Positions 1-38,160 are shown, numbered from the stretch's first letter. The stretch: DNA of 38,160 nucleotides from a virus (IMGVR_UViG_3300030085_002052:8111-46270), one strand, 5' to 3'. The notes: generated from the sequence alone by a model not told the origin. Numbers and translations: made by a program.

Positions 1-143
1 ATACTTCCAGCTCGAGGACTATTACCCCTTCTTGCACTTAATCTATGATTTGGTGATACATATACTTGATTTGCACCACTACCATCTGCAAGCGGTTTAT
101 TGAATATTGTCCCTTTTGCTGCTACGTCTGCTGGTTGTGGCAT
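1..143 (-). CDS. Partial unknown phage protein (N-terminal 47 residues)
   Basis: An ATG on the minus strand at 143-141 opens a frame that stays open to the window edge, so only the first 47 residues are visible. It begins MPQPADVAAKGTIFNKPLAD and continues with a basic stretch (LSARRGNSP). It starts 5 bases after the stop of the upstream minus-strand gene, with an AAAGG ribosome-binding sequence about 9 bases before the ATG, so it is probably the third gene of a gp4-led minus-strand operon. I do not recognise the family. By T4 gene order it should be a head or tail completion protein, but that is inference from position only. Confidence 0.6.
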   Translation of the reverse strand, partial: MPQPADVAAKGTIFNKPLADGSGANQVYVSPNHRLSARRGNSPRAGS

Positions 144-148
144 GTTAG

Positions 149-781
149 TTAACCTTTAAAATCTTCATCGTTTGTTCCATATCCTTTATATATGAGTGCT
201 CCACGGAGCATCTTCCTAAAGGATCGGTTATTATTCTTCCAAACGTCTGTGATATTAATAGAGCGTGATTTGCCGTCTTTAATACTAACGAAGTCTTCTA
301 TTGGTAAATTAGAAGCGGATGTCCACTCAGACCTAGCAACGTCTAGCAACAGACCTTTAATTTGACTTATATTATATTTAGATACTGAGTTGTAGGGTAA
401 TGTCAATTTGTTGCGTCGTAAATTTTCAACGACTATTCCTCTTTTAAGTGGATGAATGTAATGGAGATTGCACCCTAAAAAAGAAGATCCCTCAACCTTA
501 ATTACAAATACTAGTGGAAATGGATCAAATACTGATACATTGTCTTTTTCTGATGAATATTCAAACATAAAAAGATGTCCCTGTTTTGGGAATCTTCTAA
601 TCATATTGTCATCTGGATCATCACTGGTGCGATCTCTCATCTCATCTCTGATGAGACGTTGTGGATCTGCTGCATATCTTTTTGACAGTCTCCTGAATGC
701 CTTTCTGTAAAAGAATGGAGATCTACCAGGTTCTACGTCAACTTCTTGTCTTAAATCTTCAAAGAGAGTTGGTTTAGACAT
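149..781 (-). CDS. Phage structural/DNA-end protein, possibly gp2-like
   Basis: A 210-residue protein with a basic N-terminal part (KAFRRLSKRY around residues 28-37). A central hydrophobic block includes GHLFMFEYS (about residues 68-76), DPFPLVFVI (about 86-94) and GCNLHYIHPLKRG (about 103-115). This 'fPlv...G.NlHY..P..R' pattern recurs in T4-like marine phages, in proteins labelled hypothetical or DNA end protector (T4 gp2). Its start codon overlaps the stop codon of gp4 upstream, so the two are translationally coupled. In T4, gene 2 is next to gene 4, which fits. No membrane segment or enzyme motif is seen. The gp2 name rests on context and a remembered motif, so it is tentative; the gene itself is secure. 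Confidence 0.55.
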   Translation of the reverse strand: MSKPTLFEDLRQEVDVEPGRSPFFYRKAFRRLSKRYAADPQRLIRDEMRDRTSDDPDDNMIRRFPKQGHLFMFEYSSEKDNVSVFDPFPLVFVIKVEGSSFLGCNLHYIHPLKRGIVVENLRRNKLTLPYNSVSKYNISQIKGLLLDVARSEWTSASNLPIEDFVSIKDGKSRSINITDVWKNNNRSFRKMLRGALIYKGYGTNDEDFKG

Positions 782-1230
782 TACTTGATTCCTAGTTCGT
801 CTTCGGTTATAATTTTAAATTCAAGTCGCCTATCTTTACACCATTCTGTTGCTGCTCTCCATTTAGCAATATTCTTTTCATAAGTTTTTGCCTCATTAAT
901 AAAAGTCTTGGTTGCTTTATTATTTTTGGGTCTCTTTGGTGGTTGAGTTTGACGCTTTGGTTTAACTTCTACAACGTAAGTTTTGGTTGTACCTCCTTTC
1001 TCTTTTACTTTTATAAGGAAGTCTGGGAAGTATCGGTGGACTCTACCGTCGAGGGGTGATAGATATGGGATGCAAAACTCTTCACTCGCCCACTCTATAA
1101 TATTCTCATTCAAATCACACCAAGCACAGAATTTTCTCTCCCAACTACTTCTACATATAATGTTATTTGGATTCCCCTTATACTTTTTGGGGAATGATGG
1201 TCTATACCTGCTCTTAATACTTTCGCCCAT
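781..1230 (-). CDS. gp4: Head completion protein gp4 (nuclease-fold)
   Basis: A 149-residue protein of the length expected for T4 gp4, which acts after DNA packaging to finish the head before tail joining. The N-terminus has the family pattern: a basic Y.GNP..IICRSSWERKF region (about residues 17-35), then E..IPYLSPLDGR.HRYFPDF (about 51-71) and a lysine-rich VVEVKPKRQT (about 86-95). The D..........E.K arrangement matches the nuclease-like fold assigned to this family. It is the first gene of a minus-strand operon and diverges from the tail genes. A late-promoter-like octamer TCTAAATA lies about 37 bases upstream on the minus strand. Confidence 0.88.
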   Translation of the reverse strand: MGESIKSRYRPSFPKKYKGNPNNIICRSSWERKFCAWCDLNENIIEWASEEFCIPYLSPLDGRVHRYFPDFLIKVKEKGGTTKTYVVEVKPKRQTQPPKRPKNNKATKTFINEAKTYEKNIAKWRAATEWCKDRRLEFKIITEDELGIK

Positions 1231-1266
1231 AAACTTGGCTACATATAATATACGGATCCATAGACT

Positions 1267-1274
1267 TATTTAGA
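1267..1274 (-). promoter_or_regulatory. T4-type late promoter octamer for gp4 operon
   Basis: On the minus strand this reads TCTAAATA, 7 of 8 matches to the T4 late consensus TATAAATA. It lies about 37 bases upstream of the gp4 start. It overlaps the start codon of the divergent plus-strand gene at 1274, so the two operons share a very short divergent region. Confidence 0.45.
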
Positions 1275-2188
1275 TGGCACGTTCATCAAGAGACTCAATA
1301 CCAGGTGGATATTTAGGGGATATTACTAATAGTGTCGCGGGTGCTCCCATACATCCTGGAGTAAAGATATCAGATCTTAGGGCGAAGATAATGCGCCCCT
1401 CCTTGACATCAGTATATGGTGTTATGGTTGAACAACCTCCTGGATGGAAATATCAAGGTTTTGATAAACAGTTATTGGAGTTAACTTGTGTTGAGGCATC
1501 TCTACCTGGATCAAGTTTAGGGACAATAGAAACTAATAGAGATTATCGTGGAGTCATTGAGAAGCACGCATATTCTAGACTGTATGATGACACCATAGAT
1601 TTTACTTTTATGGTGACTATGGATACTCCTCCACTTCAAATTGGTCAAATTGAAGAAACTCAAAATCCACAAAGAAGTTATCAACAGATTAGGTTCTTTG
1701 AAGAGTGGATGGCGTATATTATTGGTGATGATAAAAAGAATGATGAAGCAAGAAAGGCACCAAACTATCAGCAGACTGCTCTTAGATATCCAGAAGAATA
1801 TCAGTCATCCTTGACTATTGTTAAGTTTGAGAAAGATCTTGGATTTGGTAAGGATACGTCACAAAATATTTTGGTGTATGAGTTTGTTCAAGCATTCCCC
1901 AAATCCATTAGTTCAGTTCCAATAAGTTATGATGGATCTAACGTTTTAAAAACTACAGTATCTTTTACTTATACTAGATACTTTATCTCATCATTAACTA
2001 ATAAAGTTGATTCTAGATTTGCTAAAAAGCAGGGTCCCAATCCAAATGCACCTGGAAATGTGGATCTAAATGGTGACATTGCATCTGTTGCTGAGAGTGC
2101 CATAGCACAATCATCAGATATCACAAATAGAAGAAGCAGTCAGTGGTTGGGAACAAACTTCTCGACGCGGAGAAGAGGACTTGCCTAA
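1274..2188 (+). CDS. gp48: Baseplate tail-tube cap/initiator protein (gp48/gp54-like)
   Basis: A 304-residue protein. Residues about 55-85 (WKYQGFDKQLLELTCVEASL, then PGSSL) resemble the tail-tube fold of T4-like phages, in which tube subunits and tube-nucleating baseplate proteins share a 'C..asLPGssl.t.e' signature. The C-terminal third is rich in Ser, Asn and Arg. The position next to gp4 and gp26 matches the cyanomyovirus order in which this gene is called gp48, the cap on which the tail tube is built. gp54 is the alternative. The ATG at 1274 has only a weak ribosome-binding site. A TATAAT hexamer at 1244-1249 lacks a good -35. Confidence 0.7.
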   Translation: MARSSRDSIPGGYLGDITNSVAGAPIHPGVKISDLRAKIMRPSLTSVYGVMVEQPPGWKYQGFDKQLLELTCVEASLPGSSLGTIETNRDYRGVIEKHAYSRLYDDTIDFTFMVTMDTPPLQIGQIEETQNPQRSYQQIRFFEEWMAYIIGDDKKNDEARKAPNYQQTALRYPEEYQSSLTIVKFEKDLGFGKDTSQNILVYEFVQAFPKSISSVPISYDGSNVLKTTVSFTYTRYFISSLTNKVDSRFAKKQGPNPNAPGNVDLNGDIASVAESAIAQSSDITNRRSSQWLGTNFSTRRRGLA

Positions 2189-2194
2189 CAACCC

Positions 2195-2202
2195 TATAAA
2201 TA
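2195..2202 (+). promoter_or_regulatory. T4-type late promoter (TATAAATA)
   Basis: An exact match to the T4 late promoter octamer TATAAATA, 22 bases upstream of the gp26 start and just after the stop of the preceding gene. Late promoters of this form are recognised by a gp55-type sigma factor. It should drive the gp26 to tape-measure block. Confidence 0.75.
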
Positions 2203-2223
2203 AACACATGAATTGATAAGTTT

Positions 2224-2943
2224 ATGCCATTACCTACTATATCAGCTCCAACTTATGATCTTGTTCTTCCTTCCACGGGAGAAGAGTTGCAGTATAGACC
2301 ATTCTTGGTAAGAGAGGAAAAACTTCTTGTTCTTGCCTTGGAGAGCGAAGATTCAAAGCAGATTACTACAGCAATTAAGACTGTAATTAAAAACTGCATT
2401 ATGACAAAAGGTGTGAAGGTAGAGAATCTTCCTACTTTTGACATTGAATACCTCTTTTTGAATATCCGTGGCAAGTCTGTCGGTGAAGAGATTGAGGTAA
2501 ATGTTCTTTGTCCTGATGATGAGGAGACTTATGTCCCAGTGACTATTAATATTGATGATATTAAGGTCAAGAAGTCCGAAGGTCACGATAGGTTGATCAA
2601 GGTTGATAGTAAAATTGCTATGGAGATGAAGTATCCTTCTCTTGAGCAATTTATTAAAAGTAATTTTGACTTTTCTGGTGAGAATAATGTTGAGCAATCA
2701 TTCGATTTGATTGCAACTTGCATCAGTCAAATCCTCACTGAAGAAGAAACTTGGGATCTTGATTCTGTACCTAAAAAGGAAGTGATTGCCTTCTTGGATC
2801 AGATGAACTCTAGTCAATTTAAGTTGATTGAGAAGTTCTTTGAGACCATGCCTAAATTGTCTCATGAGATTGAAGTTACCAATCCAAATACCAACGTAAC
2901 AAGCACTGTCGTACTGGAAGGTCTGTCGAGTTTTTTCGCATAG
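2224..2943 (+). CDS. gp26: Baseplate hub assembly protein gp26
   Basis: A 239-residue protein of the T4 gp26 family (T4 base plate protein). The N-terminal region LPSTGEELQYRPFLVREEKL (about residues 14-33) and the following helical stretch (KQITTAIKTVIKNC) are the family signature. A middle domain with a beta-rich segment (EEIEVNVLCPDDEETYVPVT) and an acidic helical C-terminal half follow. The protein assists hub and tail assembly rather than being an enzyme. It directly precedes a tape-measure-like gene. Its last codons carry a TTTTTTC slippery heptamer (2931-2937) just before the TAG, which would allow a -1 shift into the next small ORF, as lambda G does into T. Confidence 0.85.
   Translation: MPLPTISAPTYDLVLPSTGEELQYRPFLVREEKLLVLALESEDSKQITTAIKTVIKNCIMTKGVKVENLPTFDIEYLFLNIRGKSVGEEIEVNVLCPDDEETYVPVTINIDDIKVKKSEGHDRLIKVDSKIAMEMKYPSLEQFIKSNFDFSGENNVEQSFDLIATCISQILTEEETWDLDSVPKKEVIAFLDQMNSSQFKLIEKFFETMPKLSHEIEVTNPNTNVTSTVVLEGLSSFFA
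2931..2937 (+). other. Putative -1 ribosomal frameshift site in gp26
   Basis: In the gp26 frame the codons read agT TTT TTC, an X_XXY_YYZ slippery heptamer (T_TTT_TTC), two codons before the gp26 stop at 2941. Slipping back one base makes the next codon CGC at 2937. The frame then runs without a stop through CGC ATA GCC CTC TCC CAT into the ATG at 2955, producing a 301-residue gp26 extension. A weak 5-bp stem (2947-2951 with 2963-2967) lies downstream. The small ORF lacks its own ribosome-binding site. Confidence 0.65.
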
Positions 2944-2954
2944 CCCTCTCCCAT

Positions 2955-3128
2955 ATGGATTTGGAGAATTACTATAAGTTAAACTTCGCCTTGCTCCAGT
3001 ACCATAAATACTCATTAACTGAGGTAGAGAATCTAATTCCATGGGAGCGGGAAGTTTATGTTGCATTGTTGAAGGCTCATTTGGAAGAGGAGAAACTCAA
3101 AGCGCAACAAGCAAATAATAGTAACTAA
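2955..3128 (+). CDS. gp51: gp51-like small protein / -1 frameshift extension of gp26
   Basis: A 57-codon ORF starting MDLENYYKLN, mostly helical and charged, with LIPWEREVY in the middle and a lysine/glutamate-rich tail. It lies in the -1 frame relative to gp26, and its stop overlaps the start of the tape-measure-like gene (TAATG). The bases before its ATG (tagccctctcccat) are pyrimidine-rich with no Shine-Dalgarno sequence, so independent initiation looks poor. It is most likely made as the C-terminal part of a gp26 fusion by frameshifting at 2931-2937. Position matches the gene called gp51 in cyanomyoviruses. That name is from context; T4 gp51 itself is much longer. Confidence 0.6.
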   Translation: MDLENYYKLNFALLQYHKYSLTEVENLIPWEREVYVALLKAHLEEEKLKAQQANNSN

Positions 3129-5746
3129 TGGCGAGAACACCAGCATTTATTCGCGAATTTATACCATACTCCACCATTAAGCAAAATGAGCTTAAGTGGA
3201 GTACTTATGCTGGTAGCCGTATTTCTTATAACAGAAATCTTCTCGCTCGTGAGTTTGGTGTAGATCCTGATAGAGTATATTCAATATTTGCAAGGAATTT
3301 TAAGAAGCATACAAAAGACTTTCCTTTAGCAGCAGTAGATACTGGAACAGAGAAGAATAAGAGAGATTATGAGAAGCAAGAGCAGTATGTCCTGTTCTTG
3401 TGGAATTATTATGTTGTAGAGAAACCAAAAAAACCAAGTCTACCTAAGAAACCAAAAGAGACAACGGTGCCAGTGCCGCCCGTAGAGGATTCTTATGTAG
3501 ACCCAGATAATCCATATGCTGGTGATATTGACGACCCTCCAATGATTGCGGAGATGAGTCGTATCAAACCACCAAGAGGTGGTGCATTAGTAAAACGTCG
3601 TGCTAGACCAAAGTCCCAGTTAGTAAAAAGGTCTGGTGCTCTTGCTAGACGTGAGGATGTACAACAAAAAACATATGCACCTCCAACAGGTAAATCTGGT
3701 GAGGATGTTCTTGGTGATTATCCTATCCCCCCAAGAATACTAGAACTTCTTGTTCAGTATGAGGCCATTCCGCGTGGAACTTATGTTGATATTGATTATG
3801 ATACTTATTTGTCAGGTGTCAAGGAACTTATACGAAGATCAGATCCATCATATCAGTTTGCAGATAAAATTGAATTAAGCACTGAAGACACTAATTTACT
3901 TCAGGGAGAAGTTAGAAAAGTATCGAGAACAGTTAAGAAAGGACAAAAATTCCGTCCAAATACAAAGACAGTCGGTAAACCGACAAGAAAACCTGCAACA
4001 AAACCACTCCGTAGTATGCTTGGTGGTGCTCCAGAGCAACCACAACAACTTCTTCTTCCTCCTGGTGAAGATGGTAAGAAGAAGAGGAAGCGTAAAGCAT
4101 CTCTTGAGGAGAATGTTGCTGCGATAAGAAAGTCTGTTGAGAAAATCTTCAAAGCACTTAATGGTCAGTTTGAGGCAATAAAGAAGCAAGCAGAACGTGA
4201 TAGACTTAATAAGCAAAGAGAGCGTAGAAAGAAGAGAGAGAATGCTCTAGAGGGTGCTGGAAAGTTTATGTTGAAGCAGGCAAGGAAACTTGCCGCTCCT
4301 ACATTTGATTTATTAGAAAGGTTATTTAAGTTCCTCGGAACAGTTATTCTTGGCAGAGCTCTATTTAAAGTAGTTGAATGGTTAGGTGATAAGGAGAATC
4401 AAGATAAAATAGAAGCATTAGGAAGATTTTTAAAAGATTGGTGGCCAGTATTACTGTCGGCATTTGTTCTGTTTGCAACTCCTTTGGGTGGATTGATTAG
4501 ATCTGTGCTTGCAGGTGTAGTAAAACTGTCTATGTTTATGGCAAAGAAGGCGATCCCTGGTCTTCTGAAATTTGCTAAAGCAAATCCTCTTGCAGCAGCT
4601 GCTGTTGGTGTCGGTGCTCTTGGACTTGCTGCAGTTGCCGCTAATCAGGATGGAACTGCGGTCGTAAAAGATCCAGAGAAACCAAATAAGTCTCAGATGG
4701 ATGAGATTAATGAATTTGGTGGGATGACTGGTGCTCCTATCAGTGGAGACATGTTGGGATTCAAGGGAGGTGGTCAAGTTCCAAGATACGCTAAAGGTGG
4801 AAATGTTCAACGTAATAAGAGAACAATGCCATCTGGTGGTAAGGTATCACAATCCACTGGTAAGAGAGTCAAGGGTGCAGGAAAAGACACTCAGATGATT
4901 GTTGCTCAACCTGGTGAGATTGTAATGTCTAAACCAGCAGTTGATAAGATCGGAGCACCATTCCTCCTTAATCTTAACAAGATGGGTGGAGGAACCAATC
5001 AACCACAGTTCACTAAATTGGGTGATCTTCAATTTGCTCAAGGTGGTGGTGTAGTTGGTGCTAAGGACATTGATATGGAAAAAGTGATGCAAACCTTGAG
5101 GGATGCATATATCACTCCTGACGATTTAGGACCTGCAGGAATCGATAATCCAAGAATTCAAAACGTAGCAAATTATCTCTATGGAATAGAGAAACTGAAT
5201 AGTGAAGGATTGGATGAATTCCAAGTTATAGATCTCCAGATTGCAAAGAAATCTTATCCTAAGATGGATAGGAATAGAAGAAGGAAGAATCCTTTTGCAT
5301 CTAAAGGTGAAACTCAAGATAAGAAGGAGAAGAAACCAAAGGCAAAACCCAGACCCATGGGTCGCTCTGCAGCGAAGAAGAGAATGGAGGCGAAGAAGGA
5401 GGAAGAGGGTGGAATGGAAGCACCTTCCGCCAAGAATAAGGTTGCACCAGCAGCGGCAGCAGCAGTCATCACAGGTGCTATGCCACAGACTGCACAGACG
5501 GCACCAGCAGCAACCGCTAAACCTGCCCCTGCAATGTTGGGTAAGGGTAATTTACCTCCTGCGCCAGAACCACCACAACCCAAGGTGAATGTGATGTCAG
5601 CAAAGACAGGTTCTCCTCCTCCTAGCGGTGGATCTGGTGGGGGATCTGATGGTTTTAGAGATGTGCCTACAAGTTTTGATACATTTTATCAGACTGATTT
5701 GAGGATGCAGATGCTTGCGATCTACGGAATCACTGAGGTAGAATAA
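3128..5746 (+). CDS. Tape-measure-like tail protein (first paralogue)
   Basis: An 872-residue protein. The N-terminal 300 residues are basic and proline-rich. A coiled-coil segment starts around residue 325 (SLEENVAAIRKSVEKIF), followed by a lysine/arginine/glutamate-rich helix. Then comes KFLGTVILGRALF (about 402-414) and long hydrophobic stretches to about residue 510. Around residues 550-640 lie FKGGGQVP, YAKGG and QPGEIVMSKPAVDKIGAPFL, the glycine-rich 'PGE.VMsk.AV...G' hallmark of tape-measure C-termini. The C-terminus is Ala/Pro/Lys rich. It directly follows gp26 and the small ORF, as tape-measure genes follow tail chaperones. A coiled-coil and hydrophobic core is shared with the next gene. 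T4 gp29 plays this role, but sequence identity to gp29 is not evident to me. Confidence 0.7.
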   Translation: MARTPAFIREFIPYSTIKQNELKWSTYAGSRISYNRNLLAREFGVDPDRVYSIFARNFKKHTKDFPLAAVDTGTEKNKRDYEKQEQYVLFLWNYYVVEKPKKPSLPKKPKETTVPVPPVEDSYVDPDNPYAGDIDDPPMIAEMSRIKPPRGGALVKRRARPKSQLVKRSGALARREDVQQKTYAPPTGKSGEDVLGDYPIPPRILELLVQYEAIPRGTYVDIDYDTYLSGVKELIRRSDPSYQFADKIELSTEDTNLLQGEVRKVSRTVKKGQKFRPNTKTVGKPTRKPATKPLRSMLGGAPEQPQQLLLPPGEDGKKKRKRKASLEENVAAIRKSVEKIFKALNGQFEAIKKQAERDRLNKQRERRKKRENALEGAGKFMLKQARKLAAPTFDLLERLFKFLGTVILGRALFKVVEWLGDKENQDKIEALGRFLKDWWPVLLSAFVLFATPLGGLIRSVLAGVVKLSMFMAKKAIPGLLKFAKANPLAAAAVGVGALGLAAVAANQDGTAVVKDPEKPNKSQMDEINEFGGMTGAPISGDMLGFKGGGQVPRYAKGGNVQRNKRTMPSGGKVSQSTGKRVKGAGKDTQMIVAQPGEIVMSKPAVDKIGAPFLLNLNKMGGGTNQPQFTKLGDLQFAQGGGVVGAKDIDMEKVMQTLRDAYITPDDLGPAGIDNPRIQNVANYLYGIEKLNSEGLDEFQVIDLQIAKKSYPKMDRNRRRKNPFASKGETQDKKEKKPKAKPRPMGRSAAKKRMEAKKEEEGGMEAPSAKNKVAPAAAAAVITGAMPQTAQTAPAATAKPAPAMLGKGNLPPAPEPPQPKVNVMSAKTGSPPPSGGSGGGSDGFRDVPTSFDTFYQTDLRMQMLAIYGITEVE

Positions 5747-5747
5747 A

Positions 5748-8447
5748 ATGGCAGTTAATACTAATAGATTTTTACCTTCAAGTCGCGGTGGATCACTTGC
5801 AACAACAAGACCAACAGCAACTCTTGTTCCTTACAAGAAACCTGCTGGAGGGGCACTTGTAAAACAACCTACTCCAGATGATGAGGGAGATACAAAACCA
5901 TCACTGGAAGAAGATGTTGCTGCCATTAGAGAAAAAACAAAGAAGATTGAGAAGATTATTGGTAAAACCTTAAAACTCAATAAGGACACAATGAGGTTTG
6001 AGGCGAGAACGAGTCAGAAGGATTCTCGTGCGGAGAGTGAGAAAAAGAGAGAGAAGGGGAAAAAATTTGGTATAAAGATGCCCAAAGGAATGAAGATCCC
6101 TAAGTCGGGATTTTTAGATAATATTAGAAAGTTTTTGGGCACCGTGCTTTTAGGTAGATTCATGATGTATCTCCTTGAGTATGCACCTAAAATTGCAGAG
6201 TTTATTAAATTTATTTCACCTATTGCTACTTTTGTAGGTGATGTTGTCAGTGGACTTGTTGACAAGTTGGTGACAGCAATTACATTTGGATATAAAGTAA
6301 AGGATAAGGTAGAAGAGGTAACTAAAAATTTATTTGGTGACGAAGGACTGAAGAAGTTTAAAGACTTCCAAGGTTATTTTACCAAATTCATGAATCTGGC
6401 ATTGATTGCCGTCATGGTTGGAGCAACCGCTGCTAATGATGCTGGAATTGGTAAAAAAAGATTGGGTGGAAAGGCGGGGCAGGATTTAAAAGGTAGAAAA
6501 ACTAGTACATCTGCTCAGCAGAGATACCGTCGTAGATTTGGTGATAGAAAGTTTGCTGATAGGTTTGGTAGAAAAAATCTAAACAGACTTGGCAAAAATG
6601 TTGCTAAAAAGTCAACTACCAAGTTAGCTAACAAAGCTGCCACTGGTCTTGGTGCTAAGTTTGCTAAGACAGGTGCAGGAAAGATTATTGGTAAAGTTCC
6701 AATTGTTGGTCCACTGATTGACTTTGGTGTAAGAGCATTTATTCTTGGGGAACCCTTAGGTAAAGCAGCAGCAGGTGCTGTTGGTATGGGTGTTGGTCAA
6801 GCATTAGGAACATTCCTTGGTGGTGCTATCGGTGGTATTGTTGGATCTGTTGTTCCTTTTGTGGGTAATTTGCTCCTTGGTGGTGCTGGATCAACCATTG
6901 GTGGAATAATTGGTGGTGTTATTGGTGATCAGATTGGTGTCAGTCTGTATAATGTCATTGCTGGTAAAGAAGATGCTGGTGCTGTTGATGAGGCTGGTCT
7001 TGAAGCGAAGGAGAAGGGTGGTGAAGTTGGCGTAGATTATGAAGAAGAACGCAAAAAGAGGGCAATGAATGCCCGAATAAAGAGAATAATGCCAACACCT
7101 GATACCCATATGAAGGTTGGTAAAACAGCTGCGAGTAAGGCAGAGGGTAAAAGGGGAAGTATTTTTAATAGAATGTTCTCTTTTATGAGTAATGTTGCTG
7201 AGAATGTTAGTCCATTTAAAAAAATTCAAGATGGTATTAAAAAATTAAGACAATCTAATTCAAGTATAATAAGTAAGATCATGGCACTTGGTGCTGATCT
7301 TATTGCGGGTAAAAAACCAGATGCAAAGACACTTAAAGATATAATTGGGTCTTTAGTATCGTTCTTTGATGCTGCTATTCCTGCTCCAGTAAACTTACTT
7401 AGAACTATTCTGCAAAAGTTAGTTGGTGGTGGTTATATTCTTGAGACGCCATCACAACAGCAAAGTAGAGTTAGAGATTTGACTAGAGTCATCGAGACTC
7501 AATTTTTGCAGGAGGTTGTTAAAGATACCACACAGGCATTAAATGTAATTAGAGGAATTGAAGGTAAAAAAGCAGGACAACCTTCGAGTGGCAATAATGG
7601 TAACGCTGCTACCTACGTTGCTACCAGAAGTTCTAGTCCAATGATTCCTGGAGCTAGATTGCCCTCTGCTGGTAGAACATTGGGTGGTTCTGATAAGTTG
7701 GTTGGACTCACAGGTCAATCTGGATCTGTTAAGTATGATGGTCAAGCAGGTGCCAGACTTGATATATCATATAGTCCGTTTGCTCAGTCAGATATTGAAG
7801 CGCAGGCATCTAAAGGTGGTATTGTAATTACATCTGGTAAGGGATACCGAGCAAGTACTAACTCTGACCACAGAGGATATGATGTTGGTGCTGATCCTGG
7901 AACACCAATGTATGCTTATCTAGATGGTGAGGTAACTCACTCTAACACTCAACTTGGTGGTGCTGCAGATGGTGGATATGGATACTGGGTCGTATGGAAG
8001 GATGATCCACATGGCGCATATCACTTCTTTGGTCACCTGGATAGACCTCCTGCATTGAGTCCAGGCACAAAATTTAAAGCAGGTGCATTACTTGCTAATG
8101 TAGGTGGTTCTGGATTTGGTTCTTTGGACTCTTATCCACCTCACCTTCACTGGGAGATATCTACTTCTGCTCCTGCAGCAAATGGTCAGTTTAGTAGTTA
8201 TGTTGATCCTGGTAAGTGGATCAACACCCATGGTGCTAATACTGAAGCACAAATTGCAACAAATACACCATCAAATAATGCTGCTGATGTTTCACAGCAG
8301 ACTTCTTATGAGGAGGCAGGATCAACTGTTGCAGTAATTGAGAAGACTGAGTATGTGAGAGTTCCTGTTTATAATCGTAGAGGTAGAAAAACAGGAGCAT
8401 ATAAATCTGTTCCTAAGGATACTCAAGTTATATCTGCAACTGCTTGA
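5748..8447 (+). CDS. Tape-measure-like tail protein with C-terminal M23 peptidase
   Basis: An 899-residue protein starting one base after the stop of its paralogue. Residues about 55-66 (SLEEDVAAIREK) and 128-140 (KFLGTVLLGRFMM) match the preceding protein, so the two arose by tandem duplication. The middle has a basic arginine-rich region (about 250-300) and a glycine-rich hydrophobic stretch (about 330-410). The C-terminal part, about residues 690-825, is an M23/LytM zinc metallopeptidase domain with H708 and D712 (HxxxD) and H799 and H801 (HLHWE); these are the expected ligands, so it looks active. It would cut cell-wall peptide cross-links during DNA injection. The downstream gp5-like protein shows no lysozyme domain, so this may be the virion's wall-cutting enzyme. 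Confidence 0.75.
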   Translation: MAVNTNRFLPSSRGGSLATTRPTATLVPYKKPAGGALVKQPTPDDEGDTKPSLEEDVAAIREKTKKIEKIIGKTLKLNKDTMRFEARTSQKDSRAESEKKREKGKKFGIKMPKGMKIPKSGFLDNIRKFLGTVLLGRFMMYLLEYAPKIAEFIKFISPIATFVGDVVSGLVDKLVTAITFGYKVKDKVEEVTKNLFGDEGLKKFKDFQGYFTKFMNLALIAVMVGATAANDAGIGKKRLGGKAGQDLKGRKTSTSAQQRYRRRFGDRKFADRFGRKNLNRLGKNVAKKSTTKLANKAATGLGAKFAKTGAGKIIGKVPIVGPLIDFGVRAFILGEPLGKAAAGAVGMGVGQALGTFLGGAIGGIVGSVVPFVGNLLLGGAGSTIGGIIGGVIGDQIGVSLYNVIAGKEDAGAVDEAGLEAKEKGGEVGVDYEEERKKRAMNARIKRIMPTPDTHMKVGKTAASKAEGKRGSIFNRMFSFMSNVAENVSPFKKIQDGIKKLRQSNSSIISKIMALGADLIAGKKPDAKTLKDIIGSLVSFFDAAIPAPVNLLRTILQKLVGGGYILETPSQQQSRVRDLTRVIETQFLQEVVKDTTQALNVIRGIEGKKAGQPSSGNNGNAATYVATRSSSPMIPGARLPSAGRTLGGSDKLVGLTGQSGSVKYDGQAGARLDISYSPFAQSDIEAQASKGGIVITSGKGYRASTNSDHRGYDVGADPGTPMYAYLDGEVTHSNTQLGGAADGGYGYWVVWKDDPHGAYHFFGHLDRPPALSPGTKFKAGALLANVGGSGFGSLDSYPPHLHWEISTSAPAANGQFSSYVDPGKWINTHGANTEAQIATNTPSNNAADVSQQTSYEEAGSTVAVIEKTEYVRVPVYNRRGRKTGAYKSVPKDTQVISATA

Positions 8448-8475
8448 TTAAATACTTAAGTAATTAATAATTACC

Positions 8476-10098
8476 ATGCCAACATCAAACCTAGCAACTA
8501 ATTCTGGTAATATCTCAAAACTTGAGATATTTTCTAATAAAGTAAGTGGCAGCAAAGATATTTCTGCTGGTGTTGTTGAGTGTGATTATTATGAGAGTAT
8601 ATTGGAACCAACAGTAAGATTCTCTATTCTTGTTGCAGATTCTGGACATGAAGTTGGTGGTGGAGATAAGGCAGTATCGGCAATTCAATACTTAAAATTA
8701 TCTGGTTCAGAGAAGGTGCATCTTACACTAGAAGATGCTTATGGTAATAAGTTGAAGTATGAGGGCGATAATGCATTGTATGTGGAGAGGGTGAGGAATA
8801 TCGCATCATCTCAAAGTGGGGTGACATATGTTATTGATTTGTTCTCACTAGAAGCAGTTGCCAATGATCTTGCAGCATGTTCAGTTTTTCGTAGATTTGA
8901 TGGTGAAATTAGTGCAACAGCGAATGCTATTCTTACTGATGCATTGAAGACTAAAAAGAATATTATTCTTGATACTACTGCCAATAAATTTAATGTTGAA
9001 GGTAGAGGTAAAAAACCATTTAGATTGATAGCAGAGATTGCTACAAGAGGAGTGTCTGCAAAGTCTAAGAGTAGTGCAGGATATCTCTTCTTTGAAACTT
9101 ATGATGGATTTAATTTTAGATCAATTGATAACTTATTTGATGATTCTGAGGGTGCCAGAACATATATCTACAACAATAGTACTGAACTTCCTGTAGGATA
9201 TGAGGCAAAAATTATTAGGTATGATGCGGATCAAAGTATAAGCGTATCCAAAAATCTACATTCTGGTGCGTATGGGTCATCACTGCAGACTTCCAATACA
9301 TATTCTCATGTATATAATACCAAAGCACAAGAGATAACAACAGATGAGCAGAAGGTGCATGGTGGAATAGATGTACCAGAACTTGCAAAAGATTTTCTTG
9401 AACTGTTCCAAAGCACAGTATCAAAAACGTTTAAGAAGAAGGACGACGTTGGAAATCTACCCACAGGATCTGTAGAGGAGCAGGTAGATCAGGCAACAGA
9501 ACCAAATCTGAAGTTGGATGAAGTCATACTGCAAAGTGCTATGACTTATAATAAATTATTCAGTTTAGATATTACTATTGCAGTCCCAGGAGACTACACA
9601 ATAAGAGCAGGTTCTATCGTTCATGCCGATTTTCCACAAAAAGATGCTAAAATGGACAAGGGAGATGATTTTGATAAGGAATTAAGTGGGCTTTATATCG
9701 TCGCTGATGTTTGCACCCACTTGACGCAGAAGCATACCGTAACTAAAATGAGATTAGTTAGGGATTCGTATGGTAGACAACCAAATAGAAACACTGCGAC
9801 TGCTGGAAAACCTGCTTTAGCGGGTCAAGAGAGTCCAAGGGGTATATTTGGTTCAAAGGATACTAATCCATTCTCTGAATTTGGTAATACTGATGAAGAG
9901 ATTGCAAGACGATTATCGGCAGAGGAGAAAGACCTCGTAAATAGATGGAATAGTGGTACTTGGGAACCAAGTGGAACTACCGACACTGGCGGAAACGTTA
10001 TAGATAGGACATCTGTTGGTAAAGAAGTCGATGTTGATCTAGATGCTGGATATGATGATCCTAACTTCAATCCAGATGATTATCTGGAATTATCCTAA
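8476..10098 (+). CDS. Baseplate hub protein, gp27-like
   Basis: A 540-residue protein. The N-terminus (ISKLEIFSNK, then VECDYYESILEPTVRFSILV) and the later AGYLFFETYDGFNFRSIDNL (about residues 201-220) resemble the tube-like hub proteins of the gp27/VgrG-D family, in which the motif 'F.Et.dGf.f.Si..L' recurs. The C-terminal 100 residues are hydrophilic and low in hydrophobic residues (GNTDEEIARR, DLDAGYDDPNF). It lies between the tape-measure-like and gp5-like genes, the position expected for the hub ring that holds the spike. Sequence similarity to T4 gp27 is weak by eye, so the assignment leans on context. A GATTAAATA sequence lies upstream but is a poor late-promoter match. Confidence 0.6.
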   Translation: MPTSNLATNSGNISKLEIFSNKVSGSKDISAGVVECDYYESILEPTVRFSILVADSGHEVGGGDKAVSAIQYLKLSGSEKVHLTLEDAYGNKLKYEGDNALYVERVRNIASSQSGVTYVIDLFSLEAVANDLAACSVFRRFDGEISATANAILTDALKTKKNIILDTTANKFNVEGRGKKPFRLIAEIATRGVSAKSKSSAGYLFFETYDGFNFRSIDNLFDDSEGARTYIYNNSTELPVGYEAKIIRYDADQSISVSKNLHSGAYGSSLQTSNTYSHVYNTKAQEITTDEQKVHGGIDVPELAKDFLELFQSTVSKTFKKKDDVGNLPTGSVEEQVDQATEPNLKLDEVILQSAMTYNKLFSLDITIAVPGDYTIRAGSIVHADFPQKDAKMDKGDDFDKELSGLYIVADVCTHLTQKHTVTKMRLVRDSYGRQPNRNTATAGKPALAGQESPRGIFGSKDTNPFSEFGNTDEEIARRLSAEEKDLVNRWNSGTWEPSGTTDTGGNVIDRTSVGKEVDVDLDAGYDDPNFNPDDYLELS

Positions 10099-10104
10099 TA
10101 AATA
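10097..10104 (+). promoter_or_regulatory. T4-type late promoter octamer (AATAAATA)
   Basis: AATAAATA, 7 of 8 to the T4 late consensus, overlaps the stop codon of the preceding gene and lies 23 bases upstream of the CP12-like ORF. It implies late transcription of the CP12-like and gp5-like genes. Confidence 0.55.
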
Positions 10105-10126
10105 GTCAATAACTCGATAAACCATC

Positions 10127-10354
10127 ATGGAAAACATCGAAGCACACATCGAGAAGGATAAGAAGATCCTTGAGGATCCTACTACTTCTCCACAGCAGCG
10201 TCGTCATGTCGAGGAAGAATTACACGACCTCGAAGAGTGGGTTGAGCATCATAAAGAAGAGATTGAGGCGGGGGATCACCACGATCCAAGTCCTTTAGAA
10301 CTTTATTGTGATCAGAATCCATCCGCACTTGAATGTAAGATTCACGATAACTGA
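10127..10354 (+). CDS. cp12: CP12-like Calvin-cycle inhibitor
   Basis: A 75-residue charged protein. The C-terminus, DPSPLELYCDQNPSALEC then KIHDN (residues 53-75), matches the CP12 C-terminal signature 'DPLE.YC..NP.A.EC..Y.D'. CP12 holds glyceraldehyde-3-phosphate dehydrogenase and phosphoribulokinase in an inactive complex in cyanobacteria, shutting down carbon fixation. Cyanophage CP12 homologues are known and are thought to redirect carbon to the pentose phosphate pathway. Only two cysteines are present, both in the C-terminal pair; the N-terminal pair and a clear AWD_VEEL core are missing, though VEEELHDLEEW (residues 28-38) is at that place. It is unusual to find it between baseplate genes behind a late promoter. 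Confidence 0.72.
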   Translation: MENIEAHIEKDKKILEDPTTSPQQRRHVEEELHDLEEWVEHHKEEIEAGDHHDPSPLELYCDQNPSALECKIHDN

Positions 10355-10362
10355 TTATATAG

Positions 10363-13200
10363 ATGGCAACTTATCTAACACACCCATTTTACGATGAAGG
10401 CAGTTCCTCCATGTTCTGGACAGGAATTGTTGCACCCAGAGAAGTTTGGGCGAGAGATGACGAACTCGTTGGATCTCGTGACCAAGTTAAGAACTGGGGA
10501 TATAGGGTTAAAGTTAGAATAGAAGGTGTCCATTCTCCAGATAAAAATGTACAGTCCGATGACCAACTTCCTTGGGTTGTAATTGGTTCTTCGAGTGCAG
10601 GGTCTGGTCATAAAAGAACAGGACTAACACCAGGAATCACTCAAGGTTCCAAGATTGCTGGTTACTGGGAAGACCCTGCAAAAAAAGAAGGTCCAGTGTA
10701 TCTTTACACTATACCAAATAATGATCAGCTTCTTTTACCTAAAAAACAACCAGACAATAACGGATTTATTCCTTTTAGTGGATATAAGGATTGGGACACT
10801 GTTGCTAGTTACTCCATCCCTGCTTTAAAGGGTAAACCTTTGGAGGGAATGACCCTTCCAAATATTATGTCACTTAGTGATAAGACAACGGTAAAGGAAG
10901 CTTCTGTTCCTCTGTCTTCTCCCACAGAGTGTGATAAAAATGAAATGAGTTCCATTGGAATTTACATGAAGGAACTCATCTCAAAGATTGAGAGGGCAAC
11001 AGACCAGTTAAATACGTGGGAGACTGCTGCTCAGTCGTGGATTGCAGATAAGCAGCAGTGGATTCAAGAAAAGTCCGCCGAAGCATCTGAATTTATATCT
11101 CTTGGATTAAAAAATCTATTCAGAGATATTAGGAAGTTTGTTGAGGAGCAGATTAATGAACAAACTAAAAAATTAATTGAACTTGTCAATCCTCCAGATA
11201 GAGATAAGGCAAAAACTGCTAAGGATGCACTTATTCAATTGATTGTTTGTTTATTCAATAAAATGATTGGCAACCTTAAGGCAATGGTTGGCAACTTTTT
11301 GTCTCAGATGCTTGATCGCTATATTAATGTTCCTGCATGTGCCGTTCAAAATTTTGTTGGTAGTCTTTTAGGCAATACTCTTGGTGCTCTTACTGGAGCT
11401 ATCAATTCAATTATCAATAACATATCCTCTTTACTTGGTGGTGCATTTAGTATTGCGGGATCTATTCTTGGTGTTCTTGGTCAAATCGCTGGATTCTTTG
11501 CTTGTGAAGAGAAGCAAGAGTGTCCAGACACTAAGGAGTGGAATATATTTGATGGTGGATCTCCACCAATGACCTTAGATTTAGATAGTATTATTAATAA
11601 AGCAAAAGGTGTTGCTGGTGCAGCATCAAAATTGGTAGATATTGAAAATCTTGCATCTATTGATTTTGATGGTTTGATTGCTGATGCTGCTCAGTCTGCA
11701 GGTGGATGTAACGTTGGTCCTGTGTTCTGTGGACCACCTCAAGTGACCTTCTGGGGTGGTGGCGGATCTGGTGCTAAGGGAAATGCAATTGTTAGTGCTG
11801 CTGGATCACTTTTAGGTATTGATTTAATTGCTGGTGGTCTAGGATATAAAAAAGCACCAAGTGTTCAAATTAAAGATAACTGTGGTAAAGGTGGTGGAGT
11901 CCGAGCTAAAGTTATAACAGCACCTGATGGTGGCATAGATCCTGAAACTGGAGACCCTACACTTAAAGTTGTGCAGGTTATTGTTCAGGATGAAGGTGGT
12001 GGATTTATATCTAGACCTAATGGTGATCTTGGTGGTGATGGTAGAGTTTGGGCACCAGCGGATTATACTGTAGTTAAAAGGGAAGATGGTAGGTGGGAAA
12101 AATTCCCACCAGAAAGGAGTTCTCCTGAAGATCTTGATATAAGAGATGGAGATACTGTAATTGCTCCTGGTGATAGAACTATTATTGAGGGTGGAGTTCC
12201 GATTATTGGACCAGGTGGCAGAGAAACTCCAGGTTCAGGTGGTCGTGATACTGTAGACCCTGGCAGCAGACTTCCTACTGGAGAGACTCAGGAAGAAAGA
12301 CTTGCAAGACTTAGAAGAACAACAGTTCTTCCTGGAACTGGACCAAATGGTGCAACTGAGTTTGATGCATTCCCAACACTAGATATTGGAAGTTATCCTG
12401 CAATGTTGTATTTGTGTGACATCAACATTGAGAATCATGGTATAAATTACAGTGATGGTGATAGAGTTGTTATTGAACCAAGTAATGGAACAGAAGTTGT
12501 CCCTACATTTGGACCTTTTGGTGTATTGCAGTCAATAAGAATTGTCAAAGCAGGTAAGGGTTTTATAGAGAGACCGCTAATTTACGTTGAGTCTGAAACA
12601 GGATATAATGCTATATTGAGACCAGTATTTTGTGTCGATAGAATTGGTGACGATACCGATGGTGAGGTTCCAGATGATCCTATTCTTGGTGGAGTTGTAT
12701 CTATAGTAAATTGTGTTGGCATTGTTGCCAACGATGAATTTGCAGGTTACATTAACGGACAACCATACTATGGTCCAACACATCAACATAGAGGTGTGAA
12801 GATGGTTGGTGCTCAGCATACACAAAGACCACATCCATTGGTGTGGGATAGTGTTTCTAAGAGTTTGGATAACTACGATAACAGATTCCAGTGGGTGAAT
12901 GGTAATCTGTTACAAGTAGTAAGAGCTGCAACTCCAACTTTACCTATTTCTACTCAACCATCTACAGCAACTCCTACTCCTACTCCATCTAATGGTGGAA
13001 CTATGGCGACACCTTCAACAGGAACTGTTCTTCCTAATGCAAATACTGGAACTCCACCTCCACCTCCGCCACCACCATCAGCACCTTCGAGTGCTCCATC
13101 GCCATCACCGTCTCCAACACCCCCATCTCCTCCACCACCATCACCTCCAACTCCTCCACCACCATCACCACCGTCTGGTGGCGGCGGATATGGATACTAA
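10363..13200 (+). CDS. gp5: Baseplate spike protein, gp5-like (OB-fold, proline-rich tail)
   Basis: A 945-residue protein. Residues about 18-115 form a gp5-like OB domain: FWTGIVAPREVW, GYRVKVRIEGVH, LPWVVIGSSSAG and a GSKIAGYWEDP segment, the pattern of the N-terminal domain of T4 gp5. A helical region follows (about 190-280), then a hydrophobic Gly/Ile-rich stretch (about 310-375). Beta repeats of the 'G.GY...P.V.I...G.G' type occur near 490-510 and 690-740. A histidine-rich GPTHQHRGVKMVGAQHT is near residue 805. The last 60 residues are runs of Pro and Ser ending GGGGYGY. T4 gp5 also has a lysozyme domain; I see none here. It should sit at the tip of the tail. Confidence 0.75.
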   Translation: MATYLTHPFYDEGSSSMFWTGIVAPREVWARDDELVGSRDQVKNWGYRVKVRIEGVHSPDKNVQSDDQLPWVVIGSSSAGSGHKRTGLTPGITQGSKIAGYWEDPAKKEGPVYLYTIPNNDQLLLPKKQPDNNGFIPFSGYKDWDTVASYSIPALKGKPLEGMTLPNIMSLSDKTTVKEASVPLSSPTECDKNEMSSIGIYMKELISKIERATDQLNTWETAAQSWIADKQQWIQEKSAEASEFISLGLKNLFRDIRKFVEEQINEQTKKLIELVNPPDRDKAKTAKDALIQLIVCLFNKMIGNLKAMVGNFLSQMLDRYINVPACAVQNFVGSLLGNTLGALTGAINSIINNISSLLGGAFSIAGSILGVLGQIAGFFACEEKQECPDTKEWNIFDGGSPPMTLDLDSIINKAKGVAGAASKLVDIENLASIDFDGLIADAAQSAGGCNVGPVFCGPPQVTFWGGGGSGAKGNAIVSAAGSLLGIDLIAGGLGYKKAPSVQIKDNCGKGGGVRAKVITAPDGGIDPETGDPTLKVVQVIVQDEGGGFISRPNGDLGGDGRVWAPADYTVVKREDGRWEKFPPERSSPEDLDIRDGDTVIAPGDRTIIEGGVPIIGPGGRETPGSGGRDTVDPGSRLPTGETQEERLARLRRTTVLPGTGPNGATEFDAFPTLDIGSYPAMLYLCDINIENHGINYSDGDRVVIEPSNGTEVVPTFGPFGVLQSIRIVKAGKGFIERPLIYVESETGYNAILRPVFCVDRIGDDTDGEVPDDPILGGVVSIVNCVGIVANDEFAGYINGQPYYGPTHQHRGVKMVGAQHTQRPHPLVWDSVSKSLDNYDNRFQWVNGNLLQVVRAATPTLPISTQPSTATPTPTPSNGGTMATPSTGTVLPNANTGTPPPPPPPPSAPSSAPSPSPSPTPPSPPPPSPPTPPPPSPPSGGGGYGY

Positions 13201-13214
13201 AGGTATAATAAAAA

Positions 13215-13799
13215 ATGTCACCAAAAATTCATAACCCAATAGAATTAGGTAACGACTTCGGTCATATTAAGTTTGGGCATATAAATGCCAACCACACTTA
13301 TGCTGGAGTTTTAGTTCGTAATGGTCCTCCAGGACAGTCATCTGAGCATTATATGATGTTCATGTCCTCTGGTACGATGGCGGGAGGAACTATCCATAGA
13401 TGTCCTGGTGTTTATCAAATTTTTTGCGGTGAAGATCCCGTTAATGATACCGCCATGGTTGTAACTGCGGCAAGAGGTGATATAATATTCAAGGCACCAA
13501 AGGGTAGGATTAGATTAGATGCAAGAAATGTTGATATAAAAGCAACTGGTTCAAATAATAAAAGCGGACATATCAACATTGAGTCTAACGAAAAGATTAC
13601 CATTAAATCTAAAAATATTGAGGTTGATGGTGATGCCATGGCAAAATTTTTGTCTTCGGGAACCTGTGAGTTAGTTGGTAACGCTGCTCTTAATTTTTAC
13701 GGTGGATTGATTGATTGTGCCGATTCTGGAACTACTGTTAAACCATCCAAAGGAACATCTCCATTTGAATCTCAACAACGAGGAGGAGGATTTTTATAA
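13215..13799 (+). CDS. Spike-associated beta-rich structural protein
   Basis: A 194-residue protein that is strongly beta-forming. Residues about 90-145 contain short alternating repeats (GDIIFKAPKGRIRLDA, INIESNEKITIKSKNIEVDG), as in the triple-stranded needle of gp5 C-termini and VgrG spikes. It follows the gp5-like gene by 14 bases, and its final TAA overlaps the next ATG (TAATG). It probably supplies a needle or tip part that is separate from the main gp5-like chain. No enzyme motif is seen. I cannot name the family with confidence. Confidence 0.55.
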   Translation: MSPKIHNPIELGNDFGHIKFGHINANHTYAGVLVRNGPPGQSSEHYMMFMSSGTMAGGTIHRCPGVYQIFCGEDPVNDTAMVVTAARGDIIFKAPKGRIRLDARNVDIKATGSNNKSGHINIESNEKITIKSKNIEVDGDAMAKFLSSGTCELVGNAALNFYGGLIDCADSGTTVKPSKGTSPFESQQRGGGFL

Positions 13800-14569
13800 T
13801 GAAAGTACCTGATTTAGAAGTTAAAAAGACATTATATGTTGGTGAGGGTGACCCCAGCATGGTTCTTGGTAAAGGTCCACTTCAAATTAGAGGTGGTTCT
13901 TTTATCGAAGGTCCCATGGTTGTTGGGGATATGCCACCATTTTTGACAGCAACTGTCATGATTGGTCCAGCATCAAATGCAGATATTACTCTTCCGCCAA
14001 TTATTCCTGGTGCTCTTTGTACAGGAATTAATAACCCATATTCTCTTGCTGTTGATGGTCCAGCAGCATTTTTAGGTGTTGTAGATGCTGCTCAGAATAT
14101 TAATGCTGGGGGTGACATCACCGCTCAAGGTGAGGTTAAGTCTCGTTGTGGAGTCCATATTCTCTCAGCAAAGAAGAATTTTGATATTCCTCACCCAACT
14201 AAAGAAGGTTGGAGATTGCGTCATACTTGTCCTGAAGGACCAACAAATGATGTATACATAAGAGGTAAACTGAAGAATCATAATATTATTGATCTTCCAG
14301 ATTATTGGAGAGAGTTAGTTGATCCAGAATCTATCACTGTGTCAATAACTCCTGTGGGTAGTAATAACAATATTATGATTCATGCAATTGAAGATAATAA
14401 AGTAGTACTTCACTCCACGAGACCAATTAACTGTCATTATCTTGTTTTTGGTGAACGTATGGATGGGGAGAGACTTATTTCAGAGTATGAAGGATCAACT
14501 CCTGCAGACTATCCAGGAAATAATGATGAGTATTCAGTATCTGGATATCATTACGATAAGAAGAGGTAA
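13799..14569 (+). CDS. Tail fibre/baseplate-associated protein (first copy)
   Basis: A 256-residue protein. The N-terminal half is beta-rich with glycine repeats (LYVGEGDPSMVLGKGPLQIRG, broken up). From about residue 120 it has a conserved block with FDIPHPTKEGWRLRHTCPEG and then VYIRGKL, a motif common in virion fibre proteins of marine phages. The C-terminus reads YEGSTPADYPGNNDEY. The next gene repeats this whole C-terminal block, so the two are paralogues. The start overlaps the previous stop. Role in adsorption or fibre attachment is inferred from context. Confidence 0.6.
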   Translation: MKVPDLEVKKTLYVGEGDPSMVLGKGPLQIRGGSFIEGPMVVGDMPPFLTATVMIGPASNADITLPPIIPGALCTGINNPYSLAVDGPAAFLGVVDAAQNINAGGDITAQGEVKSRCGVHILSAKKNFDIPHPTKEGWRLRHTCPEGPTNDVYIRGKLKNHNIIDLPDYWRELVDPESITVSITPVGSNNNIMIHAIEDNKVVLHSTRPINCHYLVFGERMDGERLISEYEGSTPADYPGNNDEYSVSGYHYDKKR

Positions 14570-14571
14570 TT

Positions 14572-15180
14572 ATGCCCGAATTTGTAACAGAAATAAACGG
14601 TAGTCCTGCTTGTGATGGCACATGGAGTGGTGCTCCCACCAGTGATTGGAGATTTCCTATCTATCCATGGACTGGTGATAATGACTATCCAGCAGATGCA
14701 TGTCCTCTGAGGACGCATAATTTTATTGAATGTACTGATTTGAAATGGGCAGGTGGTATCTTGTCTGTAAAAGCACCCATTTGGGATGCAAAGAAGTCGT
14801 TTGATATCTCTCACCCAACTAAAGAAGGTCATAGACTGAGATATATTTGTCTTGAAGGACCAGATGCAGAGGTATATTTTAGAGGCAAACTTGTAAACGA
14901 GAATTACATTCAACTTCCAGAATACTGGAAGGATCTTGTTGACATGGAGACTTTGGGTATTACATTGACTCCTAATGGTCACTGGCAAGAACTGTTTGTT
15001 GAGAAGATTGAATGGGGATCTAGAGTCTCTATTAAAAACAATGCGGGCACAGCAATCAATTGTGATTTTGTTGTGTATGGTGTTCGTAAGGACGTTACCA
15101 AGAATATTCCAGAGTATCAGGGGTTGACACCACTGGACTATCCAGGCGATAATAGGGAATATAACATCAACGGCAAATGA
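14572..15180 (+). CDS. Tail fibre/baseplate-associated protein (second copy)
   Basis: A 202-residue protein starting 2 bases after its paralogue. Residues about 75-105 (FDISHPTKEGHRLRYICLEG, then VYFRGKL) and the C-terminal YQGLTPLDYPGDNREYNI repeat those of the preceding protein. The N-terminal 60 residues differ and contain SDWRFPIYPWTGDNDYP. Tandem duplication followed by divergence of the N-terminal part is the simplest reading, suggesting that the two subunits may bind different partners. The stop overlaps the start of the downstream oxygenase-like gene by 4 bases. Confidence 0.6.
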   Translation: MPEFVTEINGSPACDGTWSGAPTSDWRFPIYPWTGDNDYPADACPLRTHNFIECTDLKWAGGILSVKAPIWDAKKSFDISHPTKEGHRLRYICLEGPDAEVYFRGKLVNENYIQLPEYWKDLVDMETLGITLTPNGHWQELFVEKIEWGSRVSIKNNAGTAINCDFVVYGVRKDVTKNIPEYQGLTPLDYPGDNREYNINGK

Positions 15181-15854
15181 CCTACAAGGTACATGAAGCA
15201 TTCCCTCTGATGGTTTATCAGGGGGAGGTGGAGTGTCACGACCTTATCAAAGAACATCTTGATGAACTCCGTGACTATTGGTTCAATGGGTATGAGAACG
15301 AGAGTCCAGAATATTCTGGTAGGATCTTTGCTCATCAAAAAGAATGTTGCAAACCATTCTTCAAAGAACTAAGAACTCATATTGATAATTACTTTGACTG
15401 TATGATCGTTGATCATTCAAAGTTGGATTATCACATCATCAAGTCTTGGGTTGGATACCACAAAGATAACGAGACACCATCAGTAAAACCTCATAATCAC
15501 AATGCTTCTGATTTGAGTTTTGTGTATTATTTGAACACTGATTCAACTTCGGATAAATTCTGTGTTGCACAAGAGAAGAATCCGAATGAGTGTGTTGGTG
15601 ATCTCTTCACCACAGCGATTCAAAGGAATCTGATTGGTGGATACAATAAGTACAACTGCAATGTCTACACGATTACTCCCACGGAAGGCACGGTTGTAAT
15701 CTTCCCAAGCAAGATTGGACACTTCACTCAACAGTTTGCTGATCGTAAGGGTGAACGTATTGTCATTCCTGGTGATGTCAGGGTTACACTCAAACCTGAG
15801 AACCCAGATTACCACCAAGGATCAACGCATCCTTCTCAGTGGCTGGAACTTTGA
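15177..15854 (+). CDS. 2OG-Fe(II) oxygenase-like protein
   Basis: A 225-residue protein with the phage 2-oxoglutarate/Fe(II) oxygenase pattern: KPHNHNASDLSFVYYL (about residues 104-119), then GTVVIFPSKIGHFTQQF (about 174-190). Histidines in the first block and the histidine in the second are the likely iron ligands. N-terminal FPLMVYQGEV fits the usual start of this family. The substrate is unknown. The gene overlaps the preceding fibre-associated gene by 4 bases and ends 65 bases inside the convergent glycosyltransferase-like gene. An insertion of about 30 residues (TSDKFCVAQEKNP onward) separates the two halves of the double-stranded beta-helix. Confidence 0.7.
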   Translation: MTYKVHEAFPLMVYQGEVECHDLIKEHLDELRDYWFNGYENESPEYSGRIFAHQKECCKPFFKELRTHIDNYFDCMIVDHSKLDYHIIKSWVGYHKDNETPSVKPHNHNASDLSFVYYLNTDSTSDKFCVAQEKNPNECVGDLFTTAIQRNLIGGYNKYNCNVYTITPTEGTVVIFPSKIGHFTQQFADRKGERIVIPGDVRVTLKPENPDYHQGSTHPSQWLEL

Positions 15855-16569
15855 GTAGTTTGTCTGGATCTCCAATCTCGAACAGTCTTCTGTAATCTGA
15901 TGCCCACATCTCATTCCTGAGCATCCAATCCATATCATAGTCAAACTTGATATGGTCTTTGCCAATATACCTATCGATGTATGATTTGATTAGGGTCTCT
16001 CCTAGTGAGACATCACCCCAGTCATTATCATGCATCTCTTTTATTTTCTCATAGAATTTAAAGTACTGCTTCATCCAATAACCTTTACCATGGGCAAAGT
16101 AATCGACATATGAATCTTCTGGTTCACATGGACCAGGATGGACCTTCCATGCGGGTATGACTATATCTCCATCTTTGATATTAAAATTCTTCGTTGAGAA
16201 GTCACTTCTACATTTAACTACAACATCGTAATCTTCTGGGTCAAATAAAGATAGACCCAGGTATATACAGTACCACTGCTTTAGGATTCTATATGACCAC
16301 TCTCTACCATTCATCTCTAGACCATCTGATTTAAATTCAAATTCTGGTAGAGTCTCTTTATCTCTGAACAAGTAATTTTTTGGTTGATACTCTCTGATCA
16401 GACTATCAGTATCTACATCAACAACACCAGAACCCATATACAATTCTGAATAGTTGTATGAGGTGATGTAAACATCTGCAGAATACTTATCAATAATATT
16501 TGACTTGATGTTTGGAAGATGCTTCTCCCAATTCCTCATGTATCCTGTCATCAAAAGAGCAACTTTCAC
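15790..16569 (-). CDS. Glycosyltransferase-like protein, opposite strand
   Basis: A 259-residue protein from a GTG start, chosen because it retains the family-like opening VKVALLMTGYMRNW. Other features are KYSADVYITSYN (about 28-39), DYDVVVKCRSDFS (about 113-125) and the following KDGDIVIPAW, a layout seen in small glycosyltransferase-like proteins of phages and polysaccharide loci, where the R.D motif is near the nucleotide-sugar site. It is the only gene of this strand between 1230 and the window end. It overlaps the 3' end of the convergent oxygenase gene by 65 bases. It may modify host surface sugars or phage components. Its orientation suggests separate acquisition. Confidence 0.6.
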   Translation of the reverse strand: MKVALLMTGYMRNWEKHLPNIKSNIIDKYSADVYITSYNYSELYMGSGVVDVDTDSLIREYQPKNYLFRDKETLPEFEFKSDGLEMNGREWSYRILKQWYCIYLGLSLFDPEDYDVVVKCRSDFSTKNFNIKDGDIVIPAWKVHPGPCEPEDSYVDYFAHGKGYWMKQYFKFYEKIKEMHDNDWGDVSLGETLIKSYIDRYIGKDHIKFDYDMDWMLRNEMWASDYRRLFEIGDPDKLLKVPATEKDALILGGNLGSQV

Positions 16570-16577
16570 AATAAATA
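16570..16577 (+). promoter_or_regulatory. T4-type late promoter octamer (AATAAATA)
   Basis: AATAAATA lies 22 bases before the ATG at 16599, with a GAAAGG ribosome-binding sequence in between (16581-16586). It also directly abuts the start of the divergent glycosyltransferase-like gene. Confidence 0.6.
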
Positions 16578-16598
16578 AAAGAAAGGTTATAAAGATTT

Positions 16599-17345
16599 AT
16601 GGCAGCTACAACTGAGGAACTCAGGGAGGAGAGGGATCAACTTGAAGGTGTCCTTACCAAAATCCCAGTTAAACGTGCCAGAACACAAAAGACTCTTGAC
16701 AAGTTTACTTTACCTTCTGTTGAATCTCAGCAGTTGGCAAAGAATACGATTGATGCTGCAAATGCAGTAAAGCAAAGTATTGTTGCTCTGGGTGGCAATA
16801 CTGGACTATCAACATCTTTGTATGGATCTAGCACATCAAATATAACCAGTAAGTATGGATCCATGGTTAGTGGAGTCACTACTGCTACTGGTAGTTCTTT
16901 AGGAATTGCTGGACTTGGAACAGAAGTAATTGCATATGGAACTATAAAAAATGATGTGATAAAGGGATATGATTATCCAAAGATATCTGGTGGAGACTAT
17001 AGTGATGATGCTACTGTGTTTGTGGGTGAAGGATTTTATACAGTAACCAATAGTAATATTGGTATTGGTAGAAGCACTAGATTCTTTCAAAGTGGTGGAT
17101 CTGATGTTGGAATTGTGTTTGATATTAATGTGGATGTGACATCTTTGATATCACAATATAATGCTGGTATATCTACAGTCACTAATCAATGCCTTGTTGC
17201 AACTGAGAACCAAGAATTGAAGATGGAGGCACAGTTTGAAATGTGGGGATTGGAGAGGCAACAAGTAACCACAACACAGAAGTTGAATGAAGTCAAGGCA
17301 GCTTTGGCAGTTGTCGAAGATCCTGCTTACGGTGGTCCTTGGTAG
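16599..17345 (+). CDS. Predicted coiled-coil virion protein, unknown
   Basis: A 248-residue protein. Residues 5-60 form a charged helix (TEELREERDQLEGVL), the middle (about 65-170) is Gly/Ser/Thr-rich and beta-like (TGLSTSLYGSSTSN; GIGRSTRFFQSGGSDVGIVF), and residues 195-240 are again helical. The central part resembles the 'GIG' patches of the long tail fibre at 20207. It has its own late promoter and GAAAGG ribosome-binding site, so it is probably a virion protein expressed late. No known family was recognised. Confidence 0.55.
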   Translation: MAATTEELREERDQLEGVLTKIPVKRARTQKTLDKFTLPSVESQQLAKNTIDAANAVKQSIVALGGNTGLSTSLYGSSTSNITSKYGSMVSGVTTATGSSLGIAGLGTEVIAYGTIKNDVIKGYDYPKISGGDYSDDATVFVGEGFYTVTNSNIGIGRSTRFFQSGGSDVGIVFDINVDVTSLISQYNAGISTVTNQCLVATENQELKMEAQFEMWGLERQQVTTTQKLNEVKAALAVVEDPAYGGPW

Positions 17346-17374
17346 TTGACTTTTGAGAGACCATACCTTATAAT
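17346..17374 (+). promoter_or_regulatory. Sigma-70-type promoter for the tRNA island
   Basis: TTGACT at 17346-17351 and TATAAT at 17369-17374 are separated by exactly 17 bases, nearly the ideal bacterial promoter. It begins right after the stop codon of the preceding gene and lies about 60 bases upstream of tRNA-Gly. Host RNA polymerase should use it, so the tRNAs can be transcribed early and independently of the late genes. Confidence 0.75.
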
Positions 17375-17436
17375 ATAAAGGTAATCAGTTGAGGGGTCGC
17401 CCAAGTCTCAGTCTAGATCTCTTACAGATTACACTC

Positions 17437-17508
17437 GCGGAGTTAGTTCAGCGGTAGAACGCTATCCTTCCAAGTTAGATGTCGTCGGTTCGATTCCGAT
17501 ACTCCGCT
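17437..17508 (+). tRNA. tRNA-Gly (anticodon TCC)
   Basis: A 72-base cloverleaf: acceptor GCGGAGT pairs with ACTCCGC, the D stem is GTTC/GAAC, the anticodon loop is CTTCCAA, and the T stem is GTCGG/CCGAT with loop TTCGATT. The anticodon stem has one T-T mismatch. No CCA is encoded. Confidence 0.93.
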
Positions 17509-17510
17509 TA

Positions 17511-17650
17511 ACGGACTTGGCAAACGTCCGTACTCACATCTCCAGGAGAAAAAAGAACTGGAAAACCAACCCGTGTGGGTGAGAAGTGGGATCCTTCTTG
17601 GTGCCCGTCAGTGCTAGCCTGACGTTAACCTGCCAGGTTGAAATACCTGG
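17511..17650 (+). ncRNA. Structured RNA spacer between tRNA-Gly and the 67-codon ORF
   Basis: About 140 bases after tRNA-Gly hold a run of short hairpins: ACGGAC/GTCCGT (17511-17516 with 17526-17531), TCCAG/CTGGA (17541-17545 with 17558-17562), ACCC/GGGT (17569-17572 with 17577-17580), CGTCAG/CTGACG (17606-17611 with 17619-17624) and AACCT/AGGTT (17627-17631 with 17635-17639). None has a T tract, so they are not ordinary terminators. No convincing ORF covers this part. It may be a small RNA or a processing spacer. I do not recognise a known class. Confidence 0.35.
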
Positions 17651-17666
17651 CGCATTTAAAAGGTCT

Positions 17667-17870
17667 ATGCGTCCAGAAACACGTAAAGCGATGGAAATGC
17701 TTTGGTCAGCAAAGTGGAACTTGCCAAAAGCAGCAAAACACGCTAACCTTAGCAATAAGGAGATGAAGATTACTTTTAATGAGTATTGTCATTTCCATCC
17801 CCCTACGTGGGATCAAGGGAGTGTGGCGGAATCGGTAGACGCACCAGACTTAAAATCTGTTGGGAGTTAA
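17667..17870 (+). CDS. Small protein whose 3' end overlaps tRNA-Leu
   Basis: A 67-codon ORF starting MRPETRKAMEMLWSAKWNLP, with an AAAAGG sequence just upstream. The segment to about residue 50 (ITFNEYCHFHPPTW) looks like a real protein: helical, with conserved-looking Trp and aromatic residues and a possible helix-turn-helix-like KAAKHANLSNKEMKITF. The last 18 codons are read from the 5' half of tRNA-Leu, so either the native C-terminus was lost when the tRNA arrived or this is a tolerated overlap. Longer starts upstream fall in the structured spacer and are unlikely. Function unknown. Confidence 0.5.
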   Translation: MRPETRKAMEMLWSAKWNLPKAAKHANLSNKEMKITFNEYCHFHPPTWDQGSVAESVDAPDLKSVGS

Positions 17871-17901
17871 TCCCGTGGGGGTTCAAGTCCCCCCACTCCT
17901 A
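17817..17901 (+). tRNA. tRNA-Leu (anticodon TAA)
   Basis: An 85-base class II tRNA with acceptor GGGAGTG/CACTCCT (one G-T pair), anticodon loop CTTAAAA, long variable arm with GGGA/TCCC, and T stem GGGGG/CCCCC around TTCAAGT. It reads UUA codons, frequent in AT-rich phage genes. Confidence 0.93.
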
Positions 17902-17903
17902 TC

Positions 17904-17947
17904 GGGAAGGAGTACCCAAAGACTCTATGTAGAAAGAGCGCCTTCCC
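17904..17947 (+). other. Hairpin after tRNA-Leu
   Basis: GGGAAGG (17904-17910) pairs with CCTTCCC (17941-17947) across a loop of about 30 bases. No T tract follows, so it is a weak terminator candidate or a tRNA 3' processing element. A CTAAATA sequence (17955-17961), a partial late-promoter match, lies between it and the next ATG at 17980. Confidence 0.35.
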
Positions 17948-17979
17948 CTAAAAACTAAATATTAGGAAACGGTAACAGT

Positions 17980-18282
17980 ATGAGTACGAAGCTCAAGCTT
18001 ACTAAAGCATACTGCTGGTATGATTCAATGGAACTTGGATCTCCAGAACGAATAGTTAAAATGTACTTTATAAATGGTATTCCGTTCACCTGGGATGAAT
18101 TGACAGAAGCAGAAGAAGGAAATTATTCCTGTAAAATTGCTGCTGACACACATAAACTTCGTTATACCCCAGAATTTTTATTCCAGTCTTCTGGATATCT
18201 AGTGATGGAAGAATGCCATCCATGTTTTTTTGAGTTGGAAGTAGAAAATCCCGAAATACTTGCAGAGATTGATGAATCTTGA
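17980..18282 (+). CDS. Hypothetical 100-residue protein
   Basis: An acidic 100-residue protein starting MSTKLKLTKAYCWYDSMELG. It has four cysteines scattered without a metal-binding spacing (C12, C51, then ECHPC near residues 79-83) and a WDELTEAEEGNYSC segment. It follows the tRNA-Leu gene after a hairpin, and its last 11 bases overlap the next gene. Nothing in it identifies a family. The context (next to an oxygenase-like gene, in the same operon) gives no firm role. Confidence 0.5.
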   Translation: MSTKLKLTKAYCWYDSMELGSPERIVKMYFINGIPFTWDELTEAEEGNYSCKIAADTHKLRYTPEFLFQSSGYLVMEECHPCFFELEVENPEILAEIDES

Positions 18283-18823
18283 TTATTCTAGAGAACCACA
18301 TGCAATGTTCTCTGTGCCATTTTTTGTTGAACAAGTTGATCTAGATAAGATTAACTTCAATGACAATCCTAAATTTGCTCCATCTTTTTTGAGTGGAGTG
18401 AACTCAAGCCTTTCGGGAGATTCTTTGACTGATGAATCCTACGAATACTTGGGATCTATAATCTCAGAATGTATTGGTAGATTCTCTGATAAATCATTTG
18501 CTATTGGGCAAGTATGGAGGAATGAATATAAAAAAGAGGATTGGCAAGATCCTCATATTCATTCTGGTGCCCAGTGGAGTTTTATCATATATGATACCGT
18601 TGAATGTTCCAAAACCGTGTTCATGAATCCTGCTAGGAAGGAGTTCATGAATCAATGGGGAATGTATGCCCAGACTATTCCAATGGACTTCATTCCAGAA
18701 ATTCCCTCTGGTGGAATGATTATATTCCCTTCCTGGGTAGAGCACTTTGTAATGTCTGGTAATGAAGGATCAACAATATCTGGTAATATTTACCTCGTGG
18801 ACCCACCAGCGGGACCACAATAG
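18272..18823 (+). CDS. 2OG-Fe(II) oxygenase-like protein
   Basis: A 183-residue protein from the ATG at 18272, overlapping the previous gene; an ATG at 18305 (MFSVPFF) is an alternative start that matches how related proteins begin. It carries QDPHIHSGAQWSFIIYD, then GGMIIFPSWVEHFVMSG near the C-terminus. These are the two iron-ligand blocks of phage 2OG-Fe(II) oxygenases, with the histidines of PHIH and the last EH as ligands. A classic HxD acid is not obvious in the first block. tRNA-Thr follows two bases after its stop. Substrate unknown. Confidence 0.65.
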   Translation: MNLDYSREPHAMFSVPFFVEQVDLDKINFNDNPKFAPSFLSGVNSSLSGDSLTDESYEYLGSIISECIGRFSDKSFAIGQVWRNEYKKEDWQDPHIHSGAQWSFIIYDTVECSKTVFMNPARKEFMNQWGMYAQTIPMDFIPEIPSGGMIIFPSWVEHFVMSGNEGSTISGNIYLVDPPAGPQ

Positions 18824-18825
18824 AC

Positions 18826-18897
18826 GCCCTTGTAGCTCAGTGGTAGAGCAGCTGTCTTGTAAACAGCAGGTCGTCCGTTCAAGTCGGATCGGGGGCT
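18826..18897 (+). tRNA. tRNA-Thr (anticodon TGT)
   Basis: A 72-base cloverleaf: acceptor GCCCTTG/CGGGGGC with two G-T pairs, D stem GCTC/GAGC, anticodon stem GCTGT/ACAGC around CTTGTAA, and T stem GTCCG/CGGAT. It starts two bases after one CDS and ends three bases before the next. Confidence 0.93.
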
Positions 18898-18900
18898 TTT

Positions 18901-20016
18901 ATGTTTGACGCAGAAATATATAATTATGATTCTAATAAATATCGCTTCCGTGATATTATATTGAATTCTATTCGCAAGTATTATCCTGATGTAGTTGATC
19001 TGGAATATCTTCATGAGATAGTTCCATACAAGCATGTTGGTGATCTTGTTAAGAAAATTGGCAAGGATATTGCAGACACCGATTTCTATCAAAGATTTGA
19101 TGAACTAATTGCTGAGAAAGTTCTTCCTCTACTACCAACTGATGTTTTGGTGCAGAGGTTTGGTAATATTAGAATAACTGTTCCAGATCAAGATAAGGTT
19201 GGTACAGTTCTTCCATTCCACCAGGGTAAATGGGTTGGTAATGGTTTGGGGTTGAGAACAATATGGTTACCTTTTACTGATGCGTATGAATCTAATTCTC
19301 TACAGATACTTGATTTAGAGAAGAGTAGATGGATTACTGAGGGTTGTCTCAAAGAGAACTGGAGTTATCAGAGATTCCAACACTTTTGTTTAAATCATTG
19401 TAAACCTGTTAATATAACTCAGAATCAGTTTTTGCTGTTCACTCAAGAGAATATTCATGGTGCAGTTCCCAACAGAACTGGTAAGACTAGGATAAGTATT
19501 GATGTTAGAGTTCTGTTGAGGGATGGACAACCTCATAGGAAATGGCCAGGAGCATATTTTAGAATCCTTGGTGATACAGATATTCAGTCAAGAAGGGTTC
19601 CAATTCTTGATCATGAGAATGTGGTCATGTATGCAGAATATGAGGGATTTAAAACTCAATACATAGATTTATACTTCCAGACATTGACAGTAAAAGAATA
19701 CTGCAATAGAATGGGATATACGTTCCCTCACCAGACAGGAGATAATGAGGGAAGAAATCATGTGTATTTGGAATATTTGATCAAACAAGGTAATGTTGAT
19801 CATATACTGATGTTCAGTATATTCTCTCTACCCGATGATAAGGAGAGGAGAGATCATATTATGGAATTGGCTTTAGCGTTTAGAGTTAAACTCCACTTTG
19901 CTAACGAGGAGTTTGTTCTCGATAGTCAAGATAACTTGGATAAGATTGAATATATACGCAATTTTACTCACGATTGGAGCAACCCAACGCATGAAAATAA
20001 ATCTCTGGTACTCTGA
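18901..20016 (+). CDS. 2OG-Fe(II) oxygenase fused to LIC12192-type carbohydrate-cluster domain
   Basis: A 371-residue two-domain protein. Residues about 85-210 look like the 2OG-Fe(II) oxygenase of 'sporadic carbohydrate clusters': VLPFHQGKWVGNGLGLRTIW, then LLFTQENIHGAVPNRTGKTR and SIDVRV. Residues about 225-350 resemble the separate LIC12192 family of the same clusters: RRVPILDHENVVMY, LTVKEYCNRMGYTF, DHILMFSIFSLPDD, and FRVKLHFANEEFVL. In bacteria these families sit in variable surface-polysaccharide loci, usually as separate proteins, so the phage form is a fusion. It probably acts on a sugar or nucleotide-sugar. Its ribosome-binding sequence GGGGG lies inside the 3' end of tRNA-Thr. Confidence 0.65.
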   Translation: MFDAEIYNYDSNKYRFRDIILNSIRKYYPDVVDLEYLHEIVPYKHVGDLVKKIGKDIADTDFYQRFDELIAEKVLPLLPTDVLVQRFGNIRITVPDQDKVGTVLPFHQGKWVGNGLGLRTIWLPFTDAYESNSLQILDLEKSRWITEGCLKENWSYQRFQHFCLNHCKPVNITQNQFLLFTQENIHGAVPNRTGKTRISIDVRVLLRDGQPHRKWPGAYFRILGDTDIQSRRVPILDHENVVMYAEYEGFKTQYIDLYFQTLTVKEYCNRMGYTFPHQTGDNEGRNHVYLEYLIKQGNVDHILMFSIFSLPDDKERRDHIMELALAFRVKLHFANEEFVLDSQDNLDKIEYIRNFTHDWSNPTHENKSLVL

Positions 20017-20173
20017 TATTATGTCTCAGTGGAGATGGACTTTATGTACTGAGAAGCATAATACGTCTCATCCACAAGAGCAACATTCTGGGCAAAGACC
20101 ATTCCTCAGGGATGCAATGAATGATGTTGCTAACACTGTAGAATATATTTTAGATGCAAAAGAGAATGAATAA
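19991..20173 (+). CDS. Small conserved-type phage protein
   Basis: A 60-codon ORF in another frame, overlapping the end of the preceding gene by 26 bases. It starts MKINLWYSDIMSQWRWTL and ends DVANTVEYILDAKENE; the GQRPFLRDAMNDVANTVEY region looks like a folded domain, and similar short proteins occur in cyanomyoviruses as far as I recall. A GGAG sequence sits about 10 bases before the ATG. The MSQWRW methionine at 20021 is an alternative start. Function unknown. Confidence 0.6.
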   Translation: MKINLWYSDIMSQWRWTLCTEKHNTSHPQEQHSGQRPFLRDAMNDVANTVEYILDAKENE

Positions 20174-20176
20174 ATA
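20169..20176 (+). promoter_or_regulatory. T4-type late promoter octamer (AATAAATA)
   Basis: AATAAATA overlaps the stop of the small protein and lies 31 bases before the tail fibre start codon. Confidence 0.6.
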
Positions 20177-20206
20177 AATCATAGCAAAAGCATCTAGTGG
20201 AATAAA

Positions 20207-23200
20207 ATGGGTCTTAGTCGCTTAGATAATTTCCTCAAGAATAGTAAAGGTGATATCCTTTACGTCGATCCTTCTAGTATTGACTCGACGGATAGTATTG
20301 AAAACCAAGGTAATTCCCTTGTTAGACCCTTCAAGACTATTCAAAGAGCACTCTTAGAAGCAGCGAGATTCTCTTATCAGAAGGGTCTGGATAACGATAG
20401 ATTCAGCAGAACTACAATCATCGTTTATCCTGGTGAGCACGTCATTGATAATAGACCTGGATGGATTCCAGTTCATGATAATCCTTTAACTGGTAATAAC
20501 TGGTTGACACGTAGTGGATCAACGTCAAATGCTTTAGAGCAGTTTACATTAGATGCAAACTTTGATATTGATGATCCAGAGAACGATCTTTATAAGATGA
20601 ACTCTGTCTACGGTGGTGTAATTATCCCCCGTGGTACATCTATTGTTGGTATGGACCTTCGTAAGACGAAGATCCGTCCGATGTTCGTTCCTGATCCTGC
20701 AGATGCTGACATTAAGCAAACCTGCTTGTTCCGTGTAACTGGTACTTGCTACTTCTATCAGTTTACATTTTTTGACGCTAATCCAAACTCATCAGTCTTT
20801 AAAGATTATGGACTGACAAAGTACGTTCCTAACTATTCTCACCATAAAGTTACTTGTTTTGAGTATGCTGATGGTGTGAACAATGTTGGATTTAATGATA
20901 ATTTCTTAAATTACTCTTCTGAGAGAACTGACCTCGATATTTACTACGAGAAGATTGGTCTCACCTTTGGTCCTTCTAGTGGAAGAGATATTTCTCCAGA
21001 CTTCCCAAGCACAGCACTTGATATTCAAACCAAGATTGACGAATTTAGAATCGTTGGATCTAAGGGTGAGAATGTTGGTATTAATAGTATCAAAGCAGGT
21101 GACGGTGTTAACTCTAGCACCACCATTGAAGTAGAGCTGACAGAAGCACTTGGTGGTCTTGATGTAGATACTCCAATTAGAATTGAGGGTGTACCTACGG
21201 GTGGATATAATGGATCCTTTGTAATTAGTGAGGTTCAAGGACCCACTAAGATTAATTATGAGGTATCTAATCCACCATCAAATGCGCTTCCATCCATTGT
21301 TGCAGGTGCTCCAACACTGAATATTGTTGTTGACTCTGTAACTTCTGCATCTCCATACATCTTTAACTGCTCACTCCGTTCTGTATACGGTATGTGCGGT
21401 CTGCACGCTGATGGTAGCAAGGCAGATGGATTCAAGTCCATGGTTGTTGCCCAGTTTACTGGTATTGGACTTCAAAAGGATGATACTGCATTTGTAAAAT
21501 ATAATGCAGTCTCTGGTGTATATGAAGATTCTACTGCTGTAAATAACTTACATACAGATACTTCTGCAATATACAAACCAGACTACGAGAACTTCCACAT
21601 CAAAGCATCGAATGATGCATTCTTGCAGTTGGTTTCTGTGTTCGCTATTGGATATGCGAACCACTTTGTTGCTGAGTCTGGTGGTGACCACTCGGTTACA
21701 AACTCTAACTCTAACTTTGGTGCTAGAGCACTTGTATGTTCTGGATTTAGAGATAATGCATTCCCTAGAGATGATACTGGATTTATTACTCATATCATCC
21801 CACCTCAAAAAATCAGTGGTGACGAGGTAACAATTGAATTCGCATCGATTGATGTTCAAAAGACTATTGATGCCGCTAACGATAATAGACTTTATCTCTA
21901 CAATGAGGTTAATGAGAATGTTCCTCCAAAGTCTGTACTTGAGGGATATAGAATTGGTGCAAAGGTTGATGACAAACTGAAAGTTATCATTAACGAGAAT
22001 AATGTACCTCAAACTAAGAGTGCTAAAATTATTATGCCAGACACCCAAGGAACGGGTGTTTATGAAGTAACTTCTACAAAGTTATCTCAGGTTGGTAGAA
22101 CTGCTATTGGTATCAATAGTATTACCTCTAACATCTTTACTTTAACTCAGGGTCACCAGTTTAAGTCTGGTGAATCTTTGCGTATTCTTAGTGATGACGG
22201 TGAACTTCCAGATGGTCTGGATCACAATAGAGTTTATTATGCTATTACTGCTGGTATTAACACTGACCAGATTAAATTAGCACAAACTCTGAATGATACT
22301 ATTAGTGCATCTGCTGTTACTGTAAACAGTAAGGGTGGTATTCTTCAGATTGAATCTAGAGTATCTGATAAGAAGTCTGGTGATATTGGTCACCCAGTTC
22401 AGTACGATACTGCTATTGGACAATGGTATATCACTGTTAATGATAATAATGAGATTTATAATACTGTTGTAGGACTTGGAACAACTTCTCTTGGTGCAGC
22501 AACACCAAAAACCTTCATCAGTAGAACTCCAGACAATAGAGGTCTTGATGATGGAGTCTATAAGGTAAGATATGTTGTACCAAAGGATTCTACAGTCCTT
22601 GGTAGACCTCCTGAAGATTCCTTTGTCATACAGGAATCTAGCACTACTGTTGGATTTACCAACAATGAAGTTGCTAAGTTTAAGAATACAACTCCAGTAG
22701 TTCTTTCCAATACGTCTGAAATCAGAAACCCAAGATTTATCTCTGGAACTGATTGGGATGCTATTGTTGGTATTGCTACGATTAAAACTGAGATTCCACA
22801 CGACTTGTCTGTAGGATCTAAAGTTGAGATCAAGAATATTGTATCTACTGCTAATACAACTGGACTTGGTAATACTGGATTTAATGGTGTCTTTGAGGTC
22901 ACTGCAACTCCAGATAGAAAGTCATTTAGTGTTGGTCTTTCTACTAACCCTGGTATATTTGATAATAATATCAACCTTAGAACTGTAGATCTTCCTAGAT
23001 TTGAACGTAAAGAATTCAACACCACGTTGTTTGTTTACAGAAAGGAAGAGATACAAGAGTATATTCCTAATGCAAAGGACGGTGTTTATCACCTGACTCT
23101 TATTGCTGCAGATTCCCAACCACAGGTTGCGCCATTCCAAGATCTTAGATTTAGTCAACCACTCAAGAATCTCTATCCACAACTTGATAGAGATAATCCA

Positions 23201-26107
23201 ATCTCTGACCCTGAACAGACAAGAACTTTTGCTCTACCAACACCACTTGGTCTGACTGAGGTTAATAATCCTAAGAACAGCCTTACAAAAGAGGTTATCA
23301 ACAAGAGAACCAAAGATTTTGTAAGTGGTATTAACGTAACAGATATTCTGTCTTCTTCTGGAATTGCTCATACGATAACAACTTCTGGTGACCATGGTCT
23401 AAACTATATTACCAGAGTTGGTATTGCTAGTGTTGGTGCTAATTATGGTGATGGATCTGGTAGTGTTCAGACTCTCTATAACGCAAAATTAGTTGGATTT
23501 GCTGGTTCTACAACTGGTAAGTATGCTACTGCTAACGTTGAGATCGATGCTACAGGTGCTATCTCTGACATCAAGATTGTTGATGGTGGTTCTGCATATG
23601 GAATTGGTAACACACTTGCAGTTACTGGCATTGGCACAACTGTAGGACATATTGTAGGTCATGTTATTGTTGAGCAGATTCACAATAGTATTGGTGATGT
23701 TCTGCGTATTGATGGCATTAGAGATGATAGATTTAAGGACTACAACAATCTCTACAGAGTTACCAGTGTTGATACTGGCGATGATGTAAACATAAATGTT
23801 GCATCTGCAAGCACTGTTTACTATAAGGAGCAATTTGCTGCTCCTTCGGCAATCACTGGTATTAATACTGGTGGATTAACTCAGATCAGCTCTGCTATCT
23901 TCTCTGACGTTACTGCATACTTAACTGGTGAGGCAATCGGCATCAGTTCTATCACATATGACAATGTATCTGGTATCTCCAGTATTACTACTGTTGATTC
24001 TCATGGTCTGTTGGTTGGCAACTCCATCGTAATTGGTGGAGCAGGCAACTCTCTGATTGATGGTCACTGGAGTGTTGATACTGTTTACAATGTCAATAGT
24101 CTTGCAGTTAAGATTGGTATTGGAACCACAACTGTTACCCCAACGGGTGGTGGATTTATCTATCCAACAGGTGTTAATGCTCAAGCGTCTGGAATTGATA
24201 GAGCAGATGAAGCAGCATCCTCTAGACTTGTTCCAACTTATGCTGGTATTACCTCAACCATTGCTACTGCCCTTAACGATCCAACACTTAATACTCTGAC
24301 TGTCACTAATGCATCTCACATGGGATGGGACGTTGGTGACTATCTCGTGATCGATAATGAGATCATGAGAATTAGTGAGTCTGTAACTAGTGACACTGCA
24401 ATTGACGTATTCCGTGGACTCTTTGGATCTCAGAAGCAGAACCACCCAGTTGGTTCAGTCATGCGTAAGGTTAAGTTTGAACCAGTTGAATTTAGAAGAA
24501 ACTCTATTATTCGTGCATCTGGTCATACTTTTGAATATCTTGGATTTGGACCTGGTAACTACTCTACCGCTCTTCCAGAGAGACAAGATAGACAATTTAA
24601 GCAGGTTGAGAGACTTCTATCTCAGTCGGTATCGGTAAATGCTGGTACGCCATTCTATAATGGTTTGGATGACCAGGGTAATGCATATACTGTTAACAAG
24701 TTCACCAGTGGTACTACTGGACAAGACTTAATTACTAATGCACCAGTTCCTACTGTAACTGGTGAGGACATCACTAGTGATACTGGTGCTGTTGGATTTG
24801 ATGTAGATCAGACCGAACAACTCTCTGTCACCAGAGGCATCAAGGTTGATGGTGGTAAAGATAATGTTATCATCTCTCAATTCAATGGTCCTCTGATTGT
24901 CAATAAGAAGTTGACAGTCAATGATTCTGTGGAAGGTAATAGTGTTCTGATCCAGGGTGATCAAACTATTGCTAGAGAGTACACGGTTGGCATCTCTACG
25001 CCACAAACTGCTGGTAACGTTGGTAATGTTGTCTTTGATGCAGAACCAAATTCTGGTGGCGAACTTGGATGGGTCTACACTAATGATAATAACTGGAAGA
25101 AGTTTGGTCCTATCCAAGCAAATCCAGACAATTACTATGTTGGTCTCTGGAGTGGATCCTTCAGAGGTGATGGTTCTGGACTGACAAACGTATCCGACGT
25201 TTGGGTATTTGATGGTGTTGGTATCTCTACTACTGCAAACGTTGGTATTGAGACGACCTCAGCAAAACCAGGATTCTCTCTGTACGCCAGTGGTCCTGTT
25301 CTCTTTGAGAACAACGTTGAATTCAGAATGGAATCACTGGTATGGAACGTCACGGGTGGATTCCTGGTCAATACGGGTATAACGACGTTCAATCAGCAGG
25401 TTAATGTTAATACCTTTAATGCAATTGGGGTATCTACATTCCTGGAGAATATCATTGTCAGTACTGACCCTGCTGTAACTAATGATGTGTCGGATAATGA
25501 TGGTAACTTTATCAGATTCCTTCAGACTGACCCCGCACTTAACTCTGCCTATGGATATGGTGGTCTTAAGTTTGAAGGTAATGACATTGGTAACACTGGT
25601 GAGCGTGGATACATCAAGGGCGTATCCGAAGGTACTTCTGGTCAGTTTGGTCTGGTCTTTGGTACAATGGAGAACGGAGTCTCCAATCCACAAGAGAGAC
25701 TCAGAATCAACGCCGCTGGTAATGCCAACTTCTCTGGCACTGTCACTGCTAACTCTGACGAGAAACTCAAGGAGAATGTTGTTGGTATCACCAACGCACT
25801 TGAGAAGGTCATGGACCTCAGAGGCGTATACTTCAACCGCATTGGTAAGACTTATGATGATCGTGAGATCGGTGTCATTGCACAAGAGGTTGAGAAGGTT
25901 CTTCCTGAACTTGTCAAAGAAAATCCTGACGGAACCAAGGCAGTTGCATACCAGAATATGGTTGCAGTCTTGATTGAGGCAATCAAGGAACAGCAAGAAC
26001 AGATCAATGAATTGAAACAGACAGTTAAGTGTCAATGTATGGATAATGAAGAATTAAAAGATCTGATCAGAAGAGTTTGTATATCTGAGAGATTAGATAA
26101 TCTCTAA
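20207..26107 (+). CDS. Long tail fibre with C-terminal S74 chaperone
   Basis: A 1,966-residue fibre. The N-terminus (MGLSRLDNFLKNSKGDILYV and RPFKTIQRALLEAARFSY) is typical of cyanomyovirus fibre or baseplate-attachment regions with a beta-helix start. The body is beta-rich with many GIG/TTG/SGI short repeats. The C-terminus is an intramolecular chaperone (peptidase S74, endosialidase type): N1849-S1850-D1851 followed by EKLKENV, then EIGVIAQEVEKVLPELV, AVAYQNMVAVLIEAIKEQQE and a coiled coil. By family knowledge, the chain cleaves itself before Ser1850 after trimer folding, releasing about 117 residues. It has its own late promoter and is followed by a strong terminator. It should be a host-recognition determinant. 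Confidence 0.85.
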   Translation: MGLSRLDNFLKNSKGDILYVDPSSIDSTDSIENQGNSLVRPFKTIQRALLEAARFSYQKGLDNDRFSRTTIIVYPGEHVIDNRPGWIPVHDNPLTGNNWLTRSGSTSNALEQFTLDANFDIDDPENDLYKMNSVYGGVIIPRGTSIVGMDLRKTKIRPMFVPDPADADIKQTCLFRVTGTCYFYQFTFFDANPNSSVFKDYGLTKYVPNYSHHKVTCFEYADGVNNVGFNDNFLNYSSERTDLDIYYEKIGLTFGPSSGRDISPDFPSTALDIQTKIDEFRIVGSKGENVGINSIKAGDGVNSSTTIEVELTEALGGLDVDTPIRIEGVPTGGYNGSFVISEVQGPTKINYEVSNPPSNALPSIVAGAPTLNIVVDSVTSASPYIFNCSLRSVYGMCGLHADGSKADGFKSMVVAQFTGIGLQKDDTAFVKYNAVSGVYEDSTAVNNLHTDTSAIYKPDYENFHIKASNDAFLQLVSVFAIGYANHFVAESGGDHSVTNSNSNFGARALVCSGFRDNAFPRDDTGFITHIIPPQKISGDEVTIEFASIDVQKTIDAANDNRLYLYNEVNENVPPKSVLEGYRIGAKVDDKLKVIINENNVPQTKSAKIIMPDTQGTGVYEVTSTKLSQVGRTAIGINSITSNIFTLTQGHQFKSGESLRILSDDGELPDGLDHNRVYYAITAGINTDQIKLAQTLNDTISASAVTVNSKGGILQIESRVSDKKSGDIGHPVQYDTAIGQWYITVNDNNEIYNTVVGLGTTSLGAATPKTFISRTPDNRGLDDGVYKVRYVVPKDSTVLGRPPEDSFVIQESSTTVGFTNNEVAKFKNTTPVVLSNTSEIRNPRFISGTDWDAIVGIATIKTEIPHDLSVGSKVEIKNIVSTANTTGLGNTGFNGVFEVTATPDRKSFSVGLSTNPGIFDNNINLRTVDLPRFERKEFNTTLFVYRKEEIQEYIPNAKDGVYHLTLIAADSQPQVAPFQDLRFSQPLKNLYPQLDRDNPISDPEQTRTFALPTPLGLTEVNNPKNSLTKEVINKRTKDFVSGINVTDILSSSGIAHTITTSGDHGLNYITRVGIASVGANYGDGSGSVQTLYNAKLVGFAGSTTGKYATANVEIDATGAISDIKIVDGGSAYGIGNTLAVTGIGTTVGHIVGHVIVEQIHNSIGDVLRIDGIRDDRFKDYNNLYRVTSVDTGDDVNINVASASTVYYKEQFAAPSAITGINTGGLTQISSAIFSDVTAYLTGEAIGISSITYDNVSGISSITTVDSHGLLVGNSIVIGGAGNSLIDGHWSVDTVYNVNSLAVKIGIGTTTVTPTGGGFIYPTGVNAQASGIDRADEAASSRLVPTYAGITSTIATALNDPTLNTLTVTNASHMGWDVGDYLVIDNEIMRISESVTSDTAIDVFRGLFGSQKQNHPVGSVMRKVKFEPVEFRRNSIIRASGHTFEYLGFGPGNYSTALPERQDRQFKQVERLLSQSVSVNAGTPFYNGLDDQGNAYTVNKFTSGTTGQDLITNAPVPTVTGEDITSDTGAVGFDVDQTEQLSVTRGIKVDGGKDNVIISQFNGPLIVNKKLTVNDSVEGNSVLIQGDQTIAREYTVGISTPQTAGNVGNVVFDAEPNSGGELGWVYTNDNNWKKFGPIQANPDNYYVGLWSGSFRGDGSGLTNVSDVWVFDGVGISTTANVGIETTSAKPGFSLYASGPVLFENNVEFRMESLVWNVTGGFLVNTGITTFNQQVNVNTFNAIGVSTFLENIIVSTDPAVTNDVSDNDGNFIRFLQTDPALNSAYGYGGLKFEGNDIGNTGERGYIKGVSEGTSGQFGLVFGTMENGVSNPQERLRINAAGNANFSGTVTANSDEKLKENVVGITNALEKVMDLRGVYFNRIGKTYDDREIGVIAQEVEKVLPELVKENPDGTKAVAYQNMVAVLIEAIKEQQEQINELKQTVKCQCMDNEELKDLIRRVCISERLDNL

Positions 26108-26118
26108 ATCCTGACACG

Positions 26119-26141
26119 GGGGGGCACTGCCCCCCTTTTTT
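26119..26141 (+). terminator. Rho-independent terminator after tail fibre
   Basis: GGGGGGC (26119-26125) pairs with GCCCCCC (26129-26135) around a 3-base loop, followed by six T. It closes the long tail-fibre transcript before ndhD. Confidence 0.93.
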
Positions 26142-26146
26142 ATGGT
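26129..26146 (+). repeat. 18-base direct repeat, copy 1 (terminator arm plus ATGGT)
   Basis: GCCCCCCTTTTTTATGGT occurs here and identically at 27743-27760, flanking ndhD. Both copies form the second arm of a terminator and run into a TATACT hexamer. Confidence 0.9.
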
Positions 26147-26151
26147 ATACT
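26143..26151 (+). promoter_or_regulatory. Extended -10 promoter-like element upstream of ndhD
   Basis: TGG followed by TATACT matches the extended -10 form (TGn-TATAAT, 5 of 6 in the hexamer), right behind the terminator and 23 bases before the ndhD start. No good -35 is present. It would let ndhD be transcribed separately from the tail fibre. Confidence 0.45.
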
Positions 26152-26174
26152 GGGTTTGACTCTTGTCTTAAAAT

Positions 26175-27725
26175 ATGCCCTGGTTGAGTCTTGCTATATT
26201 GTTCCCGATCGCATGTTCTCTCGGCATCTTCTTCCTTCCAGAAGGTAATAAGGTTGTCCGATGGTATGGATTGGGAGCGTGTTTAATTACGTTCATCATC
26301 ACGGTAGCAGGGTATATCAATGGATATGATCCCTCTATCAGTGGTCTACAAATGGCAGAGAGGATCTCGTGGGTTCCTTCACTAGGACTCACCTGGTCTG
26401 TGGGTGCAGATGGTTTGTCAATGCCCCTTATTCTGCTGACAAGTTTTATTACAAGTCTGGCAGCACTTGCTGCTTGGCCAGTTACATTCAAACCTAAACT
26501 GTTCTACTTCCTGCTGCTTCTGATGGCAGGTGGTCAGATCATGGTCTTTGCAGTTCAAGATTTGATCTTGTTCTTCTTGTCATGGGAATTGGAACTTGTT
26601 CCTGTGTATCTCATGATTGCAATCTGGGGAGGTAAAAATCGCCAGTATGCTGCTACGAAGTTCATTATCTACACTGCAGGAAGTTCTCTGTTCATTCTTA
26701 TTGCTGGACTGGCGATGGGATTCTGGGCAGGTGGTGGTGCTCCCAACTTTGAGTACACCACTCTGATGCAGCAAGGATTCCCAAAGAACTTCCAACTCTG
26801 GTGCTATGCAGGATTCTTGATTGCCTTTGGCGTCAAACTCCCTATTGTACCAGTTCATACATGGTTGCCTGATGCTCATGGTGAGGCAACTGCACCAGTT
26901 CACATGCTTCTGGCAGGTATTCTTCTCAAGATGGGTGGATACGCACTTCTGCGATTCAACTGTCAACTGCTGCCTGAAGCACATGCGGTGTTTGCACCGC
27001 TCCTAATTGTTCTTGGCGCTATCAATATCATCTATGCAGCACTTACTTCGTTTGCACAAAGGAATCTTAAGAAGAAGATTGCTTACAGTTCTATTAGTCA
27101 TATGGGATTCGTTCTCATTGGCATTGGTAGTTACAGTGCTCTCGGCACCAGTGGTGCCATGCTTCAGATGATCAGTCATGGTCTGATTGGTGCATCCCTA
27201 TTCTTCCTGGTGGGTGCTACCTATGACAGGACTCATACTCTCCAGTTGGACGAGATGGGTGGTGTCGGTCAGAACATGAGGGTTATGTTTGCTCTGTGGA
27301 CAATGTGTTCCATGGCATCTCTTGCCCTTCCAGGCATGAGTGGATTTGTGAGTGAGTTGATGGTCTTTGCTGGATTTGCAACTGACACGATGTATGGTTT
27401 GCCATTCCGTATTATCATGTGTGCAGTTGCTGCTATTGGAGTTATCCTGACTCCGATCTACCTGCTCTCGATGCTGCGCGAGATCTTCTATGGTAAACCC
27501 AATCCAGAACTGGTCTCCCATACAAACTTGGTTGATGCAGAACCTCGTGAGGTTTATGTCGTCAGTGCTTTGCTTGTCCCTATCATCGCGATTGGACTCT
27601 ATCCAAAGTTTATGACAGATGTTTACAAGAGTTCTATCGATGCTCTTGTTGCCCGCGACTCAGCACCGTTGATTCGTGAGAAGGCATCGCCATTTACGGT
27701 GAGGTACACCGCACCAACTGTATAA
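26175..27725 (+). CDS. ndhD: NAD(P)H-quinone oxidoreductase subunit 4 (NdhD1-type)
   Basis: A 516-residue, strongly hydrophobic antiporter-like subunit of the cyanobacterial NDH-1 complex in the thylakoid membrane, with about 14 membrane helices. It is full-length for the family. It keeps the proton-pathway residues E138 (in [17 protein letters not shown]) and K221 (in [18 protein letters not shown]), and the stretches [17 protein letters not shown] and [16 protein letters not shown] are typical of the NdhD1 type, used in respiration and cyclic electron flow around photosystem I. No frameshift or internal stop is present. The ATG lacks a clear ribosome-binding site. Third codon positions look richer in C and G than in nearby structural genes. 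Neighbours are phage genes, so it is an auxiliary metabolic gene taken from a host. Confidence 0.93.
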
Positions 27726-27733
27726 GTGGCACA

Positions 27734-27755
27734 GGGGGCATTGCCCCCCTTTTTT
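27734..27755 (+). terminator. Rho-independent terminator after ndhD
   Basis: GGGGGC (27734-27739) pairs with GCCCCC (27743-27748) around ATT; one C and six T follow. It is nearly identical to the terminator upstream of ndhD. Confidence 0.92.
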
Positions 27756-27760
27756 ATGGT
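27743..27760 (+). repeat. 18-base direct repeat, copy 2
   Basis: Identical to 26129-26146. A TATACT hexamer follows at 27762-27767, about 27 bases before the GTG of the next gene. Confidence 0.9.
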
Positions 27761-27793
27761 GTATACTTACTGCATACAACGATCTTCGCACTC

Positions 27794-29587
27794 GTGTCCC
27801 TCGTCAACATCTACTTCGATACTGCCGAAAACATCACTGTACCATCCTTCAATGTTGGTCAGACTCGCTTCGCTTGGGAGCATCGTCATCGTGGAAGTGA
27901 TTATGGTAAGGCAAACCAGCGTGGTGCTCAATTTGAATCCAAGTACATTCGCTGCCGTTGGTGGGAGGATGTATCTACTCGTGATGATGGTCATGATGGT
28001 GGTCACGATAAGATTATTCATGCATGGTTGGACAAACAAGTTGGTATTAAGAGACTTGGTGCTAAGAACTCTGAGACTTTTGAGTACGATCCAAAGCGAT
28101 ATAATTTGGACATCATCGGTGAGATGATCCATGAGCAATTCTTCGCGGGTAAGGAGAAGGTGTATGAAGAATTCAAACCACGTCCATATCAGCAGAAGTT
28201 CCTCAATAAGATTGCATGGTGTACTAGTAACGAGTTCCTGCTGTTCGCTAAGTGCCGTGCAGGCAAGTCTGCAATGGTCTTGAAGCACATTGTCGATACC
28301 AACTATAAGGTATCGCTGGTTTGCTCCCTCCAGAAGTCTCCTGAGGGGTCTTGGAAGGATGATTCGGACAAGTACTTCCCTTCAGTCAAGTATATCTCTC
28401 TCAAGGATCCTGGTTGGGAGACTTTCCTTGAATACTGGAGTAAGCGTGATGTGAATGTCGTCCTCTGGGGTACAGTTCAGAGTTGCTTGAAGCGTCTGGA
28501 CAAGATTAAAAACGTTGACTTTGTTGCTTTTGATGAGTCGCATATTGGTGGTAATGCCAAGATGTTTAACACACTGCGTGAGGAACTTGATACTCGCATC
28601 TGCTACATCTCTGGCACTGCTCATAAACTTGCTCTGAAGTTCCCAGAAGATAATCAGAAGTTTGTCTACACTTACTTTGATGAGCAACAAGACGTTCAGC
28701 GAGGGGTCTTCAAGCGTCCTAAAATGAATGTTGCTGTTGCCAAGTATCAGACCGCTGCATATCAGGAGATCTTTGGTAATGATCCTGATGCCATGAAGAA
28801 CATCTTCACGATGAAGGGTAAGGAGTTCCTTCATGAAGGTCTGGTGAGAGAGTTCATCCGCAACTACTTTGGACCACAACGCAATATTCGTATTGGTGAC
28901 CGTCTACTTCAAGGTAATTATCACATGATGGCACTGCCTAGTGTTCCAGCATGTCATGCATTCCAGAAGTTGGTTGAGTGCTATTATCCAGCATTGGTTG
29001 TCACATCGGATCAGAATAAGAATCAAGAGGACATCAATCTATTCTTGGATGAGCATCCTAAAGCACTGATCATCACTCAATCTGCAAATGTTTTGGGTGT
29101 GACTGCCAAGAAGATTGATACGGTTATCAACTGTCGTGGTGGAGACTCAATCGAGTTCTGGACCCAACTTGCCTTCCGTGGAGGATCTGGTGATCATGAC
29201 TGGTGGGTCATTGATTTTGCTGCTCAGAGGTGCCTACGTGCCCTTCACTCAGCGTTCCAAGTGGCATGTGATAGCAATCCCTCTCTGTCAGAGTTCAGCG
29301 TTGTGGACTTCACTAACATCCATGAATGGAATGATGGATTCCAGGAAGTAAACAAGGAAGCGTTTGAAGATGCTCTGGCAGCAGATGTTGAGGGAAGCAT
29401 CTCCACGGTGACTAGTATTATTGAATCACTAGATCTAAGTGATTTGAAAGACTTCAACCTTCGTCAGAAGTCTGCTCTCACCACAGTTGTGAAGGAGGCA
29501 CAGTTGAATGACAATGGTGCCAACAATCAAAGTTGCGTTGTGATGGAGGTAGATCGAGCAAAAAAGCAGACGACCTTGACACTCTGA
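27794..29587 (+). CDS. SF2 helicase with N-terminal GIY-YIG/T5orf172-like region
   Basis: A 597-residue protein from a GTG start; no in-frame ATG lies near. Residues about 3-85 (VNIYFDTAENITVPSFNVGQ, then HDKIIHAWLDK) resemble small GIY-YIG/T5orf172-like domains, weakly. Residues about 130-500 are a superfamily 2 helicase core: motif I FAKCRAGKSAM, motif II VAFDESHIGG, motif III ISGTAHK, and a motif VI-like QLAFRGGSGDHDWWVIDF. The layout recalls single-chain restriction-modification enzymes. The 0-frame stop at 29587 follows an A_AAA_AAG slippery site and strong hairpin, so a fraction of ribosomes should continue into the methyltransferase as a 1,048-residue fusion. The helicase alone would be the other product. 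Confidence 0.75.
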   Translation: MSLVNIYFDTAENITVPSFNVGQTRFAWEHRHRGSDYGKANQRGAQFESKYIRCRWWEDVSTRDDGHDGGHDKIIHAWLDKQVGIKRLGAKNSETFEYDPKRYNLDIIGEMIHEQFFAGKEKVYEEFKPRPYQQKFLNKIAWCTSNEFLLFAKCRAGKSAMVLKHIVDTNYKVSLVCSLQKSPEGSWKDDSDKYFPSVKYISLKDPGWETFLEYWSKRDVNVVLWGTVQSCLKRLDKIKNVDFVAFDESHIGGNAKMFNTLREELDTRICYISGTAHKLALKFPEDNQKFVYTYFDEQQDVQRGVFKRPKMNVAVAKYQTAAYQEIFGNDPDAMKNIFTMKGKEFLHEGLVREFIRNYFGPQRNIRIGDRLLQGNYHMMALPSVPACHAFQKLVECYYPALVVTSDQNKNQEDINLFLDEHPKALIITQSANVLGVTAKKIDTVINCRGGDSIEFWTQLAFRGGSGDHDWWVIDFAAQRCLRALHSAFQVACDSNPSLSEFSVVDFTNIHEWNDGFQEVNKEAFEDALAADVEGSISTVTSIIESLDLSDLKDFNLRQKSALTTVVKEAQLNDNGANNQSCVVMEVDRAKKQTTLTL

Positions 29588-30939
29588 AGAAGCAGACTGT
29601 CAAGGCACTCCTGGAATCCATTCCTCTGACTATGTTCTATATTATTCGTAGTGGTCAGAATGTGTATTCCATCAATGATGTGATCGGATCTCATATCTAT
29701 CCATCTGTTACTGGAGACAATGAAGGTATCCTCTCTGAAGTCATCTCAAAGAATCCTCGTAGTGTAGAACTCCTGACTCGTCGGATTGGTTTGGTGACAA
29801 ACAGCATTCAGAAGAGCATGAGGGAGTCAGTCTCCAAGACTATTGATAGTCTGTCGGTCTCATCTGAGATTCAGAGAGCAATTCCTGCACAGTTGCTTGA
29901 CAATATGATCAATGACTGTCAAGATATGAGCAGCACCTACATGTTCGGTGATCCCAGTGGTTCTCACTCTGCTCGACTCCTGGAACATGGTATTGATCCC
30001 AGCAGTCTCACCGTTTGGGAGAGTTGCGATAGTCATCGCAATCGTGTAGGATATATTGACAAGCAGATTAACGTTGTTGCCGCCCATCCAGACATGAAGT
30101 TCACCGCCATTCTTGCCAATCCCCCATACCAGGATCCGACCAAGAAGGCACGGAACAATAAACTGTGGACTAAGGTGGTTGAGCAGCATCTGGATATGGT
30201 TGCTCCTGGTGGTGACATGTGTGAAGTCACTCCTGCATCTGTGTTGGGTAACACGGGTAAGGGTAAGAAGTTTATGCAGTTGTTCTCTACGATCTACAAC
30301 CTCAAACTCATTGACTACACTGCTGATGATTACTTCACTGAGGGTGTAGATATCTGTCGCTGGCATCTGGTGAATGAACCCTATCAGGGTAAGACTACAG
30401 TGATTACTCATGATGGGACCTTCACCTGGGACCTTCGCGATGGTCTGCCCCTCTTCGGTGATGCTGCTCTCAAGCACTCTATCCTCGATAAGATTGCAAA
30501 CTCAAACCATCCTCGTATTCCTTTGAAGATTGGTCAGGAGATTGCCAATGAGGACTACGTTCCTGATGGTAAGTATGAGGTCTTCAAGACTGGTAACAAG
30601 GTTGCTCGTACCAACGTGGTCCCAAACACTGGAGATGTGCTAAAGTTCATCGTACCGTTCTCCAGCACTTACAAGAAGAGGTTTGTCTCTAATGGATTTG
30701 TTGGTATGCTTAATGTTTGGTGCCCTATTCCTTCTCAAGAGGAGGGAACGCGCCTTAGTGAGATCTTTGATAATCCGATCATTCGGTTTTTTGTGGAGAA
30801 TTATAAGAGGACTTCGGGATTTACTCCTGCTATTAAAAATGCGGAAGTACCTGACATCACGAACTATGAGGATCTGCCTGGTCAATTTGGTCTCACCTCA
30901 GAAGAATTGAACTACCTGCAGAGAATCAATGTCATCTAA
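29533..30939 (+). CDS. DNA adenine methyltransferase-type protein, made by -1 frameshift
   Basis: An open frame of 468 codons; its translated part most likely begins at 29566, after frameshifting from the helicase, because only TTG (29533) or a late ATG (29632) could start it independently. Residues about 140-165 (TYMFGDPSGSHSARLLEHG) lie where a SAM-binding motif I would be but are degenerate. Motif IV is TAILANPPYQD (about residue 190), typical of N6-adenine methyltransferases of the Eco57I/type ISP kind. Later regions (GMLNVWCPI; FVENYKRTSGFTPAIKNAEV) look like target recognition. Joined to the helicase it resembles a one-chain restriction-modification enzyme. The next ORF overlaps its 3' end by 11 bases. 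Confidence 0.75.
   Translation: MRCDGGRSSKKADDLDTLKKQTVKALLESIPLTMFYIIRSGQNVYSINDVIGSHIYPSVTGDNEGILSEVISKNPRSVELLTRRIGLVTNSIQKSMRESVSKTIDSLSVSSEIQRAIPAQLLDNMINDCQDMSSTYMFGDPSGSHSARLLEHGIDPSSLTVWESCDSHRNRVGYIDKQINVVAAHPDMKFTAILANPPYQDPTKKARNNKLWTKVVEQHLDMVAPGGDMCEVTPASVLGNTGKGKKFMQLFSTIYNLKLIDYTADDYFTEGVDICRWHLVNEPYQGKTTVITHDGTFTWDLRDGLPLFGDAALKHSILDKIANSNHPRIPLKIGQEIANEDYVPDGKYEVFKTGNKVARTNVVPNTGDVLKFIVPFSSTYKKRFVSNGFVGMLNVWCPIPSQEEGTRLSEIFDNPIIRFFVENYKRTSGFTPAIKNAEVPDITNYEDLPGQFGLTSEELNYLQRINVI
29560..29605 (+). other. Programmed -1 ribosomal frameshift signal
   Basis: In the helicase frame the codons are gcA AAA AAG, the classic slippery heptamer A_AAA_AAG (29560-29566). After a 7-base spacer, CCTTGACA (29574-29581) pairs with TGTCAAGG (29598-29605); inside it, after one C-C mismatch, TCTG (29583-29586) pairs with CAGA (29593-29596) around a 6-base loop. 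A -1 slip continues in frame as GCA GAC GAC CTT into the methyltransferase ORF. All three standard parts of a -1 signal are present, with ideal spacing. Confidence 0.85.
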
Positions 30940-31345
30940 GAATCTCCACAATCAAAAGCATGGGTCTACCATTGAACGCTCTGATGAGCGCATCAGTCAG
31001 ACTGCGGAGGTCTTTACTCCCATCGCTCTGATTGAGCAGATGATTCGGGAGATACCAGTGTCACAACTGAAGGATCCTGAGTCTAAGTTCATTGACAACT
31101 GTGCTGGTAGTGGTAACTTCCTTGTTTGTCTGTGTGAGACACTGCAGGAATATCACAGCAGAGATCACATCATCAACAACATGCTGTATGCTGTGGAGTT
31201 GATGGAAGACAATCATAAAGAGATGTGTAGGAGACTTGACATCCCTACAGATCACCCGCACTTCGTTTGTGCAGACGCACTTCAATATCATTACAGGTTT
31301 GATGGGACAACAGGACCTATCACAATGGATCAGTTCATGGTATAG
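30929..31345 (+). CDS. Methyltransferase motif-I protein, truncated before NPPY
   Basis: A 138-residue protein. ISQTAEVFTPIALIEQMIRE (about residues 23-42) and KFIDNCAGSGNFLVCLCE (about 53-70) are the N-terminal part and SAM-binding motif I of type I-like adenine methyltransferases. The chain ends at DALQYHYRFDGTTG and MDQFMV, just where the NPPY motif normally follows, so it lacks the catalytic motif. It overlaps the preceding methyltransferase by 11 bases and may be translationally coupled to it. It could donate a SAM-binding half, since the preceding protein has a weak motif I, or be a remnant. The stop codon lies within an extended -10 element for the next gene. Confidence 0.7.
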   Translation: MSSKNLHNQKHGSTIERSDERISQTAEVFTPIALIEQMIREIPVSQLKDPESKFIDNCAGSGNFLVCLCETLQEYHSRDHIINNMLYAVELMEDNHKEMCRRLDIPTDHPHFVCADALQYHYRFDGTTGPITMDQFMV

Positions 31346-31346
31346 T
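31338..31346 (+). promoter_or_regulatory. Extended -10 promoter-like element
   Basis: TGG followed by TATAGT (TGn-TATAAT, 5 of 6 in the hexamer) overlaps the previous stop, 13 bases before the ATG at 31359. The same ATGGTATA core occurs upstream of ndhD. No clear -35. Confidence 0.35.
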
Positions 31347-31358
31347 ATCTCTATCGAT

Positions 31359-32594
31359 ATGGGTTCAATGCAACTTCGTCCTCACCAGGCAAAGGCACTT
31401 GATGTCATGACCCAGTGGTCTAACGGCATCATTGTGGTCCCCACTGGCGGGGGCAAGACTTTTATTGCTATCTCTGACGCAAAGCGTGAACTTGCTACCC
31501 CTGGTCGCAAGACTATTGTGGTGGTTGCTCCTCGCCTGCTGCTGGCACAGCAGTTGTCTGCTGAGTTTACTGAGCACATCACTAACGCTGCTGTTCTTCA
31601 TGTCCACTCTGGCAGTGGATTGCATCACACAACAACCAATCCTGAAGAGATTCGGTTGTGGCAGGAGTACACTCCTGGTCATTTGTTAATATTTACTACA
31701 TATCACTCTCTTCATCGTATTCAAGAGTCTAATATATCTGTAGATGTTGTCTACTTTGATGAAGCGCACAACTCAATCAAGAAGAATTTCTTTGGTCCTA
31801 CCAGGTTTATCTCTGCTGGTGCTCGCCGCAGTTACTTCTTTACTGCTACTCCTAAGTACACTGCCACTTATCGGAAGCACGGCATGAATGATCCCGTCTA
31901 TGGCGGAATCATCTACAACGTGCCTGCTACAGAGTTGGTAGAGAATGGATCTATCCTTCCTCCTAAGATCAATGCCATTCCTGTTGGTGTTCATAGGGAG
32001 AAGGGAGAAGACGCTGCACAAGGAGATTGTGATACCCTCCTAGATACACTGAGGAATGAAGACTGCATGGATAAGGTGCTGATTGCAGCACCAAATACAA
32101 AGGTTATGATGCGTATGCTTGCAACCACAGACTTCATGTCTGAGGTTCGTGCTTTGGGTTATGACCTGCTTTGGATCACCAGTAAGCATGGTGCCTTCCA
32201 CAATGATCAGAAGGTCACTCGTGAGCACTTCTTCAACCTTGTCCGTGCCTTTGGTGCTGATCCTGATAAGAAGTTTGTTGTTCTCCACTACTCTATTCTG
32301 AGTGAGGGCATCTCTGTTCCTGGTCTGACTTCTCTTGTTCTCATGCGTCAGATGAACGTCATTGAGATGTGTCAGTCTGTTGGACGTGTCATTCGTCTGC
32401 ACCTGGATGACATTCAAGGCATCAAGCAGGGCACTCTCATCCCTGGTGATACCAAGCAATACTCCAAACCATTTGGTCTGGTTCACGTTCCTGTTTACAG
32501 CAACGTTGGAATCTCCACAGTCAAGCGACTTGAGAAGGTCGTCAACACTGTATTTGTACAGGGTCAACCCGCTATCGCTACTATCAAACGATGA
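31359..32594 (+). CDS. SF2 DNA helicase (DEAH, UvsW-like)
   Basis: A 411-residue helicase from the ATG at 31359, chosen because the sequence MQLRPHQAKALDVM begins a typical helicase N-terminus and earlier in-frame codons overlap the preceding gene. Motifs in order: I VPTGGGKTFIA, II YFDEAHN, III FFTATPKYT and VI QSVGRVIRL. It is close in size to T4 UvsW, which acts in recombination-dependent replication and branch migration, but no definite UvsW signature was seen; a restriction-type helicase is the other option. The next gene overlaps by 4 bases. Confidence 0.75.
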   Translation: MGSMQLRPHQAKALDVMTQWSNGIIVVPTGGGKTFIAISDAKRELATPGRKTIVVVAPRLLLAQQLSAEFTEHITNAAVLHVHSGSGLHHTTTNPEEIRLWQEYTPGHLLIFTTYHSLHRIQESNISVDVVYFDEAHNSIKKNFFGPTRFISAGARRSYFFTATPKYTATYRKHGMNDPVYGGIIYNVPATELVENGSILPPKINAIPVGVHREKGEDAAQGDCDTLLDTLRNEDCMDKVLIAAPNTKVMMRMLATTDFMSEVRALGYDLLWITSKHGAFHNDQKVTREHFFNLVRAFGADPDKKFVVLHYSILSEGISVPGLTSLVLMRQMNVIEMCQSVGRVIRLHLDDIQGIKQGTLIPGDTKQYSKPFGLVHVPVYSNVGISTVKRLEKVVNTVFVQGQPAIATIKR

Positions 32595-33025
32595 TTCAAT
32601 ACAATCACCATAAGAAGCAATACTTATTTGCTACAAACATCAGTTGGTTAGATGTTCAGAAGCAGATTGACTTGGAGAAGGAGAATGGAACTCATAGGGC
32701 AGTCAGTGATGATACTGACCTGTGTATTGACTGTGGATGTATTCCTGGATTCATGCAGAATATTTACAGTAAGTTTTTAAAAGAACAGGGATATGAAGCA
32801 ATGCACATGTATACCTCTCGTAAGGTAGGTGCAGAGACACTTGGAAGACACAATGATGACCAAGACGTTCTCATTATTCAGTCAAGGGGTAGGATGACAT
32901 ACAAATTTGATGACAAAAATGTGGTAACATTGTATCCTGGGGATGGATTATACATTCCTGCCTGGGTATACCACAACCCAATCACCATTGAACCACGAAT
33001 CACTTTGAGTTTTAGTAAAGGATGA
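32591..33025 (+). CDS. Cupin-like protein
   Basis: A 144-residue protein with a double-stranded beta-helix signature: GRHNDDQDVLIIQSRGRMTY (about residues 84-103), then LYPGDGLYIPAWVYHNPI (about 117-134) and PRITLSF. The histidines of the two blocks are likely metal ligands. This is the cupin/JmjC-like pattern. It overlaps the helicase stop by 4 bases (ATGA) and heads the run of small genes and oxygenases. Substrate unknown. Confidence 0.65.
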   Translation: MIQYNHHKKQYLFATNISWLDVQKQIDLEKENGTHRAVSDDTDLCIDCGCIPGFMQNIYSKFLKEQGYEAMHMYTSRKVGAETLGRHNDDQDVLIIQSRGRMTYKFDDKNVVTLYPGDGLYIPAWVYHNPITIEPRITLSFSKG

Positions 33026-33249
33026 CTACTGACAAAGAACTAAAGGAGGTTTACAACTTTTACAAGGATTGTAAAGAAGGATTTGTTACTAGGGACGGTT
33101 ATGCTGCTGTCCCACTTGCAGGTTCAAAATCTTTTGTAATAGTGTATAATGGAGAGCAACTGAAGGTGTGTAAGACTGAGAAGTCTGCCCATACCTTTAT
33201 CAAAAAACATCGTACCCAAATCAAAAAAGGAACTGTTTTTGTATCATGA
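33022..33249 (+). CDS. Hypothetical 75-residue protein
   Basis: A basic small protein starting MTTDKELKEVYNFYKDCKEG with AAVPLAGSKSFVIVYNG in the middle and a lysine-rich KKHRTQIKKG tail. It overlaps both neighbours by 4 bases, so it is translated in a coupled chain. No family recognised; an AGGAGG-like site in the neighbourhood is not decisive. Confidence 0.55.
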   Translation: MTTDKELKEVYNFYKDCKEGFVTRDGYAAVPLAGSKSFVIVYNGEQLKVCKTEKSAHTFIKKHRTQIKKGTVFVS

Positions 33250-33467
33250 TGAACCTTGACCCGCATCCAGACACCCTGGTGACAATCACATGTGACAAGG
33301 AAGGTCTGAAGACTATGATCCAGGCAGCTATTGCTGCTATTCAGCAAGCAGATAATTGGAACTTTGGTGACGAGTATGATCTGGATCTCACACCCTATCA
33401 TGATATGCGAGATTCTCTGATTAAAAAGTACGTTGAGGTTTATGGGAACGATGATATCACGATCTGA
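33246..33467 (+). CDS. Hypothetical 73-residue protein
   Basis: A small acidic protein starting MMNLDPHPDTLVTITCDKEG, with a helix (IQAAIAAIQQADNW) and DLTPYHDMRDSLIKKYVE. It overlaps its upstream neighbour by 4 bases. The following ORF starts inside its last 30 bases. Function unknown. Confidence 0.5.
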   Translation: MMNLDPHPDTLVTITCDKEGLKTMIQAAIAAIQQADNWNFGDEYDLDLTPYHDMRDSLIKKYVEVYGNDDITI

Positions 33468-33642
33468 GTTGGTTCATCTGCAACTACAGGCAATGCTTAG
33501 GGAGAATAAGTTCCCTAGCAGTGAGATCATGTATTGTGGTGAGAGGGATGGAGAGCATTGGTATCTGATTGGTGGTGAGCATGAAGTGCCAGTATCTCAG
33601 ATTGTAGATATCAATCCAGCAGATGATGATCAAGAAGTTTGA
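33442..33642 (+). CDS. Hypothetical protein, about 66 residues
   Basis: A small protein read in another frame over the end of the preceding ORF. Both ATG 33442 and ATG 33451 (MISRSELVHLQLQ) are possible; a GAGG sequence sits just before the first, and GGGA before the second. Features: RENKFPSSEIMYCGERDGEH then WYLIGGEHEVPVSQI, a short beta-rich unit. Its 3' end overlaps the next gene by 20 bases. Confidence 0.45.
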   Translation: MGTMISRSELVHLQLQAMLRENKFPSSEIMYCGERDGEHWYLIGGEHEVPVSQIVDINPADDDQEV

Positions 33643-34114
33643 AGTCAGCGAAAAAGTAACAGAGTATTTTACCCTCTTACTGAAGGTTTGTATGGCAAAT
33701 CCCGAAGTAATTGACTACAAGCAGAGTTCTTTGTCACCAAGTTGCTCTGCTACTCTTAATTTGTTGAATTTTAAACTACCTGATAAGTTTTATAACTATA
33801 CTGGCAGATTGTTAAAAAGATCAGAAGAGGTTACTGGTCAAATTCTAAAGTACCATTACATGCATATGGTAGATTATACCAATGGTGGTATAATGTCAAA
33901 GCACTCACACAAACACAACGAGGATTTTAGTTTTATACTGTACCTTAACGACTGTCTTGATGGTGCCACTGTTCTTCATCTAAACGAACAGTATAGGGTA
34001 ACTCCAAAAAAGGGTACGGTTCTACTATTCTCTTCGATGATTCCACATTCGTCTGAATACTCAAAAAGTAAACAGGTTTTTGTGGGTGGACTCAAAGTCA
34101 CAAAGGAGATTTAA
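33623..34114 (+). CDS. 2OG-Fe(II) oxygenase-like protein
   Basis: A 163-residue protein with SKHSHKHNEDFSFILYL (about residues 91-107), TVLHLNEQYRVTPKKGTVLL and FSSMIPHSSEYSK (about 136-148). The H..H...ED and PH blocks are the likely iron ligands of a compact 2OG-Fe(II) dioxygenase. The last arginine/lysine side chain needed for 2-oxoglutarate is probably in SKSKQVFVGG. It overlaps the preceding small ORF by 20 bases and abuts the next ATG. Substrate unknown. Confidence 0.65.
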   Translation: MMIKKFEVSEKVTEYFTLLLKVCMANPEVIDYKQSSLSPSCSATLNLLNFKLPDKFYNYTGRLLKRSEEVTGQILKYHYMHMVDYTNGGIMSKHSHKHNEDFSFILYLNDCLDGATVLHLNEQYRVTPKKGTVLLFSSMIPHSSEYSKSKQVFVGGLKVTKEI

Positions 34115-34306
34115 ATGGATTGGGACAACACAACAAAACAAGAAAAACGTAAGGATGCATTCTACATCTTTTACGAGAGTGTGCTGAAGCCCGACCATGA
34201 GTTGCGCCAAGATGCTCATGAGCAGAAGTGTTATCACGAACTGCTAGAATGGCGTGCAGAAATTATTGAATATCTTGACCGCCGAAGGAATGAAGAATTT
34301 TATTGA
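34115..34306 (+). CDS. Hypothetical 63-residue helical protein
   Basis: A small, very charged protein starting MDWDNTTKQEKRKDAFYIFY, with helices through HELLEWRAEIIEYLDRRRNE. It starts right after the preceding stop and overlaps the next oxygenase start by 17 bases. No family recognised. Confidence 0.45.
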   Translation: MDWDNTTKQEKRKDAFYIFYESVLKPDHELRQDAHEQKCYHELLEWRAEIIEYLDRRRNEEFY

Positions 34307-34823
34307 GAAGTTTGCTATTCCCTTTTATCAAACAAAGATTGAGAATTGGGAAGAGAAGAAGCAAAAACTCCTGGACATCTATGATAAATTTGCTCAGGAC
34401 AATATGGATGAGGGTGAGCAAAATTCTGATTTTGAACAGGATAATAACTACCACATCTTAATTGAAACTATTCTGTTTGATGACATCAGAAAAGCGACCA
34501 AGGATCTGACTAAGTATAAGAGAGCGCCGAGAGTTGCTAATGCTTGGTTCCAAACCTATGACTTAGCACATTCTCATGCTATTCATAACCATGGACTGGG
34601 GAACCTGAGCATGGTTTGCTACATAATGTATGATCCTGAGCATCATAGACCAACCACATTTGTATGTCCTTATATGAGTCTTGATGATGGTAATCTTTTG
34701 GAGTGGGAACCAGAAGGTGTTGAGGAGGGGACTTTAGTTATGTTCCCATCTGGGTTGGCACACTATGTACCAACTAATCAGTCTGATGTTAGAAGGATGA
34801 TTCTATCCGCAAATATAGGATAA
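34290..34823 (+). CDS. 2OG-Fe(II) oxygenase-like protein
   Basis: A 177-residue protein from ATG 34290, preceded by GAAGGA; a GTG 36 bases earlier is less likely. FAIPFYQTKIENWEEKK begins the usual N-terminal substrate-side strand. LAHSHAIHNHGLGNLSMVCY (about residues 90-109) and GTLVMFPSGLAHYVPTN (about 146-162) carry the histidine ligands, followed by RRMILSANI. Its TAA overlaps the radical SAM start by one base (TAATG), so the two are made together. Confidence 0.65.
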   Translation: MKNFIEKFAIPFYQTKIENWEEKKQKLLDIYDKFAQDNMDEGEQNSDFEQDNNYHILIETILFDDIRKATKDLTKYKRAPRVANAWFQTYDLAHSHAIHNHGLGNLSMVCYIMYDPEHHRPTTFVCPYMSLDDGNLLEWEPEGVEEGTLVMFPSGLAHYVPTNQSDVRRMILSANIG

Positions 34824-35641
34824 TGTTAAAAGTACCTCATGAATTACAGTTACACGTAACTCATTCATGTAATCTTACATGTGAGGGATGTACTCACTAC
34901 ATGAATCAGGGACATTCTGGTAAGGTTAGTTTAGAGACTACCTCTGAATGGTATGACAATTGGAATAAGAGAATTCTACCAAAGAGGATCACTCTAATGG
35001 GTGGAGAACCAACTCTTCATCCAGATCTTACTGAGTTTGTATATCTAACTAGAGAGAAATGGCCACATTCTTATATTGAGATTGTCTCTAATGGATTCTT
35101 TCTGCATAGGCATCCTGATCTACCAGAAGCGTTAAGAGAAACTAATACAACACTTGGTGTATCTGTTCATGATGATAGTAATCCAGACTATCGTAATAAG
35201 TTTGAACCAATCTTTAGATTAATGAAGGAATGGATCACTAAAGGTGCTCCTGTTGAGATGAGACCATCTGTTGTTCATTGGTTGGCACAATACAAGGGGT
35301 TTGGTGACAAGATGGAACCATTTGAGGATAATAATCCCAAATCAAGTTGGAATGCATGTGTATCAAAATTGTGTGTACAACTTCATCAAGGTAAGTTGTG
35401 GAAGTGCCCTGCATTAGCATATCTTCCTATGCAGGCAGAGAAGTATAATTTATCTGAGAAGTGGGATCCTTATTTAAAATATGTTCCTCTTGAGCACACT
35501 TGTGATGACAAAGAATTGAAGAACTTCTTTACACGTAGAGAAGAATCATTTTGTTCTATGTGTCCTGCTACTGAGCAATATTTTAGTCCATCTAATCCCC
35601 TTCTACCTGTGAGTTATTGGAAGAAGAAATATGATACTTGA
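34823..35641 (+). CDS. Radical SAM enzyme
   Basis: A 272-residue protein with the CxxxCxxC cluster motif C16, C20, C23 (HSCNLTCEGCTHY), which binds a [4Fe-4S] cluster and S-adenosylmethionine, and a GGEPTLHPD motif (about 60-68). A second cysteine-rich area near the C-terminus (ACVSKLCVQ; KLWKCPA; HTCDD; FCSMCPA) looks like an auxiliary cluster domain of the SPASM/twitch type. It is between two 2OG-Fe(II)-oxygenase-like genes, overlapping both (1 base and 11 bases). The SPASM-like tail suggests modification of a peptide or sugar; no precursor peptide is recognised. Phage enzymes of this type are uncommon. Confidence 0.85.
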   Translation: MLKVPHELQLHVTHSCNLTCEGCTHYMNQGHSGKVSLETTSEWYDNWNKRILPKRITLMGGEPTLHPDLTEFVYLTREKWPHSYIEIVSNGFFLHRHPDLPEALRETNTTLGVSVHDDSNPDYRNKFEPIFRLMKEWITKGAPVEMRPSVVHWLAQYKGFGDKMEPFEDNNPKSSWNACVSKLCVQLHQGKLWKCPALAYLPMQAEKYNLSEKWDPYLKYVPLEHTCDDKELKNFFTRREESFCSMCPATEQYFSPSNPLLPVSYWKKKYDT

Positions 35642-36386
35642 TGGTGAACTCTTAGATCTTTTAGAAAAACTTGCAATAAAAGCAGGTGTATCTCCGTCTG
35701 AACGTTTGGATGAGATCATAAAAGATGAATACTATAGAATTAATAGAATAGTACCACAAGAATTATCTACTGATCCTTACTGGAGAGATCATAGAGATGT
35801 AGAGCATTTTGATTTTTGTGGTAATACGATTTACAGAGCATATAATATGCTCAGTCGTCACCATATGGATTATCTTTTAGATGATATTGATGATGAACTA
35901 AGAACCAGTAAGGATAAATGGGATAGATCTGTAGAAGCGACTAATGAACTACCACATAGGAAGTTGATGCACTATACCAGTTGGTATGTGTTCTTTAGTA
36001 TGGTTAAAAAGCATCTTCATAACTATGCAAGAATAACCAATAATCCTAGGGTTAAAGAGTATAAGGTTCAGTCTTACTGGGCAAAGAGGATGAAGGGAAC
36101 GAACCCAGAAGATTATAAGAATGAATTGGATATAAATTATAGGAACAGTCACAGTCATGAGAACTTTGACTTGGGAATGATATATTATCTTAACAATCCG
36201 TCAAGGATGTTTGGCACATTGATTGAGAATAATGATAAAGAGATTATCATTCCAGGTGATGAGAACTCTTTGCTAATTCATCATTCACACATTAATCATC
36301 AACCAGTAATGCCCCCCAAACAGATTGCTAATAAGTATTACAGATGCGTTATTGTTGTTGATTTTATGCACCCATCAAAAATATGA
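35631..36386 (+). CDS. 2OG-Fe(II) oxygenase-like protein with long N-terminal region
   Basis: A 251-residue protein. Residues 1-150 are helical, with a possible ribbon-helix-like start (LEKLAIKAGVSPSERLDEII). The C-terminal part carries NSHSHENFDLGMIYYLNNP (about residues 170-188) and LLIHHSHINHQPVMPP (about 215-230), the usual iron-ligand blocks. The histidine-rich second block is unusual. It starts 11 bases inside the radical SAM gene and ends 4 bases inside the next gene, so the three are coupled. Substrate unknown. Confidence 0.6.
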   Translation: MILDGELLDLLEKLAIKAGVSPSERLDEIIKDEYYRINRIVPQELSTDPYWRDHRDVEHFDFCGNTIYRAYNMLSRHHMDYLLDDIDDELRTSKDKWDRSVEATNELPHRKLMHYTSWYVFFSMVKKHLHNYARITNNPRVKEYKVQSYWAKRMKGTNPEDYKNELDINYRNSHSHENFDLGMIYYLNNPSRMFGTLIENNDKEIIIPGDENSLLIHHSHINHQPVMPPKQIANKYYRCVIVVDFMHPSKI

Positions 36387-36616
36387 GAGCTTCCGACAGG
36401 ATTAAATACTTTAGTATAGTATCAAAGATAAACAAGGGTCAGTTTGATGACATTGCACCAGACGAATATACCTGGTTGCAGAGTAATCCACATGTCTTGA
36501 AGGATATGAATCTAACAAGAAAAAAAGAAGAATTACTTCAAAAGTCTGTGGGTTGTCATGGTACTGTTGAGGAGATCCTGTTTTCTTTAGACTTGTCAGA
36601 TAGAATGTATCGGTGA
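36383..36616 (+). CDS. Hypothetical 77-residue protein
   Basis: A small protein starting MRASDRIKYFSIVSKINKGQ with a helical, charged C-terminus (RKKEELLQKS). It overlaps the previous stop (ATGA). Its stop lies within the extended -10 promoter of the HNH gene. A GATTAAATACT sequence at its 5' end echoes one before the gp27-like gene. Function unknown. Confidence 0.45.
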   Translation: MRASDRIKYFSIVSKINKGQFDDIAPDEYTWLQSNPHVLKDMNLTRKKEELLQKSVGCHGTVEEILFSLDLSDRMYR

Positions 36617-36622
36617 TATAAT
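36593..36622 (+). promoter_or_regulatory. Sigma-70-type extended -10 promoter
   Basis: TTGTCA (36593-36598) and TATAAT (36617-36622) are 18 bases apart, with TGA directly before the -10 (TGn-TATAAT). It lies 22 bases upstream of the HNH gene start and should be read by host RNA polymerase. Confidence 0.65.
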
Positions 36623-36643
36623 GTCCACAATACCCTTGCAAGT

Positions 36644-37120
36644 ATGGAACATCTTAAGATACAACCAAATCAGACAATATTAGTTCTTAATTCAAGTTAC
36701 GAACCAATTAATTTTACAAATTGGAAGAGGGCAGTAATTTTAGTTCTAAAAGATAAGGTTCAAGTTCTATCTGGGAGGGTTGTCAGACTATTAAATTATA
36801 TTAGAATACCTGTTAGGAATATTATGAACAATCGTCCAACCAGGAGTCAGATTTATAAGAGAGATAAAAATTCTTGCCAGTATTGTGGGGCAACAACTAA
36901 ACTCACTATTGACCATGTGATTCCAAGAAGCAAGGGTGGACAAGACACATGGGAAAATTTGGTAGTAGCATGTTCTACATGTAATGTCAAGAAGAGTGAT
37001 AAATTACTTGAGCAGACTAAACTAAAACTTAGGAAGCAACCAAGAGCACCATATAGCACAGTTGCAATTGATCTAGCAGAATCCAATGTCCCTGAATGGA
37101 GGGAGTACAGTTATACCTAG
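36644..37120 (+). CDS. HNH endonuclease
   Basis: A 158-residue protein with a C-terminal HNH domain: SCQYCGATTKLTIDHVIPRS, then GGQDTWENLVVACSTCNVKK (about residues 82-121). The two CxxC pairs bind zinc and the H in IDHVIP and the N of WENL are the catalytic and structural residues. The N-terminal 60 residues (VLNSSYEPINFTNWKRAVIL, GRVVRLLNYIRIPV) are the usual partner in free-standing cyanobacterial HNH proteins. It may be a homing-type nuclease or a conserved nicking enzyme. It has its own host-type promoter. Confidence 0.85.
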   Translation: MEHLKIQPNQTILVLNSSYEPINFTNWKRAVILVLKDKVQVLSGRVVRLLNYIRIPVRNIMNNRPTRSQIYKRDKNSCQYCGATTKLTIDHVIPRSKGGQDTWENLVVACSTCNVKKSDKLLEQTKLKLRKQPRAPYSTVAIDLAESNVPEWREYSYT

Positions 37121-37128
37121 GAGATAAA

Positions 37129-37683
37129 ATGTTCTTTCGTAAATTGAATGAGAAGTTTGTAATTGATCATTACAGTAAAACTGGTAAGAAGATTGAGTAT
37201 GGACTGGACAGTCCCATAGGTTTTATGGGAATCAAGTATTCATATATCAATACTACTAACGATGAGGATCTACTGCAGGTAATTCCAAAGGGATATAGAT
37301 CTCAATGCACATTCTCATTGATGGAATTAAATTATCAGATTCCTCCTCATACTGATAGTGATATTGAGGCAATCATCAACTTCTATATTACCACTGATGA
37401 TTGCATCACTCAATTCTACTATCCTCCTGATGATAGTGTTCCTCGCCAGCAGATTGACAATCAGACTGATGGTGCTATATTTCATGAAGGATATTTGAAG
37501 AAGGCAGTCAGGTTCATGGCAAAACCTGGCGATGCATATCTTCTGGACGTATCAAAACCACACTCGGTTATTCCAACTAATCCAGGAATCACAGATCGTA
37601 AGTGTGTTTGTCTACAAATTCTACATAAGTCATTTGATGATGCAGTAGAGATGCTTAAACTTACAGGGTATATTGATGACTAA
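37129..37683 (+). CDS. 2OG-Fe(II) oxygenase-like protein (HxD type)
   Basis: A 184-residue protein from the ATG at 37129, chosen because an AGGAG sequence precedes it by 5 bases; an upstream start would overlap the HNH gene. LNYQIPPHTDSDIEAIINFY (around residue 75) contains a canonical HxD pair, and AKPGDAYLLDVSKPHSVIPT (around residue 145) carries the distal histidine, as in the 2OG-Fe(II) oxygenases known from cyanophages. Its end overlaps the next gene by 8 bases. Substrate unknown. Confidence 0.7.
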   Translation: MFFRKLNEKFVIDHYSKTGKKIEYGLDSPIGFMGIKYSYINTTNDEDLLQVIPKGYRSQCTFSLMELNYQIPPHTDSDIEAIINFYITTDDCITQFYYPPDDSVPRQQIDNQTDGAIFHEGYLKKAVRFMAKPGDAYLLDVSKPHSVIPTNPGITDRKCVCLQILHKSFDDAVEMLKLTGYIDD

Positions 37684-38160
37684 ACTAGTTGTTATAGATG
37701 ATTACTTGCAAGAGGGTGATTTTAATAGAATCCGCAGGTATTTTGAAGGTGAAGATGATGATGGAACTGTAGATGGTTCTTGTTGTTGGCAATATGTGCC
37801 TGGTTGTGTTGGAACAGATGATCCAGATGGACACTTCCATTTTTCATCTTTGATATATTCAATGCATCACATTTTGGTTCCCAGAGCATTTAATCTGTTG
37901 CAACCTATTTTGCAGCAGACTGGAGTGTCCTCTCTTGGTAGAATCAAAGCAAATTGTATGGTGCAAACACATGAGTTAAAGGTAATGAAATTGGGATTCC
38001 ATACAGACTTCCCAAGAGCGATGACTACTGGCATATTCTATATTAATGATAATGATGGGTATACTTTATTAGAAGATGGTACAAAGATCCATAATGTGGC
38101 AAATAGATTTGCTATGTTCCCATGTGAGACTATGCACACTGCTACAACATGTACAACCAC
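37676..38160 (+). CDS. 2OG-Fe(II) oxygenase, partial (runs off window)
   Basis: An ATG at 37676 opens a frame with no stop before the window edge; 161 residues are visible, beginning MTKLVVIDDYLQEGDFNRIR. KLGFHTDFPRAMTTGIFYIN has the HxD iron site, and DGTKIHNVANRFAMFP followed by TMHTATTCTT has the distal histidine. This is the typical cyanophage 2OG-Fe(II) oxygenase. It overlaps the previous oxygenase by 8 bases, so the two form a tandem pair. Confidence 0.85.
   Translation, partial: MTKLVVIDDYLQEGDFNRIRRYFEGEDDDGTVDGSCCWQYVPGCVGTDDPDGHFHFSSLIYSMHHILVPRAFNLLQPILQQTGVSSLGRIKANCMVQTHELKVMKLGFHTDFPRAMTTGIFYINDNDGYTLLEDGTKIHNVANRFAMFPCETMHTATTCTT

What the first reader, a model, noticed from the sequence alone, without database searches (positions are those of the whole stretch)
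27794..30939. Helicase and DNA methyltransferase joined by a textbook -1 frameshift signal
Seen directly: the helicase ORF has A_AAA_AAG in the right codon phase at 29560-29566, a 7-base spacer, then a hairpin of 8 bp, one mismatch and 4 more bp (29574-29605). A -1 slip runs straight into the methyltransferase ORF, which has no good start codon of its own. Predicted products are a 597-residue helicase and a 1,048-residue helicase-methyltransferase. Known: one-chain type ISP and IIG enzymes combine these parts. Inferred: the phage sets a ratio between a helicase-only form and a modifying form. I know of no described phage restriction-modification-like enzyme built this way.
Basis: partly seen in the sequence, partly recalled or inferred. 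Interest (0 to 1): 0.9.

Follow-up and report, generated by a model that had tools for sequence, protein, structure and literature searches.

The report
Cyanophage enzyme with dnaX-style ribosomal frameshift
A marine cyanophage gene carries a conserved ribosome-slipping signal, so one message should make both a short DNA-motor protein and a long motor-plus-DNA-methyltransferase protein; in related phages the two reading frames have swapped roles at least three times, but the signals for both products are always kept.

Summary
The slippery heptamer A_AAA_AAG is at 29560-29566, with a 7-nt spacer and a 32-nt hairpin at 29574-29605. A -1 slip joins a 597-residue helicase to a methyltransferase ORF, giving 1,048 residues.

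Comparison with 24 further viral contigs shows a dnaX-type frameshift cassette. It has three parts: an invariant GGAG/GAGG Shine-Dalgarno-like motif about 10 nt upstream, the heptamer, and a covarying hairpin (6 of 12 pairs show compensatory changes). The heptamer is the only run of three invariant third bases in 1,037 codon columns.

The contigs fall into two layouts. In 11 (window included) the fusion needs the -1 slip. In 14 the fusion is one continuous frame, but the heptamer remains and a -1 slip meets a stop one codon later, as in E. coli dnaX. The shifted layout is polyphyletic (at least 3 switches; AU p = 2e-7). So selection appears to keep a short/long protein pair, not a particular frame. 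Sequencing error is rejected.

The long protein resembles Type ISP restriction-modification enzymes in domain order and predicted fold (best PDB hit LlaBIII), but its N-terminal domain is not recognisably an Mrr nuclease. Frameshifting efficiency and the enzyme's function are untested.

The parts
27794..29587 (+). Frame-0 ORF, 597 aa: N-terminal ~110-aa domain of unknown activity plus SF2 helicase-like motor; the short product if no slip occurs
   Evidence: ORF; PHROG 22930 and DNA-helicase PHROG 16; motor fold and LlaBIII/RadD/SNF2 matches; start xTG conserved in relatives
29545..29549 (+). Shine-Dalgarno-like GGAGG, 10 nt 5' of the heptamer
   Evidence: GAG codon at -6 invariant in all 16 distinct relatives, 0 synonymous differences against 40.8 expected; 9-14 nt is the stated range for -1 stimulators (PMC5009743)
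29560..29566 (+). Slippery heptamer A_AAA_AAG in frame-0 phase
   Evidence: the only run of >=3 invariant third bases in 1,037 codon columns
29574..29605 (+). Stimulatory hairpin, 7-nt spacer from the heptamer
   Evidence: RNAalifold recovers it unaided; 6 pairs with compensatory changes, covariation 0.303 against shuffled 0.194; absent in heptamer-less relatives
29585..29587 (+). Frame-0 stop TGA that ends the short product
   Evidence: L020 has the frame-0 stop TAG directly after AAG
29566..30939 (+). -1 frame reached by the slip (ORF open from 29512): helical coupler (to about 29930), then N6-adenine methyltransferase-like domain with NPPY and a C-terminal region
   Evidence: phrog_22930 C-terminal part and phrog_3689 DNA methyltransferase; Pfam Eco57I; dN/dS 0.10-0.11 against L007/L008
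30929..31345 (+). Small conserved neighbour (phrog_4376, 138 aa): methyltransferase-like motifs without NPPY; candidate partner, not shown to be part of the enzyme
   Evidence: Next to the helicase/methyltransferase gene in nearly every relative that reaches that far; alignment A5

Best explanation
The gene is decoded by a dnaX-type -1 programmed ribosomal frameshift. At A_AAA_AAG the host's lysine tRNA, probably a single tRNA-Lys(UUU), re-pairs one base back. The upstream GGAGG, by pairing with 16S rRNA, and the downstream hairpin, by pausing the ribosome, promote this. Ribosomes that do not slip stop at 29587 and make a 597-residue protein (N-terminal domain plus SF2 motor). Ribosomes that slip make a 1,048-residue protein that adds a coupler and an N6-adenine methyltransferase with a C-terminal region. 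Selection keeps both products: in continuous-frame relatives the same cassette gives the long form in frame 0 and the short form by a slip into an immediate stop. Repeated frame reversal suggests an efficiency near 50%, where either frame gives a similar mix. Shown by sequence comparison: cassette, covariation, selection, reversal. Inferred: that slippage occurs, its efficiency, and that the pair forms or regulates a Type ISP-like DNA translocase/modification enzyme acting during infection.
For: Heptamer, phase, spacer and hairpin present. GGAG/GAGG, heptamer and hairpin found in 24 further viral contigs, all of them relatives; every other pattern match is a short-ORF or weak-fold chance hit. 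Third-base invariance unique to the heptamer; GAG(-6), AAA(-1) and AAG(0) show 0 synonymous differences against about 41 expected each. Hairpin covariation. Heptamer-less relatives L030, L036 and L003 have no hairpin. All continuous-frame members have a -1 stop one codon after the slip (GTC TGA, GTC TAA or GAT TGA). Shifted layout polyphyletic, at least 3 changes, AU p 2.5e-7. dN/dS about 0.10-0.12 before and after the site for window against L007/L008. One tRNA-Lys, anticodon UUU, among the tRNAs of Synechococcus WH7803. Predicted long protein matches LlaBIII over 1,135 columns, E 6e-18; the site lies at the end of a disordered linker, residues 549-585 of L009.
Against: No expression data. 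The spacer is 7-8 nt (11 nt in L045/L057) against 5 nt in E. coli dnaX, where a hairpin 13 nt from the P-site codon no longer blocked the A site (PMC7282821, shown there with the HIV hairpin), so efficiency may be below 50%. The hairpin in L045/L057 is weak (z -1.1). More distant relatives (about 40% identity) lack the cassette and are continuous or split into two genes further downstream, so two forms split at this exact place are not needed across the whole family.
Confidence: 0.88

Rival explanations
1. Compensatory frameshifting: only the long fusion is useful. A one-base deletion was tolerated because a slippery site happened to lie upstream, and the short product is a by-product.
For: The window-clade state differs from L009 by what looks like a one-base deletion just after a pre-existing heptamer (TCTGATGACC against TCGATGACC). 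The family includes continuous fusions without a heptamer (L003, L030, L036).
Against: Continuous-frame members do not need a slip, yet keep the heptamer, GGAG, hairpin and an immediate -1 stop. Three independent reversals.
Confidence: 0.1
2. Two separately translated proteins: the methyltransferase ORF starts on its own or by translational coupling.
For: Distant relatives (S-CAM7, ACG-2014f, several contigs) have two overlapping genes.
Against: No ATG/GTG/TTG lies in the -1 frame 5-13 nt after GGAGG. In L034 and L020 the first start codons lie inside the conserved coupler. In those distant relatives the split is about 115 residues further downstream. Close relatives are continuous through the site.
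Confidence: 0.04
3. RNA polymerase slippage on the A6 run makes mRNAs with an extra A, and ordinary translation gives the fusion.
For: A-run at the junction; Thermus dnaX works by transcriptional slippage (PMC5009743).
Against: The cited bacterial cases use runs of about nine A or T; here it is always A6G. Conservation of codon phase, a Shine-Dalgarno-like motif and a covarying hairpin at ribosomal spacing points to the ribosome.
Confidence: 0.04
4. Sequencing error or a decayed gene.
For: A single contig with a homopolymer at the break looks like a classic error.
Against: The shifted state occurs in 10 further contigs and in three lineages. The A-run has the same length in shifted and continuous forms. 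Purifying selection acts on both sides of the site.
Confidence: 0.01

Closest known systems
E. coli dnaX -1 frameshift cassette (tau/gamma)
   Same: Same heptamer A_AAA_AAG, upstream Shine-Dalgarno-like motif, downstream stem-loop; short form lacking C-terminal domains; stop one codon after the slip in continuous-frame members. Role reversal by single-nucleotide change is described for bacterial dnaX (PMC5009743).
   Different: Unrelated gene (phage motor/methyltransferase); spacer 7-8 nt (11 nt in two contigs) instead of 5; at least three reversals inside one clade; efficiency unmeasured.
Type ISP restriction-modification enzymes (LlaGI, LlaBIII; PDB 4xqk)
   Same: Order of motor, helical coupler, N6-adenine methyltransferase in one chain; best PDB fold match of the predicted long protein.
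   Different: About 1,040-1,055 aa (LlaBIII chain 1,484-1,517 residues in 4xqk); N-terminal domain not recognised as an Mrr nuclease; phage-encoded; a second, short product; a separate conserved NPPY-less methyltransferase-like neighbour.
S-CAM7 / ACG-2014f / MA10 cyanophage homologues (annotated 'type II restriction-modification system restriction subunit' in S-CAM7 and MA10)
   Same: Homologous helicase-coupler and methyltransferase, 38-45% identity in the helicase.
   Different: Two overlapping genes (S-CAM7, ACG-2014f) or one continuous gene without the cassette (MA10).
CR.NsoJ138I fusion of control protein and restriction endonuclease
   Same: A -1 frameshift with a nearby -1 stop was suspected in a restriction-modification fusion (PMC3850674).
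   Different: Different proteins and site (GCAAAAA); the predicted short product was not seen in E. coli.

Membership tests
dnaX-type -1 programmed frameshift cassette | X_XXY_YYZ heptamer A_AAA_AAG in frame-0 phase | tested here: met
dnaX-type -1 programmed frameshift cassette | Shine-Dalgarno-like stimulator 9-14 nt upstream | tested here: met
   GAG invariant; GGAG in all but L020, which has GAGG; 10-11 nt upstream
dnaX-type -1 programmed frameshift cassette | Stem-loop a few nt downstream, conserved as structure | tested here: met
   spacing longer than in dnaX
dnaX-type -1 programmed frameshift cassette | Early stop in one of the two frames giving a truncated product | tested here: met
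   V* or D* after the slip in continuous members; 0-8 codons in shifted members
dnaX-type -1 programmed frameshift cassette | Host decodes AAA and AAG with one tRNA-Lys(UUU) | tested here: inconclusive
   Met for Synechococcus WH7803 and consistent in five other picocyanobacterial genomes, but the phage's actual host is not known
dnaX-type -1 programmed frameshift cassette | Measured -1 frameshifting (about 50% in E. coli dnaX) | not testable with these tools
   Needs a reporter assay
Type ISP restriction-modification enzyme | SF2 motor, coupler and N6-adenine methyltransferase in one chain | tested here: met
   ResIII and Eco57I Pfam hits among family members; NPPY present; LlaBIII top fold hit. 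Methyltransferase motif I is atypical (GDPSGSHS)
Type ISP restriction-modification enzyme | N-terminal Mrr-family (PD-(D/E)XK) nuclease | tested here: not met
   No Mrr hit in Pfam; the confident model of the domain (pLDDT 87.5) has no significant PDB match
Type ISP restriction-modification enzyme | C-terminal target-recognition domain | tested here: inconclusive
   C-terminal region modelled with low confidence, much of 881-1041 under pLDDT 50
Type ISP restriction-modification enzyme | ATP-dependent translocation, cleavage and site-specific methylation | not testable with these tools
   Needs purified protein
GIY-YIG nuclease superfamily (N-terminal domain) | beta-beta-alpha-beta-alpha fold with GIY/YIG, Arg and acidic motifs | tested here: inconclusive
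   Suggestive motif pattern and strand/helix order; Pfam GIY-YIG E 0.03 for one member, below the cut-off; no Foldseek or hhalign support (the hhalign profiles held very few sequences)

The most novel reading that the evidence does not exclude
A phage DNA-translocating modification enzyme is made as an obligatory short/long pair from one gene by near-50% dnaX-type frameshifting. At least three independent role reversals show that selection acts on the pair and not on which frame encodes which form. The short motor form and the long methyltransferase form may assemble together, perhaps with the conserved NPPY-less methyltransferase-like neighbour, into one mixed complex, as tau and gamma do in the clamp loader.
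Probability: 0.4. Interest if true: 0.85.

Novelty: new variant of a known kind. Interest (0 to 1): 0.72.

Why it matters
Well-documented phage frameshifts are mostly in tail-assembly chaperone and capsid genes (PMC10885494). This is a conserved dnaX-type cassette in a phage restriction-modification-like enzyme. The repeated frame reversal is a natural experiment: which product comes from frame 0 has flipped, while the signals for both products stayed. It gives a built-in test of whether frameshift efficiency sits near 50% and of what the short motor-only form does. It also warns that such genes will be annotated either as broken or as a single continuous enzyme, missing the second product in both cases.

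Tried and rejected
Sequencing error or pseudogene: rejected by 10 other shifted contigs, three lineages and dN/dS. Independent initiation of the methyltransferase: no suitable start codon. A plain window scan of synonymous diversity (15 codons) was not decisive on its own: the site ranks among the lowest windows but two other regions are as low; codon-level invariance was the informative test. GIY-YIG nuclease for the N-terminal domain: motif pattern suggestive, but Pfam, Foldseek and hhalign do not confirm it. Cellular homologues: none found by the pattern scan of GTDB genomes. Other genes with the same cassette: the scan of 2.9 million viral contigs gave only chance hits outside this family. 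The heptamer seen in distant relative L054 is displaced and absent in its sister L055, so it was taken as chance.

Full report
What is in the window. The window is part of a 46,270-base virus record. Its nearest named relatives are T4-like Kyanoviridae that infect Synechococcus. The helicase ORF (27794-29587) and the methyltransferase ORF (open 29512-30939) are in adjacent frames and meet at A_AAA_AAG (29560-29566). A -1 slip there gives VDRAKK|ADDLDTLKK and a 1,048-residue product; without a slip the product is 597 residues. The heptamer is the only in-phase copy in the helicase ORF, and 0.003 copies are expected by chance in the overlap.

Relatives. Protein and pattern scans of IMG/VR gave a clade of relatives. 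At the junction they are of two sorts. In the window and 10 other contigs the fusion needs the -1 slip. In 14 contigs the helicase, coupler and methyltransferase are one continuous frame. The continuous sort still has A_AAA_AAG in the same phase, and a -1 slip there reads one codon and then a stop: GTC TGA, GTC TAA or GAT TGA. The stop is kept although the frame-0 residues that encode it change (Ser-Asp, Ser-Asn, Ile-Asp). This is the arrangement of E. coli dnaX. In L020 the frame-0 stop TAG follows the heptamer at once.

Signals. In all distinct members a GGAG or GAGG lies 10-11 nt upstream of the heptamer, inside the 9-14 nt range stated for -1 stimulators (PMC5009743). The GAG codon and the codons NNA AAA AAG show no synonymous difference in any pair, against about 41 expected each. 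The heptamer codons are the only run of three or more invariant third bases among 1,037 ungapped columns. RNAalifold, unaided, predicts the same hairpin; 6 of 12 pairs show changes on both sides that keep pairing, the covariation score is 0.303 against 0.194 for shuffles, and slid controls collapse. The hairpin begins 7-8 nt after the heptamer (11 nt in L045/L057). The three heptamer-less relatives tested fold no hairpin there, so the two elements are lost together.

Not an error, and repeated. The dN/dS ratio is about 0.10-0.12 before and after the site for the window against L007 and L008. On a 1,053-column protein tree the shifted state needs at least three changes and a single shifted clade is rejected (AU p 2.5e-7). 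L034 (shifted) is sister to L045/L057 (continuous) with full support. [quoted passage not shown] By that logic the repeated reversal here suggests an efficiency near 50%; this is inference.

Host decoding. A_AAA_AAG is most slippery where one tRNA-Lys(UUU) reads both codons. Synechococcus WH7803 has one tRNA-Lys, anticodon UUU, among its tRNAs. Five other picocyanobacterial genomes gave a UUU gene and no CUU gene by pattern. The phage's true host is not known.

What the products are. Pfam sees Eco57I methylase in the second part, and ResIII in the motor of many family members. phrog_22930 covers the helicase and the first 126 residues after the junction, so the break is about 115 residues before the methyltransferase. 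AlphaFold2 on the continuous L009 homologue (mean pLDDT 72.8) places the slip at the end of a disordered linker (549-585), before a helical bundle. The best PDB match is the Type ISP enzyme LlaBIII over 1,135 columns. The short form would therefore be N-terminal domain plus motor; the long form adds coupler, methyltransferase and a poorly modelled C-terminus. The N-terminal domain is well modelled alone (pLDDT 87.5) but has no significant structural match. Its sequence pattern recalls GIY-YIG proteins without passing any test. Because the Mrr nuclease of Type ISP was not found, the enzyme is not filed as a Type ISP member.

Function, inferred. A phage-encoded DNA translocase with a methyltransferase could mark phage DNA and act against unmarked host or rival DNA. 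The short motor form could join or compete in the same complex. A conserved 133-138-aa neighbour with methyltransferase-like motifs but no NPPY lies beside the gene in nearly every relative that reaches that far, and may be a partner because the fusion has NPPY with an atypical motif I.

Literature. Searches of the held library found no phage restriction-modification-like enzyme with a programmed frameshift. The nearest case is a suspected, unobserved frameshift in CR.NsoJ138I. Absence from this library is not proof of novelty.

Noticed in passing
window 30929-31345; alignment A5: phrog_4376: 133-138-aa methyltransferase-like protein with conserved EVFTP, a DN-AG-GNF SAM-binding-like motif and further motifs, but ending before NPPY; conserved from the window to S-CAM7, MA10 and ACG-2014f, beside the helicase/methyltransferase gene or about 600 nt after it (MA10).
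   Followed up: partly
window 26175-27725; L005, L006: A full-length cyanobacterial NdhD (NADH dehydrogenase subunit 4) gene sits between the tail-fibre S74 gene and the helicase only in the window and its two closest relatives; the other relatives whose contigs cover that gap lack it. About 71-81% identical to Synechococcus/Prochlorococcus NdhD. Cyanophage ndhD has been mentioned from metagenomes (PMC10452541).
   Followed up: partly
L030 and L036, helicase part: The two heptamer-less continuous relatives have altered Walker A motifs (CRSGKC, CRSGKN instead of CRAGKS), and L036 has NAPY instead of NPPY, so loss of the frameshift cassette coincides with changes in both active sites.
   Followed up: no
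window 27734-27767 and relatives: A G+C-rich terminator-like hairpin with a T-run directly upstream of the helicase overlaps a promoter-like TTGACA...TATAAT in several relatives; the helicase starts at GTG, TTG or ATG without a clear ribosome-binding site.
   Followed up: no
L077:3913-6816: A distant helicase-methyltransferase homologue (32% identity) spans the whole fusion with one in-frame stop codon; not examined for readthrough.
   Followed up: no
window 34006-34012: A second in-phase A_AAA_AAG in the ORF 33623-34114; looks like a chance occurrence, no comparison made.
   Followed up: no
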